Source: Prorocentrum cordatum
Lineage: Eukaryota > Sar > Dinophyceae > Prorocentrales > Prorocentraceae
Direction of reading: 5' to 3'
Assembly (NCBI GenBank): GCA_963575745.1
Contig: CAUYUJ010001337.1
Coordinates: forward strand, 274,650 to 338,649
DNA length: 64,000 nucleotides
Made by a program: the position numbers and the translations under genes. Below are positions 1 to 64,000 of the stretch, in pieces. The notes below the pieces were generated by a model. That model did no database searches. It was given only the letters and a program-made list of their open reading frames with translations, and was not told the DNA's origin. The stretch's first letter is position 1, and the number at the start of each line of letters is the position of its first letter.

Positions 1-173
1 CATCCCCCATCCCCATCTGGCCATGGTAGCTGGACTCCGCCATCGCGCCCACCTATCTGGGGATAGGCCTCTCGAAACCCAGAGGGAACAGCGCGTATCC
101 CCATCTCACGGGGTAAATCGGCCAGTGAGGCCCAGACCACGCCAAATGAGATAGGGATCGGCGAAACGATGCT
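1..173. repeat. R10 inverted-repeat element, left-truncated by window
   Basis: Rich in 'ATCCCCATC' at the left, and ends in 'GGGATCGGCGAAACGATGCT'. The same layout, including the 'GGCCAGTG(A/G)GGCCCAG' middle, recurs at 44914-45088, where both ends are present and form an inverted repeat. The left tip of this copy lies outside the window. Fragments of the same family occur near 1400-1500 and 1800-1855. It is a non-coding MITE-like element by inference. Confidence 0.55.
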
Positions 174-1165
174 TTGCCAGGGCACCGCTTTCGGCGCACC
201 CACGCCCTCGGCGGAAACCAGCGGAGGTAACACGGCGGCGGCTCCGCAGGCGGACGTTGGCGGAGGTTCGGCGATGGGCGGCGGAAGTAGAAGTGATACG
301 TCCATGTGTTTTGCTTCAGGGGGGAGGTCGGGGGCGTCGACGATGGGTGAGACGACGGTCACGCTTGCTTCTTGAAGGAGGGTTGGTCGGATGTGTTGGG
401 TCTCGTCGCCGCGGCATGCGTTCCAGCATCTATCGTCGAGGGCGTTCAGGGGGTGCCCGGATCGTCCCGAAGGGCCGCCGGAGGCCCGAGTCATGACCCG
501 AGAGTCACCAGGCGATGAGATCATCATAGTGGTGGATATCACCCAGACATCGTGTCCCTGCTTCTGTTTTACATCACTGTCATTGTTAGCGTCAGTTGTT
601 GTCTTGCGCTTCTTCCTCTTTGGTATGACTCTGGATTTCTTTTCTTATTCCCCTTTTCAATTATATTATTTCAGGACGCCGCCTTGTCCCTCCTTGTCCG
701 CGCGCACGCCTTGGGCCATGATGCGGTAGCCCTCCGCCTTCTGGCCTTTCCCCTCCTCCTCCTCGGCGAGTTCGAGGACCGGCGGCCGAACTCCTTTCCC
801 CCCCGCCTGCCTCCTAGGCGGTGGCAGAAGGCGGGCTCATCTTCTTCAACATTGGCGCGTAAGCTTCCCGCGCAAACTCGCGCGTAAGCGCCCTCGCTTC
901 CAATGCGGCGGGCTGCGCTGGCGGCCCGCGTAAGCCGCCGCGTAAGGTCGCTGGGTCACCTCGCGTAAGACCTGCCTCTTTTCGTCGCCCACCTCCCAAG
1001 CAGGACGGGCACCACGCCGCCCGCAGCAGCGGCTGCTTGGCGCCGCCGCCTCTGGACGCGGCCGCCTCCGCCTCCGCCGCGCGGTCTGCGCGGCGCGGCG
1101 GAGGCAGACTGGGCGGTTCTCGGCAGTGCATCGCCGATTCCAATCCCTATTGGTCACGGTCTCAG
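174..1165. other. No gene recognised
   Basis: The stretch contains short overlapping open frames only. They lack recognisable domains, and several are open on both strands because of the GC-rich composition. The part at 830-1120 is rich in GCC/GCG triplets. I see no RNA gene or terminal repeat here. Confidence 0.5.
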
Positions 1166-1392
1166 CCTTCCAGGTGGGGTCCGAGTAGCCAGATTGGGTC
1201 GGAGGAGCGCGCTGCAACGCCGATGCATCGCCGATGCGGCTCGACGTGGAGCCAGGTTTTCTCCACGTCAACGGCACCGATGCATCGCCGACGTCGCCGA
1301 TGCGTGGCCAACGCATCTGCCATGCATCTGCGCTGCGGCACTCCTTCGACCACAACTGTTCGGACCCATTCGGACCCCATCTGGGAGGCCCC
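1166..1392. repeat. R4 inverted-repeat element (CGATGC-rich), copy 1
   Basis: The left arm reads roughly 'GTGGGGTCCGAGTAGCC...GGGTCGGAGGA', and the right arm is its diverged reverse complement ending 'GGACCCCATCTGGGAGGC'. The interior has repeated 'GCATCGCCGATGC' palindromic modules and the phrase 'GTGGAGCCAGGTTTTCTCCA'. Other copies are at 43615-43832, 49231-49401 and 60937-61071. No coding content is likely. This is a MITE-like element by structure. Confidence 0.75.
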
Positions 1393-1578
1393 TAAGCGGG
1401 CCATGGTAGGTCAGCCCAACCAGGCCACCGTCGATGTGGGGATAGCTCCTGCGAAGCTCGCAGGGAACCGCACATATGTTCCCGGGCTCCTGGCCCGCGG
1501 CCATTCCCTCTCCCCCAGATGGTATGGGTCCCAGGACCCCGCGCCCCCCCGCCCCAGATGGGAGGGGGAGGGGGGGGG

Positions 1579-1616
<38 letters not shown>

Positions 1617-1652
1617 CGACGACGACGACGACGCCGACGACAACGACGACGA
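1579..1652. repeat. (GAC)n microsatellite
   Basis: Runs of GAC with two GCC interruptions. The Asp, Thr and Arg/Val homopolymer frames through it are products of the repeat and not proteins. Confidence 0.95.
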
Positions 1653-1834
1653 CGACCTCACCCTCCTTGAAGCACTGCTACACCGCGAAGTTTCCACGGC
1701 AGCACCACCCCACACCCACAGGGGGAGGACCCATCGGGGGGGGGGGGCAGCGATCCCACTAGCACAAGGGAGCCGGGCCGGGCCCTGGACCGTGCATCCT
1801 CAGCTATCGGGGTAAGTCGGCCAGTGGGGCGAAG

Positions 1835-2035
1835 GCCATGCCAGTGGGGATACAGTGGAAGCCCATGCCAAGGAGCACCCTGCTTGCATCCTGGGTGTCC
1901 TGGGTTTCTTGGGTCTCGATGGCTTGGCCATGGCAAGCGTGGCGTTCCCACACCAAAAATCGACGAACGTGCTGGTGTCTCAGGGTTGGGTTTCTTCTGG
2001 AGGGTTTCTTGTGGACTGGCCTGCTCTTATCTAGT
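1835..2035. repeat. R7 dispersed repeat, copy 1
   Basis: About 190 bp that align by eye to 31810-32010. Shared phrases include 'ACAGTGGA(A/G)(A/G)CCCATGCCAA', 'GGGTGTCCTGGGTTTC' and 'TCTCAGGGTTGGGTTTCTT', followed by 'TTTCTTGTGGAC'. The order and spacing of the phrases are conserved, so the two are diverged copies of one element. I see no terminal inverted repeat. Confidence 0.7.
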
Positions 2036-2046
2036 GCCCTCACCTT

Positions 2047-2080
<34 letters not shown>

Positions 2081-2089
2081 AGACGACGA
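2047..2089. repeat. (GAC)n microsatellite
   Basis: A clean CGA/GAC triplet run of about 40 bp immediately after the R7 repeat, followed by a strongly GC-rich CpG/GCGCGC stretch at about 2130-2280. Confidence 0.95.
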
Positions 2090-2300
2090 CTGGCCTCCAC
2101 TGTGAGCATCGGTCCAGCGCTGCTCCGAGGCAGCCTCGGCGGCCCCGCCGCCGGCTCGGCGGCCCTCGCCGCAGGCCTCGCCGCGGCCTGCGCCGCGGCT
2201 CGCCGGCGCAGCGCGCCGGGCGCGCGCGCGCCGGGCGCGCGCGCGCCGGGGCCCGGACCGGCCCCGGCCGACCTCGACGGCGTCGTCTTCCGAGATGTCG

Positions 2301-2449
2301 TTTTGGGAGGAGGGCAGAGGGTGAAGTCTGAAATGCCGTGTCGATGGGTTTTCGAGGCTTGAAGCTGCAAAAGGTGAATCACAAGACGGATTGATTTTCG
2401 AGGTGCGGAAGCCCACATGGATTTCACCCTGAGCCCTCCACCCTAAGAA
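2301..2449. repeat. R8 inverted-repeat element, copy 1
   Basis: The left end 'GGGAGGAGGGCAGAGGGTGAA' and right end 'TTCACCCTGAGCCCTCCACCC' are inverted repeats. The interior 'GCAAAAGGTGAATCACAAGA' and 'AGCCCACATGGATTT' recur at 48391-48515. It is short and non-coding and fits a MITE. Confidence 0.75.
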
Positions 2450-2860
2450 AGTCCTCAGTTCCTTCGAAGACGAAATCCCAGGAAGGCAAGTATCGGGTTG
2501 GGAGGATGGGTTTGGGAGAAGTGAGGGTATCCTTACACGTAGGCGGCCGAAGGTATCGTTCATTGCATCCAGATGCTATTGCTCATACCCTTCATTCTTC
2601 CAACCCCTTCCTCCCAACACGATAATATAATTGTTCTCCTCAGAACCGCCTGGGCCTGGACCCGCCCTGGCCGACCTCGAAGGCGTCTTCTTTCGAAGAC
2701 GAAATCGGGGGCGGGGTGTTGGGGTGGAGACCTAGATCCCTCGAGTCATGAAAAAATCACGACGGGAGGTTTTTCGCTACTTTCGGCCCCCGGGGGCCCC
2801 TACTGGGCCTCGGGACCGTCAAAAAAGGATTCAGGATGAAAAACCGGTCCCGGGGAATGG

Positions 2861-3021
2861 TCAGGAGGGGAAAAAACACACAGACACAATTCATCGGCGA
2901 CTCCCAGAAACATGTGGGAAAATATTGGAAGTGGGGGTGAAGACTCAAACCCAGAAAATATGGGAAATATGGGAATCCTGGATTTGTGCGTATTTACTTG
3001 TGTGTGTCCCTGGGCCCCTTT
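2861..3021. repeat. R9 inverted-repeat element, copy 1
   Basis: Begins with 'AAAAAACACACAGACACAA' and ends with 'TTGTGTGTGTCCCTGGGCCC', which are roughly inverted. The interior phrase 'CCCAGAAAATATGGGAAATA' is conserved in the copy at 52536-52677. A third copy is at 57930-58111. The interior is A-rich, unlike the surrounding DNA. Confidence 0.65.
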
Positions 3022-3516
3022 AATTAGGTCGAGACCTCTGGGGGTCGACGTCATGAAACAATCATGACGTCGGGGGTTTGGGTAGCATGACCTGTGCCAT
3101 GGTGGATGACCAGGGTCACAGCTCCAAAACATCAGGGCTGAGGGTGGTCAGGGCTAGCTATACGTAAGTCGGACCTGTCCTTCTGAAAGGATTACTATTT
3201 AAGATTGTCAAGTAATAGTATGGGGACGAGTTTTCGATATTGTTTTAACTATGTTTGGGTATCTTTTGACAATTCAGAATTTGTCGTCCAAAATCCGCCT
3301 GTAGAGAGACATACCCGACGTAAGGCTAGCTATACTGATTCGTGCCGCGGGGGCCCAAACCAGAGCTGCCCCGGACCAGATTTGTCCCAGATGGTTCGGG
3401 CGTCCAACCACTCCCGAATCGTCTGGGCTGGGGGATAATTCCTGGTATGTGCGTTGCAGGTCCAAACCAGAGTTACCCATGACCGGAGTTACCCCGGATA
3501 ATTCTGGCGTCCAATA

Positions 3517-3650
3517 GGGGTGGGTGGATATCATGACCGGGGTCATGGTATCTCCCCAAATCTCATGGCGCCTTTTTTTTTGTAGTGCTCTCCCTATCAC
3601 TCCCCCGTGGCCGCGCACATGCCTCGAGCAATGATTTGCGAACTCCCTCG
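3517..3650. repeat. R5 dispersed repeat, copy 1
   Basis: Starts with a palindromic 'GGATATCATGACCGGGGTCA' block and continues 'CTCATGGCGCCT' and 'GTGGCCGCGCACATGCC'. The same series occurs at 40742-40925. A shorter version is at 59052-59203, and part of it is at 38862-38935. It is not coding. Confidence 0.65.
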
Positions 3651-3672
3651 TGTACGCCCCCGAGGAGAAATC

Positions 3673-3832
3673 AGCATAAACATTCACTGTCGACGGTCCG
3701 CGCTGCTCTCTTGGACCTGCGATGGGCCCACCTGGCGGCGTCTCAGGCGCCGCCCCTGGTGCGCTCCGCGAGCCAGGGCGGGGGCTCCAGCGCTGGTCCG
3801 AAGAATTTGCGCGGACGTCCGAAGGTTGCTAT
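3673..3832. repeat. R1 GC hairpin element, diverged copy
   Basis: Preceded by 'GCATAAAC', then 'GGTCCGCGC', a central 'GGCGCCGCCCCTGGTGCGC' block, and the approximate reverse complement of the left arm ending near 'GCGCGGACGTCC'. The whole can fold on itself. It is a weaker version of the copy at 4015-4182. Confidence 0.65.
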
Positions 3833-4014
3833 TCACACAGATTTGAATTACCCCGACTCTCATCTTGGGGTCAGGGGCGAAGACCGGGCGGCGTCACATC
3901 TGTGGTCGGCGCGGCCCCAGGAGATCGTGCGATGTCAGTTGGCCAAACCACCGAGGCCAGCCGTGTCCTGACCCCAGGATCGGTGTGCACGCCTTCCTTC
4001 GAAGAAAAAACAAC

Positions 4015-4182
4015 GCCATAAACGTAAGCTTTTGGCGCTCCGCGCGGATCTCGTGGATCTGCGCTGGACCCCCCCAGCGGCGCCTCCGGCGCCGCCCCTG
4101 GCGCGCTCCGCGCGCCAGGGAGGGGGGTCCGGCGCAGATCCAAGAAATCCGCGCGGAGCGCCAACAGTTCATGTTGATGCCG
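4015..4182. repeat. R1 GC hairpin element, best copy
   Basis: The arms begin 'TTGGCGCTCCGCGCGGAT' and end 'ATCCGCGCGGAGCGCCAA', a near-perfect inverted repeat of over 40 bp. They enclose 'GGCGCCTCCGGCGCCGCC' and 'GGCGCGCTCCGCGCGCC'. Outside the arms, 'CCATAAACGT' at the left pairs loosely with 'CATGTTGATG' at the right. Related copies or halves are at 3673, 21617, 47794, 49851, 51932, 57487 and 59429. It is non-coding and MITE-like, and transcripts would form a long hairpin. Confidence 0.85.
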
Positions 4183-4487
4183 TTTTTTGTTTCTTGCATT
4201 CCTGGCCAAGCCTCGAGGGCGTTCGCACCGATCCTGGGCCCAGGATGGGCCCAGCCACAATCGGGGCGTTGGTCCGTTGACATCGCCCGAGAAGAGCAGG
4301 GTAGCCATCCGAACAGGCTGAAGCTTGTGAGTGCTCCCTCGTCCTCGGGTTTCCTATAGCCGATGCCGCTGCGCAGTTTCTACGGGATGCGTCATGGGAC
4401 AGCTTCGTTTTTCGATGGCTGCTTCTGGCTCGAGGCCGCCTCGCAGAGCAGAGGGCCCAGAACAGACGAGGGTTCGGCAGCGGATCA

Positions 4488-4694
4488 GGGGAGCCTGGCA
4501 TACCCTCCCAGCTCCGACTTTAGCGTCGATTAGCGTCTCGGAGTCGGTGAGATAGCGCCGATTTAGCGTCGTCGGTTAGCGTCGATTTAGCGTCGACTTA
4601 GCGTCGATTTGGCGGCGATTAGCGTCGACTAGCGTCGACGAGCGTCGATTCGCCAGAGCCGACAAGATGGTATGGGAGGCTCCCACGAGTTGCC
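4488..4694. repeat. R2 element with (AGCGTCGATTT)n core, copy 1
   Basis: An array of degenerate 'TAGCGTCGATT' units at about 4521-4650 is followed by 'GCCAGAGCCGACAAGATGG' and 'GGGAGGCTCCCACGAGTTGCC'. The left side has 'GGGAGCCTGGCATACC'. By comparison with the complete copy at 56890-57125, the ends are terminal inverted repeats. The right end carries the start codon and first codons of the downstream translocator gene. Confidence 0.8.
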
Positions 4695-5628
4695 CTCAAA
4701 GGGGGGGTGTCTTCGGGGTCGGTGGTCGGCCCGCGCGGCGGTGAAGGGCGCAGGAGGGGCGGGCGCTACGGGCGCGCTGCTGACGGTGGCGCTCTACGCC
4801 GCAAACGTAGGCTTCAACGTGCTGAACAAGCAGACGCTGACTGCGGTTCCAGATTTTCCAGTCTGGAACACCGTGCTGCATTTCGGGGTCGGCAGTTGCT
4901 TGTCGTTGGCCGCATGGGCTCTCAGATTGCAGCGACCGCCAGCCTCTTTGAGCGCAGGAGCTCTAGAATGTATATCCCCACTGGTGTTCTTGCACTGTGT
5001 CGCAATATTGTTTACGAATTTGGCCGTGGCTAAGGTGAACCTGTCTCTTGTGCATACCATCAAAGCGGCGGAGCCGTTCTATGCAGCGTGTCTGTCTTTT
5101 TTAGTGTTGGGGATCGTTCCCTCAGCCGGTGCATTAGGATGCTTGGCGCTGATCGTGTCTGGCGTGATGATGGCTTCTATTTCTGAGGTGTCATTCACGT
5201 ATGTGGGTTTCTTGGCCGCCATGGGATCGAATCTGGGCTTCTGCTTGAAAAATGTGTTGAGCAAGAAGCTTCAGGCAGATGCACGCGTGGACGAGCTGAA
5301 CCTAATATCACTGCTCACGCTTGGATCATTGTTCGTGGGTCTGCCTTTTGCGATTTGGCGTGAAGGTATGAACCCTCCTTTCGGTGACGCTGTCGTGCTG
5401 GTGCGTGGTGTATCCGCAGGGGTCCTGTTCCACCTGTACCAGATCGCGTCCGTCCTGATGCTATACCGTGCTTCTCCCGTGACGCACAGCGTGATTAACA
5501 TCGTCAAACGCCCAGTTCTAATAGTGGTTTCGATCGCATGGTTTGGCACTCCAGTCGGATGGAGCAATGGACTTGGGCTTGGATGTGCGTTGTTGGGTTG
5601 CTATGCTTATAGCTTTTCGAAGCGCTGA
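4672..5628 (+). CDS. Triose-phosphate translocator (TPT/NST) family membrane transporter
   Basis: A 318-residue intronless frame. It has about nine to ten hydrophobic segments spanning residues 34-315, with almost no soluble tail, as in the drug/metabolite-transporter superfamily. Family signatures are visible: 'NKQTL' at 52-56, 'HTIKAAEPF' at 128-136, 'SEVSFTYVGF' at 171-180, 'NVLSKK' at 194-199 and 'SPVTHSVINIVKR' at 268-280. K131, Y256, K279 and R280 fall where the family binds phosphate and sugar. Family members exchange phosphorylated sugars or nucleotide sugars across plastid or Golgi membranes; substrate and location here are not determined. No plastid-type bipartite presequence is visible; the hydrophobic core starts at residue 34. 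The start is the first ATG after an in-frame TAG at 4630, and residues 1-8 are translated from repeat R2, so the true N-terminus may lie elsewhere. This is the most ordinary-looking gene in the window. Confidence 0.88.
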   Translation: MGGSHELPSKGGCLRGRWSARAAVKGAGGAGATGALLTVALYAANVGFNVLNKQTLTAVPDFPVWNTVLHFGVGSCLSLAAWALRLQRPPASLSAGALECISPLVFLHCVAILFTNLAVAKVNLSLVHTIKAAEPFYAACLSFLVLGIVPSAGALGCLALIVSGVMMASISEVSFTYVGFLAAMGSNLGFCLKNVLSKKLQADARVDELNLISLLTLGSLFVGLPFAIWREGMNPPFGDAVVLVRGVSAGVLFHLYQIASVLMLYRASPVTHSVINIVKRPVLIVVSIAWFGTPVGWSNGLGLGCALLGCYAYSFSKR

Positions 5629-6755
5629 GGCACGTTGGCTTTGGAATCAATGTCTGTGTATGCGCGATTTGGTGTGGGAGTACAGTGCTACTGTCCAGGA
5701 TTACAGAGTGCTGCAAGCCTTTCGCATGCCTCTCTTTTGGCGTCAGCGGCGAAGAGGGGGTTCGTTGCATATACAGCGCAGGGATACATTGAGCCCGTCC
5801 GAAGAACACCGTAGGCGTCGACGAGCAAAGGCTGACAATCAATTACGCTTCTGTGTCCTGCATTCGGCTACCGCGGTTGTTGGGCAAGTTGGCGCGCTGG
5901 TGGCACGATCGTCACATTCTGAGTCGATTTCGACCCCATATGCTGTCTAGTTTGTTCGGCACGTTAGATACAACTGGGTCTTCAGCGAGAGAGCCCTGCA
6001 GTGCAAATATACATGGTCTGCACACGGCATTGGATCATGTGCGATGCAGGCGTCAGCGTTGACATTGACGTTGGGCTGCTAAGCAGATACCCATAGCCGT
6101 GCGATACCCCACGGAGCAACAGCAGCAACAGCAGCAAAGATAACAGGACATGGCGTATGTACCGAGGAGCATCATGGTAAACCGAGAGCAGCTGAGTTGT
6201 GTTGGCTGGGAGTGGGTTGAAGGATTGTGTAGGAAGGGAAGAAGGACGGATATAAGGAGGATGAGGACAAGAGCGCAGGTAGTTCGACAAGGGAAGATCA
6301 CGGCGCCGATTGCCAGGTGCACGACATTGTTTTGACATCTTTGGTTTGATCCTTTTGGGTGCACCGGGAAGAGCATGCGTCAGGGAGTTGCCAGTGCACG
6401 TCCCATACATCACCGACGTCTTGATTATTCCCAGCGCTGGGGTCCAGGAGCTCTCGATCTTATCTTTCGCATGAGTTTTTCTCGGCGCACTGATTCTGTC
6501 GGCCCCAGCAGTTGACGTGGGTCTCCGCTTGCCCGAACACAGGTATACGATGATACGCACATCTTTCTTGAGTTGCGTTTGCCGTTGGCGGTCTGGGGGT
6601 TCAGCGTGCCCTGCAGAGTGCTTCGGCTCGCGTGGAGACGTGGAGAGGGAGGGGAAGGCCGCGTCGCTCCGCAGCTCCGATCTGGGCGTGCTGCTGCCCA
6701 GGCCGCGCTGCGCCGCCGCATCACGCCACGTCTGTTACCGAAGATGTCCGGCGCA
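5629..6755. other. Downstream of translocator gene; nothing recognised
   Basis: Less GC-rich than most of the window and free of obvious repeats apart from a short (CAG)n-like run at about 6118-6140. Open frames are short and have no family signatures. Part of this is presumably the 3' untranslated region of the translocator gene. I can see no polyadenylation signal that could be trusted in this kind of genome. Confidence 0.4.
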
Positions 6756-6756
6756 T

Positions 6757-7016
6757 CGTCTCTCTCTCTCTCTCTGTCTGTCTCTGTCTCTGTCTTTGTG
6801 CCTCTCTCTCTCTCGCTCTCTCTGTCTCTGTCGTGCCCTCTCTCTCTCTCGCCCTCTCTCTCGCCCTCTCTCTTCAGCTTGCTCTCTTTCTTTCTCTATT
6901 TCTCCCTTTCTTTATTTATGTATTCTCTCTCTTTTTTTTGTTCTCTCTCTCTCTCTCTCTCTTTCTGTCGCTAAGTATCCGTCTCTCTCTCTCTCTGCCT
7001 CTCTCTCTGTCTCTCC
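6757..7016. repeat. CT-rich microsatellite tract
   Basis: (TC)n with frequent TCTG, TTTC and CCTC interruptions, about 260 bp. The Ser/Leu-rich and Arg/Glu-rich frames in it are low-complexity artefacts. Confidence 0.95.
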
Positions 7017-10000
7017 AGACGGGCGGGGGTGAGCAGAGAGCGGAGGAGGACGATGAGGAGGAGCGTGTGTGTCTTTGTTTCGTTGTCGTTTGTCGCGCCG
7101 CACCTCGTGCGGCTGTCATCGGTGGCGCGCCCGATCTTCGGAGGAGGGCGGTGACAATGATTAGGGGAACGCGGTGAGGATTGGGTAGGGCTTCTTGGTC
7201 CAGGAAGTGCGAAGGATGGGGACAAACATAATATGCAGAGATGCTGAGGGCGACAGTGCAGGGTACGGACTACGGAACCAAACCAGTCGCCCTTGGGACC
7301 CCGTGGGATGCCTCTTGGGACCTTTCTGGCCCGTTCTCCGCCAGCCTCTGGAACGATCAGGCGAACACGCGCTGGGAGCCGTGTCACACCTCGGAGCATG
7401 CGCGTGAATTTTGGTCCTGGGCCTCTCGATCTGCAATCCTCAGGCCCGTTGACAGAACATTCCGATTATGAGGACGTCTACGAGTGACACTTGAGGGTTA
7501 GGGCAGTTGCTCTATGAGGACGTGGCTTGTCCCACGTCGGTTTGCGGCTCTTCGGCCACGACCTTCGCGGGTGTCCGACGCATCAGTCCACTCCCGTGTC
7601 CACGACAAGGGGAAAGGCTACCCGGATGCCCACCTTTTTACACGCAGCGACTTTCCGACTCGTGCCTCGCGGCACGGCGGCGGATACCACTGAAAACGCT
7701 AGCCCGGTCGTGAGTTTGCCGTGACCAATGAATCTGGAGGTCGCAAAGGGGTGTGGTATAACGGGGTGCGGTGCCCATGCTGAAAATGGCGATGCTATCT
7801 ACGATATCCGCAAGTGCGTTGCATCCCCACTTCAACGATGTTGGCTTGACGCCACTTCACGCTCGTGTACTGCTCTGCATCTTCAGGGGACCTTTCCTGT
7901 CCTGGAAGTGGCAGTCTTTCCACGTATTTCGACGCGGGTCCGACGCAGAGTCGACGTGACGTGCATCCGACACGAATTCGACACGGATTTGAGGCGGGCT
8001 GGACACGGATTCCACGTTCGTCATGGGTTTGACATGGATGCGACACGGATGGCTGGCGCGGACTGCTTCGGGTGCCCATGTCGGTGACAACGGAGAGGCG
8101 CGAAGAGACCATGGGTCAACCATAAAAGGCTGTCGTTGCTTGTGGCCATCTAAAGATGGCCGCACGCGACGAAGGTTTTATGATTGCGTGGTCACTTCAA
8201 GTGGCCACTTCAAGTAGCCTGAGACACATAGCTTTCTTGTGGCCACGTGGAGTGCCCACAATACACGGAGCCCCAACTTGTCACTCTCCAGGAAAGGTTT
8301 GGGAAGCATTTGTGGCGCTCATAGGGGTTATCTTGGGACTGTGTTCGGACAAAGGCGGCGTCAATTTGCGTCGCCCCGTCGTAGCCAGAAAAGACGGCTC
8401 TTAAGGATCCCATCAGGACGCTCTTGAGACGCTCTCGGCAATTTTCGGAAAGGCCTGCCGTCGTGGTCCCCGCTGTCGCCTCCTGGCAGCCTCCGACACC
8501 GAACAGGTACTCAAGCGCGCGTGCGCATGCGATCGTCGCCGTGGTCGTCGCCGTCCCCCACGACGACGACGCCACCGCCGCCGCCGACGACGGCGACGAC
8601 GACGGGACGACGGTGGCGACGACGACGACGACGGCGGCGGCGGCGGCTGCTGCGCGGTCGAGGCCCGCGGCCTCGGATCAGCCTGGATGGGTGATCGTGT
8701 GTGAAGCTGCCCTTCTGCCTTTCTCCCTCCAGCCTCTCTCCCGCCTCTCTCCTGGATGAATGGGGAAGGGGAAGAAGAAGGAGGAGGAGGAGGATCCTCC
8801 TGAGCGTGGAGCAGCATCACTGCGCAGGAGCACGGGCATCCATGCTTGCCCGCCGTGGAGCCACGGGTCATGCCGCTACTCGGCAACAGGCGTCGTGTAG
8901 TTTTGGCACGTGCTTCCGAATTTTCGAACCATTTACAGATGTGGTGCGGCTTGGGGAGACGATGATCTAATTTTTCTTCAAGTGCCACTCTGTGTCAGCG
9001 TGCACCCCAAACAGAACGCGATTGCCGTGTAAGCTAAGTGGTGAACGCTATGTCGTGTAAGCTATGTGGTGTGAGTTCAGGAGGTGCAATCTGTGCGGGG
9101 TAGGCGATCTGATGTGAGCTACGTGTCTCGTGAGCTGCGCGACGTGAACGGGAGATGGACGCGATGGGGGGTGCGAGCCTTGCGATGAGAACTGTGCTGC
9201 CGGAGCTGTGCGGTGTAAGCTCTGAAGTGGGAGCTATGCCGTGCAAGCCGCGAGCCGGGGGCGCCCGCGCGGCGTCCACGGGCCGGCACGGTCGGAAGCG
9301 TGGCGCAGCCTCGGGGAAGCCACGCGGCGCACGCGATGCCCACGAGGCACCCGCGAGGCACCCACGAGGCGGCAGCGTGGCTCAGCCTCGGGGATACCAC
9401 CCAGCGCGCGGGGCGCCCACGAGGCGGCCACGAGGCGGCAACGTAGCGAAAACGCTGAGAAGCCATCGAGTCACTTACGGAGCCCAATCAAGAACCCCCG
9501 GGTGCAAGCTCTGTTTGGGGAACGTGTTGGTGCTTCGTGCGCCATTTCCTGCAATTTTGCTTGTCGAAGCCATGACATTTAGGATGTAGGATGTGGCGGA
9601 AGTGACCACCAGAGAATTTCACCCGTGCGCCAGTAATACAGACACATGTATGGATGTTTTTATATGTACACACATGTATCTCCCCAGACGTCAGATGGTT
9701 TGATTTGTTCCAGGCGCGGCCCCTGGAGGCCTCGACAACTCAAAGGGACAATGCTTCATCCTGGGCATTCTGCAACAAAAACCTGACTTGATGTTTCTCG
9801 GGACGTTGGATGGCTGGGTTCCTCGCCCCTCCTCCTCGCCCTCCTCCCCCCCCTCTCCGCCCCAGAGACGCAGGCCCGAGGGTCGACTTCGGCGGCCCTG
9901 GGGAATACCCTGAACAACAGTAGAAGGCAGTGCCGAATGAGGCCGATCGCAAATCCCAATGGACCCAACGCGCCCCGAAAAGAACCCCCATGACGACGCT

Positions 10001-10100
10001 CTCCGACGCTACGTCGGCACAAAATTTTGCACGTTTCAGGGACGAGCGTTGTCTATTTCTGTCAGCATTGCAAGAGGTCGTTGCCAAAAGACGCAGCCAA
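7017..10100. other. Long stretch without recognisable gene
   Basis: No family signatures on either strand. Visible structure is limited to degenerate 'CGACACGGATT' repeats at about 7930-8055, a GAC/GGC-rich tract at 8558-8650, a GGA run at 8775-8795, and a degenerate 'CACGAGGCGGC' repeat at about 9330-9445. Open frames here are below 200 codons and mostly mirror those repeats. Confidence 0.45.
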
Positions 10101-10119
10101 AATGGCCCGAGGCCGTTCT

Positions 10120-10560
10120 CAAAATGACCCCGAACGTTGCCGAACGGACCCCGATCTGATCCCGAACGTTGCCAAGCGGACCCCACACGGATCTAATGCT
10201 TTGCGAAGCGGACCCCAAACAAACCGCAAACGCGCCCAAACGCATACCAAATTGGCCTCGCACGTTGCCAATCGTTGGGCATATTTGAAAAATAAATGTT
10301 CAGATGATGCTATCAGCTTCGAGAGCATGTTCCTCAAGTTTGACAAAATTCTGAAACCTGGAAATAATGCCAAAACTCTCCACCGAGCCTTGAGGAGCTG
10401 ACGGCATTGCTGACGGCATTTCAGACGACATCGGGACCCAACAGTTTCCAAACAGACCCCAGGTTGACCCCAACCGTTGCCAAATTGACCCCGAACCGAC
10501 CCCCACACGTTGCCAAACGGAACCCATACATAGCCCAACCCCAATTTGATTCCACGCATT
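10120..10560. repeat. Degenerate 'CGTTGCCAAACGGACCCC' repeat
   Basis: Phrases such as 'GTTGCCAAGCGGACCCC', 'GTTGCCAAATTGACCCC' and 'GTTGCCAAACGGAACCC' recur every 25-40 bp at 10130-10275 and 10435-10535. They flank a non-repetitive, A-rich insert at about 10280-10430. Both strands stay open for long stretches, which is a product of the repeat. Confidence 0.6.
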
Positions 10561-10976
10561 GCCTATCGAAGACGCCTACGGCGAATCACCGCCGCCCCCT
10601 GCCCCTTTGGAAGCGCCTTTTGTGGCTGACAGCTGTGGCAGAGCTTGGCCAGGCTATCGGGCCAGTTGTTCCCCGAGTCGGTTTGGAAAGATTTCGGGGA
10701 ACGCATGGGCGAGCAAGAAGAGGAGGAGGGGGAGGATGAGGAACCAAGAGGAGGAGGATGAGGAGGAGGAGGAGGAGGAGGAGGTGGAGGCCTCTTAGGC
10801 GCCTCTTGGGGCTCTCTTGGGGCCTCCTGGGAGCTTCCTGGGGGCATCTTGGAGGGTTTTGGGGGGCCTTTGGGGGCTTCTTGGGGGCCTCTTTGGCCGT
10901 CTTAGGGCGTTCCTGGTTTGTCTGACGCCGTCGGAAGCCGTCTTGGGGGCCTGTCTGTGTCGTCTTGGGGTCCTCT
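10561..10976. repeat. R14 satellite-like repeat, left half interrupted by the retroelement
   Basis: Begins 'CGAAGACGCCTACGGCGAATC' with a run 'ACCGCCGCCCCCTGC', continues through 'CCCCGAGTCGGTTTGGAAAG', a (GGA)n tract, and then 'CTTGGGGGCCTCTT'-type monomers. The same series occurs uninterrupted at 19563-19937 and in related form at 28317 and 29252. It ends at 10976, where the YR retroelement begins, and resumes at 18225. Confidence 0.85.
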
Positions 10977-11116
10977 TATATGTTCTTGAACGGTTTGAGC
11001 TTGGGCTTTTTGAATTCGGTGATGTCAGTACCTGCTAAACGATCCAAGGAAGTTTAAACATCGGGATGCTTTCTCTCACTTGTCCCCGCTCTCCCCTCCA
11101 TAGCCTGTCTTCGGCT
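10977..11116. repeat. Split direct repeat A1 of the retroelement
   Basis: 140 bp from 'TATATGTTCTTGAACGG' to 'TCTTCGGCT', repeated at 17969-18108 with only a few substitutions. It lies at the 5' end only, with no B repeat beside it. It ends in a pyrimidine-rich stretch plus 'CATAG', similar to 15489-15503. Confidence 0.95.
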
Positions 11117-11137
11117 TCAGGACGGGCGGCGCGCCCC

Positions 11138-11599
11138 ATGCTCGCCTCTGGCGTGCCCGCGGCGCTGCCGGCCTTGTGCGTGGCGCTGATCGCTGGTCTT
11201 GGCTGGCGGGCGAGTCCACCACAGCCTGGGCCCGAGCCGCCGAGCGAGGTTCCCTTGTGGCTCGACGGGGTCGCCGGCGCTTGCGTCGAGGCTTCGTCGG
11301 CGGCGCTGCGCGCCGAGGCCGCGGCTCGTGCGTTCTCGGAGCGCGCGGCCGCGCCACCGCCGCCTCCGCCGCCGCAGGGGGGCGACGGCTGCGTCTGCCC
11401 CGAGGTCGGCGACGGGCTGAGCGCCGAGGCGCTGGCGCTGCATCTGCTGGTGAGCCTCCTCTCGCCGCTGTGGATCGCGTTGGCGGATAAGTGCTTCAAC
11501 TGCTGCCCGCGCCGCCTGTGGCCTAGGCACAATGTCGCGCCGGCGCGGACGCCTGGCGGCCCTGCCCCCGTTGCCCGCGGGGGAGGGGTGGTGCGCTGA
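11138..11599 (+). CDS. Small hydrophobic protein, first ORF of the retroelement (hypothetical)
   Basis: An open frame that could start upstream at 11066, but that start lies inside repeat A1, so the ATG at 11138 is preferred. It gives 153 residues. Two hydrophobic stretches ('ALPALCVALIAGLGW' near the start and 'ALHLLVSLLSPLWIALA' in the second half) could be membrane segments, and the second is followed by a Cys/Arg patch 'DKCFNCCPRRLW'. It overlaps the gag-like ORF by 68 bp in another frame. I recognise no family. It may be a real element-encoded protein or a chance open frame in GC-rich leader DNA; the paired hydrophobic segments favour the former slightly. Confidence 0.4.
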   Translation: MLASGVPAALPALCVALIAGLGWRASPPQPGPEPPSEVPLWLDGVAGACVEASSAALRAEAAARAFSERAAAPPPPPPPQGGDGCVCPEVGDGLSAEALALHLLVSLLSPLWIALADKCFNCCPRRLWPRHNVAPARTPGGPAPVARGGGVVR

Positions 11600-13124
11600 T
11601 CTTCCCAGCGGCGCTCGCGCACGGGTGAGCTACGACGGCGACGTCATGGACCATGAGCGCGTCGTGGTTTGGCCCTCGCGGCGAGTCGAGGATGGCGAGC
11701 TGGTGGACCCGCACCTCTACTGGGTCCTCTCGCCAGATGGTGACCTGTGGGAGGAGCTGCTCTCGGGGGCCTCGCCCGCAGATGGCCCCTCGGGTGGTGA
11801 GCGCATCGCCAGCGGTGGGGCCCCGCCTGCTGACGGTCGGAAGCTCTACAGCTTCCGCGAGCAGCCGTCCCTCGCCAGGCTCGTGGAGTTGGCCGACGAG
11901 TGCCGACTAGCGATGGAGGCCCGCGGGCAGGTTGCTGCCGATGGGCCCGCCCATGTGGAGCTCGCCTCGGGTAGGCTGCTGGATGGCGGGGACGTCTTCC
12001 CGTGGGCCGCGCCGACGCGGCCCCCGCATCGCCTCCGCGGGAAGCAGGCGCCGCCGGTTGCCGACGGCGGAGCGGGCGGCGCTCTGGCTGACGCTGCCGC
12101 GGGCTCGCCCACGCCCCCTCTTGAAGGGCATGTCTGGGCGCTGGCCGAGCCCGTGGCCGACCTGGACATCGGCGCGATCGTTGACCCGTCGAGCGAGACG
12201 CTCATTGGCGCTGGAGTGGACGCTCTCTGGCTTCGGCGGGGCCGGGCGCTTCGTCTGGAGCTGATGCCGCGGTGCGACGTGGCGGGCTGGAGGTCGCGCC
12301 GCGTTGCCGAGCTGAGTCGCCTTCTGGAGGCGGCAGCTCCTGCGGCGGTGCCCGGCTCCTCCCCGCCTGACGGTGCCCTGGATGACGCCGCCGCCAGTGG
12401 CGCTGAGGGCGCTCCCGCCCCAGATGGTGCTCCGTCGGCTGTCGCTTTGGCTAGCGCCGCTAGCGACGACACTCGCGCTCTCTGGGTCGAGTGGGACGAC
12501 CAGGGCGAGCGATACAAGGAGTTCAGGAAGGCCGCGAACGAGTCGTTGAGCTATGACTGGGGCCACCAGCGTTTGGAGGGCGGCCTGACGTGCGTGCACA
12601 CCTGCAAGATGATGTACCGCACGGCAGGCACCCCTCGGGCGTGGCTCGAGAAGTTCTTGCGCGATAAGAACATCGTTCCCACCGACCGCGTCGCCCATGA
12701 GCTTCGGCCGCTGGTGGAGGCGCTCGAGGAGGCCGGGCCCTTCGACCAGGTTAACCTGGGGGGACTTGCCTGCCTGGAAGTGATCGTGCGCCGGCTCAAC
12801 GCGATCGTTGACGCCTACAAGCGCGCGGGCGCCCCCTCGTTCGCCAACGCCAAGTACTTGGCTCCACTGGGCGAGGCTGACGAGCTGATGGCGCCCTCGC
12901 TGAGGAGCCACGTCTCCCGCCGCGCTAAGGAGGACTGGGAGGTCGAGCAGTCTATGAAGAAGGCCGAGGCGGTGGATGCTCGTGTGACGTCGGGTTCTGC
13001 CGCAGCCCATCATGGCGCTGATGGTGCCACCACAGGGACCGGCGGTGGGGGCAAGGGGCGAGGTCGCGGCGGTCGTGGTCGCGGAGGTCGCACCCCAGGG
13101 CTCCCCCCGCCGGTCCAGTCATGA
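11532..13124 (+). CDS. Gag-like nucleic-acid-binding protein of the retroelement
   Basis: 530 residues, first long ORF of the element. Residues 1-310 are acidic, Ala/Gly/Pro-rich and poorly conserved in appearance. Residues 312-495 ('WVEWDDQGERYKEFRKAA' onward) look globular and helical and contain no gaps or low complexity. The tail from about 503 is a Gly/Arg-rich box ('GKGRGRGGRGRGGR'), typical of RNA-binding nucleocapsid-like tails. There is no zinc knuckle. Position upstream of reverse transcriptase, and a 4-bp ATGA overlap with it, support a gag role: packaging element RNA. The start at 11532 is the first ATG of the frame, though translation could begin downstream. The function is inferred from position and tail and not from a recognised domain. 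Confidence 0.75.
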   Translation: MSRRRGRLAALPPLPAGEGWCADLPSGARARVSYDGDVMDHERVVVWPSRRVEDGELVDPHLYWVLSPDGDLWEELLSGASPADGPSGGERIASGGAPPADGRKLYSFREQPSLARLVELADECRLAMEARGQVAADGPAHVELASGRLLDGGDVFPWAAPTRPPHRLRGKQAPPVADGGAGGALADAAAGSPTPPLEGHVWALAEPVADLDIGAIVDPSSETLIGAGVDALWLRRGRALRLELMPRCDVAGWRSRRVAELSRLLEAAAPAAVPGSSPPDGALDDAAASGAEGAPAPDGAPSAVALASAASDDTRALWVEWDDQGERYKEFRKAANESLSYDWGHQRLEGGLTCVHTCKMMYRTAGTPRAWLEKFLRDKNIVPTDRVAHELRPLVEALEEAGPFDQVNLGGLACLEVIVRRLNAIVDAYKRAGAPSFANAKYLAPLGEADELMAPSLRSHVSRRAKEDWEVEQSMKKAEAVDARVTSGSAAAHHGADGATTGTGGGGKGRGRGGRGRGGRTPGLPPPVQS

Positions 13125-15034
13125 CCGAGAAGGCACAGCCGGGGGAGTGGGCCCCCCCTGGCTGGCACCACAACCTGGCCCGCGCCTCGCCGCTGCCGCC
13201 GTCCGATTTTGAGGGAGACCTTTTTCCCGTGCCGATGATGATGGCGCCGGGCGACTCCGCTCGGGGACGCAGGTCTCAGCGTGGGACCCATGCTCGGCAG
13301 CATGAGGTGGAATTGGTGAATCGCGCCCTCCGCAGCTTGAACTGGCTGGCGGGCTTCGAGGGCGCGGCTGCTTCACCGAGTCCAGGCGTGACAACCCTGG
13401 ACAAGCATGCGGCCCTTCAGCAGCACCTGCTTCGTGAAGCTCATCGGCGACAGGCCGCAGCTCCGGAGGTGATGCCGAAGGCGGAGGCAGCCCTGAGGGA
13501 GCAGCTCCGGGGGCAGTCCGTATACGAGACGGACTCTGCCCCAAGGAACCTCGTCTCCTACCAGCCCGGCAAGGCCTCGCTGCCCAATATCGTGCTGGAC
13601 TGCCGCTTCATTGAGGACATCGCGAGCCCTGGGTGCCGCTCGTTCTTGGAGGAGAATCACAAGCGAATGAGGTTGGAGCCGGAGACTGTGGACTTCGACA
13701 GCATGCCGCGGTTGTACATGGACCCAGTGTTGAAGAGGAATTTCAAATCTTATCGTACCTTCTTGCGAGATCTTGCTGGACGTGGATTTCTGGGAGTAAC
13801 CGCCAGACCCGCCGAGTCGGCGGGCCTGTTCTTCGTGGCTAAATCAAACGGGGCTCAGCGTATGATAATCGATGCTAGGCGAAGCAACGGCCACTTCAGA
13901 ACGCCGCCAGGTGTGCAGCTTCTCAGCAGCGAGGGGTTCGGCCGGATCGAGATAGAGTTGCCGCTGGGTGTCTTGCCCTCATCAGTTGAGGGGCAGCGGC
14001 TTCTGGATGCCTTCACTGTCTACGTGGCCACCACCGACGTGAAGGACTGCTTCTACCGAATGCGCGTCCGCGAGGACCTCGGCCGCTACTTCTGCCTGCC
14101 CGCCGCCCCGAAGCACGTGCTCGATGGGACTCAGGTGGCCGGCGTCCCGGCGGATGCTCCGCCGGACGCCCCCGTGCGGCCCTACCTCGCCGTGCTTCCG
14201 ATGGGGTTCACGTGGTCGCTGCGCCTGGCCCAGGCCGCGAATGAGGACAGGGTGCGCCGTGGCCCCAGCCTGTGCAAGGCGATGCCAGCTGACAGACAAC
14301 AGCCCTTGATTCAGGATCAGGCCGAGGCTTTTGTGCTACGCGCCGCCTCGCGCGGGGTCGGAGGTGCTTACGTGCACGTGGACAACCTTGGCGCCGTTTC
14401 GGACGATGCCGACCTCAGTGACAGGATGGTCTCCGAGTGGAGCGACTTGTTCGAGCCGGTCGGCCTGGCGCTCCACAAGTCAGATTCCCACGGCGGCGCT
14501 GGCGAGGCTCTCGGCACTGAGCTTGACGGCGCTCGCCTTCGCTCGGGGATCACCTCGAGCCGGTTTTGGAAGCTCGAGCGGGGCTTGACTGGCTTTCTCG
14601 CTCGGGGGCGTTGCAGCGGCCAGGCGCTTGAAAAAGTGATCGGACATTGCACTTTCTGCGGTCTAGCTGCCCGTGAGTCCCTTTCTACCTTCCACACCGT
14701 CTATAAGTTCATGTCGGTTCAGTCTTTTGACGCGGGCTCAATGTGGCCCGAAGTGGTCGAGGAGCTCGTGGCTTTTAGAGGGGCCCTTTTGCTTCTGGGC
14801 CGCGACTGGTGGCTGCCGTGGAACCCCTGGAACCCCTGCGTTTTAGAAACCGACGCCAGCCTAGCGGGCTGGGCGATGGACCAAAGTTTGAGCCGTCTCA
14901 GGTCGCCGGCGTCGGTCGTGTCAGTGAGCGTTCCCGTTTCAAGCGTGTCGGTGCTCACTCCGCTCGGGAATCCGCACTCACCTCTGCCCGCCTCTTCCGC
15001 GACGAGTCAGGCGAGTGGAGAAGCCAGCTTTTAG
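13121..15034 (+). CDS. Reverse transcriptase of the YR retroelement (followed by start of RNase H)
   Basis: 637 codons, starting in an ATGA overlap with the gag-like stop, which suits termination-reinitiation. Reverse-transcriptase blocks are in order: 'GLFFVAKSNGAQRMIIDAR' at 235-253 (fingers), motif A 'TTDVKDCFY' with D306, motif B 'LPMGFTWS' at 359-366, and motif C 'YVHVDNLG' with D421-N422 instead of the usual Y-x-D-D. The connection ends in 'ETDASLAGW' at 576-584, the first RNase H strand, with D578. After about residue 586 the frame is wrong: the rest of RNase H is in frame 1. Translation downstream of there to 15034 is therefore not the original protein. It copies element RNA into DNA. 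The family assignment is firm; activity of this copy is doubtful. Confidence 0.92.
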   Translation: MTEKAQPGEWAPPGWHHNLARASPLPPSDFEGDLFPVPMMMAPGDSARGRRSQRGTHARQHEVELVNRALRSLNWLAGFEGAAASPSPGVTTLDKHAALQQHLLREAHRRQAAAPEVMPKAEAALREQLRGQSVYETDSAPRNLVSYQPGKASLPNIVLDCRFIEDIASPGCRSFLEENHKRMRLEPETVDFDSMPRLYMDPVLKRNFKSYRTFLRDLAGRGFLGVTARPAESAGLFFVAKSNGAQRMIIDARRSNGHFRTPPGVQLLSSEGFGRIEIELPLGVLPSSVEGQRLLDAFTVYVATTDVKDCFYRMRVREDLGRYFCLPAAPKHVLDGTQVAGVPADAPPDAPVRPYLAVLPMGFTWSLRLAQAANEDRVRRGPSLCKAMPADRQQPLIQDQAEAFVLRAASRGVGGAYVHVDNLGAVSDDADLSDRMVSEWSDLFEPVGLALHKSDSHGGAGEALGTELDGARLRSGITSSRFWKLERGLTGFLARGRCSGQALEKVIGHCTFCGLAARESLSTFHTVYKFMSVQSFDAGSMWPEVVEELVAFRGALLLLGRDWWLPWNPWNPCVLETDASLAGWAMDQSLSRLRSPASVVSVSVPVSSVSVLTPLGNPHSPLPASSATSQASGEASF

Positions 15035-15462
15035 GAGACGAGCCTCAGTTAGGCGACTGGGAGGTCGCTGCGGATTTTCCCAAAGTCCCCTGGCAGCTTC
15101 TCCGAGGCTCGGCCTGGAAAACCGTCCGGAAGGGAGTTTGGGGCCTTAGCGAGGGCATTTTGGTGCTGGAGGCCCGGGCCTTGGTGAAGGCCATCCGTAG
15201 GCTCGCCAGGACCAGGCACGGGCCCTGCATCAGACAGCTTTTCTTGTGCGACAACATGGCCGTCTCTCTTTCTTTCGCTCGCTCGAGGAGTCAGGACTTC
15301 AAGCTCTTAGTCCAGATTCGACGCTTCAACGCCGATGCCCTTGCCCTTGGCATCGCCCCGTACTTTAGATGGATTCCCTCGGAGTTTAACCAGAGCGATG
15401 CCGGGAGCCGCGATCACTCAGAAGTTTCGTCCAAGTTGCTAACCGATGTCCTGGATCAGCAG
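14880..15462 (+). pseudogene. RNase H domain of the retroelement, shifted into a second frame
   Basis: Continues the reverse-transcriptase polypeptide in frame 1 after a shift between about 14880 and 14925. It contains 'GRVSERSRFKRVGAHSAR' (start of the shifted part), then 'ILVLEARALVKAI' with the second acidic residue at 15169-15171, 'LFLCDNMAV' with the third Asp at 15250-15252, and 'WIPSEFNQSDAGSR' with the fourth Asp at 15397-15399. With D578 of the upstream frame this completes the D-E-D-D set. The domain degrades RNA in RNA:DNA hybrids. No standard slippery heptamer is visible, so a single-base indel is the simplest cause. The open frame continues to 17406, but the part after about 15462 is antisense to no known protein and is ignored until the methyltransferase-like region. 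Confidence 0.8.
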
Positions 15463-15488
15463 GTTAGGATCTCTGCTCCTTCTTCTCT

Positions 15489-15518
15489 CTCTCCCCTCCG
15501 TAGTCGTTTCGGCTCAAA
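15489..15518 (+). promoter_or_regulatory. Pyrimidine tract-TAG with spliced-leader-like sequence upstream of recombinase
   Basis: 'CTCTCCCCTCCGTAG' (15489-15503) is nearly the same as the end of repeat A1 ('CTCTCCCCTCCATAG', 11089-11103); both are followed by 'TTCGGCT'. The 21 bases at 15498-15518 match the last 21 bases of the conserved dinoflagellate spliced leader at 17 positions by eye. It lies 51-66 bp before the recombinase ATG preferred here. It may be a trans-splice acceptor for a subgenomic recombinase mRNA, or a relic leader. Both readings are inference. Confidence 0.35.
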
Positions 15519-15568
15519 CTGTAGTCAGGTTTTCCTCGCTTCCGTGCCCGAGGAGTCTGTTCCGACGG

Positions 15569-17038
15569 ATGCGTGCTCGGGCGCTGCGGCCGCCGCGGGC
15601 TCCGGCGCAGGCGAGTTCTCCAGCGCCGTCGCGAGTTCTGCCGCGACCTGGCGTCGGCCCGCCGCCCTGCCGGAGAGATCCACCGACAGCGAAGGCGAAG
15701 TCGAGAGTGCTGGCGGGGCCCCAGGTGACGACGGAGACGCGTGGTCCCAGAGCCCGCCCCGACGCGAGGACAAGGGGCCATGGCGCCCGCTCGGTCAGGG
15801 CACGCTTGGAGAGCCGCCTTCGCCAGCCGCCGTTGCCGCCCCCTGTGGCGCTCGAGGACCTCGCCCCCGCGGCCTGCGCTGGCGACGACGAGGCGGGCGC
15901 CGGGGAGGAAGGCGAGTCGAGTGGGTCCGACAGCGTGGTGAACCACGCGACTGCGGCCGCGAGGAGATCTCGACGCCTCCAGGACTCCCGGCGCCGACGC
16001 CGCGCGGCCCTCTACACGGACATGATCATGCAGACCATGGCCGGTGGGCCCACCTTGCTGGAGCGACTGGCGGTGACTCGCCGGACGAGGGAGCGCTATG
16101 CCAAGTATCTCGATCGTTTCTACTCGCATGCCGGCCTGACCGACGACAAGCTCGCGAGGAGCTCGGACGAGACCGTGGATTGCTGGGTGTGCGACTACTT
16201 CACCGCGATGTACCTGTCCGGGGAGCAGAGCAGCCTGGGGGGCCAGACTGGAGCCGCCCTCATCGACCGACACCCAGCTTTCGGCCGACGGGGCGGGAGA
16301 GCCCTGCCGCGGACGTGGCGAGCGCTCAAGGCGTGGGGGCGGCTGACGCCCTCGCGCACCCGCCGAGCGCTGCCGCTCGCCGTGTGGTCAGCAGTGATGT
16401 GGCGGCTGGTGGACAAGGGCCTCCCGTTCATGGCCTTGTTCTTGGCCGCGGGCCTCTCTGCTTATTCAAGGCCCTCTTCCCTGCTGGCAGCCCGCAAGTG
16501 CGACCTGGTCCCGCCTTCGCGCGCGACAGTGGACAGCTGGAGCCCTCTGACGCACCCAGAGGAGGAGGGCAGACCAAGCAAAACGAATCGCTACGACGAG
16601 GGCTGCCTCCTGGACTCGAGTTACCTCCGGGGGCTGGGTCCACTGTTCGCCGAGCTCAGAGGGCACGGAGACAGGACCAAGCTGTGGCCTTTCACGTACC
16701 TGGAGCTCTCGCAGGCGGTGCAGCTGGCAGCGGCCGAGGTCGGGGCTGGCAAGCTGACACTGCATCAGCTCCGCCACTCAGGCGCGAGCATCGACGCCAG
16801 CAGGCGCACGCGCAGCCTAGAGGAGATTCGAAGGCGCGGCTGCTGGGCTCAGGCGAAAAGCATGCACAGGTACGAGCACAGCGGCCGTCTGAGCGCCGAG
16901 TACGAGCGCTTTCCCGCGGACCAGAGACGCCTGTACGAGGCTTGCGAGGTCCATCTGATGAGGATCATGCTCGGGCACGCTCACCCAGTCCAGTTCAGCC
17001 GTCGAATGCTGACCTGGCAGTCGCGCGTGCCAAGCTAA
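15569..17038 (+). CDS. Tyrosine recombinase (phage-integrase fold) of the retroelement
   Basis: The frame is open from 15446, but its first 41 codons read through the pyrimidine tract, so the ATG at 15569 is preferred (489 residues). Numbering from 15446: residues 42-190 are basic and low complexity; 'RERYAKYLDRF' at 215-225 starts the core-binding region. Catalytic residues are Arg342 in 'YSRPSSLL', His440 and Arg443 in 'LHQLRHSGAS', Trp467 in 'RRRGCW' (the His/Trp position) and nucleophile Tyr476 in 'HRYEHSGRL'. All five are present, so the domain is intact. It would integrate a circular double-stranded DNA intermediate by site-specific recombination, which explains the split repeats and lack of target duplication. 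It follows RNase H directly and overlaps the next domain in another frame. Confidence 0.93.
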   Translation: MRARALRPPRAPAQASSPAPSRVLPRPGVGPPPCRRDPPTAKAKSRVLAGPQVTTETRGPRARPDARTRGHGARSVRARLESRLRQPPLPPPVALEDLAPAACAGDDEAGAGEEGESSGSDSVVNHATAAARRSRRLQDSRRRRRAALYTDMIMQTMAGGPTLLERLAVTRRTRERYAKYLDRFYSHAGLTDDKLARSSDETVDCWVCDYFTAMYLSGEQSSLGGQTGAALIDRHPAFGRRGGRALPRTWRALKAWGRLTPSRTRRALPLAVWSAVMWRLVDKGLPFMALFLAAGLSAYSRPSSLLAARKCDLVPPSRATVDSWSPLTHPEEEGRPSKTNRYDEGCLLDSSYLRGLGPLFAELRGHGDRTKLWPFTYLELSQAVQLAAAEVGAGKLTLHQLRHSGASIDASRRTRSLEEIRRRGCWAQAKSMHRYEHSGRLSAEYERFPADQRRLYEACEVHLMRIMLGHAHPVQFSRRMLTWQSRVPS

Positions 17039-17040
17039 GG

Positions 17041-17843
17041 CGGAGCTTCCGTGGCTGTCGCGAGAGACGCCTCGCTGCGCAGCGTTTCGGCTTCAGAGGC
17101 CAGTATGTAGCAGATTTCTTCGCGGGAAGCCGTTGCATCTCGCGAGCAGGTGATAAGGTAGGCTTTAGAACACGCAGCTGGGATGTAGCCCGCGATCCAG
17201 TTTGGCAGAATCTTGTCGATCCAAAGGTCCCCAGGGCGATCCGACGCGACGCCCGTCGGGGCCTTATCCTTGCAGCAGCTTTGGCCCCTCGTGCCAAACT
17301 TTCTCCATCGCGCGAGATCGGACGGCAAAGATCCGATCCCAAGATATGCCCTGGGGTTTGCCCAGCCGGTTGCTCAGTGCACCAGGCCGAGAGAAACTCA
17401 AGGTAGGCAATCAGACTGCCCACGCCGCCATAGGCCTGTTCGCTCTTTTCCATCAGCTCAAGATCCCTGCTGTTCTTGAGCACCCATTCACCTCTCGTCT
17501 GTGGCACACCGCAGAGATCCAAGCTTTAGCCAACTTGCCGCATGTCAGCTTAGTCGAACTAGATCAGTGCCAATTCAGAGCCCAATGTAAGAAGCCAGCT
17601 CGCCTCATGTTCTGTCACGTAGCAGTCGACGATCTTAAGAATCTTCGCGGAAAATGCAGTGATCAGAGAGGACAGTGCTCGCGGTCAGGCTTGCCTCACT
17701 TTCAACTCGAAGGAAGCGCCCGCGCCCGTCCAGCGGCTGCCTACCCGCCTGAGCTCGCACACTGTATAGTTCGGGCACTCACAGCCGCTTGCGTTGCCAC
17801 GTTCGGATACAATTCGACATCCCTCCCTTCCCAACCCGAGTGA
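17041..17843 (+). pseudogene. C5-cytosine methyltransferase-like domain of the retroelement, frame-shifted
   Basis: Frame 1 (to about 17289) gives 'QYVADFFAGSRCISRA' then 'WDVARDP' and 'RRGLILAAALAP', matching the SAM-binding motif I region of C5-methyltransferases. Frame 3 then continues 'PSCQTFSIARDR' (PC-type motif IV; Cys at 17292-17294), 'PAVLEHPFTSRLW' (in place of the ENP/ENV motif VI), 'QCKKPARLMF', and a C-terminal 'HFQLEG...AAYPPELAHCI' block. The two halves abut without loss, which points to a one-base indel at about 17285. The family transfers methyl groups from SAM to C5 of cytosine in DNA. Motif VI has His for Asn, and no ATG precedes motif I in frame, so expression would need fusion to the recombinase or a lost start. 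It lies 22 bp before repeat B1, inside the element. Confidence 0.72.
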
Positions 17844-17865
17844 ACTCCCGTATTCGGGAAACTTG

Positions 17866-17969
17866 GGGAGGAGTGAGAGCGTGCATCGACTTTGACCTCT
17901 GGCCTGGACGTCTCGAGGCTTTCGTCAGATCCGTGCCCCTGCAATGTGAAAAAAAAAAAGAGTTGCTCT
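17866..17969. repeat. Split direct repeat B1
   Basis: From 'GGGAGGAGTGAGAGCG' to 'GAGTTGCTCT', repeated at 18125-18224. The copies differ by a couple of substitutions and the length of an A run (11 versus 7). Its end is joined directly to the start of A2. Confidence 0.95.
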
Positions 17970-18108
17970 ATATGTTCTTGAACGGTTTGAGCTGGGGCTT
18001 TTTGAATTCGGTGATGTCAGTACCTGCTAAACGATCCAAGGGAGTTTAAACATCGGGATGCTTTCTCACACTTTTCCCCGCTCTCCCCTCCATAGCCTGT
18101 CTTCGGCT
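17969..18108. repeat. Split direct repeat A2
   Basis: The second copy of A (see 10977-11116), 140 bp with the same length. It lies between B1 and B2, separated from B2 by 16 bp. Confidence 0.95.
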
Positions 18109-18124
18109 CCCACCCTCCCACCCT

Positions 18125-18224
18125 GGGAGGAGTGAGAGCGTGCATCGACTTTGACCTCTGGCTTGGACGTCTCGAGGCTTTCGTCAGATCCGTGTCCCTG
18201 CAATGTGAAAAAAAGAGTTGCTCT
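18125..18224. repeat. Split direct repeat B2, right end of the element
   Basis: The second copy of B. It ends 'GAGTTGCTCT', after which the interrupted R14 sequence resumes with 'GGGGCATATCAGGGG', matching the unfilled site at 19938 onward. Confidence 0.95.
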
Positions 18225-19550
18225 GGGGCATATCAGGGGTTCTTAGAGGCCATCTTGGGCGTCTTGGGGGCCTCTTGGGCCGTTTTGGGGCCTTCTTGGG
18301 GCCGTCTTGGGAACCTTTTGGGTCGTCATGGGGCCATCTTGGGGGCCTCTTGGGCGATCTTGGGGGCATCTTGCGCCGCCTTGAGCCGTCGGAATGCCGA
18401 CAAGGAGCAATTTCCAACATCTTTCAAAAACCTTAGGAACATCAGCGATTTTGGCCTCTTCGTGCCCTCCTGGAAGACCTCCTGGACGCCTTTCGGGCAG
18501 TCTTGGAGGCCTCTTGGGGGCCTCTTGGGCCGTCTTGGGCCATCTTGAGGCCATCTTCGGCCGTCTTGGGTGCATCTTGGGCCGTCTTGGATGCATCTTG
18601 GGGCCATATGAGCCGTTTTGGAGGCCATGGTGGCCGTCTTGGAGGCCTCTTGGGCCCTCTTGGGGCCGTCTTGGTGGCCTCTTGGGCCGTCATGGGGCCA
18701 TCTTGGAGGCCTCGTGGGCGATCTTTGGGGCCTCTTGGGCCGTCGTGAGGCGTCGGAAAAATGTAAAATAGCAAATGCAGAAATCACCCCCGAAAAAAAC
18801 CTAAGGAACCTCAATGATGTCGGCCTCTCCGGGCTCTCCTGGAGGACCTCTTGGAGGCGTCTTGGAGGCCTCTTGGAGGCCTCTTGGGCCGTCGTAGGCC
18901 ATTCGGAGGCCATCTCAGGCCGTCTTGGGTGCATCTTGGGCCGTGTTGGAGGCATCTTGGGGCCATCTTGGCCGTCTTGAAGGCATCTTGGGAGTCTTAG
19001 AGGCTTCTTGGGCCGTCTTGGGGCCTCTTGGGGGAATCTTGGGGGCCTCTTGGGCCGTCATGGGGCCATCTTGGAGACCTCTTGGGCGGTCTTGGGGGCC
19101 TCTTGAGCCGTCTTGAGGTCTTCGGAAGGCCGAAAAGAAGCAAATGCCGCAACCTTTCTCAAATACCTGAGCAAAACTAATGATTTTGGCCTCTTCGTGC
19201 CCTCCTGGAAGACCTCTTGGAGGCGTCTTGGGGGGCTCTTGGGCACCTCTTGGGCCATCTTGAGGCTATCTTGGGCCGTCTTGTATGCATCTTGGGTCGT
19301 CTTGGAGGCATCTTGGGGCCATTTGAGCCGTCTTGGAGGCCATGGTGGCCGTCTTTGAGGCGTCTTGGAGGCCATCTTGGGCCGTCTTGGAGCCGTCTGG
19401 AGCAGGAAACACCTTTGCAACCACCTCTGGGCAATCTTTCCGGGTGGCCGGCGGGACGGGACGAAGCCCCAGGGGGAGTTCTCTTAGAACAAGAACCAAA
19501 ACCAAAACCGACAGGGTCTAGCACGCCAGGCACCGGTGCGTTGAATCTAC
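18225..19550. repeat. R14 'GCCGTCTTGG' satellite, right part of the interrupted unit
   Basis: Built from degenerate 15-30-bp phrases such as 'GGCCGTCTTGGAGGCCTCTT' and 'GGGGCCATCTTGG'. About every 360 bp (near 18390, 18750 and 19120) a distinct A-rich spacer appears: 'CCGTCGGAA', 'GAAAAGAAGCAAATGC', 'CAAAAACCT', 'GATTTTGGCCTCTTCG' and 'CCTGGA(A/G)GACCTC'. It ends with 'AACCAAAACCAAAACC'. It stays open in several frames on both strands, giving Trp/Gly/Leu-rich or Arg/Pro/Lys-rich translations that I regard as non-coding. Confidence 0.85.
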
Positions 19551-20215
19551 AGGGGGCGGCGGATCGAAGACGCATACGGCGAATCACCGCCGCCCCCTGC
19601 TCCGTTGAAAGCGCCTTTGTGGCCGACAGCTGGGGCAGAGCTTGGCCAAGCTATCGGCAGTTATTCCCCGAGTCGGTTTGGAAAGATTTCGGGAACGCAT
19701 GGGGGAGCAAGAGAGGAGGCGGGGGAGGATAAGGAAAAACGAAAAGGAGGAGGCCTCTTGGGCGCCTCTTGGGCACCTCTTGGGGCCTCCTGGGAGCTTC
19801 CTGAGGGCCTCTTGGAACGTATTTTGGGCCTTTGGAGGCTTCTCGGGGGCCTGTTGGCCGTCTTTGGGCGTTCCTGGCTTTCCTGACGCCGTCGGAAGCC
19901 GTCTTGGGGGCCTGTCTGAGTCGTCTCGGGGTCCTCTTGGGGCATAGCAGGGGTTCTTAGAGGCCATCTTGGGCGTCTTGGAGGCCTCTTGGGCCGTTTT
20001 GGGGCCTTCTTGGGGCCGTGTTGGGAGCCTTTTGGGTCGTCATGGGGCCATCTTGGAGGCCTCTTGGGCCCTCTTGGACCGTCTTGGGGCCCTCTTGGGC
20101 CGTCTTGGGGCCGTCTTGGGGAGGGGACCTCTTGGACCGTTGTGGGGCGATCTTGGGGGGCTCATTGGGCCGTCTTGGAGCGTCGGAAAGCTGAAAAGGC
20201 GAGAAGGCTAAAACG
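19551..20215. repeat. R14 unit, uninterrupted, containing the unfilled retroelement target
   Basis: Begins 'CAGGGGGCGGCGGATCGAAG' and follows the same order as 10561-10976, then continues past the insertion point at 19937/19938 into sequence matching 18225 onward for at least 130 bp. The opening contains an inverted repeat, 'GGGGGCGGCGG' against 'CCGCCGCCCCC'. Confidence 0.85.
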
Positions 20216-21200
20216 GTGAGAGGCGGACCATTGCCAACATCACAATGCCCCCCCCCGTCCAACCACCCGTCCAAGATCGCAAGCGTCTTGCGGGCCCTCG
20301 TGATCATGCCGATATCTTTGCCGACCTAATCACCGGTTTTTTGAATCCACCTGCACTGCCAACAGATATGCACGCAGGTGCCCATAGCAAACACGAACGA
20401 CAACATTCGGTATCGCGCCATACGCATGAGCCTTAGCAAGCACGAGCGACAATATTCGGTATCCCGCCATTGTTGGAATGACGACGAGGAGGAGGAAGAG
20501 GAGGGGGGGAGGAGGAGGAGGAGGAGGAGGAGGAGGAGGAGGAGGAGGAGTGACCATCTTTGGCCATCGTAGCCGTTTCGGGGGCCGTCTTGGACCGTCT
20601 TGGCGCCGCGTTGAAGCCCTAGTGTGGGCCTCTTGGGCAATATTGGGGCCATCTTGAATGCTAGTGCAAACCTCGAGATTGCGAGCAACAACCTCATGAC
20701 TGTCGCTCCCCAGGGCCTGCTTTGCGACCCGCTTGCGGCCCGCCCCTGACCCGCACCCCGAACCGCCGCTGTCACGCGCATGGCTGTCGCATCCGTGCGG
20801 CAATGAGCTCCGCAGAGGGCCCCAACGGCAGGGTCAGCATGGCGGCCCCGCCTCATGTCGGCACACCCTCACACGCTCTGTGGCCCCATAATTACGGAGC
20901 GCCGCCGCAGGCTTCGGAGGCACCGTCCGCATGGCGGCCCAGCCATGTGGAATCAACCTGGAAGGATTTGATGCCGTAACAGCGCAGCACGGAACACATT
21001 CAATAGCTTTCCCACCGCGCGCGTTCGTTCACGCACCCAACATAAAGTAAGGCTGAACATCCGCGCAAAAGCAGGGCGGAAGCAGCGACGGAAAAGCAGG
21101 GCGGAAATGGACATCAACGGAAGTTGAAGAGTACGACGGAAAATTCCGCCCTCCTTACGAAATTGCTCCAATGTAGGGCGGATCAGGAGTCACGGCTGAT
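20216..21200. other. No gene; short GGA tract and diverged repeats
   Basis: Contains a (GAGGAG)n tract at 20484-20550, a pair of 'AGCGACAATATTCGGTAT'-type phrases at 20390-20465, and at 20855-20945 a phrase resembling the 34.8-kb satellite ('TGTCGGCACACCCTCACACG'). Open frames are short and lack signatures. Confidence 0.5.
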
Positions 21201-21206
21201 GGGCGT

Positions 21207-21352
21207 GTTTTCCACCACCACCACCATAAGTTGGAGGGGGGAAGGAGGAGGAGGACGAGGAGGAAGAGAACGAAGAAGAGAAGGAGGAGAAGGAGGAGGA
21301 GGAGGAGGAGGACCCCCTCGCCCTCCAACTTATCGTGGTGGTGGTGAAAAAC
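21207..21352. repeat. R12 inverted-repeat element with GGA core
   Basis: The left arm 'TTTCCACCACCACCACCATA' continues 'AGTTGGAGGG', and the right arm is 'CCCTCCAACTTATCG' then '(TGG)n' and 'TGAAAAA', so the arms pair over about 30 bp. The loop is a GGA/GAA-rich purine tract. It is a fold-back element of about 145 bp; no second copy was found in this window. Confidence 0.75.
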
Positions 21353-21616
21353 AGGCCCATAAAAGGCAGTGCACCGCGACGGAGGCTGGAAGCGTCCGCG
21401 GGGGCAGCCTTGGCAGCTGCGCCTGCGCAGGCCGTCGGCAGCTGCTCCGCGGGGGCAGCGGCCGCCCCGGGCCCCTCCGGCGGGATGGCTGGCGGAGAAG
21501 GCCGCGCGGAGCGTGGCGGCAGCCGCGCGGGCGGTTGCCGGCGGAAGCGCTGCCTCCGCGGAGGTGGCGTTTTCTTCTCCCTCCCCCCTTAGGGTAACAA
21601 AAAGTAACATAAACAT

Positions 21617-21781
21617 ACATAAACATAGAAACTCGGAGGTCCGCGCGGATTTCTCGGATCGGCACTGGGGCCCCCCGGCGGCGCCTCCGGCGCCGCCCCT
21701 GGCGCGCTCCGCGCGCCAGGGAGGGGGCCCCAGCCCCGATCCGAGAAATCCGCGCGGACCTCAGAGTTTTTATATTCATGC
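21617..21781. repeat. R1 GC hairpin element, second good copy
   Basis: Arms 'GGTCCGCGCGGATTTCTCGG' and its reverse complement near 21738-21757, with the same 'GGCGCGCTCCGCGCGCC' centre as at 4015. Outside are 'CATAAACATA' (left) and 'TTTTTATATTCATG' (right). It is clearly the same family, with its own sequence variant in the arms. Confidence 0.85.
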
Positions 21782-22589
21782 CACTTTTTGTTCCCCTATT
21801 CTTCTCCCTCCCCCCCGGCCTCTTGGCCGGGGGGTGCAGGGTCTTGGGTGCGTCGGTTTGGTGTCCTGCCACCGGTGCCCCGATGGTGCCCTGTGCGCGT
21901 GGGGGGTCCGCCCCCCCCCTCCCCGCGGATAGAGCGTCGTGGATCCCCAGGCTTCCGGCGCGCCGCGGGCGTCCGCGGCCAATGTGGTGGCATATCGGCG
22001 GATGGCGGACCCCCTCCCTCCCTGTCCCTCCCCCCCGCTCGGGTGGCGGCGGTGACGGTCTGGTTGGCGCCCCCTCTTCCTCAAGTTGCAGTGTGGGGTC
22101 TTGGGTTGAGGGCGGCAGTGTTGCACTGCCGCGTCGTTCTCAGAGCAGGCTGACAGCGCACGCCCTGGCCAAAGGCCGGGGAGCATGCGGCAAGGCCACA
22201 GTTTGCCTACTGCATGTTCGAGTTCCGGCATCTTGGACGTGCTGGCGGTCTTTGGGCCATCCCTGGTGGGAGCTGATTGGCATGACAGGTCGTGCCCCCC
22301 CCGTCTGCAGGGCTTCTTGGGCCCTCGAACGTGCCTGGGGCCTGGGCCGTGGGTCCATCCTCGGGGCCCGTTGGACCGTCCTGGGCGCCCTGCACCCTCG
22401 AGAGGGACAACGCGAGAGGGCGCAACCCAGTTGCCTCGATACGCCCGTTTTGAAACGCAACACGTGCCATGTTCAGGACGTCCGTGTCAATACGTTGCGT
22501 GTTGGTTCCACGTAATGTCCAAAACGGGTTAAAACATATGACCCCCCCGGATCCCGACGGCCATTAATTCGCATCCGAATAACTATTTG

Positions 22590-24906
22590 TTTTATCTGTC
22601 CCCACAGAAAAAAATCCATGGATGCCGATCGATGCCATTTGTATGTACCTCTGTGCCAGGGAGAATGCCGATGGGGATGTTCCCGTCTTCCGATCAGATA
22701 ATGAATGTTTACATTGCGTTTTCGCCATTGGGCTTTGGAGTTCAACATCGCTCCCGTGGTATAGAACCTATCAGCGGTATGCCGCCGCCGCGCGCGCGTT
22801 GGCGATTGGCATTTGGGCATCCAGTGTCGTAGATCCACATGGCGATGTCCCCGTCTTCCGGTCAGAAAATGCATTTTTACAACTGGTTTTCGCCATTGGG
22901 TTTTGGAGTTCAACCTCGCTCCCGTTGTATAAAACCTATCAGCGGCATGCCGCCGCCGCGCGCGCGCGCGCGCTGGCGATTGGAAGTTGTGCATTCAGTG
23001 TCGCATTTCCACATGAGGAGGTTCCCGTCTTCCGATCAGAGAATGCATTTTTACATTGGGCTTCGCCCTTGGATTTTGGAGTTCAACCTCGCTCCCGTTG
23101 TGTACAAATCCATCAGCGGCATGCCGCGCGCTGGCGATTGGCATTTGGGCATCCAGTGTCGTAGATCCACATGGCGATGCGTCTTCCGATCAGACAGTGC
23201 ATGTTTACATGTTTTTGCCACTGGGTTTTGGAGATCAAATTTCGTTCCGTTGCATCAAATCTATCAGCGGCATGCCGCCCCCGCCGCGCGCTGGCGATTT
23301 GCATGTTTGCGTTCACTGTTGCATATCCACATTGGGATGTTCCCGTCTTCCGATCAGAGAACGATTTTTTACATTGGGCTTTCGCCATTTAGTTCGGACG
23401 TGCAACTTCGTTCCCGTTGTATCGAATCTATCAGCGGCATGCCGCCGCCGCGCGCGCATGTTGGCGATTGGCATTTTTGCATTCAGTGTCGTATATCCAC
23501 ATGGGGATGTTCCTGTCTTCCGATCAGAGAATGCATTTTTAGATTGTGTTTTCGCCATTGGGTTTTGGAGATCGAATTTCGTCCCGTTGTATAGCATCTA
23601 TCAGCGGCATGCCGCCGCCGCGCGCGCGCGGGCGTGCGCTGGCGATTGGCATGTGTGCATTCAGTGTCGCATATCCACATGGGGATGTTCCCGTCTTCCG
23701 ATCAGAATGAATGTTTACATTGCGTTTTCGCCATTGGGCTTTGGAGTTCAACATCGCTCCCGTGGTATAGAACCTATCAGCGGTATGCCGCCGCGCGCGT
23801 TGGCGATTGGAATTTGGGCATCCGGTGTCGTAGATCCACATGGCGATGTTCCCGTCTTCCGATCAGACAGTGCATGTTTTACATGTTTTCCTGTCTTCCG
23901 ATCAGAGAATGCATTCTTACATTGGTTTTTGCCATTGGACATTGGAGTTCAACATCGCTCCCGTTGTATAACACGTATCAGCGGCGTGCCGCCGCCGCGC
24001 GCGCGTTGGCGATTGGAATGTGCCAGTGTCGCATTTCCACATGAGGATGTTCCCGTCTTCCGATCAGATAATGCATTTTTGCATTGGGTTTTCGCCATTG
24101 GATGTTGGAGTTCAACCACGCTCCCGTTGTATAAAAATCTACCAGCGGCATGCCGCGCGCGCGTTGGCGATTGGCATTTGGGCATCCAGCGCCGTAGATC
24201 CACATGGCGATGTTCCCGTCTTCCGATCAGAAAATGCATTTTTACATTTTTTTTGTCAATGGGTTGTGGAGATCACATTTCGTTCCGTTGTATCACATCT
24301 ATCAGCGGCATGCCGCCGCCGCGCGCGCTGGCGCTGGGCATTTTTGCGTTCACTGTTGCATATCTACATTGGGATGTTCCCGTCTTCCGATCAGGGAATG
24401 ATTTTTTACATTGGGCTTTCGTCATTTAGTTTTGAAGTGTAACTTCGCTCCCGTTGCATCAAATCTATCAGCGGCATGCCGCCGCCGCGCGCGCTTTCTG
24501 GCGATTGGCATTTTTGCATTCAGTGTCGTATATCCACATGGGGATGTTCCCGTCCCCCGATCAGAGAATGCATTGTTACATTGGGTTTTCGCCATTGGGT
24601 TTTGGAGATCGAATTTCGTCCCGTTGTATAACACCTATCAGCGGCATGCCGCCGCCGCGCGCGCGCGAAATGTCGTTCCGTTGTAGAAAACCTATCAGTG
24701 GCATGCCGCCGCAGCGCGCGCGCTGGCGCTTGGCATTTTTGCATTGAGTGTCGTATATCCACATTGGGATGTTCCCGTTTTCCGATCAGAGAGTACATTT
24801 TTACACATGGGTTTTCGCCATTGGTACTGGAGTGCAACATCGCCCCCGTTGTATCAAATCTACCAGTGGCGTGCTGCATTTTCGTATTCAGTGCCGCTTC
24901 GCAACC
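22590..24906. repeat. 165-bp satellite, about 13 monomers, six-monomer higher-order unit
   Basis: Each monomer carries 'TTCGCCATTGGG', 'CTATCAGCGGCATGCCG', a (GC)n run, 'GGCGATTGGCATTT', 'ATATCCACAT' and 'GTTCCCGTCTTCCGATCAG'. The last phrase starts at about 22684, 22852, 23026, 23180, 23344, 23514, 23692, 23853, 24054, 24217, 24380, 24550 and 24776. Monomers six apart (offset 1.00-1.04 kb) are more alike than neighbours, which shows a higher-order duplication. Long open frames through the array come from repeat periodicity and are not called as genes. Confidence 0.9.
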
Positions 24907-25085
24907 CAGACAGGGTGCGCGGTGCGCAGGGAGTGGTCCCTGAGCGCAGTCTCTATCCACGCTGGGGTCGCAGGGCGTGGCAGGCGTGGCCTGACGCCGA
25001 GAGGGGGCGCGCAGGAATCTGCCCCTGCACGCAGGGCGCCAGGGCGGTCGCGGGGACGTTTCCAGCGATCATGTTTGCCCCGCCT
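24907..25085. other. Nothing recognised between satellite and AT tract
   Basis: GC-rich, non-repetitive at the scale visible. It has no domain signature. Confidence 0.4.
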
Positions 25086-25086
25086 C

Positions 25087-25089
<3 letters not shown>

Positions 25090-25156
<67 letters not shown>
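25090..25156. repeat. (AT)n microsatellite
   Basis: About 67 bp of alternating TA with one 'TACATA' interruption, sharply different from the flanking GC-rich DNA. Confidence 0.97.
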
Positions 25157-25158
<2 letters not shown>

Positions 25159-25689
25159 GCGCACTACAGCGCTGGGGAAAACAATGTTTTAAACTGTCTC
25201 CCCAGACTACTGTTAAAAAACAAGTGTTATACAGTATTGGACTACGTTTTGGCGAATGTATCGCGCCGGACCTACGTTTTCAGCCTACGTGTTGAGCTCC
25301 GTTTCGATACGCTACGTGTTGCGTGTTGCGTACTGGTGCAACTAAGGGGCGCAAGTCCTTGGAACACACGAGGTGATCAGTCAGCTCGGTCCCGTGGGCC
25401 TGACTTCGGAGCGCTCGAGGCGGCCCACGAGGCACCCATGCGGACTTCAGTAGGGCGGTCCCCGGAATTGGTTGTTGTTTTGGCCGTGTTGGACGCATGA
25501 GGCCTTCGTCGCGCTCCCGAGGCCTCCAGAACAGTCGCGCGGGCCGCCGCGCAAACGCCCGGAAACGCCGCAGCGCGACCTTGACGCCCGGTATCGTCGT
25601 TCCCCATATGAATTGCGGACAAATCGAAAGGGCCGACGTGAGGCATTTCCATTCAGCGCCTACGGCACGGCGGCGGACATAAATCTTAC
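25157..25689. other. No gene recognised
   Basis: Short frames only. The phrase 'TTTCGATACGCTACGTGTTGCG' at about 25302 resembles '...TCCGTGTCAATACGTTGCGTGTTGG' at 22480, so these may be two fragments of one older repeat. Confidence 0.35.
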
Positions 25690-25855
25690 ATTATTTCGCC
25701 TTCCCCCCCAAAAACCCACGACGCGCCCAGACAGCCAAAGAAGACACCAGAAGCCCAAAAGAGGACCTATAAGCCTTCAACAGGCCCCAAGACAACCCCG
25801 CGCGGCGCCAGGAACCCCCAGGGTAGCCCGATGGGGTCACCAGGACCATCTCCTG
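25690..25855. repeat. R14 satellite fragment in reverse orientation
   Basis: Read on the minus strand it gives 'CTTGGGGCCTGTTGAAGG', 'CCTCTTTTGGGCTTCTGG' and similar phrases of the R14 family. It is the only inverted piece seen in the window. Confidence 0.55.
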
Positions 25856-27060
25856 ATTCAACGTCCTTGTTCAATTGCCTTTTACTGTCTTCCGTCGTCG
25901 TCTTCGTCGTCGTCGTCCTCCGCATTCCTCCTCGTATTTGCCCTCGTTATCTTCGTCCTCCTCCTTGTGCTTTTCTTCCTCCTCGTGTCCCCATGCTCCT
26001 TCTCTCTATCCTCACGTTCTCCACGTCGTCCTCGTCATCGCCTCATCGTCGCCCTCGCCTTCCTTTTCTTCTTTTTCGCCCAAGAAGCCCATTGGACTAA
26101 AGCGGCGATCCCCGTTCTTGTCCGATCAGGCTTACAATATCACAGTATTTCGCCTCGGCCCTGGCACTTTGTCGCCCTTAGCCTTGAGCATTCCCGAACA
26201 GACTTGCCTCATCCTCCATGTTCCGCGCTTCCCTCACCACTTCCCAGCTCACAAGGGTGACTAGCATGATCTCATGTAACCGGTTGTATGTTCCCCAGAT
26301 TTCCCCCACGCTCGGACCACACGATTGTGTGTGTGATTTGTTGGTAGAGGTGCCGCCACCGCTGCTTCGAATAAGTGGATTTCCGTTCCCTCCACGGCTT
26401 CCGACACGAGCAGGCAGCTAGAGCACGCCGCCCCTCCTTCCGCGCGCGCGGCCCCATACTGCAGAGAGCCTGTCTCAGACCGAACGAAAGGGGGGGGATA
26501 GGGAAAGGGGGGGCTACGAAATCTGCTGCATGCAGCTGGTTCTGGCCCCGCCGCCGGGCCCATTCCTCGATACATGGGCGCCTCCGGCGCCGGGAGGCGC
26601 CAGGAAAATCATCTACGTGAGCTGATTCTCAAACCCCCCCTTTGCTATCCCCCCTTTTCGCTCGGCTCGGCTGTCCCCCCCAGCCCAGCCCGAGCAGGCA
26701 GACGCTCGAGTCGGTGAAGGTGGTCGCCCGCTTCGAGGCACGACGCGCGCGGCGCTTCGCGCGGCCGCCTCGTCGACGTCGGTCGTGCCTTTGTCCGTTC
26801 CGCATTCGGCGGCGGACAGGATACCCCCAGTACGACCAATCATGCCCCCCCCCCCCTCTCAGTCCTTCTGACGGCGGGCAGGGCGTTTCGCCTGAAATTT
26901 CTTCGCCATGCATGACATTGAAGGTTGAAATTGCAGACGCTTCGCGCAATCCCACCAGTCCATCCAGAAACGATGCCCAGGCGTGTTGCCTGGACCAGGG
27001 ATGTGGAGGCGCATGCAGTGGAATAAAGAGCTATTGGAGCCGCCGTACCCTAAGAGTGGG
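25856..27060. other. No gene; pyrimidine-rich stretch and unique sequence
   Basis: A TCG/TCC-rich stretch lies at 25887-26080. The rest is GC-rich without signatures. The two strands both show open frames, none convincing. Confidence 0.4.
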
Positions 27061-27235
27061 AGGATGGAGGAGGAATCGGAGGAGGAGGGGCAGGGTGGTC
27101 GGGGAGCGGGGAGGGGGAAGAGGAAGGGAGGAGGGAGGAGGGAGGAGGGAGGGAGGGAGGAGGGAGGGAGGGAGGGAGGGAGGGAAGAGGAGGAGGAGGA
27201 GGAGGAGGAGGAGGAGGAGGAGGAGGAGCTGGGCG
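27061..27235. repeat. (GGA)n / (GGAG)n purine tract
   Basis: Purine-only strand over about 175 bp with GGA, GGAGGGA and AGGAGG units. It leads directly into an R14 block, as also seen at 10720-10790 and 19720-19750. Confidence 0.9.
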
Positions 27236-27239
27236 AGCA

Positions 27240-27610
27240 GAAAGGCCAGAGGCCTCTGACATGTCTCTCGGTGTCTCTTCGGATGTATCTTGAGAGTTTC
27301 TTGGGGTCCTATTGGAGCGTCTTGGGGCCTTCGTTGCGGTCCCAGGGGCCTCGTGGAGCGTATTTGGTACCTCCGGAGAGCGTGTTGAGGCCTCTTGGGG
27401 CTCTCTTGGGAGCCTAGTGGGGACCTGCTGGGGCCTACTGGTGCCTACTGGTGCCTTCTGGGCGAATCTTGGGGCCGTCTTGGGGCACTTTTGGGAGCCT
27501 TGGGGGCGATCTCGGGGCAATCGTACGCAGCGGAGCCCGATCAAAGAAGGGGGGGTCGCCCCCAGGAGGCCACATTGTGGCCAACACCTGAGTAAGCTCA
27601 ATGATTTGTG
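27240..27610. repeat. R14 satellite block
   Basis: 'CTTGGGGCCT' and 'CCTCTTGGGGCTCTCTTGGG' monomers without the A-rich spacer; it ends in an unrelated phrase containing 'CAATGATTTGTGCATTCTCG', reminiscent of the spacer. Confidence 0.7.
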
Positions 27611-27695
27611 CATTCTCGCCGAGGCCTCCTTGGACGCTCAAATCGGTCCCGACCCCCCCCCCCTCGAGACCCAGGGGTAGGGGGTAGGGGGAGGG

Positions 27696-28165
27696 GTCAA
27701 GGCATCTTCCTAGATAACAAGCATTCTAGCTCACTCCCACCCGCCCTCCCAACACATAAGTAACACCCGATCTTGAGCATGTTCAGCGGTCGTCTTTGGA
27801 TGGACAGCTACTGGGAACCACATCTGACCCCATGTGCGCGAGGCTGGGGCGAGATGCGCCACGCGTGCCAGGCGCGCCACGCGCGCCAGGCACTCCTGGG
27901 GCCCGAGCGTGCCAGGCACGCCTGGTGCGCCAGATGCGCCACGTGCTCCGCGTGTGCCAGGTGTGCCGCATACTCCAGCCGTACCAGGTGCGCCACGTTC
28001 GGGGGACGTGCAGAGTGTGTCGGGTGCGCCTGCGCACGTGACAGCACACACCGGGAAACATGTCGGTCCCCACCACCCTTGTCGAAATCCAATGTCCATC
28101 ATTTTGTCTGGTGGGCCTGCGCACTCGGCCATACGCCACAACCCCCGCCGTCCCTGTCAAAAACC
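27696..28165. repeat. Segmental repeat pair S, copy 1
   Basis: Aligned by eye to 31001-31525: 'TCTAGCTCACTCCC(A/G)CCCG', 'CCAACACA(T/G)AAGTAACAC', then a degenerate 'GCGCCA(C/G)GCGTGCCAGG' minisatellite of about 12 bp units, and an end 'CCCCCGCCGTCCCTGTC'. The minisatellite lies between about 27850 and 28030 here. It has no coding content. Confidence 0.7.
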
Positions 28166-28316
28166 ACTTGACAGTGATCGCGGGGTGGCCGTGCATGATC
28201 CAGATTGTAGTGGCCTTCGGCCAGTGCCGCCGATCCGGGGCGCTCCGACTGATGTGATCCTTCTTCGCCCTCGTTCCTCCTCTCTTTTTCCCTCCCCTCC
28301 TCTCACTCAGCATTTA

Positions 28317-29248
28317 TCGAAGACGCCTACGGCGAATCACCGCCGCCCCCTGCCTTTTTGGAAGCGCCTATGTGGCCGAACGTTGAGGCCAGACCTGCCA
28401 AGCTATCGGACCACGTGTTCCCCGAATCGGTTTGGAAAGCCTTCGGGGAACACGTGGGCATCTTGAAGGTCATCTTGGCCGTCTTGGAGGCCTCTTGGGC
28501 AAGCTTTGGGCGATCTTTGGGGCTTTTTGGGCCGTCTCGGGCCAGCTTCGAGCCAACTTCGGCCATCTTGGTGGGTTCCTGGCACGTCTGAAGCCGTCGG
28601 AAGCCGTTTGGGGGGCCTCTATGGGCCGACTTGGGGCCCGCTTGGAATGCTCCAGGGCCGTCTTGGAGGCCATCTTGGGCGTCTGGGAGGCCATCTTGGG
28701 CGTGTTGGAGGCCTCTTGGGCCCTCTTGGGGCCCTCTAGGGGCCATCTTGGAGGCCACTTGGGCCATCATGGGGCTCTCTTGGGGGCCTCTTGGGCGATC
28801 TTGGGGGCTTCTTGGGCCGTCTTGAGCCGTCGGAGAGCCGAAAAGGCGCAAATGCCAAAATCCTTCAAAAACCAAGGGAAAATCAATGATTTTGGCCTCT
28901 TCGGACTCTCCTGGAGGACCTCTTGGAGGCCTCTTGGGCCGTCTGGGAGGCCTCTGGGGGGCCTCTTGGGCCGTCTTGGGCCGTCTTGGACTCTCTTGGG
29001 CCGTTTTGGAGGCCGTCTTGGACCATCTCGGGCGGACTTGGAGGCCATCTTGGGCCATCTTCGCGATTTTTTGAGGATGTCCCGAGCGAAACGGCCGTTT
29101 TTGGGCATTGAAGGATGGGTTTTCCGAAATTTGCGGGTGGCCGGCGGGACGGGCCGAAGCCCACTGGGGAGTTCTTTTAGAAAAAGAACCAACACCAAAA
29201 CCTGAATCATCCAGCACGCCGTGCACCCCTGCAAGCAGGGGGCGGCGG
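28317..29248. repeat. R14 tandem unit 1 (about 930 bp)
   Basis: Begins 'CGAAGACGCCTACGGCGAATC', then 'GAATCGGTTTGGAAAGCCTT', R14 monomers, the A-rich spacer at 28828-28890, 'TCGCGATTTTTTGAGGATG', 'CGAAACGGCCGTTTTTG', and an end 'AAGAACCAACACCAAAACC', 'CAGCACGCCGTGCACC' and 'GCAGGGGGCGGCGGATC'. The next unit has the same landmarks in the same order. Confidence 0.88.
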
Positions 29249-30177
29249 ATCGAAGACGCCTACGGCGAATCACCGCCGCCCCCTGCCTTTGTGGAAGCGC
29301 CTATGTGGCCGAACGTTGAGGCCAGACCTGCCAAGCCATCGGACCATGTGTTCCCCGAATCGGTTTGGAAAGCCTTCGGGGAACACGTGGGCGTCTTGAT
29401 GGTCATCGTCGCCGTCTTGGAGGCCTCTTGGGCGATCTTTCGGCGATCTTTGGGGGCTCTTGGGCCGTCTCGGGCCGTCGGAAGGCCGAAAGAAGGGAAA
29501 TGTCCAAATCCATCAAAAACCTTGGGAAAATCAGTGATTTTGGCATCTTTTGGCCTTCCTGGAGGCCCTCTTGGGGGCCTCTTGGGCCCTTTTGGGCCAG
29601 CTTCGAGCCAACTTCGGCCATCTTGGTGGGTTCCTGGCACGTCTGACGCCGTCGGGAGCCGTTTTGGGGGCCTTTCTGGGCCAACGGGGGACCCTCTTGG
29701 GGCGCTCCAGGGCCGTCTTGGAGGCCATCTTGGGCGTCTTGGAGGCCATCTTGGGCGTGTTGGAGGCCTCTTGGGCCGTCTTGGGGCCCTCTAGGGGCCA
29801 TCTTGGAGGCCACTTGGGCCGTCGATGGGGCCCTCCTTGGGATTTTGGCCCTCTTCGGACTCTCCTGGAGGACCTCTTGGAGGCCTCTTGGGCCGTCTGG
29901 GAGGCCTCTGGGGGGCCTCTTGGGCCGTCTTGGGCCGTCTTGGACTCTCTTGGGCCGTTTTGGAGGCCGTCTTGGACCATCTCGGGCGGACTTGGAGGCC
30001 ATCTTGGGCCATCTTCGCGATTTTTTGAGGATGTCCCGAGCGAAACGGCCGTTTTTGCGCACGGTGGCGGGTTCTGCCGGAGCCCACTGGGGAGTTCTTT
30101 TGGAAAAAGAACCAAAACCAAAACCTAACAGCTCGTCCAGCACGCCGTGCACCCCTGCAAGCAGGGGGCGGCGGATC
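29249..30177. repeat. R14 tandem unit 2 (about 930 bp)
   Basis: Repeats all landmarks of unit 1. It differs in the middle, where an extra A-rich spacer block lies at about 29480-29545 in place of the one at 28828 in unit 1, so the units differ by internal rearrangement as well as point changes. A third unit is begun at 30166 ('GGGGGCGGCGGATC') and then lost. Confidence 0.88.
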
Positions 30178-30254
30178 CAGTGGCCGTCGGCCTATCCCGC
30201 CACCGTGCGTGGGTGGTGGGTCAGAGGCCTCATGGATGCTGGTTGGGATCTCGT

Positions 30255-30445
30255 GGTTGGCTGGGACTTCTGGGGGCCTCTTGGGCGCCTCTTGGGGTTT
30301 CTTGGGGGCCTCTTGGGCCTCTAGGGGCCACTAGAGGGCCTCTTGGGGGTCTCTTGGGAGCCTCTTGGGGCTTCTTGGGGGCCTCTTCTGCGCCCCTTGG
30401 GGCCTCTTGGAGGCCTCCTCGGAGCCTCTTGGTGCGGGATGGGTG
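30255..30445. repeat. R14 satellite block
   Basis: 'CTTGGGGGCCTCTTGGG' monomers of a simpler type, without spacer. It is followed by a G/C homopolymer-rich stretch at 30520-30545. Confidence 0.75.
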
Positions 30446-30654
30446 ATACTCGAGTTCGGAACCCCCTCGGAGGCCACGATCCTTGTGAGGGGTGTCAAAA
30501 ACGCATCCGCCGGAAACTCGCCCCCCCCCCCCCCCACCCCCCCTTCCCCGGCAGAGCCACCCCGGCAACCCCCCCAGAGGCTGAGGCTCAGTCTCGAGGC
30601 TGTAGCTGAGACTCCTTGAAACTCACGCGCCGGATCGGCGGATTTAGCCGCGAG

Positions 30655-30930
30655 GTGCATTTTGCATTTTCTGTTGTCAGGGATGGTAGCCCTGCGACCA
30701 GCAGGCAATCTGCTGACACACCCGCCGTCCCTGTCAAAAACAATACAAAGTGCTCGCCGGCCTCACGAACATGATTCAAGACTTTGTCCAAAAATGCACT
30801 TTGTATGGTTTTTGTTTCACAGAAGGGGTGGGGGGGCGCATCGGGTTGGCCGCGCATGCTCCAAGTGTGGAGGCTGAGTGCGTTTTGTATGGTTTTTTGA
30901 CAGGGCTGGTGGGGGGGGGGTGATCATGGT
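30655..30930. repeat. R6 inverted-repeat element, copy 1
   Basis: Left part 'CCCGCCGTCCCTGTCAAAAA' and right part 'TTTTTTGACAGGGCTGGTGG' are inverted repeats about 200 bp apart (30719-30929), with 'ACAAAGTGC' inside left and 'GCGTTTTGTATGG' inside right. Related ends lie at about 28145-28165 and 31505-31530, and the interior 'GGTTGGCCGCGCATGCTCCA' recurs near 31705. Confidence 0.65.
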
Positions 30931-31000
30931 GTCCTCATTGTTTCTGGTTGGCTGCGGGTCGCCTGGGGGAGGGGGTGTATAATAATAGGGAACAGTGGTC

Positions 31001-31525
31001 AAGCTACCTTCCTGGATAGCAGGCCGTCTAGCTCACTCCCGCCCGTACTCCCAACACAGAAGTAACACGAGGGTCAGCAGGTCGCCCAGGAATAACACAC
31101 ATGCCATGTGCGCCACGGGTTTCAGGTGTGCACCAGGCACCCTGGAGCCCCAAGCGTGCCAGGTGCTCCACGTGCGCCAAATGTGCCACGTGCTCCAGCC
31201 GCGCCAGGTGTGCCAGCTACACGGAACCAACAGGGAACCCAGGTGCCTGGGGCCCTGGTCCCAAGGAGTTCAGGATTTTGAATACCCCTGAAACGAAGTG
31301 CCCGGCATCCTATGAGAAGGGCGCCTGCTCCAGAAAGCGCAAAGAGCAGCGACACCGAGTGACAGCTTGTGACCTGTGCAGGAGTCGCGGAGCAGGTGGG
31401 AGCCCAGAGGCAAGAGGGCTTTGCGCGTGCTCCAGGTTTGGAGCCGACGCGTATGCTGTGCTGTTGTCAGGCATGGCTGGCCTGTGCGCAGCAAGCGCTA
31501 TGCGGCACCCCCGCCGTCCCTGTCC
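31001..31525. repeat. Segmental repeat pair S, copy 2
   Basis: See copy 1 at 27696. Copy 2 lacks part of the 12-bp minisatellite but extends further at the right before 'CCCCCGCCGTCCCTGTC'. Confidence 0.7.
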
Positions 31526-31597
31526 GAAACCAGTGCGTACACACTGTTTATTCCGAATCCTTCAGAAGTTATTTGATTTTCCGGGGGGCCAAGATCC

Positions 31598-31690
31598 TTT
31601 CATTTCTAATTGTTCTATCCTGGGCCTCTTCCTGGCCATTGGGGGGCCAGGAACAATTAGAAACGAGCGCAATTAGAAATGAGCACGATT
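31598..31690. repeat. Small inverted/tandem repeat, 'AATTAGAAA(C/T)GAGC'
   Basis: 'CATTTCTAATTGTTC' followed by 'TTCCTGGCCATTGG' and 'GGCCAGGAACAATTAGAAA' can fold into a hairpin, and the right arm is then repeated three times as 'AATTAGAAA.GAGC'. Confidence 0.65.
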
Positions 31691-31809
31691 AGAAATGAAC
31701 GACGGGCGCCCGCGCATGCCCCAAATTTGGAGGCAACGTGCATGTCATATAGCTGTTTTACAAGGGATGGTAGGGGGGAGCCTCATTGGTGAGGGTCGGC
31801 TGCCGGTCC

Positions 31810-32010
31810 CCGGGGGGAGGGGGCGTTTACAGTGGAGACCCATGCCAATAAACGCTTTGCTTGCCTCCAGGGTCCCCCCGGGTGTCCTGGGTTTCGATGG
31901 TTTTGCGATGGAAAGCGCGACGATCCCACAGCAGAAATCAAGGGACGTCCTGGGGTCTCAGGGTTGGGTTTCTTGTGGCAGGTTTCTTGTGGACCGACAT
32001 CCATTGTATT
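31810..32010. repeat. R7 dispersed repeat, copy 2
   Basis: See copy 1 at 1835. This copy keeps 'GTTTCTTGTGGACCGACATC', and just past it comes 'ATTAATAGGGGACTGTTCCCTATTAG', a short palindrome. Confidence 0.7.
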
Positions 32011-32059
32011 AATAGGGGACTGTTCCCTATTAGTGCAATGGGTAAGCCCTTCCCCGATG

Positions 32060-33950
32060 GGGAAGAAGGTGGGGTGGAAGGGGGATCTCCCTAAACCACT
32101 GACGCACAGAGGGCTGGTCGCATTAACCACGGTTTCACGCATAGAGGGCGCTTCGTTTTCAAACTGTGGCGTGGCGCCCGCTTTAGCGCCGCGCACATTC
32201 GTCTTAAGTTGGTGGCAGTTTCAAGGGCTCGTAGGAGTGAAGTCCAAGGCATTGTGTTCTGGCACAGCTAAGGATAATCAGGACGCAACAATAGTCCTGA
32301 CGTGCGGTGGTGAAGTCCCAGGAGCGGTGTTCTGGCACTGTCTACGAGTGCGAGAGAACGATGGTCAAGCTGTGGCTCAGGAAATGTGTGTCGGCACGGT
32401 TGAAGTATTATCATGCAGTTGTCTTCCAATGGGGCACTTCCCGCGATTGGCAACATTTGGTGTTTGTGCCTATGCAGGGGGACTTGGAGGGAGGGTTTTT
32501 ATTTCAACATCGTTGATGCGTCTTCGGTTTACACTGGACCTCCTCCTTCACCTCATCTGGGCCTTTGGGAAGGGCTCTCGTGGCCACTGTAGGATCCGCT
32601 TGGGATTCATGGTCAAGAGGCGCTCCAGGAGACTCCAGAGTGGGGGGGCGGTCTTTGATGGTGGTGGGGTGGGCACAGAACGAGGAGGGGAAGAAGGATC
32701 AAGAGCAGGGGATCGATCGGAAAGCTTTGGTTTGTGTGTGCACGATGGTTTGTTAGCCCGACCAATGTTGTGCCCGTGAAGGGCAGCGACGGTCAGGGGC
32801 CTGATTTTTATTGCTGGTCACTTCCAGGTCTGTCTCCGCGAAGAGCAGAACGGTGACTTAGTCTCCCCTGCTCGTCAATCTAATGTCCTCCTCCTGCCCT
32901 GTAAGCGCTCGTGTTCCAGCCGGTGCAAGTGCGAGCCTGTGTTTGGAGTGGGGTAGGCTCGGGATGCGGCGTCTCGAGATTGTGTAACGACGAGCGCACT
33001 TGGACGCTATATGTGTTGAAGGACGGGGTGGAAGAGCGCGTCCATGTTTCATTGCAGTTGTGCAGCACCTGCGTAAAATTGACAAATGGGCAGCCATAAT
33101 ATGGAGAGAGACTTGCCTGTGCGTTGTAAGGCTGATGATGGCGTTCGCCAGCAGCACGAGTTCACGTACATCACTCCCCCAGGAGATCCCCCACGTCTCG
33201 CGTCAGCCAAGTGGGTGTTAGCTCATGCACGGCATCTCGTCCGATTCCAATTTTACTTGTTTTCGATCCACATTGTCGACTTCAGTTTTGGTGTCAGTAT
33301 GTGCAGTGTCGTTGGTGTCTGCTACAGTTGTGTCTATTGGTGAGCACGTTGGGTACGTATGACTCTAGTCGCTACTCTGAGCGCATTTCTCGTACTTGGT
33401 TTACCAGTGCGCCATTGCGCGCATGACGAGCCCGAACCATATTATGTCAGTATTGTGTCTGGTATCCAGTATGCCTTCCCGTGAGAACATACAACTATTG
33501 CGTGCCGTCATGATGCGATGGGTGAGTGATGTGATGCCTCGCAATTGTATTCATGGTGGCGGCCACGATGTTGCCCCGCCTCGAGGTATCACAACGTTGC
33601 GTTGGTTTGAATGTGTGTGTGTGTGTGTTGCCATTGCTGGCAACACGACGTCTTTGAACAACGGTAGCTTTCAGGGATATGAGCAGGCGAGGGGAACAGG
33701 GGACGGCGACAGGAGGACGATGAACATGATTTTGACCAGAGTGAGTTGCACTTAGATGCATGGAATTGTGTGAGAGGAGGAGGAGGAGGACGAGGAGGAG
33801 GAGGAGGAGCGTGAAGGGCGCGTCGGTGAGAGGGGTGTGCCGTTTGTCCTTGCCCCCATTCTTCTCTTGGCACTTGCCCATCCTCTTTAACCCACCACTC
33901 GTCTTGGCATCCTGGTCCGCTCACGTATGTCGCAAGTTTTACGCATTGGA
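32060..33950. other. No recognised gene; relatively unique sequence
   Basis: The least repetitive long stretch besides the translocator gene, with GC content lower than average. Open frames up to 315 codons exist (for example plus strand 31832-32779) but show no signature, contain Gly/Arg-rich low complexity, and start within repeat R7. A phrase 'AGTCC(A/C)AGG(A/C)(A/G)' with 'GTGTTCTGGCAC' recurs at 32240-32275 and 32305-32345. Introns or untranslated regions of an unseen gene are possible. Confidence 0.35.
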
Positions 33951-33954
33951 CAGT

Positions 33955-34255
33955 GGGGGCGGGAGGTAATATGATACAGTCCATTTGCCCATTGCACACA
34001 ATCGGTCGGATCGGTCGCGCTTCGCAGAGAGAACGCCCCTGGTTGCACCCTATACAGTGCACCCAGCAGGTTGTACAGAGCCGCTGTTTGGGCCCATGCG
34101 CTGGCATCCTGATGACATTCATGTCTGACTCCTCCTCCCCTTCGTCGCATTCTCCTCCTCTTCATTATAACTTGCACCCGGCAAGTCGCACAGAGCCGCT
34201 GTTTTGGCCCGATGCGCTAGCGTCCTGACGACATTTATGGTTGCTCCTCCATCTT
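33955..34255 (-). other. Duplicated Cys-rich exon-like segment (uncertain)
   Basis: Two stretches, about 34048-34135 and 34170-34255, share 'CAGAGCCGCTGTTT(T/G)GG' and 'GATG(C/A)CATT'-type phrases. On the minus strand both translate as 'GPKQRLC(T/A)TC', and the one nearer 34000 continues with 'WVHCIGCNQG' and more Cys residues ('RPIVCNGQMDC'). The spaced CxxC pattern suggests a zinc-binding exon and a decayed duplicate, but no family is recognised and splice sites are not established. Confidence 0.25.
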
Positions 34256-34264
34256 CCCATACCC

Positions 34265-34440
34265 CTCCTCCGTTTCTTACTCCTCCTCCTCCTCCTTGTC
34301 CTCCTCCTCCTTGTCCTCCTCCTCCTCCTCCTCCTCCCACTCCTCCTCCTCCTCCTCCTCCTCCTCCTCCTCGTTCTCCTCCTCCCACTGCTCCTACTCC
34401 TTCTTTTCACTTACTCCTCCGCTTCCTCCTCCCGCTCCTC
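34265..34440. repeat. (TCC)n microsatellite tract
   Basis: CTC/TCC triplets with GTC and CAC interruptions over about 170 bp. It resembles the tracts at 39886 and 50220 (opposite strand). Confidence 0.95.
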
Positions 34441-34794
34441 TCACTTCTCCCCCCATCCTCGGGACATCCAAGAGGCAGTTGAGGACTAGGTGTGCGTGTG
34501 TGTGTGCCCCAAATTTCATGACCCATTATCCTTGTTGCTTTCCCCAACCATCCTGTGGTGTTGGGCCCTCGTTTTGAAGAAACCTCGCCCCACGTTCCTT
34601 CACCTTCTCTCCTCCTCCTCCCCCTCCCCCCTCCCTCACCCCTACTCCTAATCCCTGCCTCCGCCCTCCGCAAGTCCCCATCTTCTGGTATTATCATAGT
34701 TGTCATCATCATCGTTACCACCATCGCCATCGCCATCATTCGCGCCATCGCCATCGCCATTATCAATATCGTGCATCTGATCTCCGTACGTGCA
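34441..34794. other. No gene; CCATCG/CATCAT tract
   Basis: Contains a TCATCATCATCG/CCATCGCCATCG degenerate microsatellite at 34700-34765. 'TTTCCCCAACCATCCTGTGGTG' with 'CTCGTTTTGAAGA' at 34540-34585 recurs at 35283-35325, so this is another dispersed repeat. Confidence 0.5.
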
Positions 34795-35135
34795 ACATGT
34801 CGGCACACCCCTCACACGGTTCTTGGCCCCATAGGGAGCTACACCGAAGGCCCCAATGGTTGCGTTCACATGCGTCCCGCGCCCATGTCCGCACACCATT
34901 CATACGGTTCGTGGTCTCATTTGGAGCTCCACAGAAGGCCCCAGTGGCTGCGTTCACATGCGTCCCGCGCCCAGCTCGGCACACCCCTCGCACGGACCGT
35001 TGCTTGAGGGAAACTCCACCGAAGGTCCCAGTGGCTGCGTCCACATGCGTCCCGCGCCCATGTCGGCACACCACTCACACAGTTCGTGGCCCCATAGGAA
35101 AGTCCACCGAAGGCCCCAGTGGTTGCGTTCACATG
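34795..35135. repeat. Satellite Q, block 1 (about 87-bp monomers)
   Basis: Four monomers begin near 34800, 34886, 34975 and 35061 at 'GTCGGCACACCCCTCACACG', and each contains 'GGCCCCATAGGGAGCT', 'AAGGCCCCAGTGG' and 'ACATGCGTCCCGCGCCC'. This is the same core as in blocks 2 and 3, with a different linker. Confidence 0.85.
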
Positions 35136-35424
35136 TGCCCCGCGCGTGTCGCCTGCACTCCTCTGGGGCGATTGGCGCGCGTCGCGTGGAATCCACGCTG
35201 CGCTCCGCCCAGCGACTCGCTCGCCCGTCGTTGCTCGGCCCAGCGGCCAGCGCGTGCCCCGCTGTCAGCCAGCCAGCTAGGCTTTCCCAACCATCCTGTG
35301 GTGTTGGGTCCTCGTTTTGAAGAGACAGCGCCCCGCATCCCACTCACTCACTCGCTCACTCATTCATTCTTCCTCCTCCTCCTCCTCTTCCTCCCCCTCT
35401 TCCCTCCTCCATGCGTTTCACCCA

Positions 35425-36290
35425 TCCAGTACGGTGTTCCGTGGCCCCGTAGGGAGCTCCACCTAAGGCCCCAGGAGAGGGGTACCGCATGCATCCGCCA
35501 CACCCAGTACGGCGCTTCGTGGCCCTATGGGGGGCTCCACCTAAGGCCCCAGTGGACGGGTACTACATGCGTCCGCCACACCCAGTACGGCGTTTCGTGG
35601 CCCCACAGGGAGCCTCACCTAAGGCCCCAGTGGGGGGTACAACATGCGTCCGCCACACCCAGTACGGAGCTTCGTGGCCCCATAGGGAGCTCCACCTAAG
35701 GACCCAGGGGGGGGGTACCACATGCATCCGCCACACCCAGTACGGCGCTTCGTGGCCCCAGAGGGAGCCTCATCGAAGACCCCTGGGGGGGGGTACCACA
35801 TGCGTCCGCCACAAGCAGTATGGCGTTTCGTGGCCCCATAGGGAGCTCCACCTAAGACCCAGGGGGGGGACCACATGCGTCCGCCACAACCAGTACGGCC
35901 TTCCGTGGCCCCATAGGGAGCTCCCCCTAATGCCCCAGTGGGGGGTACCACATGCGTCCGCCACACCCAGTACGGCGCGTCGTGGCTCCATTGGGAGCCT
36001 CAACCTAGGGCCCCGGGGCGGGCACCACATGCGTTCGCCACACCCAGTACGGCGCTTCGTGGCCTCCAAAGGATCTCCACTTAAGGCCCCAGTGGGGGGG
36101 GTACCACATGCGTCCGCCACACCCAGTACAGCGCTTCGTGGTCCCCAGGGGGCTCTACGGCAGGCGCCAGTGGGGGTGGCCACATGCGTCCGCCACACCC
36201 AGTAAAGCGTTTCGTGGCCAATGGGGCCGTCCGCATGTGTCCCGCACACCCAATTTGGCATTTACACCCACCCAGTACAGCGCTTCGTGG
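35425..36290. repeat. Satellite Q, block 2 (77-78-bp monomers)
   Basis: Core 'TTCGTGGCCCCATAGGGAGC', 'CACCTAAGGCCCCAG', then a G run and 'ATGCGTCCGCCACACCCAGT'. 'GTGG' of the core falls at 35441, 35519, 35597, 35674, 35752, 35830, 35905, 35982, 36059, 36139, 36214 and 36288. Because 78 is a multiple of three, one frame stays open for over 230 codons; that is not taken as a gene. Confidence 0.92.
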
Positions 36291-36985
36291 CCCCATAGGG
36301 AGCTCCACCGAAGCGAAGCCCCCAGTGGGACCGCCCGCATGCGCCCCGCACACGTAAGTTGACATGTTCACTCACCTAGTACAGCGCTTCGTGGCCCCAA
36401 TCGGGAGCTCCACCGAAGCCCCCCGTGGGACCGCCCACATGCGTCCCACACCCAATTTGCCAGTTTCGCTCACCAAGTACAACGCTTCATGGCCCCATAG
36501 GGAGCTCCACCGAAGCCCCCAGTGGGACCGTCCGCATGCGTCCCGTACGCCCAATTCGGCATTTTCACTTTCCCAGTATAGCGTTTAGAGGCCGCAGTGG
36601 GAGCTCCACCGAAGCCCCCAGTGGGACCGGCCACATGCGCCCCGGAAGCCCAATTTGGTATTTTCACCCACCCTATACAGCGCCTCGTTGCCCCATAGGG
36701 AGCTCCACCGAAGCTTCCAGTGGGACCGTCCGTATGCGTGTCGGAAGCCCACCTTGGAATTTTCACCAACCCAGTGCAGCGCTTCGTGGCCCCATAGGGA
36801 GCTCCACCAAAACCTCCAGTGGGACAGTCCGCATGCGTCCAACACACACGCAACTTTGCATTTTCGCCCACCTTGTATAGCGCTTCGTGGCCCCATGGGG
36901 AGCTCCACCGACGGCCCCAGTGCTACCGCCCGCGTGCGTTCCCCCCCACCCAGTGCAGCGCTTCGTGGCCCCATAAGGAGCTTCA
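36291..36985. repeat. Satellite Q, block 3 (about 100-bp monomers)
   Basis: The same core as block 2, but each monomer is lengthened by a 'CAATTTGGCATTTTCACCC'-type insert. Core positions are 36391, 36490, 36589, 36689, 36786 and 36888. The last interval (to 36965) drops back to 77 bp where the insert is absent. Confidence 0.92.
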
Positions 36986-37610
36986 CAGAAGAAGATATCC
37001 ACAATTGCGGTACCCACAACTGCATATGGTTGGATCCTTCGCCAGGATATTTTGTCCCCGCGCAACGGACGACCCGCGCGCGTCGCCTGGACCCCTGCGG
37101 GGCAGCCGGCTCATGTCGCGACGACTCCGCGCTGCGTTCCGCACAAGGCCGCGGCCACCAGGGCGAGAGTACACAGAGTGGACACATTTGAGAGCCCACC
37201 GTCCCGCTCCGCTCCCCCTCTCCCTGCCCGCACTGCCCCGCGCCTCGTTCTTTCTGCGGCGCGATGCTTATAAGAGCAGAAAGTTACGCGGCGCGCGCTG
37301 CTCGGAGTTTGCGCGGCCCTCTCCTTCGTTTCATTTCCTTCGCGGTACTCGCAGCTGCATATGGTTGGATCCTCGTCAGGCTGACTATTGTTTGTGATTA
37401 CGTTGTCTTTCTTCCAGCACGGTTCTTCGTCCCGTTCCCTGAGAGCGTTTCACGGTACAGGGTTTCAGCGGAGCTAAATCAGAAGACCGCGCACACACCT
37501 TTGCTGCTGTTCGGGTTGTTTTCCCTGCGGTAATTCTTATTTAATCGCTTCGCTCATTCCGCCGGCCCATACAGTCTCATGTCTGCCGTTTGCCCGAGGG
37601 CCTGGTGTCA
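36986..37610. other. Unique sequence with a short repeated phrase
   Basis: 'CTGCATATGGTTGGATCCT' occurs at 37020 and 37352. No domain signature on either strand; open frames are short. Confidence 0.4.
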
Positions 37611-38165
37611 AAGCGGCGCTTTGGGGGATATTTTGCCAGGCGTCTCGGGAACCTCTTGGAGGCAGTGTTGAAGCCTCTTGAGGCCCCGTAAGGGCCGTTT
37701 GGGGGTCGTTGGGGCTTCTTGTTGGGCTTCTTGGATGGTTCTTGGGGCGTCTTGGGGGACTTATTGGCGGGATGTTGGTGGCTTCTGAGGTGCTCCTAGG
37801 GGCAGAATCCCCCTTTGGGCGCCTATTGGGCGGTCTTGGTGCTCTCTTGTGCCGTCTTGGGGTTATCTTGGGCCGTCTTGGGCCGATTTTAGCGGATTGT
37901 TGGGCTGTCTCGGGGCGATGTTGGGGGCTATTTGCGTAGTCTGAGGCGCTGTGAAATTCGAAACGCCGTTCATGCGGGAAGTGTACATGTTCCTCTGGGA
38001 ATGGGACGATTTTTGATTGTAATGGCCGTCTTGGAGGGCCTCTTGAGGCTCTCTTGGGGTTTCTTGGCGGCCTCGACGGCAATTTTGAGGTCATCTTGGG
38101 CGATTTGGAACGATTGTTCGGCGACTTGAGGCGGCTTGGATTGTTTCGGGGGCGTTCCGGTGCCG
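37611..38165. repeat. R14 satellite, diverged block
   Basis: 'TTGGGGCGTCTTGGGGGAC'-like phrases, more diverged than in the 18-20 kb and 28-30 kb blocks. The A-rich spacer is represented only by 'GAAATTCGAAACGCCG'. Confidence 0.65.
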
Positions 38166-38459
38166 TTTTGGCGCGCTCCTGGAGCGTTCTGGGGGCATGA
38201 GCCGAACGTCGCGCTCTGGGCGGCGTGCGGAAGCCATTGTGTGAGAGGGCGCGGTGGTGAGAAGAACAGCTCACCCCACCCGGCTTTCCGGGCTTTCCGG
38301 CGTAAGGAGGGCTTCTTCGCGGCACTTGTGAACGCTCCTGGACAGTGCTTTTTGGGCAGGTTCTTGACGCTTGTTGCAAGTCTGTAGGGGCCCCGTTGGG
38401 AGTCTACCGAAAGGAGAGCACATTGTAGCATCGCTTGCACTTGCTTGCGTGCTCGGTCG

Positions 38460-38845
38460 GGGGGGCATTTTGGGGGCCTCCTGTGGCCGCTTGGGGGACT
38501 CTTGGTGGCTTCTTCGGGGCCTTCTGAGGGGCTCTTGGGGGCCCATGGGGGCCTCTTGGGGACCTCTGGGGGCCTCCCGGGAGGCTCTTAGGACTGAGGG
38601 CTCGAAATGTTGTTTCGTGTTCCCCCTCTGGGGCCGTTCTTGGGGCCCTCTTGGGCCGTCTTGGGGGCGTCTTGGGCTGTCTTGGGGCGCTCTTGGGCCG
38701 TTTTGAAGCCCTCTTGGGGCGATCTTTGGGGCCTCTTTGGTCGTCTTGGAGCGTCGGGAAGCGGAAAAGGCGAGAATGCGAAAATCCTTCAAAAACCTAA
38801 GGGAAATCGAAGAATTTTGCCTCTTGGGGACCTCTTGGCAGGCGG
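38460..38845. repeat. R14 satellite block with A-rich spacer
   Basis: Typical monomers at 38500-38740, then the spacer 'GGAAAAGGCGAGAATGCG', 'CTTCAAAAACCTAAGGG' and 'CCTCTTGGGGACCTCTTGG'. Confidence 0.8.
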
Positions 38846-38861
38846 TAATTCTTATTGTGCT

Positions 38862-38935
38862 TCTAGCCGACGCATCCCTTGGCCCCCACCCCGCCGCGCG
38901 TATGCCTCGGGCCATGACGAACGCCCCACGGTTTT
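38862..38935. repeat. R5 dispersed repeat, fragment
   Basis: 'CTTGGCCCCCACCC', 'CCGCGCGTATGCC' and 'GGGCCATGACGAACGCCCC' resemble the corresponding part of R5 copies at 3517 and 40742. The palindromic left block is missing. Confidence 0.4.
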
Positions 38936-39659
38936 CCGGGCCCCCCCTCTTCGGTGCGCCCGACACCCGCCTCCCTGTTGTTTCCCTTCCTTCCTATTTG
39001 CCCCCCAACAAAAAAAAACAGGTGAACCCCGCGCGACCCATCCGAGCAGAACGCGGCGGCCATTGCTCTCCTTGCCCCTCCCCCTCTTAAGTGGCGTTTT
39101 TTGGGGCGCGCATTTTAACGTGACGCACCTTTCTGCATTTTTGTAGAAGCCACTGCAGGCCGCGAGCGGCCACTGAAGACAGCTAGCGGCTGTTAGAAGG
39201 CGATTCAAGGCCTCACTAGACGGCCGCGACAGGCAATTGAAGGTTACTAAACCGAGGCGGTATATGTTAGACTGTGCTTTCAAAAACACTTACGTAAATT
39301 ACGGCCACTCCGCCCCTCGCCCTTTCCCCCTCTCCTCCTGGCACCCTGCTCCCCGGTCTTCTCGCGGGCTGAGTTCTGGCGGGTAATTGTTTCGAGACGA
39401 GTCCGGCCGCGGTGACGCGCGGCCCCCCCTTCTTTCCGAGGAGGCCCGTTGACATGCCCGAGCGCGCCATCCCTTCCTCCCTCATTCGTCCTCCCTCTAC
39501 TCCTCGTTTTTGTTGCTCGTTTCGTCCTCCTCCGCCTCTGCCCCCTCCCTGCTGATGCTCCTCCCCCAGCGCCGCTCCCGTGCTGGGGAGAATGATGAGG
39601 AAGGAAAAGAGAAACAGGGAGGAGGGGGAGGACAGGAACAGGACGGGGAACGAGTGTGG

Positions 39660-39850
39660 AGGATGAACAGGAGAAGGGGGAGGAGGAGGATGAAGAGGAG
39701 GACGAAGAGGAGGAGGAGGAGGACGACGAGGAGGAGGACGGAGGACAATGGAGGATGAGGAGGACGAGCAGGAGGAGGAGGAGGAGGAGGAGGAGGAGGA
39801 GGAGAGGAAGAGGAGGAGGGGAGGACGAGGGAGGGGGGGAGGAGGGAGAC
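39660..39850. repeat. (GGA)n purine microsatellite
   Basis: GGAGGA/GGACGA triplets on the plus strand, about 190 bp. It faces the pyrimidine tract at 39886, with which it can form a large imperfect hairpin. Confidence 0.93.
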
Positions 39851-39859
39851 TGTGGACGT

Positions 39860-39972
39860 CCTCCCCCTCCTCCCCCTTTCTCCCCCCTCCTCCTCCTCCT
39901 CCTCCTCCTCCTCCTCCTCCTCCTCCTCCTCCTCCTCCTCCTCCTCCTCCTCCTCCTCCTCCTCCTCCCTCT
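39860..39972. repeat. (TCC)n microsatellite
   Basis: Nearly pure CTC/TCC repeat, about 85 bp in its clean part. The poly-Glu and poly-Leu/Pro/Ser frames are artefacts. Confidence 0.97.
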
Positions 39973-40072
39973 CCCCTCCCCCATCCGCCGTGAGGGGCCA
40001 CGGCTGGCTGGCTCCTGGACCGCGTCTCGGAAACGGTGCACAGGATGCCCCCCCCCCACCCCCCAGCAGCAG

Positions 40073-40073
40073 C

Positions 40074-40126
<53 letters not shown>

Positions 40127-40290
40127 TTTCGTCGTCGTCGTCGTCGTATCACGCGCCCGTGACGCCAATGACAACTATTCCAATATAGATGGTGCGGCAC
40201 TCAGCAGCGTCCTTGACTTCGAGGTCGTTGTCGTGGTTGTGGTCGTCGTCGTCGTTGTCTTTGTCGTCGTGGTCGTCGTCGTTTTGGCCC
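40073..40290. repeat. (GTC)n microsatellite, two parts
   Basis: A clean (GTC)n run of about 70 bp at 40075-40146, a unique 60-bp gap, then a degenerate TCGTGGTCGTC run at 40220-40285. Confidence 0.95.
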
Positions 40291-40741
40291 GTGTGTTTTC
40301 TTCGCACTATCCTGCTTGTCCTCCTCCTCCAGCCACTCCTCGGTCTTCTTCCTTCCTCTTCCCCCTTCTCCTTGCCATAGGCCCGTCGGCAGGAGGAGGA
40401 GACGAGAGATGGCAGCGGAGTGAGGAGGGGAGTAGCAGGCAGGAGGGGGGAAGAGGATGAACCGCAGGAGGAGAAGTACAAGGAGGAGGGGGTTTGGTGT
40501 GGAGCAGGGCGAGGAGACGGAGGATCAGGCAGGCGGGGGAGCGGGAGGGAGAGAGCTGAAGGAAGCAGGGTGGGGGGTTGGAGGAGGGGTGGACGTGGCC
40601 CGAAGCTGGAGGAGAGGGAGGATGTGCGGGAGGCAGGGGCTGGAGAGGGAGGAGGCTTCGCAACGCAGCTTCCGGCCGAGCAGCCCGGGGAGCTCCTCGC
40701 CTCTCCGGCGTGGCGGGCGCGCGTACATGGCGCAGCCCTCG

Positions 40742-40925
40742 GGGGCGGCAAAGAGGGGGGTGATGACTAGGGGGGGTGGATATCATGGCGGGGGCCATGA
40801 TATTTCCCCAGATTTCATGGCGCCTCTTCTTATTTCGTTACGTCCCTGGCCCCCCCGCTGGGCCGCGCACATGCCGCCGGTCATGATTTGCACCCCCCCC
40901 TCTTGGACACCCCCCTCTTGGCCGC
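40742..40925. repeat. R5 dispersed repeat, best copy
   Basis: 'GGCGGCAAAGAGGGGGGTGA', a palindromic 'GATATCATGGCGGGGGCCAT' block, 'TTTCATGGCGCC', 'ACGTCCCTGGCCCC', 'GGGCCGCGCACATGCCGCC', 'CATGATTTGC' and 'CTCTTGGACACCCCCCTCTT'. The copy at 59052-59203 lacks the palindrome but matches the rest. Confidence 0.75.
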
Positions 40926-41990
40926 TCCCGAAGCCCACCCTCCCGCAAGTACGGATAAGCGTGATGGGGCGGCGGGATCGTCGGCAGTCTGCGAGGCTCT
41001 GAAGAGCCCCGCCGCAGGCGCCGAATCCTCCCCACGGTCTGGAACTTTGGGACAGCGTGTTGTTCCGCCGGTTCTGCCCCATCGCGCGGCTGCGCGACGC
41101 GCTATCCGCTTCGCGGTCCCGAGGCGTCAATGTCCTGAGCCTTTTTCCGAGCCTCCCGCCCCACGGAGCGGAGCGACACGCGATCTGCTCGCAAGGCATA
41201 GCGTGTCGCTGGGGCAGCCCTGGTGGCACGCTATATACGCAACAATTCCCGACCGCAGCAATGCACAACGAGCCCGCCGCAGGCGCTGAGTTTTCCGTCA
41301 AGGAAAGGTGGGTGGGTGGGTCGCGCGGTAGGTCCCAGAGTGGGTCGCGTAGTGGGTCCAAGGTGGGTCGCGGGGGTCGTGGGCGAGGACGGCGACAAAT
41401 TACCGCAACAACAAACAACGACAAATGAGCATCATCCAGACACTTGAATCCCACTTCACCCACGCACCCAGGGATGTTGTAAGACCGTTCGGCCCCCTCA
41501 TTCTGACGTCATGTGTACAGTCTAACAATCACGCCCAATCATGACGAGTATTACATCAGGTGTGGCATTTTGTCAAAAAACAAAAAAACGAACTGTATAG
41601 CAGGAGGAGAAGGGGGATGGACAACAAGATGGCAGGATTGGTATGGAGGGAGATGATATAGCAGGAGAAGACGGGGGCGGCTGGAGGGATGTGGATCAGT
41701 GGGCAGGGGTGGACCGAAATTTGGATCACACGTGGCAGTGGAAGGTTGAAAGGGGGAAAGATGAGGAGACATGCGGCTCATCACCAGTTAGAGGAATGGA
41801 GGCGGAGGCGGAGCAGGAGGTGGGATAAGAGGCGGGAGGAGATGAGCAGCGGAGTGGGTGAGCACCCGCTGCCGAGGAACCACCAGGGCGCGCCGCGGGT
41901 TATCGGGCTGAGGGTGTTGAACGCTGCTCCCAGGTGGGGCGAGTACTGGGCGATGTGGCGCAGGCGTTTACATTTGCCCATGGAAGTGTC
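40926..41990. other. No gene recognised
   Basis: Contains a degenerate 'GGTGGGTCGCG' repeat at 41305-41370. The rest is unique without signatures on either strand. Confidence 0.4.
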
Positions 41991-41999
41991 TGAGTGTTT

Positions 42000-42058
42000 G
42001 CGGGTGTGTTTGTGTGTGCATGTGTGTGTGTGTGTGCAGATGTGTGTGTGTGTGTTGC
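42000..42058. repeat. (GT)n microsatellite
   Basis: Degenerate TGTGTG run with CATG and GCAGATG interruptions. Confidence 0.9.
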
Positions 42059-43066
42059 GCTTGACCTTCTCAGCTCGGCGGTTGTCTACATTCGACTCGA
42101 ATACTGGCCTTCAGCTTTGTTCGTGCTCCCTTACAAGGTGATTCAGTTACTTTGAACTTCCAGTCAATCCGCAGAGTAAGGATGAGCGACTTTCCAAGGT
42201 TACCCTTGCAACCTTCCCCTTTGGCTCATCCTTGGCCGGTTTCATTGGCTGCGCCCCGCTCGCAAAGTTCCGACATGGCCTTCCAAGGCCCTTGTATCCT
42301 CATAGTTTTCATTATTCTACGGGTTGATTGTAAGCCGCATTCAGTCTTATTCGACCTGCCGACTGCATTCACCAGCACGCCAGAGGAAACACGCGTGCGT
42401 GTTACGCATGTGTGTGAATGCGCGCTTCTGTCTCCTCTCCTCCTTTACTGCACGTCGGTGCGCCTCGCCCTCCGTTGTGTGCTGTGCATTGCTCCGTTCT
42501 GGTTTCCCCCTTTTTTCTCGCCCCGTATCCCCACCCCCTACCCGTCGCGTCAGCCCCCCCGCGAGTGCCATGGGCGGGTCCCTCGCACCCACGCCGCGGG
42601 ACCTGGGCCGGCCGCGCGCGTCGCTTCGCCCGACTTTCTACGCCGCGCCTCCGCGCGCGATACCGCGACGCCAAAAAGTGTGAAGGCGCGACTCTCTCAG
42701 GAGCGAAAGAGGGATGTGCACGTATTTGAGTCCACGCTGGTTTCGAGAGTGCGCCTTGCCCGAGTGTTCATGTGCATAGCTGGGCGCGTACGTCCTTTGT
42801 GGGCTCCCCACTCTCTGCGGTGGTGTGGACACCACCAGCACCCCTGCCACACCATCGGCAGCCACGACTGCCGCACGCGTGGCCTGCCCGCTGCTGGCCG
42901 CACGACTTGCCGTGCGGCGGGGCCGCGAAAGTCTTCCGGTTCTGCAGAGTGCTCTGGGCATGCCCGGGCCTTCGTGAGCCTCCGCTCTGCTCAGGTCATG
43001 GTTGTGGCTGGCCTCCCCGCCATCGCGTTCACCTGCGTGCACCAGCCCTCGCGCTGTGAGGTATTT
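42059..43066. other. Unique GC-rich stretch with a 313-codon frame of unknown status
   Basis: A plus-strand frame at 42152-43093 is open for 313 codons but shows no recognisable domain, runs into repeat R3 at its end, and has competing open frames on both strands. I do not call it a gene. Confidence 0.3.
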
Positions 43067-43270
43067 CGGCGGCGAGCGAGGGGGGGGAAGTGAGAAGGAG
43101 AAGGCCTGCTCAGAAAGCGGCGGGACTTCTCAGAAGCCTTCGCGCCCTTTGAGAAGTTTTCTGCGCCTTCGGGGAAGGCTTAGAAAACTTCTCAGAAGGC
43201 CGGGGGACTTCGGAGCCTTCTGAGAAGGCCTTCTCCTTTTCCGTACCCGGCCCCCTCGCTCGCCGCCAAG
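43067..43270. repeat. R3 inverted-repeat element (GAGAAGG family), copy 1
   Basis: The ends 'CGGCGGCGAGCGAGGGGG' and 'CCCCCTCGCTCGCCGCC' are inverted repeats, followed inward by 'GAGAAGGAGAAGGCCT' and its counterpart 'AGGCCTTCTCCTTTTCC'. The interior is made of 'CTTCTCAGAAG' palindromes. Other copies are at 48527 and 51111. Confidence 0.85.
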
Positions 43271-43499
43271 TATGACCTACAGCTCCGAGGACGTCGAGGC
43301 TCCCTGGGCTACACCCGTACATCTGCATCGGCGTTTTGCTGCGACCGCGACAGCTCCGTCGAGCCGCGGCGCGTCGGCCCCTCTTCATATAGTTTAACGA
43401 CTACCACATTGAATTGCATACGAATAGAACATTCAAGTAACATCTTACTTGCTTTGTTTGTTCACGATGAGGAAGGCTGGGGGAGCGGGTGGGGAGAGA

Positions 43500-43548
43500 G
43501 AGGCTCTCTCTCTCTCTCTCTCTCCCACCCTCCCCTCCCCTCCCCCCT
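43500..43548. repeat. CT microsatellite
   Basis: (CT)n followed by CCCTCC units; short. Confidence 0.9.
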
Positions 43549-43614
43549 TCTCGTCCGCCGCCGGCAGGGGTGGGCCAGACAGACCCACGAGTCCAGGCTG
43601 GTCCACTTTCCCTG

Positions 43615-43832
43615 GGCCTCCCAGATGGGGTCGGAGTATATTCTGAGTAGATGGGGTCGGAGGATCGCACCGCATCGCCGATGTATCGACGATGCGGCTC
43701 GATGTGGAGCCCGATTTTCTCCACGCCGACGTCGCCGATGCGTCGGCGATGTGTCGACGATGCATCGCCTATGCATCGGCGATGCGGCGCGATCCTCCGA
43801 CCACATCTGCTCGGACCCCATCTTGGAGGCCT
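43615..43832. repeat. R4 inverted-repeat element, best copy
   Basis: Left 'GCCTCCCAGATGGGGTCGG' and a second 'GATGGGGTCGGAGGATCG'; right 'CGATCCTCCGACCACATC' and 'TCGGACCCCATCTTGGAGGC'. The arms pair over about 40 bp. The interior has 'GTGGAGCCCGATTTTCTCCA' and alternating 'GCATCGCCGATG' and 'CGTCGGCGATG' palindromes. Confidence 0.88.
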
Positions 43833-44099
43833 CTAGTCCAGACTGGTCCATGTTCTGCACCAGGGTTTGTTTGAGTACCCTTTCCCGCCGTGCAGGTTGG
43901 GACGCTCAGGAAACATAAACGTTTGTGTGTGTGCCACTCGACATGGAAGTCTTCCGCGTCTGAGTGCCCTCCTCCTCCTGTCTTCCGCGGCCGCCCCGTC
44001 CCCGTTGTTCCCCCTCTTGCACGCCGGCCAATTCGCGTATCGGTCGCCCCAGATCGCCGCCCGCTGGAGCAGCTCTTCTGCTTCGCCGCTGACGTAATA

Positions 44100-44593
<494 letters not shown>

Positions 44594-44913
44594 CCCCCTC
44601 TCTCGGCTACCCCCCGATGGACGCCCGCACTGCGGGGGTTACCTCTGCCTCCTCTTCCCTCCCTCGCACTCTGACCGGCGGCACTCTCTGAGCTCCTACC
44701 TGACTGCGTCCGCAGCGTCGCTGCGCGCGCGCCCGCGACGCCAAAACAGCATCTGCGGATGAGTACCTCGGCCTGCCACTGGCCCCTCAGAACACAGATT
44801 AGTCTTCAGGGCGATCTGAACATTTGCGATTACACTTGGAGCGTCGACGGGCCGATGGTGCGCCGCGCGGAGCTGCGCACGGCTTGCCGCGGTTCGCGGG
44901 CAGTCCCCCCCTC

Positions 44914-45088
44914 AGTATCGGTTAACCGATCCCCATCCCCATCCCCATCCCGATCCCCACCATCCCACCACCCCAGTTGGGGATATGCCCCTCGAATCCC
45001 GAAGCGAACATCCTGTATTATGGGGGGGCAAAATCGCCAGTGGGGCCCAGGCCACGCCGGTGGGGATAGGGATCGGGTAAACGATGCT
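44914..45088. repeat. R10 inverted-repeat element, complete copy
   Basis: 'AGTATCGGTTAACCGATCCC' at the left and 'GGGATCGGGTAAACGATGCT' at the right are inverted repeats. A short 'CCCCAT' array follows the left end. 'GGGGCCCAGGCCACGCCGG' in the right half matches the copy at 1-173. Confidence 0.8.
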
Positions 45089-45234
45089 CACTCAACTCCC
45101 TGGGCCACCGCCGCCTCGAGCCCAGGCAGCCGCACCGCCAGTGCCTGCCACTGCCCGCGGTGGCGCCGCCGACCTCGGCTGCCTCTGTTTTTCTCGGGGG
45201 CAAGCTGTTAGGTGGACGAGCACCTGTAGCGTCA

Positions 45235-45443
45235 GCAATACCTTCTCAAGAAGGCGCGCAAGACAGATGCCTCGGGCTTGGTCGAGCACGGGCGAAGCAG
45301 AGAGGCAGCCAGGGGGTACAAGCGCCCGCGATCCACAAAGTCGCCAGGGATCAACAGCCAGTTGCAGGCATCTCGATTGGCACGATATCGACCCAGCTCG
45401 AAACCCCAATGACGAATACGAAGGTCAACGCATGAAACACAAC
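45235..45443 (-). other. Exon-like stretch, minus strand (uncertain)
   Basis: The minus strand translates as a non-repetitive, balanced-composition segment ('DLRIRHWGFELGRYRAN', then 'NWLLIPGDFVDRGRLYPL'), followed by a possible 5' splice site 'AAG|GTATTG' near 45243. I recognise no family. It could be one exon of a gene that continues on the minus strand. Confidence 0.25.
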
Positions 45444-45954
45444 TAATACCGGGGTGGAGAGCACCCGCATGCGGCCTTCCAGGCCCAGGCAAGGGCGGGC
45501 AGCACACGCTCGACGCTTGACCGCCAGGCCCTCTGCTACCCGCGAGAGGCGGATGATCCTCCAGACGGAGCTCGACCAACGCGAGCTCCTCCATGCTGGC
45601 CTTGTGCCCCCACGTCGCTGCCCTCAGATACAGAGGTATTGCGCAGCCGTCGACGAGCGCCGAGAACAACACGCGGGGGCAGCGAGGGGAGGGTCTGACC
45701 GTCAGCGCGAACTCCTGGATCCTCTTGCCTGCTCCTCCCCCTCCTTCCAGACCAACCCCCCTCCCGCCACAAGATCACCACTTCCAGGAGCGCTACAAGA
45801 AATCAGGGCCTGCATCTGCAAGCGCAGGCGGCTGGCCCTCCCCCCTGGGCTCAGACCAAACTCCTCGACTCACAGCCGTGGTCGAGGACAGCGTGACGGC
45901 CAAGATCCCCATAGCGGCGGCACTGAAATCGGCCAACATTCTCGTCCCGTCCCG

Positions 45955-46047
45955 TCCACCACCACCACCACCAAGACTACCACCACCAAGAACATCACCA
46001 CCACCACCGCCACCACCACCAAGACTACCACCACCACCATCACCACA

Positions 46048-46078
<31 letters not shown>

Positions 46079-46172
46079 CCACCACCACCACCACCACCAC
46101 CACCACCACCACCACCACCACCACCACCACCACCACCACCACCACCACCACCACCACCACCACCACCACCTC
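45955..46172. repeat. (CAC)n microsatellite
   Basis: ACC/CAC triplets with AAG and AGC interruptions, pure from about 46076. Thr, Pro and (minus) Val homopolymer frames run through it. Confidence 0.97.
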
Positions 46173-46289
46173 CCCAAACAAGATCGCCGTAGGGGCTTGA
46201 GGCCTAGAGTTCGAGGCCTCGGTCGAGACCTCCAGCAAGTAGGAGGGCACCAACTCGAGCGCTCGGCCCAGCGCTCGGACCTCCTCCTC

Positions 46290-46880
46290 CTCCTCCTCCG
46301 CCACCTCTCCTCTGATCACCGCCTCGGACGTGCCGTGCAAAAGAGACGGTGCGAGGCCCATCGGCCAGAGTCGCCTATTCGCTCCGTCACGCGCGAGGTA
46401 GTCGCGAGAGGCCGAACGGCCAGGGTCGCGTATGAGATCAGGGCTCCTTTTCTTCCTCCTCTTCCTCCTCTTCCTCATCCTGCTCCTACATCGGACGAGC
46501 CGTACAAGTGTCGCGAGCGAGAGGCCTACAGCCAAACTCGCAAGCGAGGGTACATTGGAAGGGCCGAGCGAACGGCCACGGTCGCATGGGAGAGCAATTT
46601 CCCCTCGTCCGCATCATCGCTTTTCCTCCTCAACCGCCTCGGACGTCCCCTGCAATAGAGCAGGCAAGAGGCGCTGCGAGAAGGTCGCCTATCGCACCGC
46701 GAGGGGCCAATCGCCAAGGTCACGCTCCAAAATATACGCGAGCGGCCAGCCTAACGGCCACGGTCGCGCGCGAGAGCAGAGCTCCTCCTTCAGATCCTCC
46801 ACCTCAACCTCCGACTCTACCGCCTCCGCCTGCAGCAGAATCCGCAGCAGTGGCGGCTCGACGACTTCATGTGAAAAGAG
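46290..46880. repeat. Degenerate tandem segment, about 300-bp units
   Basis: 'CGCCTCGGACGT(G/C)CC' occurs at 46322 and 46640, each followed by 'GCGAGG' and 'CGAACGGCCA(G/C)GGTCGC'-type phrases (46408-46428, 46567-46588, 46748-46770). It may be a duplicated exon group of a minus-strand protein or simply a tandem repeat. Confidence 0.45.
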
Positions 46881-46918
46881 CGACAGTCGCTACACAAAAG
46901 GGGCAATCACCATATTAA

Positions 46919-47890
46919 CTATACGTCGAGGGCGGCCTCGTCCGCACAAAGCTCATTCAAACAGGGCTGCACAGGGGTGTCGCACTCGATCAGTCTTGCA
47001 ACGAGGATATCGACAACATGCCCGACAAACATCAAATCGGTATTATGATACTTGACAGTAGCCTTGAAAAAGGTATCTCTTGCCGCGGCAGGCACTTGCT
47101 GAATGATGGTCGCACCTCGTTCGACTCCTGATGTGTTGATGCCATCCAAGGTATCGGCGAACTCAGCGAGCATTAAGCTGTCACGAATGAGAAGCACCTC
47201 GTCGTGTGCATCCAACTCCGAACTCGCTCGAAGATCACTTGCGGAAGCACGATCGCCTCCAGCAACACGACTGACATCAGCCTCTCGGGGGCCACCGGCC
47301 AACCGCTCCCCTCCGGCATCACGACCGATTCCAGAATTTCGAGGCCCCCCACAAGCAGTCTCCTCGTCTAGGAAAACACCTTCAGCGACAGCATCGTCCT
47401 GGGGTGCGCCGCCTTCTGCATCACGTGCACCTCCAGCGGCTCGAAGATCCCCTCCTAGAACACGAACGGCACCATCGTCACGAAGAGCCTGCCCCACAGC
47501 GTCCGCAGGAGCACCTCCCGAGACACTAACGGCATCCTCGTCTCGAAGCGCCTGCACCTCGGCGCCATGCAGGGCCGTGGGCAAATCCTCCTCCACTGCA
47601 ATCTTGGTAGCGTCTGAGCAGGCCATCTGGTCGTGACCCTCAGCTGCCTCCCACTCGGTGCCGTCTTCTTCCATGGACATGTTCTCATCGTCGTCCACCT
47701 GCTCATCATCCTCGTCCACTTCCACGTCCAGGCCGTGCGTGAAGAGGTAGTCGCCGCCATCGACCTCGACACTGAGCCCGCCCTCAGCCCCCTGTCGGCG
47801 CCGTGCCGCCCCCCGGCGTGCTCCGCACGCCTCCCGGTGCCGATCCGAGAATGCCGCGCGGAGCTCCGAAAGGTCACGTTTATGCCGTCT
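46919..47890 (-). CDS. Hypothetical acidic protein (C-terminal part of a longer open frame)
   Basis: The minus frame is open from 48508 to 46919 (529 codons), but its first 200 codons translate repeats R8, an R3-like phrase, a GGA microsatellite (poly-Leu) and half an R1 hairpin. Only the part from about 47790 down looks like protein. It has an acidic stretch ('VEVDEDDEQVDDDENMSMEE'), Gly/Ala/Asp-rich loosely repeated modules ('GGAPADAVGQALRDDGAV'), and a compact C-terminus ('DEVLLIRDSLMLAEFAD', 'VKYHNTDLMFVGHVVDI'). No family recognised. The true start is unknown; an internal Met in the acidic stretch or an upstream exon is possible. It may also be a domesticated or mobile-element fragment. 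Confidence 0.35.
   Translation of the reverse strand, partial: RRHKRDLSELRAAFSDRHREACGARRGAARRRQGAEGGLSVEVDGGDYLFTHGLDVEVDEDDEQVDDDENMSMEEDGTEWEAAEGHDQMACSDATKIAVEEDLPTALHGAEVQALRDEDAVSVSGGAPADAVGQALRDDGAVRVLGGDLRAAGGARDAEGGAPQDDAVAEGVFLDEETACGGPRNSGIGRDAGGERLAGGPREADVSRVAGGDRASASDLRASSELDAHDEVLLIRDSLMLAEFADTLDGINTSGVERGATIIQQVPAAARDTFFKATVKYHNTDLMFVGHVVDILVARLIECDTPVQPCLNELCADEAALDV
47794..47887. repeat. R1 GC hairpin, right half
   Basis: 'GGCGTGCTCCGCACGCC', 'GCCGATCCGAGAATGCCGCG' and 'GAGCTCCGAAAGGTCACGTT' correspond to the centre and right arm of R1. The left arm is missing. It lies inside the minus-strand open frame. Confidence 0.65.
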
Positions 47891-48129
47891 GTTCGCCCTC
47901 GAATCATCGCGGGCGCGGGCCGCAGGCGTGCCCGGCGGTGCACAGGCTGGATTGGTCCGCAGGCCGCGGGGCTGGTCGCGAAGCGGGTCGCCTAGGATGC
48001 GGCGGTCAGGCGGGAAGGTTTGCACAACCACGGCGCCAGTATGCTGTGGGACGCTGCGGGCGCGCATCTCGGGCAGGCCGTCGATCGGTCGCGTGTAGGC
48101 CTCCCCAGGCGGGCTCGCGGCCGGCGTGA

Positions 48130-48232
48130 GGGGGAAGAGGAGGAGGAGGAGGAGGAGGAGGAGGAAGAGGAGGAGTAGGGGGAAGTGGAGGAGGAGGAGG
48201 AGGAGGAGGAGGAGGAGGAGGAGGACCTGCCT
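48130..48232. repeat. (GGA)n microsatellite
   Basis: GGA/GAA triplets in two runs separated by 'GGGGGAAGT'. On the minus strand it encodes the poly-Leu tract of the open frame. Confidence 0.95.
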
Positions 48233-48390
48233 TCTCGAAGGCCTTATCGGAGGCCTCGGTCCCCTACTTCTGCCGAACGAAGGTCTACCGCACCGCCGGA
48301 GTGGCCTTCTCTGCGGGCCCACAGTTTCGGCAGCAGGTCGTGGGAGCCTTGTATTCGGCGGCGAGCGCAGGGGGAAAGTGCCGAGCATCT

Positions 48391-48515
48391 TCTTTGGGTG
48401 GAGGGCAAAGGGTGAAATGTGAAATGCCGTATTTGCAAAAGGTGAATCACAAGACGGATTTGTTCGAAGTACAAAAACCCACATGGATTTTAACCCTGGG
48501 CCCTCCACCCTAAGA
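48391..48515. repeat. R8 inverted-repeat element, copy 2
   Basis: 'TCTTTGGGTGGAGGGCAAAG' at the left and 'CCTGGGCCCTCCACCCTAAG' at the right are inverted. It abuts the R3 copy that follows at 48527. Confidence 0.8.
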
Positions 48516-48526
48516 GAATTTTCAGA

Positions 48527-48678
48527 AGTGAGAAGGAGAAGACCTTCTCAGAAGGCGGTGGGGCTTCTCAGAAGTCCTCGCGCTTCCTGAGAAGTTGTTT
48601 GCATTTTCGGGGAAGGCTGAGAAAACTTCTCCGAAGGCTGGGGGGACTCCGAGCCTTCTGGGAAGGCCCGCCCCTTGT
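48527..48678. repeat. R3 inverted-repeat element, copy 2
   Basis: 'GTGAGAAGGAGAAGACCTTC' at the left, 'CTTCTCAGAAG' palindromes, 'TTTTCGGGGAAGGCTGAG', and a right end 'GAGCCTTCTGGGAAGGCCCG'. The outermost 'GGCGGCGAGCG' phrase is not adjacent, although a related phrase occurs at 48358, beyond the R8 copy. Confidence 0.75.
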
Positions 48679-48759
48679 CAGTTCCCCCCGGGCGAGCCGC
48701 CTATGTGTACCTTCGCAACTCCGTCATTCGAGTGCGTCGGCGTCGATGAGCAGCTGGCA

Positions 48760-48907
48760 CGTCATCGATGAGACACCGCCGGTTCAGCGCCGATGCGGGT
48801 CGATCTGCGTCGACTTAGCGTCGACTGGCGCCGATTAGCATCGATTTTCTTCCCTTCGCAAGTGCCAACAAGACAGTGTGGGAGGTTCCCACGAGTTGCC
48901 ACCGAAA
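48760..48907. repeat. R2 element, truncated copy 2
   Basis: 'GTCGACTTAGCGTCGACTGG' units, then 'CGCAAGTGCCAACAAGACAG' and 'GGGAGGTTCCCACGAGTTGC' with 'CACCGAA', the same right end as at 4694 and 57125. Confidence 0.75.
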
Positions 48908-49230
48908 CGCATAAGAGCGGCGCTTCGCCGGTGTGACTGTGAATGCGAACCCACTGGCCGGCGCGCTTGGATTCCGCCATCCCCGCGGCCTCCTCCAGCC
49001 GCGCACCAGAGGCCACTCCAGGGCTGACTCCATTGCGTGCAGCCGGGGGGGAGGCACGCTGCACGAGGTCCCGCCGCGGGGCGCCGCTGGGGCCACGCGC
49101 CCGGGGACACGGGCAGGAAGCTCGGCCCTCCGCCGCGCTCGCTGCCGCTCCGAGCAAGGAGGAAGTGAGGGTCCGCCGCCCCTGCGCGCGGGGTGCTGCA
49201 CTCCCAGCGCGGGTCCTTCCTTTGTCCTGG

Positions 49231-49401
49231 GTCTCCCGGATGAGGTCCGAGCAGGTGGGGTCGGAGGATCGAGCCGCATCGTCGATGCATCAGCGATGCG
49301 GACCGATGTGCAGCCCGGCTTTCTCCACGCCGACGTCGGCGAGGCGTCGCCGATGCGGCGCGATCCTCTGATCCGAGTTGCCCGGACCCTTTTTGGGAGG
49401 C
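49231..49401. repeat. R4 inverted-repeat element, copy 3
   Basis: 'GTCTCCCGGATGAGGTCCGA' at the left, 'GTGGGGTCGGAGGATCG', 'GCCCGGCTTTCTCCACGCC', 'GATGCGGCGCGATCCTC' and 'CGGACCCTTTTTGGGAGGC' at the right. Confidence 0.8.
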
Positions 49402-49850
49402 TTCTACGTGTCTTCTTCGGCGGCCGTTCTCCTCCTTCTTCAACAGCTTTGGTGTGCAATTTGCTTTGGCGCGTCGCGACCGTTGCTGCTCGACGCCTCG
49501 TGCCCCACGTCGCCGTTGGAGAAAAGGTTCACGCGCTGTTATACCTTTTCGCCTGTAGCTGTGCCGCAAGGTTGTTTCATCGTTGCTGGGTGGTTCACGG
49601 GGCTGTTTCGACGCAGCCTTGCGAAGGCGGGGCAGTCATGTATGGTTTCGAAAGATTCCCAGTGGGAGCGGGGATTGCTAGCTCCATCTCAACGTTTGTT
49701 TTCAAGTTTTGCAAGATCAGTTGTTCTGGATGAGAGCACTGAGCGACCAGGAGACCTGGTTCAGATGATCAGTCAGAGTTCCCCATACCCCCGGAAAGCT
49801 GAACAGTTTTGCACCCCAGGTTCTGGGCTGTTTTCGTAGAGATGATGACG
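49402..49850. other. No gene recognised
   Basis: Lower GC than its neighbours and non-repetitive. Plus-strand frames up to 150 codons are present (for example 49378-49839) without signatures. An exon is possible but not supported. Confidence 0.35.
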
Positions 49851-49955
49851 TAAGCATAACTTCTCGGAGCTCCGCGCGGAGTTCTTGGATCGGCGCTGGA
49901 GCCACCTCGGGGCGGCCCTGTTTGCCCGCGCGCGTCGGCGCCGCCCCTACGCCAG
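49851..49955. repeat. R1 GC hairpin, left half
   Basis: 'AGCATAAC' then 'GGAGCTCCGCGCGGAG', 'TTCTTGGATCGGCGCTGGAG' and 'GCGCGTCGGCGCCGCCCC'. The right arm is absent. Confidence 0.65.
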
Positions 49956-50035
49956 CCTTTTGCGAGTGGGGCGCGGGAGGTTCCTGAGCACAGTGGGGCG
50001 GAGCCCCAGGCTTGGACATGCACAGAGGAGACAGG

Positions 50036-50311
50036 AGAAGGGGGGAGGAGCAAGCAGGGAGGAGGGGAGAGAGGAAGAAGAGGGAGGAGGAGAGAGGAGG
50101 AGGAGGAGAAAGAGGAGGAGGAGGAGGAGGAGGAGGAGGAGGAGGAGGAGGAGGAGGAGAGGAGGAGGAGGAGGAGGAGGACGAGGAGGAGGAGGAGGGA
50201 GGAGGAGGAAGAGGTAGAGGAGAGGAGGAGGAGGAGGAGGAGGAGGAGGAGGAGGAGGAATAGGAGGAGGAGGAGGAGGAGGAGGAGGAGGAGGAGGAGG
50301 AGGAGGAGGAG
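50036..50311. repeat. (GGA)n purine microsatellite
   Basis: About 275 bp of nearly uninterrupted purines on the plus strand. Confidence 0.97.
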
Positions 50312-50511
50312 AAGGACGTGCCAGGGCTGAAGGCCCAGCGCCTGCGCACCGCTTCTCGCTGCAAGGCAGCAGCCCGGGCAAGACTGGATCTTGCCATCGT
50401 TCGGACGCGTGCCTTTTCGTCGGCGAGGTCGGCGCTGGCAAATCTGGATCATCGTGGAGCTTCCTGGATCATCAGGCGAAAACACAGACTATACATGGCA
50501 TTCTGCACATG

Positions 50512-50636
50512 GGGCGCAGAGGTGCAGTGTACAGCGGGGGGGTCAATGCAAACGCACTGTGCGCTGTATGAGAATTGGGCGCAAAGATGCAGTGCACAAT
50601 GGGGGGTTCAAAGAACCTCCACTGTGCACTGCATCT
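50512..50636. repeat. Tandem pair with terminal hairpin
   Basis: 'GCGCAGAGGTGCAGTGTACA' and 'GCGCAAAGATGCAGTGCACA' start two units about 65 bp apart. The second closes with 'TGTGCACTGCATC', the reverse complement of 'GATGCAGTGCACA', forming a hairpin at 50588-50636. Confidence 0.7.
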
Positions 50637-51110
50637 CCTTCTCTGAATGGGGTGCGGCAGGTCCCTGAGGGAGCTCCTGGCCAACCCACACGTGGCAGCC
50701 GCCTGCGGCGCCTTCGTGCCGCCTTGCGGGCAGGCGCCCCGGGGTGGGCGGTCCGGCTTCTGTCTCGACGGCCAGCGGGTGACCTTGAGAGAGTGAGTCG
50801 CCTTGTCACGGAGGTTCCTCGGCAGTGGATCGGGCGTTCTGGCTTCTGTCGTTTCCGGGAGTCGCCAAAGAGCGTGGGACAGTCACCACGCACGGGATGG
50901 CCTCTGAGACGGCCTCCATCGATATCGGCACAAGCTTGAGCTGCGAAGTTGCCTCGTGTCCCCCCCCCTCGCGGCTCCTTGGGACTGGACCTGGGACACT
51001 GTGTGCCCTGGCCATTTCTTTCGCCCCATTGGGGACTCCGACGCCCGTGGCCCTTCGTTCCCGGTGGCGCCCCCTCGTGGCAGTCCATGGCCGTCGGGCC
51101 CTCCTCTCTG
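50637..51110. other. No gene recognised
   Basis: GC-rich, with open frames on both strands and no family signature. Confidence 0.35.
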
Positions 51111-51306
51111 CGGCGAGCGAAGGGGGGGACGCGAGAAGGAGAATGCCTTCTCAGAAGGCGGCAGGACCCCTCAGAAGCCCCCCGCGCCTTCTGACAGGTC
51201 TTCTGCGTCTCCGGGGATGGCTCGGAGAGCTTCTCCGAAGGCCGGGGGACGTTCGAGCCTTCTGAGGAGGCCCGCCCCTTCTCGCTTCCGCCCCTCGTCG
51301 CTCGGA
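51111..51306. repeat. R3 inverted-repeat element, copy 3
   Basis: 'CGGCGAGCGAAGGGGGGGAC', 'GCGAGAAGGAGAATGCCTTC' and 'CTTCTCAGAAGGCGG' at the left, 'GAGCCTTCTGAGGAGGCCCG' at the right. It is more diverged at the right terminus than copy 1. Confidence 0.75.
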
Positions 51307-51931
51307 GCGGTCTCGGCGGCTCGCGGCCCGCTGCCAGTCGCGCGGCCCGTGGTCGCGCCTGGTGGGCCCCCCTCGTGGGATCCCTCGTGAAGGACCGTCC
51401 ACACGAACGAGAGAGTGCACGCTGCTTGGGAGGAGTGCGGGTCCAGGTGCATGTACCCATGGTGGGAGCTGTCGCTCCAGCGGACAATCCCGTCGACAAG
51501 AAGTCGCGCGGAGATCTCGCCGACCTCTACGAGCAGCGGTGGGTCGTCGTGGGCCCTCTGCTGCCGGATTTTTTGGGGCGGGACGCAGGCCAGAGTTAGG
51601 CTTGGACAGATCACGAATATAGCTGTTTAGACCCGACGAGTCACTGGCTGTCTTACTTGTCAACGAGAGCCCTCGGAAAAAAAAGGCGACAGTTGGACAC
51701 CAGACGCAGGCCGCTTAAGTGCACAACTATTGGGGAACAGGGGCGGGGCGTGGACCACAGACATGGCCTGCGCGGAGTAGTGCAAGCGCTGTTGGGGAAT
51801 CGGTACGTAGCAACCGTCGTCGTCTTCATCGTCGTCGTCGCGTTCTGCCTGCCTCCTCTCCTTTCTCCTCCCCTCCTGGTAGCAGAGGGAAGGGTAGCAG
51901 CAGAGCAGGGAGCGTTCGGACGACGAGGATA
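51307..51931. other. No gene recognised
   Basis: Short frames only on both strands. A GTCGTC run lies at about 51815-51842. Confidence 0.35.
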
Positions 51932-52078
51932 CACATGATTTTTCGGAGTTCCGCGGGGATTAGTTGGATCGGCGCTGGGCCCCCCAGGGGTTGCGCTGGA
52001 GGTGCCGCCATGGATGGGGGCGGCCCAGCACCCATCCAAGAAATGTGCGCGGAGCTCCGAAGGTTTCTGCGTATGCCG
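51932..52078. repeat. R1 GC hairpin element, diverged centre
   Basis: Left arm 'TTCGGAGTTCCGCGGGGATT' and right arm 'GTGCGCGGAGCTCCGAAGG' pair well, together with 'GGATCGGCGCTGGGC' and 'GCCCAGCACCCATCC'. The central GCGCGC block has been replaced by 'GTTGCGCTGGAGGTGCCGCC'. Confidence 0.75.
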
Positions 52079-52194
52079 CTCGTTGCTCGCGTGACCAGAG
52101 CAGGCGTACAACCCAATCGAATCGTAAAGGCGGGTGTTATTGTTGCCGGACGGTGCCCTTGCATCCTTGCCCGCCGGCCCATCTCAGGTAACCA

Positions 52195-52307
52195 TTTGCC
52201 GTTATTGTTATTATTATTGTTATCATTATTAGTGTTATTATTATTATCATTACTATTATTAGTATTAGTATTGTCTGTAACATTAATATTATTATTTCCA
52301 TTATTAA

Positions 52308-52339
<32 letters not shown>

Positions 52340-52436
52340 GTAGTATTGTTATTATTATTATTATTATTATTAATATTATTAATTGTTTATTAGTATTATC
52401 ATCATTATTATTCCTGTTATTGTTATTATTATTTGC
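52195..52436. repeat. (TTA)n microsatellite
   Basis: About 240 bp of TTA/ATT triplets with GTT, CAT and AGT interruptions. It is almost pure A+T, in striking contrast to the surrounding DNA. Confidence 0.97.
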
Positions 52437-52535
52437 TCGTATTTTTTGTTAAATGGGTTTCGACTCGGGCGTCCAGGGGCCGTGCATCCTCACCGAGCAT
52501 CCCCATGATCCAGTCGCATTGTAGTCTGGGGAGGA

Positions 52536-52677
52536 AAAACACACACAGACACAACATATCGTCGACTTCCCGGAAAAGATGGGATGTGGGGGGGGAAGAC
52601 GAAAATCCCGAAAATATGGGAAACTATGCGGGATCCTGTTATTCGTTTTTATTTCGCTGCGTGTCCCAGGGCCCCTC
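52536..52677. repeat. R9 inverted-repeat element, copy 2
   Basis: 'AAAACACACACAGACACAAC', 'TCGTCGACTTCCCGGAAAAG', 'CCCGAAAATATGGGAAAC' and right end 'GCTGCGTGTCCCAGGGCCCC'. The same order as at 2861-3021. Confidence 0.7.
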
Positions 52678-55085
52678 TATGTACCCTGGGGAGGAGGGCC
52701 TTACGACCCGCGTCGGGCCCAGGTTTTGGCGCACGTGGCGGATGGAGCCGTGGCCGCCGCGGCACCTCACTGGGGGTACGTCGTCCTGGAGGTACGTTTG
52801 GGGCTTCCCCAGCGCAGCGTGCAACAGCGGAGCCCGAACAGTTGAGATGCGAGCTCCCCCCCCCACAAGACTTCATGCCAGAAGGAATTGTGTGCGGATT
52901 GTTGGGTTTGGATTCCAAGCTGTCTCTGGCCTTGCGCTGTTTTGTCACCTGCCCAACTCTCAGGCCATAGGATGGCGAGCCTCATGCGAAGTGGCATTCC
53001 AGCATGCCGTGCGAGGTTTTCCCTCACGGATCAGTCGTCCATGGCGAGTGGCCCTTCGTCGTGCCTCGTGGCCTCGTGGCTCGCGTACCCCTCTTGGGGC
53101 CTCTGGCCGTTGCCGCTACCTCCCCTCGCGGGCTCTTCGGCCCTGGACTCGGTAACCAGTCCATGGGTTTCGGCCCAGCGCGCCTCGCGGCCCCATCGTG
53201 TTTTGTCCGTGGCCAGGGGCCCTTCGCCACGCTTCGGGCTCCTCCTCGTGGCCCCCTTCGTGGCGAGGTGAAGATGCGGAACTAAGTACCGCTTTGAAAC
53301 AAAGACCACTCAGGGCTCCTCAAGGACCCCAAATCCAGTAAACCGGCCGAGGCTGGCCTCGGAAATTGCCTTCGTTCCTTAGGCGGCGTTCCGCACGGCA
53401 GCACGGCGACTGCAGCCCGCCGCCCGTCGTCGCGCGTGGCCGATCCCAGTGCCCCGTGGCCTTCCTTCACCAGCACTTGCGCAAGCTTTGAACAAGGCTT
53501 CGCCGATCATCCAGATACCTCCGCTCTTCGCCTTGGTCCGGCGCTGCTTCGGCATATCCCACTGAGGCCCAGCCTGTTGGCCCATCAGCGTTCCCGCACG
53601 ATTCAGCTAAAAAGCTCGCCCAGGCTGGTAGAGCCGTTCCTTAGTATTCGGTTGGGCTGTCAGAGTCACTTGATTAGTTTGGTGGTCCTTGCCGAGAGTA
53701 CCTCTGCGTTGGAGCCAAGAGTGTCGCGATGATTCAAGTCACCAGCTGGCTGTCTCCTTCCCTCTATGAGGGTCGCTTTACTCATTCGGGAAGGAATGGC
53801 GGGCCCGCTTTCAGTCAGCATTTTTCGAAGAGTCCCGCGCCGGCGAGAACTTCTCTGGGGAAGTTCTTCTCTGCAGGCGTTCGCCGGTCTAGGATGCAGT
53901 CCAATAACCGTCCTTCCGAGGAGGGTGTGCGTTGTGCATTTATGCATCCTCCGTCTCGCAGGGAAGCTACGCGCGGACTTGTTTACTCCACTGCTGGATG
54001 CCTCACTTGTCCAAAAGGGCTTAGGCGATAATTTGCCAAACATTCGAATCATAGCCGCTTTCTTCACTGGCCGGAGGAGGGGCCCCTCAGCTTGTGGCCG
54101 GCGGCCAGGTGCTCACAGCCACCACCAGGCGAGAGCAACGGCGTTCCGGAAAGGATCGCGTGTTTCTTGAGTCCAACATTGCCCTTGTCTTGTTCCATCT
54201 TCGGATCCGAGCTTTGCTGTTGTGCTCATCCCATTCACTCCTAATCCTTATCCTTCCCCCCCCATCAGATCACTGCTCGTTTGCACTCCGATATTGCGTC
54301 GGTCTTGTGCTTGTGGCCACGGCATCGCTTGTGATCTTCTCGGCGAGAGTCGATTGGCCACCTGCCATGAGGATGCGAACAACGGTCAGCGATGTTGTAT
54401 CCCCCAGGCAGTTTTGCCTTGCCATGAGAGTCAGATGGCAGGAAGAGCGAGAGACCAGCGAACAATTACTAGGCGGAAGTCGGAATGCTCGTGGCGACAC
54501 CTTACCACGAGATCAATTACTGCGTATTGCGGCGGGCGACTGGTGAGCTAAAATCATGCATGTTGATGATCAGATCGGATTTTTTTGATAGGTTCTAGCT
54601 TGCCCATTGCTCCATTGCTTTAGAGTCCACCTGCTTCCCCCGCCATCCCACCCTCGGCCTCTTGTCTCCTTCCATCCTGTCTCTTGACGCTGCCCTGTTT
54701 GTATGTTCGTGGGTTCATGTCTTGGCGTCGTTGAATTCAGGGCGTCTTGACCCGTCTTCCACACTCCCTTTTTGGTGGGCGACTTGGGCCGAGGGTTTTA
54801 TGCTCTCCACCTCCCCCCCCCTGGCAGTCTCCACACGGTGGATCGTTCGCGGATTGCCCATCCGATCCGATCCAATATGTTTTGTCTCTTCCGTTCGCGT
54901 CCTTTTCTCGTTCGGAGCGAGTCTTGCTCTGGGTGGATGCTGGCCCAGGCCACATCGGTCCTCACGCTCCCTCGCGCCTCACGGGAACCCGCGCGGTGCC
55001 CGCACGAGATTCGATTCAGTCCCGTGCGAATATCTTTCGCGCGAGATCAGCCGCGAGGTCTTGCCTAGATGGGCCTCGCAGACCC
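52678..55085. other. Mostly unique sequence, no gene established
   Basis: No terminal repeats seen. The part 53660-54170 is moderate in GC, with overlapping frames on both strands of 100-134 codons (plus 53766-54170, minus 53666-54067); one plus segment reads 'LVQKGLGDNLPNIRIIAAFF' and looks protein-like, but no family is recognised. Exons of an unidentified gene are possible. Confidence 0.35.
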
Positions 55086-55415
<330 letters not shown>

Positions 55416-56486
55416 GCGTCTCGCCCAATGCCGCCGTTGGTCTCGTCCTCGTCGTCATGCCGTCGCGCCAATTCATCGATAATCAAAAGCCCTAACCCGA
55501 ACATCAGCATGAAGACGTAGCCAAATTTGAGTTCCCGTCTATGTTGGTGGTTTGTCTTGATTGGCTTGCTGTGAAGACTCCCTTTTCCCTGGGCCTGTTG
55601 ACTTGGGCCGTCTCCTAAAGGGTTAGCGGGCCCTTAATGTCTACTCGAACTCGGGGACCAGCTTTCGGAGGCCAGGCAGAGGGCAGCAGCTGCGGCCAAG
55701 CAGAGGGCAACCGTTGCCGTCGCTATGCGCGCCACTGATCATCAGCGCTGCCTCGTTGGAGCTGCGCCCCCCTCAACTCTGGTCATCTAAGATATGACGG
55801 TCCCGAGGCCTGGTAAGGGCCCCCTTGATCGGGCGTTGCGTGATGGGGTGGGGTGAAGATCAAGGGGCTCCAAAGGGGGCCCGTGGGGACCCAGAAGGGG
55901 GAAGAAAGGTGCACGCGTTTTTTCGCCCCCTCATTTATCGCCCCCCCTCCCCCCCAAGATGATATCCCGTCGTGGTCGTACGTACTCCCACCTCAAGCAA
56001 GGTCCGACTGGAGACAGCAGGCTGTCACACGTCAAAAACCATTCGTCGTGATTTTCTCTTCACGACGAGAGGGGCTGGGGGTCGTCCGCGTCGCCGTCGC
56101 CAGTCGTCGCCCGGCGCGCCCGCCGCACCCCGCTCTGCGACCACTTGCGAAACCCCACTCCTGCAGGCCCGATCGCCGCGAGGGCATCGGACATTCCCGC
56201 GGGGGTTCGCTCGGCTGCGGCCAGCCTTCAGATTCTGAACCCCGGCCGGCCTTACCGAAGTCTGACCTGCAGGGGCAGGATGCGTATGTGGTTGCCTAGG
56301 CCTAATACGATTTGACCGATCCGACTCGATGCCGAAGTCACCTGGCCCGACCCGATTCGGTTTCGATCTCCCGGCGATCAGAGGCCGACCGATGCTCGCA
56401 CAGCGCGGTTGCGCATCCCAGCGCGGCAGGTTCGATTCGGCCTCGATCCCGAACCGATTCAAGCAGCGGCGAAGCATCTTGGCTCG
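55416..56486. other. No gene recognised
   Basis: Non-repetitive at the visible scale, apart from degenerate 'CCGATTCG/CCGACTCGATGC' phrases at 56305-56460 rich in GAT/CCG. Short frames only. Confidence 0.4.
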
Positions 56487-56663
56487 CCTATAGCCCTACC
56501 AAACAATGTTCTAAGAACCTTTTGTGGTTTCCACGAAATGTTTTTAGAACATTTCTGGCGGAGTCTACCTTGTTTTAACACATCGGGAATATGCTCTAAG
56601 AACATTGCTTTTATTATTAGAACATTTTTGGGTTCTAAGAACATTTCGTGGTAGGACTATAGG
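56487..56663. repeat. R13 AT-rich inverted-repeat element (MITE-like)
   Basis: 177 bp. The left end 'CCTATAGCCCTACCAAACAA' continues 'TGTTCTAAGAACC'. The right end is 'GGTTCTAAGAACATTTCGTG' followed by 'GTAGGACTATAGG', an inverted repeat of about 33 bp with few mismatches. The interior repeats 'AGAACATTT' and 'TTCTAAGAAC' palindromes. It is strongly AT-rich, unlike all other inverted-repeat families here, which suggests an origin apart from the host's GC-rich repeats. Confidence 0.88.
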
Positions 56664-56827
56664 AGTGCCGGGACGGTCGGTCCCTGCTCAACCGATGCAG
56701 CCCGATTCGATGCTGCTCTCGATCTGATGCGAGCTCGCGGTGCTTGCCGTCGCTCGGACGTGGGGCATCTGGCGAGCAGCATAAGCACAGGAGGCCGAAA
56801 CGTGCACGGGGAGCGGACGTCCGAGCG

Positions 56828-56888
56828 ATGGCACGGCCAGCGTGGCAGCACAGCCTGCCCGGACGGCACAGCCTGCCCGGGGCCAGCT
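56828..56888. repeat. Direct repeat flanking R2, left copy
   Basis: 'GCGTGGCAGCACAGCC', 'GCCCGGACGGCACAGCC' and 'GCCCGGGGCCAGCTC' occur here just before the R2 element and again at 57124-57176 just after it. This is too long for a normal target-site duplication. Confidence 0.75.
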
Positions 56889-56889
56889 C

Positions 56890-57125
56890 CTTCGGTGGCA
56901 AGTCATGGGAGCCTGGTATACCCTCTCAAGTCTGTTTTCAGCGTCGATTAGCATCGACCAGCGTCTGGGAGTCGATGAGATAGCGCAGATTTAGCGTCGA
57001 TTCGAGTCGATTCAGCGTCGATTTGAGTCGATTCAGCGTCGGTTAGCGTCGACTTAGCGTCGACCAGCGTCGATTCGCAAGAGCCGGCAAGTTGGCATGG
57101 AGGCTCCCAGGCGTTGCCACCGAAG
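56890..57125. repeat. R2 element, complete copy with terminal inverted repeats
   Basis: Left end 'CTTCGGTGGCAAGTCATGGG' and right end 'TTGCCACCGAAG' preceded by 'GGAGGCTCCCAGGCG' are inverted. The interior has 'AGCGTCGATTCGAGTCGATT' units. This copy defines the family and shows that the 4488 copy reaches into the translocator gene. Confidence 0.85.
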
Positions 57126-57176
57126 CGTGGCAACACAGCCAGCCCGGACGGCACAGCCCGCCCGGGGCCAGCTCCT
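57124..57176. repeat. Direct repeat flanking R2, right copy
   Basis: See 56828-56888. The copies differ at about three positions over 50 bp. Confidence 0.75.
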
Positions 57177-57486
57177 CGTCCCGAGCCGCAGACGTTTCCT
57201 CCCACGGTGCCGTCGCAGATTTCGTTTGCAGTGGATTCGACGCTGGCCGGTCCTGCCCGCGTGAGGAGGCCCACCATTTGCCGCTCGGCCGCACTGGGTC
57301 GTTCGAGGAGTCCCTCGTGCTGGACTACGGGCAGCTCCTGGAGGACGGCGCGCCCGCGCGCATCGGCGCCCCAGGGGGGGGAAGGGGACGGGGGAGAGGG
57401 GCAGGAGGAGCCCACGGCGAGGGAACCTCTGTGTGGTCCGCCAGCCGAAGGCGAACAGCGGTGCATCGGCACAGTTGCACTTCTGG

Positions 57487-57681
57487 CGGTTCGCGCAGAG
57501 TTCTTGGATCGGCGTGGGGCACCCCTCCTGGCGCGCGGAGCTCCGCGCAGATTTCTTGGAACGGTGATGGGCCCTCCCTGGCGGCACCTCTGGCGCCGCC
57601 CTTGGCGCGCTCCGCGCGCCAGGGAGGGGGGTCCAGCTCAGATCCAAGAAATCCGCGCGGACCATCACAAGTTTATGTCCA
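57487..57681. repeat. R1 GC hairpin, compound copy
   Basis: Two successive left arms ('GCGCAGAGTTCTTGGATCGG' and 'CGCGCAGATTTCTTGGAACG'), then a normal centre 'GGCGCGCTCCGCGCGCC' and right arm 'GATCCAAGAAATCCGCGCGG', ending 'CAAGTTTATGTCCATG'. It suggests one copy inserted into, or recombined with, another. Confidence 0.75.
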
Positions 57682-57929
57682 TGTCGTGTTTGTGCGTTTT
57701 CTATTCGAGGGAGCCTCGGAGGGTTCCAAACTTTCCCGCGGCTTCTATGGGTTCGTCCAGATTGCGTCTGATTGGGTCGACATTTGCACGAAATCTGGAC
57801 GAAAGGGTGAAGAGTCGCGATCGAATTCTGGACGAACTCCGGTCGAAGTCAAGTTTATGGTAGGACCGTGGAATCACGTTTTTTGTAGGGCCGTGGAGGC
57901 CCACAGAGGCTTCCATGAAGGCTCACCCA
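57682..57929. other. Nothing recognised
   Basis: Unique, moderate GC. 'TCTGGACGAAAGGGTGAAGAG' and 'TTCTGGACGAACTCCGGTCG' form a short diverged pair. No signature. Confidence 0.35.
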
Positions 57930-58111
57930 GCCCCAGGAGGGAAGAGGGAGTTGGGCACAGACACACAAGGAATCGTCGATTTCCAGGAACACATGGAAAT
58001 TATGGGAAGCGGAGGTGGAGACGAACATCCAGATGTTTTTTTTCATCGTTTCTAAACTAGAGCGATCCTAAGATTTGTGTCTATTCATTTGTGTGTGTCC
58101 CAGGGCCCTTC
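57930..58111. repeat. R9 inverted-repeat element, copy 3
   Basis: 'GGGCACAGACACACAAGG', 'ATCGTCGATTTCCAGGAACA', and right end 'TTTGTGTGTGTCCCAGGGCC'. Joined directly to an R2 copy at 58113. Confidence 0.65.
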
Positions 58112-58112
58112 A

Positions 58113-58255
58113 AATCGATGAGATAGCGCCGATTTAGAGTCGAGTTAGAGTCGACTCGCGTCGATTAACGCCGATTTGGCGCAGATTAGCGTCGATTGGC
58201 GTCGAGTCGCAGGAGCCAACAAGATTGTATGGGCGGCTCTCATGAGTTACCTGCC
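58113..58255. repeat. R2 element, copy 4
   Basis: 'ATCGATGAGATAGCGCCGAT', 'AGTCGACTCGCGTCGATT' units and right end 'CAGGAGCCAACAAGATTG' with 'GGCGGCTCTCATGAGTTACC'. The left inverted repeat is missing. Confidence 0.75.
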
Positions 58256-58730
58256 GCAGAACGCTCCCTCCCGCCTCTCTCTTCTGCATCCTCCGCCGAG
58301 TGCGCCAGCTAGTTGCAGGGTTCTTGGTTCGCTGAAGGTCCCCTCAGAGTCCAACAGGTCTGCGGCTTGGTCACCGAGAGATGGCAGGGCAGATCAGAAC
58401 TCGACGAGCTGGATCGGTATCGGTATCCTCCGTATCTTTTCTCCCCCCCTTCTCCCGCACGCAGGGCACGAAATTCGATAGGAGTGCCTGCCTCGCTGTC
58501 TCAGACCTGTAGTGTACTTTTTGCTTGCTACTGCCCAGTACTTGTTTTCCTCGCCGCCGCACTGAGCATGACACTAACGCGAACAGAGCGGAAGACAGAA
58601 CGTTGCGGATTGGGACCAGTGCCCGTCCAGTTCGTTGCTTGGGGCGCTGACCTCAACCGCCGTGCCGACAGGAAACCTATCCAAGCCAGCAAGACTTGGG
58701 GGGGTGGGAACAAACAAATTCTGCTGTCCT

Positions 58731-58884
58731 AGGGGGCCACATGCGAACCCTACCCCCACCCCCCTACGATTTCTGAGGGGGAGGGTGGGATTCACTTCGC
58801 TCGGGAGCTCCCGAACGGAGTGAACCCCACCCTCCCCCTCAGAAATCGTGGGGGGTAGGGGTAGGGTTCGCATGTGGCCCCCTA
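58731..58884. repeat. R11 near-perfect palindrome, about 150 bp
   Basis: Arms of about 65 bp: 'AGGGGGCCACATGCGAACCC' begins the left and 'GGGTTCGCATGTGGCCCCCT' ends the right. The inner parts 'GATTTCTGAGGGGGAGGGTG' and 'CACCCTCCCCCTCAGAAATC' also pair. The centre is 'CGGGAGCTCCCG', so there is almost no loop. Only one or two bases differ between arms. Confidence 0.93.
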
Positions 58885-59051
58885 TGTCCATCCTCTGGAC
58901 CACCATCGGCTGCAGATCATCGGGCTCAAGACCCGCGGCCGCACTGCCTCTCCACAGCCGCGACAGAGCGCGGAGTTTTTTGCAGGGGGGCCGAGTCGCC
59001 CGCACACGCGCGCCCCGGCATGTCCCTGACCACCCCGCCGACTTCATCTCG

Positions 59052-59203
59052 GGGGCGGCCAAAAAGGGAGGGTGATGATCAGGGGGGGGTGGCGCCCTTT
59101 CTCACTTTGATACGTCCCTGGCCCCTCCGTGGGCCGCGCACATGCCGCCAGCCATGATTTGCGCCCCCCCCTCTTGGACGCCCCCCTCTTGGCCGGCCAC
59201 GAC
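59052..59203. repeat. R5 dispersed repeat, copy without palindrome
   Basis: 'GGCGGCCAAAAAGGGAGGGT', 'ATACGTCCCTGGCCCCTCC', 'GGGCCGCGCACATGCCGCC' and 'CTCTTGGACGCCCCCCTCTT'. The 'GATATCATGG' block of the 40742 copy is deleted. Confidence 0.7.
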
Positions 59204-59428
59204 ATTCAGGGGTAGACACAGGCGCTCCTGGCCCAAGGTGTCCCCAGCTCCTCGCGCCATTCTGGGGCCTCTCTCTGGTCGCCCATTCACCGCCAATCGT
59301 GGCATGGACGCCCCACCCAGCCCAGGAACCTCCAGCTTTGCGATCTGGGGGGCTGTCGCTGTTCCATCGGCGATGCATCGCTGGTTCCACGTCAATGCTC
59401 TCGAAGAAGGGAAACGCCACAAACAAAA

Positions 59429-59505
59429 CATGAACTTTTGGGCGGGTCGCGCGGGTTTCGTGGATCCGCGCTTTGGCCCTCCTGGCGCGCCTCATGTTTA
59501 TACAG
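59429..59505. repeat. R1 GC hairpin, short relic
   Basis: 'CATGAACTTTTGGGCGGGTC', 'GCGCGGGTTTCGTGGATCCG' and 'CTGGCGCGCCTCATGTTTAT': the two outer ends with most of the centre deleted. Confidence 0.55.
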
Positions 59506-60105
59506 TTTGATCTTCTTCTATCAATGCTCCCCCTCCTGAGCCAGTCCCAACACTCGCCCCCCCACCCACCCTGGGCCCGGGGCAGCCTTTCTGGCGACCC
59601 CCGACCGCATCGCCGCCGTCCACGCCGCGTTCGACGCCGCGTGTGCTCGACGGACCACCGCCCCTGCGGAAGGCCCGGCCAGGGCCGCTGCTGCGGGGCC
59701 TGCTCCACAATTCCGCAGACGAGGTGGCCGAGGTTCCCCCATTCCATCTTGTCGGGAAATCTCCAGGCGTCCCAGATGGTCGGCACGAACGAAATGGGTA
59801 CGGAAAGAATGGGTACAATGCCCAACAGCAGTTCATTTTCATTTTGAACAGGACTCGCTGTCCGCGCCGGCGCGGCCTGTGCCCATTTGAGACAGAAGGC
59901 CGCCTGCCCAACAGCGGCCGCTGTTGGTTTGGGGCAAAATTTGTTGTAGGGCATTGTACCCATTTTTACCTAACAGCTCTTGCTGATAGGTTTCTAGTGG
60001 TGTCAAAAGAAAACAGAATGACTCCTCAGAGGGGTCTGGGCGGGACCCGGGGAGGCTGCCGCCGAAGCCGAAATCGCTTGGGACATCCTCGCAAAATCGC
60101 TCTTG
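59506..60105. other. No gene recognised
   Basis: 'GAAAGAATGGGTACAATGCC' (59800) and 'TTGTAGGGCATTGTACCCAT' (59942) are partly inverted, about 150 bp apart, so another fold-back element may be present. Otherwise no feature. Confidence 0.35.
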
Positions 60106-60425
60106 GTGCTCCCAGAACTCCATTCCCAGGCCACATTTTGGATGCCCGGAGCCAACTGTAGGCCACTTCGTGCTCTTCGACTTCCCAGAACTCCATTCCC
60201 GGGCCACATTTTGGATGCCCGGAGCCAACTGTAGGCCACTTCGTGCTCTTCGACTTCCCAGAACTCCATTCCCGGGCCACATTTTGGATGCCCGGAGCCA
60301 ACTGTAGGCCACAAGTTCCCAGAACTCCATTCCTGGGCATGATTTTGAATGCCCGGAGCCAACTGTAGGCCACTTCGTGTTCTTCTAGTTCCCAGAACTC
60401 CATTCCTGGGCCACATTTTGAATGC
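60105..60425. repeat. 73-bp tandem repeat, about 4.5 copies
   Basis: 'CCCAGAACTCCATTCC', 'GGGCCACATTTTGGATGCCC', 'GGAGCCAACTGTAGGCCACT' and 'TCGTGCTCTTCGACTT'. Copies start near 60110, 60183, 60256, 60318 and 60391; the 60318 copy follows a unit shortened by about 11 bp. Confidence 0.93.
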
Positions 60426-60752
60426 TGAGGCAGGCTGAGGCTGCGGCCGAGGCAGGCTGAGGCTGAGGCAGGCTGAGGCTGAGGCCGAGGCTGAAGGCAG
60501 ACTGAGGCTGAGGCTGAAGCAGACTGAGGCTGAGGCTGAGGCAGGCTGAGGCTGAGGCTGAAGCAGGCTGATGCTGAGGCAGGCTGAGGCTGAGGCTGAT
60601 GCAGGCTGAGGCTGAGGCAGGCTAAGGCTGAGGCCGAGGCTGAAGGCAGACTGAGGCTGAGGCTGAAGCAGGCTGAGGCTGAGGCTGAGGCAGGCTGAGG
60701 CTGAGGCAGGCTGAGGCTGAGGCTGAGGCAGGCTGAGGCTGAGGCTGTGACT
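60424..60752. repeat. (GGCTGA)n hexamer array
   Basis: 'GAGGCTGAGGCAGGCTGAGG' and variants with CCGAGG and GAAGCAGACT, in larger 50-100-bp blocks that are themselves repeated. Minus-strand translation is Ser/Ala/Leu/Pro-rich and not a protein. Confidence 0.95.
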
Positions 60753-60936
60753 GCGACTGCCGTTGCCGCTGCGACTGTCATCGCGAACGCGACTACGACT
60801 GCGAGAACAGCAGAATTCTACAACTGGATTTTCATCTGAATCTTAAGGGGAATGCTTTCAGATATGCTTCTACACATCGCTGTTAGGTTGCTTTGCCGGG
60901 ATAATCCATATTTTGTCGTACCCATTTCGGGCGTGC

Positions 60937-61071
60937 ATAGATGGGGTCTGAGTAGATGGGGTCGGAGAATCGCGACGCATCGCCGATGCGTCGGCGATGC
61001 GATTCGATGTGGAGCCCGATTTTCTCAGCGCTGATGGCGCCGATGCATCGGCGAGATCATGCGACCCCATG
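60937..61071. repeat. R4 inverted-repeat element, copy 4
   Basis: 'AGATGGGGTCTGAGTAGATG' at the left, 'GTGGAGCCCGATTTTCTCAG' inside, and 'GATCATGCGACCCCAT' at the right. The outer 'GCCTCC' ends are lost. Confidence 0.75.
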
Positions 61072-61392
61072 TATTCCGTTCCTGTTTAGGACGTTTTCAG
61101 GTTCCAGCCGGTTTCGGCCTCTGGGGTTCCTCACCGGTCCCGGGACCGTCAAACAGCGTGAGAAATGGGTCCCGGGGCAGGGGTCCAGACTTTCGCGATT
61201 AAGATGTCGGAGTTCTGGTATCCCCAGCCAGCGCCAGGGGGATCGATCTTCGGGGACCTCGGCAGGCGGTGGATCTGGACATCTCCGCCCCCCCACCCCC
61301 AGGGGCCCCGACTGCGTCCAGGTCCACGGAGCTGCGGAGGCCCCCGAAGATCGACCCCCCGTTCGGTGGTCACGGATGAGCCCCCGCCTCGC

Positions 61393-61715
61393 CCGAGGTC
61401 CTGGGCAGGGACGCGCAGGCGGCCACGGACATGTACCTCGACGGTGGGTCCGAGCCGCCGCTCTGCGCCGCCGTGAGGCTCGGGTGCGACGAGCGGGTCT
61501 TCGAGGTCCTGCTCGGCCATGGCCTGGACGTCAATGCCACGGACGCGCGCGGGCGCTCCCCGCTTGCCCTCCTCGGCGCCGAGTCCGCCCCGCAGCTGCC
61601 TCGCCCGTGCCGCCCGGCTGGCGCAGGGGCGGCGGCCCAGCGGCTGGAGGGGCGCCGGGTGCGCATCGCTGCGGCACTCCTCCGGGCAGGTGCCGAGGCA
61701 GAGGTCCCGCTCTGA
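61393..61715 (+). CDS. Ankyrin-repeat protein fragment (exon-like)
   Basis: The frame gives 'EPPLCAAVRLGCDERVFEVL' followed by 'LGHGLDVNATDARGRSPLAL', a good ankyrin repeat: the 'A...G....V..LL..G.DVNA.D..G.SPL' spacing is present. A weaker second unit ends in 'IAAALLRAGAEAEV'. An ATG lies at 61431, but the protein-like reading starts upstream at about 61393, just after 'CGCCCGAG|GTCC', so this is more likely an internal exon. It may end at the stop at 61713 or splice at 'GAG|GTCCCG' near 61702. Ankyrin repeats mediate protein-protein contacts; no other domain is seen. It could also be a pseudogene piece. Confidence 0.5.
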
Positions 61716-62225
61716 GATTCGAGTTGTGCTGCGGGCCTGAGTTTTATCTACACCCAGTGCGTTTTGGACTCTCCTGGAAGGGGCCCCACAAGGTCGATGC
61801 GCGCTGGATGTGGCGAAGACTCGAACCTCTAAGGGCCAGACTTTCATCCGTATCCAGTGCGCCTCGGGTTTCTCAGGAAGGGAGCCCGAAACCCCAAGCT
61901 GCAGTGAATGTAGACACAAGTCCTGCCCGCATATGCGTTGTCACCGTGTGCTGCGAGGACGTAATTAAGCTTCGCTCAGACTGGGGAAGCGTCGTGCGTC
62001 CTTCTTTGTTGAGTCGACGGTGTCCTCGATGCTGGGAAGCGCCGTCTGTGCGAGCTCTATCCTCGCTTGCCGCGCATCCCTCATTCAGCTGCGGTCCATG
62101 GCCATCGTCAAATTCTCTCTCGACGACACTCGACGGCAGCTATAGTTTAGAGAACCCTGGGATGTAGGCAGACCTCACGCATCAGACTCCACTACCAAGG
62201 AAAGAGCGTGTTCTATCGCTGCTGG
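61716..62225. other. No gene recognised
   Basis: 'GATTCGAGTTGTGCTGCGGGCCTGAG' with 'ATCTACACCCAGTGCG' at 61717-61765 resembles 'AGACTCGAACCTCTAAGGGCCAGAC' with 'ATCCGTATCCAGTGCGCC' at 61818-61865, a diverged tandem pair of about 100 bp. The rest is unique. Confidence 0.35.
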
Positions 62226-62226
62226 C

Positions 62227-62402
62227 GGAAAACCGGGGGGGGTCACCACCGGTTCGAACCCCCCCCCCCCCCCCCCCTTCCGGAAAACCGGGGGGGGTCA
62301 CTACCGGTTCGAACCCCTACCCCCCCCTCCCCCCAGCTCATCATGAAAAGGGGGGGGGTCACTACCGGTTCGAACCCCCCCCCCCCTCCTCTCGAAAACC
62401 GA
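62227..62402. repeat. G/C-run tandem repeat, left flank of minisatellite
   Basis: About four copies of 'AAAACCGGGGGGGGTCAC' plus 'TACCGGTTCGAACCCC' with long C runs of variable length. The reverse complement of the same unit occurs at 63047-63170. Confidence 0.93.
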
Positions 62403-62409
62403 GTGGGGG

Positions 62410-63000
62410 TGCGGACAGTGGTGGGGACGGCGTTGGTGGGGACAGTGGTGAGGGGACAGCGGGACAGTGGTGGGGACAGCGGGGGGACAGTGGGACAGTG
62501 GTGGGGACGGTAGTGGTGGGGACAGTGGTGGGGACAATGGTGGGAACAGGGGGGACAGTGGACAGTGGTGGGAACGGTGGTGGTGGGGACAGTGGTGTGG
62601 GGACAGTGGGAATGAGGTGGAAACACTGGGACAGTGGAGGGTACAATGGTGGTGGGGACACTGGTAAAGGCGGTGGCGAGGACGGCGGTGGGACAATGGG
62701 ACAGAGGTACAGTGGGGACAATGGTGGGGACAGTGGGGACAGTGGTAGAAACAGTGGGACAGCTCAGTGGGACAGCGGAGGAGTCAGTGGGACAGTGGGG
62801 ACAGTGGGGATAGGCAGTGGTTGGGTCCGTGGAGACAGTGGGGAGAGTGGAACCGTGGTGGGAACAGTTGTGGGAACAGTGGGGACAGTGCGACAGTGGT
62901 GGGGGCATTGGTGGGGACAATAGGGACGGTGGTGGAACCAGTGGGGACAGTGGTGGTGAGGACAGTGGCGCTGGGAACAACAGTGGGGGATGTGATGCGA
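62410..63000. repeat. 'GGGGACAGTGGT' minisatellite
   Basis: About 590 bp of degenerate 9-15-bp units such as 'GGGACAGTGGTGGGGACAGT', 'GGAACAGTGG' and 'GGCGGTGG'. Several frames are open on both strands as a result. Confidence 0.95.
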
Positions 63001-63046
63001 GCGGTGGTAGGGACCGGGAGTCGTTTGCTGGCGGTGCGTGGGGTGG

Positions 63047-63320
63047 GGGGGGTCGAACCGGTAGTGACCCCCCTCCGGTTTTCGAGGGGGGGGGGGGGTT
63101 CCAACCGGTAGTGACCCCCCCCGGTTTTCCGGATCCGGAGGGGGGGGGGGGGGGGTTCGAACCGAGACCCCCCCGGCTTTCGAGGGGGAGGGGGGGGGGG
63201 GGGGGAGGGGTTAGGGGAGGGGGGGGGGGGGTTTGCCGGGGGGAGGGGGGGGGGGGGGGGGGAGGGGTTCCGGCAGGGGGGGGGGGGGATTTTCGGAGGG
63301 GGGGGGGGGGGGGAACCCCG
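63047..63320. repeat. G/C-run tandem repeat in inverted orientation, plus poly-G tract
   Basis: 'AACCGGTAGTGACCCCCC' and 'CGGTTTTCGAGGGGGG' are the reverse complement of the unit at 62227. From 63185 onward the tract is mostly G runs with A, T or CC interruptions. Base-exact length is unlikely to be reliable in any assembly. Confidence 0.9.
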
Positions 63321-64000
63321 GGCTCCGGAGGAAAAGGTTGGCAATTTTCCACAGTAAAGCGGCGGTGGATCACGCTCTCTCCTACCAAGAGATGTAACCT
63401 GTGCATACTTTGGCCATCTTGGCTCCTCTAAATCTTGCAAGGGGGGCTAAACTTCGAGGGGCCAATCCCTCGGCATGCCTCCCACGCGCTCAAGATCATT
63501 GTCATAATGCTTTCAAGATAGGTAGGCGCTGTGCGACACTACAGGCCGTTTTGTACAGACGGTGTGCAATACACCCTTGGCATCTGCACAGCTCTGGTTG
63601 ACAGTGGGCTTGGCCTTCCGAAGATACAGCATATGGCCAGCTGCCCACAGACGCCGGGTCTGAGAGTGAATGAGCAAAAATGTGTCATCGTCAGGAGTGG
63701 TGGGTGGTCCTTTGGTGCGTGTGGTGGGGGCACGACATGTCTTGCCGCGGGGCTTTCTTCCACACGCGAGCCGCAAGGGGCGGGCCACTCTGCGGAATGG
63801 TTATCGTGGCGCCGCTGGCCGTTGTCTGATGGTGCGGCTGTTGTTGTTCTCCGAACTTTATAAAATCTGGGGCAGCATATCTAAGCATGCTTTGTTTTCT
63901 GTAGTGCCACAAGTTGTGAATGAATAGCATGTCATACTGCATCCCGTGGGATTTTCTATAAATTGGCTGGACATTCCCTGTCGCAGGGCCGACATTATGG
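63321..64000. other. Right end of window, no gene recognised
   Basis: Moderate GC, non-repetitive. Plus and minus frames up to about 110 codons overlap at 63513-63863, with no signature. An exon extending past the window is possible. Confidence 0.35.

Follow-up and report, generated by a model that had tools for sequence, protein, structure and literature searches.

In the classification of retroelements with a tyrosine recombinase (YR) given in PMC4157794, Ngaro elements have no methyltransferase (MT), while PAT elements combine an MT with split direct repeats whose internal repeats lie downstream of the YR. YR open reading frames (ORFs) that overlap other ORFs are also known (PMC3783388). 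In dinoflagellates, the closest described case is SymbioDIRS-Dnmt3 of Symbiodinium (de Mendoza et al. 2018, PMC5890265), whose enzymes methylate CG de novo in yeast. Its authors suggest that the cDNA is methylated, but why retroelements capture DNA methyltransferases is left open, and the role is called unclear. A 2025 survey of DNA methyltransferases (DNMTs) reports that Dnmt3 has been captured by Copia and DIRS retrotransposons, and that LINEs have orphan DNMTs (PMC12344493). The nuclear proteome of Prorocentrum cordatum shows DNMTs enriched in the nuclear fraction, with no link to an element made in the text at hand (PMC10449503). Here and below, these papers are represented by excerpts.

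The window, a stretch of 64,000 nucleotides from the P. cordatum genome, contains such a YR retroelement (Table 1). An earlier note on this DNA had described split direct repeats in the order A1-genes-B1-A2-B2, and the alignments within the window bear this out. A1 and A2 are 97% identical over 140 bp, B1 and B2 are 98% identical over 90 bp (about 100 bp including the A-run), and B1 adjoins A2. The span that it gave for the element, 10977 to 18224, is correct to within one base, the ends read from the sequence being 10978 and 18224. A single uninterrupted stretch, 19563-20077, matches both flanks (10565-10977 and 18225 onward) with 88-95% identity, and the joined flanks align across this empty site save for bases where the cut made by our script differed from these ends. 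At this one site the host sequence ...GGGGTCCTCTT / GGGGCATA... is split by the element without target-site duplication, which is expected of a tyrosine recombinase and not of a DDE integrase. We consider it likely that the window element is a damaged member of a DIRS-group retroelement family with a PAT-like plan that was mobile until recently.

Table 1. Features of the element and of its empty site in the window
Feature	Position	Strand	Remarks
A1, left terminal repeat	10978..11116	+	97% identical to A2; seen in 17 of 20 near copies fetched
Gag-like ORF1, 530 aa	11532..13124	+	stop overlaps pol start codon (ATGA); pN/pS 0.25 between copy groups; no Pfam match; gag identity inferred from position
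Pol, reverse-transcriptase-like part	13121..14838	+	motifs TDVKDCF / PMGFTWS / YVHVDN; pN/pS 0.25; no Pfam match
Pol, RNase H-like part	14839..15445	+	motifs TDAS / LEARAL / LFLCDN / NQSDAGSR; pN/pS 0.17; one frame break in window copy
Tyrosine recombinase (YR) ORF, 530 aa	15446..17038	+	wholly within open Pol frame; motifs YSRPS, HQLRHSG, RYEHS
C5-cytosine-MTase-like domain (MT), C-terminal part of Pol frame	17041..17843	+	frame change at PxC motif in window copy
B1, internal repeat, adjoining A2	17866..17969	+	98% identical to B2 over 90 bp
A2, internal repeat	17970..18108	+	alignment to A1
B2, right terminal repeat	18125..18224	+	alignment to B1; right end read from sequence
Empty site, element-free paralogue of insertion site	19563..20077	+	left flank 88-91%, right flank 95% identical; joined flanks align through junction

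The genes between the repeats are compatible with the earlier proposal of a reverse transcriptase (RT), an RNase H and a tyrosine recombinase with all catalytic residues. We take the motifs listed in Table 1 to be those of RT, RNase H and YR. The RT-like and RNase H-like motifs were found in order by eye, and the R, HxLRH and RY residues of the YR are all in place. No Pfam match above the cut-off was obtained for RT, RNase H, YR or gag with the window ORFs, the homologues or two full Pol frames. NCBIfam likewise gave nothing above the cut-off, and PDB sequence searches gave no credible match. An AlphaFold model of RT, built from two sequences, has a pLDDT of 36 and no usable fold; thus, the identity of RT rests on the order of its motifs, judged by eye, and on selection. 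Matches of the YR to PHROG integrase profiles are weak, with E-values of 0.021 for the window, 0.052 for a near copy and 0.0011 for the homologue P0007 (to phrog_216). Three of the six YR protein matches are from P. cordatum (P0005, 66%; P0008, 53%; P0010, 59%). In addition to the break in the MT, the frame of the window copy is broken once more in the RNase H, near 14.9 kb. A NUDIX domain in gene model P0010 (near the Pfam cut-off, E 4.5e-4) lies outside the element part, and where PADLOC pairs YR homologues with GajA and Cas10, we take the matches as chance.

Searching the assembly (4.13 Gb, 21,875 contigs) with the MT DNA of the window yielded 66 candidates and, from these, 40 scored matches, one of them the window itself; 31 are 85-100% identical and 9 are 70-73% identical. 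We studied 20 of the 30 other near copies and three of the nine distant ones in detail, leaving 16 of 39 aside. These copies are few and related to one another. They carry the MT and the same A and B repeats, as the earlier note had proposed to check. The MT is followed by B1-A2-B2 in all 20 near copies, and 17 of them also have A1 and gag upstream within the 8.5 kb covered, A1 being absent there from L023, L029 and L035. Two of the three distant copies (70-71%) retain the complete set of four repeats and the order gag-RT-RNase H-YR-MT, with broken frames, and in the third only the MT and B1/B2 are recognisable. In 15 of 21 copies the MT is one stop-free tblastn stretch over 276 codons; the window is among the six exceptions.

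The YR is read in another frame than Pol and lies entirely inside the open Pol frame. In four of 21 copies (the 20 near copies and the window), one frame stays open over 1465-1768 codons, from RT-RNase H across the YR and through the MT. We compared the number of Pol-frame stops under the YR with that in 1000 shuffles per copy, in which synonymous codons were exchanged and both protein and codon usage were kept, for the 10 copies with a script-found YR ORF of at least 400 codons. There are no stops in six copies, one in three and eight in one (L035), against 8.6-18.6 expected; in the window there are none, against 11.5 expected. Counts as low as those observed were reached in at most 0.001 of shuffles in each of the 10 copies. 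The other alternative frame of the YR has 17-22 stops, which is at or above expectation. In the Pol frame, the stretch overlapping the YR has a pN/pS of 1.12, so its amino acids are unconstrained, and it is the openness that is kept, not the sequence. We believe with reasonable confidence that the MT is the C-terminal part of a predicted Pol polyprotein that is read under the whole YR gene. The earlier note was right about the position of the MT between the recombinase and B1, but its view of the MT as an additional domain gives way to a part of the Pol frame that does not stand alone.

Its assignment of the MT as C5-cytosine-methyltransferase-like holds for the fold and for the presence of the domain in other copies, but not at the level of Pfam. 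None of the DNA_methylase and N6-MTase profiles, the check that it had proposed, reaches the cut-off with the window ORFs, the homologues or the two Pol frames. PF00145 does not appear among the results for the window ORFs, the metagenome protein P0003, P0004 or the two full Pol frames, and is below the cut-off for the fragments P0017 and P0014 (0.14 and 0.28); PF05869 has no match among the Pfam results for the element and its homologues. In the structure prediction that it had also proposed, the model of a metagenome homologue, of modest pLDDT (67), has the core fold of C5 methyltransferases, with Z-scores of 11.6 to M.HhaI and 10.7 to DNMT3A. Unrelated folds are mixed into its Foldseek list from rank 16. 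The C-terminal piece of the MT matches four metagenome proteins (E 1.4e-60 to 3.7e-42). The comparison of the MT with a phage methyltransferase profile gave an hhalign E-value of 1.8e-6 and a probability of 89.8, against 2.9 and 0.2 for the controls, one of which was the methyltransferase of Gordonia phage Yakult (tblastn E 5 with P0011). The phage profile phrog_757, "DNA methyltransferase", matches P0003 with E 1.8e-6 and P0004 with E 5.5e-5, and the best meaningful PADLOC match is that of P0014 to MTase_II (E 9.4e-4). Scans of viral contigs (with P0003, the window RT and the queries A2 and A5) and of genome contigs (with A5) found no relative. In phages, tblastn found nothing with P0003 or P0014, and the 12 rows obtained with P0011 are weak (best E 0.02). 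A search with a degenerate pattern built on a phage motif had one match, which we judge to be chance. All 24 copies compared retain the PxC (PSC) cysteine, F-A-G of motif I and the acidic residue of motif II, and 22 of 24 retain the EHP glutamate. Canonical C5 methyltransferases have ENV in motif VI and QxRxR in motif VIII; in the MT these are EHP and KKPT. The target-recognition part is very short. The MT is probably a minimal C5-cytosine-methyltransferase-like domain related to small phage methylases. Since it escapes the standard DNA_methylase profile, surveys relying on that profile may have missed such elements.

At the level of sequence, the MT appears to be preserved by purifying selection about as strongly as RT. 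Between the two larger copy groups, pN/pS is 0.22 (0.16-0.30) for the MT, 0.25 (0.20-0.31) for RT, 0.17 (0.12-0.25) for RNase H, 0.25 (0.20-0.31) for gag and 0.39 (0.33-0.47) for the YR, where the intervals are bootstrap 95% over codons only and the pair counts are not independent because the copies share ancestry. Copies were assigned to these groups by ranking their identity to the window and not by a tree; in the MT tree, L023, which this ranking put with the window, lies next to the other group. Within the window's group the values (gag 0.46, RT 0.61, RNase H 0.39, YR 0.65, MT 0.34) are all above those between groups, and within the next group the MT (0.37) is not below gag (0.35), RT (0.31) or YR (0.33). 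In comparisons with the three distant copies, dN/dS has a median of 0.13 for the MT, where dS is near saturation, 0.24 for RT and 0.33 for the YR.

If copies that have lost their own Gag and YR still keep the MT with RT, this is a natural test of dispensability. L032-L037 group together as one clade of six copies in the MT tree (support 0.947). Each of them has lost 171-174 bp, tyrosine included, from the 3' end of the YR; the length is a multiple of three and the Pol frame is kept. The deletion is derived, since in the two distant copies with a YR the match runs to near its end. In this clade, gag (pN/pS 0.98, 0.71-1.41) and YR (1.02, 0.83-1.27) look neutral, while RT (0.28, 0.18-0.43), RNase H (0.29, 0.17-0.51) and MT (0.28, 0.16-0.46) are constrained; the Pol-frame stretch under the YR has 0.70 (0.56-0.87). 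Few and related as these six copies are, they are most simply read as obtaining Gag and YR in trans from other copies while their RT-RNase H-MT works in cis. That copies no longer keeping Gag or recombinase keep the MT with RT makes a role in cis, with the nucleic acid of the element itself as substrate, more plausible than a general effect on the methylome of the host.

We hypothesize the following cycle. The element RNA would be reverse transcribed to cDNA, the cDNA would probably be circularised at the B-A junction, and the YR would insert it without duplicating the target. The MT, tethered to RT in the same polyprotein, would act on the element's own nucleic acid and methylate its new DNA, or an RNA/DNA intermediate, in cis before or during integration. 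Such self-methylation could serve as protection or disguise. Deamination gives no support for methylation at CpG in nine copies. The CpG observed/expected ratio of the element is 1.00, and the rate of singleton transitions at CpG (0.039) lies between those at GpC (0.029) and at other C/G sites (0.043), so there is no footprint of lasting CpG methylation. The target of the MT may be another context, may be methylated transiently, or may be RNA.

The last of these possibilities, in which the enzyme would methylate RNA (its own transcript or host RNA) and not DNA, as DNMT2-type enzymes with a C5 fold do, is unlikely in our view. It agrees with the missing CpG footprint and the very short target-recognition part, and the C5 fold leaves the substrate unfixed; EhMeth, which we take to be DNMT2-like, is among the fold matches. 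The closest sequence families, however, are annotated as phage DNA methyltransferases, and the DIRS elements described elsewhere carry DNA methyltransferases (excerpts of PMC5890265 and PMC3783388). Because motifs VI and VIII are non-canonical, one could also think of a catalytically dead domain, kept as a nucleic-acid-binding or structural tail of Pol. With the PxC cysteine, F-A-G of motif I and the acidic residue of motif II in every one of the 24 copies, the glutamate in 22, and a pN/pS of 0.22 over 276 codons, we regard this as very improbable. As for a chance insertion or misreading confined to the window copy, where the MT is indeed split over two frames, there is practically nothing left to recommend it: it is refuted here by the 40 genome matches, the same arrangement in 20 of 20 copies, the selection on the domain, and the P. 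cordatum gene model P0010, which has a YR and then a piece of the MT (54% over 37 aa, E 2e-8).

Two further alternatives concern how the MT is made and where it came from. It might be produced as a protein of its own from an internal start; the open frame under the YR would then result incidentally from the codon context of a GC-rich gene. In the listed sequences of the homologues P0003, P0004 (286 aa) and P0017 (112 aa), a Met stands shortly before motif I, and our shuffles preserve codon usage, not the context of neighbouring codons. Against this, nine of the 10 copies have no stop or one where the shuffles give 8.6-18.6, the other alternative frame has its full share of stops (17-22), the deletion in the YR is a multiple of three in six of six copies, and, by eye, the window has no Met in its Pol frame from the end of the YR to motif I; we therefore doubt this explanation. 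Similarly doubtful is that the MT is a highly diverged Dnmt3 of host origin, which would make it a branch of the SymbioDIRS-Dnmt3 capture already published. The host group, the repeat plan and the presence of a DNMT in Pol are the same (as excerpted from PMC5890265), and the structural Z-score for DNMT3A is within 1 of that for M.HhaI. On the other hand, PF00145, the profile used for the DNMT count in the excerpted PMC5890265, is below the cut-off here, and the sequence profile links the MT to phage methyltransferases that share PPC, ExP..W and KxT.

We thus favor, as the likely explanation of the whole, a PAT-like DIRS element that carries an MT in Pol and would methylate its own DNA in cis. 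The repeats, the empty site, the copies, the open frame, the selection, the fold of the homologue and the kept Cys and Glu are its observed basis, from which we infer the rest. More tentatively, and perhaps a little short of an even chance, we suggest that this lineage acquired a minimal C5 methyltransferase of phage type apart from the Dnmt3 capture, and that this enzyme became an indispensable, cis-acting part of Pol. The second frame of the YR would be kept free of stops over about 1.6 kb merely as a passage to it. A sub-lineage would have dispensed with its own Gag and YR, which would be supplied in trans, but kept RT-RNase H-MT, each copy needing methylation for itself.

In the excerpts of PMC5890265, SymbioDIRS-Dnmt3 resembles our element in being a YR retroelement of DIRS type from a dinoflagellate, with repeats in the order A-coding-B-A-B and a C5-type methyltransferase under purifying selection in the Pol ORF with RT. 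The capture of cytosine methyltransferases by dinoflagellate retrotransposons, which the earlier note had mentioned, is thus published for DIRS elements with an enzyme of the Dnmt3 class. By the description in these excerpts, that enzyme was sought with PF00145, whereas the MT here is minimal, phage-like and undetected by PF00145; it is also C-terminal and reached through an overlapping YR gene. The small C5-like methyltransferases of phages (phrog_757 / phrog_2882, e.g., Lactococcus phage P087 gp15) share PPC..S, E-x-P..W and K-x-T with the MT in the same order, and the P087 methylase is among the best viral fold matches to the MT model. They differ in being stand-alone genes, in having ENP where the element has EHP, and, in the pieces compared, in a C-terminal part without the C..C..H stretch. 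The capture of a DNMT by dinoflagellate DIRS elements is already known, and a phage-type C5 methyltransferase in a YR element was not found described among the literature matches listed, which consist of titles and abstract openings and mostly lie outside subscription journals. The element shares with Ngaro the A-pol-B-A-B repeats, with the internal repeats downstream of the YR (excerpts of PMC4157794 and PMC3783388). The name "Ngaro-type" used in the earlier note nevertheless has to be dropped, because Ngaro is defined by the absence of an MT (PMC4157794, in excerpt) and here an MT is present and under selection. The likeness to PAT elements (Pat1, Toc, Kangaroo) extends to RT, RNase H, MT, YR and split direct repeats (excerpt of PMC4157794), and no zinc finger was seen by eye in the gag of the element. 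The methyltransferase of DIRS elements is described in the excerpt of PMC3783388 as a DNA N-6-adenine (Dam) type, while that of our element has a predicted C5-cytosine fold. By the excerpted scheme of PMC4157794, the element is PAT-like in plan, a placement made by its genes and repeats, though its MT is not Dam-like.

The element lies within one of the arrays of an 11/21/32-nt repeat of TCTTGGGGCC type that are scattered through the window. Its right flank is 95% alike to positions 19938-20077 and 85% alike to positions 28687-28988. Among the other features of the window, the open frame on the forward strand resembles, as judged by eye from its sequence, an intronless sugar-phosphate or nucleotide-sugar transporter.

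Tandem arrays and transporter-like frame in the window
Feature	Position	Strand	Details
Open frame	4633-5625	+	331 codons, without interruption
TCTTGGGGCC-type arrays	10770-10977, 18225-19400, 19745-20180, 28400-30430		11/21/32-nt repeat
Tandem array	22671-24665		170-nt unit, 11.8 copies, 68% matches
Tandem arrays	35426-36952		78-nt and 99-nt units

In the sub-lineage L032-L037, which comprises six further copies from the same genome, the reverse-transcriptase-like (RT), RNase H-like and cytosine-methyltransferase-like domains are kept conserved, even though the recombinase is dead and gag appears to evolve neutrally.

RT motif C reads VDN both in the window copy (14365-14385) and in P0005, a homologous Prorocentrum cordatum protein, and it is different again in one of the two further copies inspected. 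The usual reading of this motif is DD.
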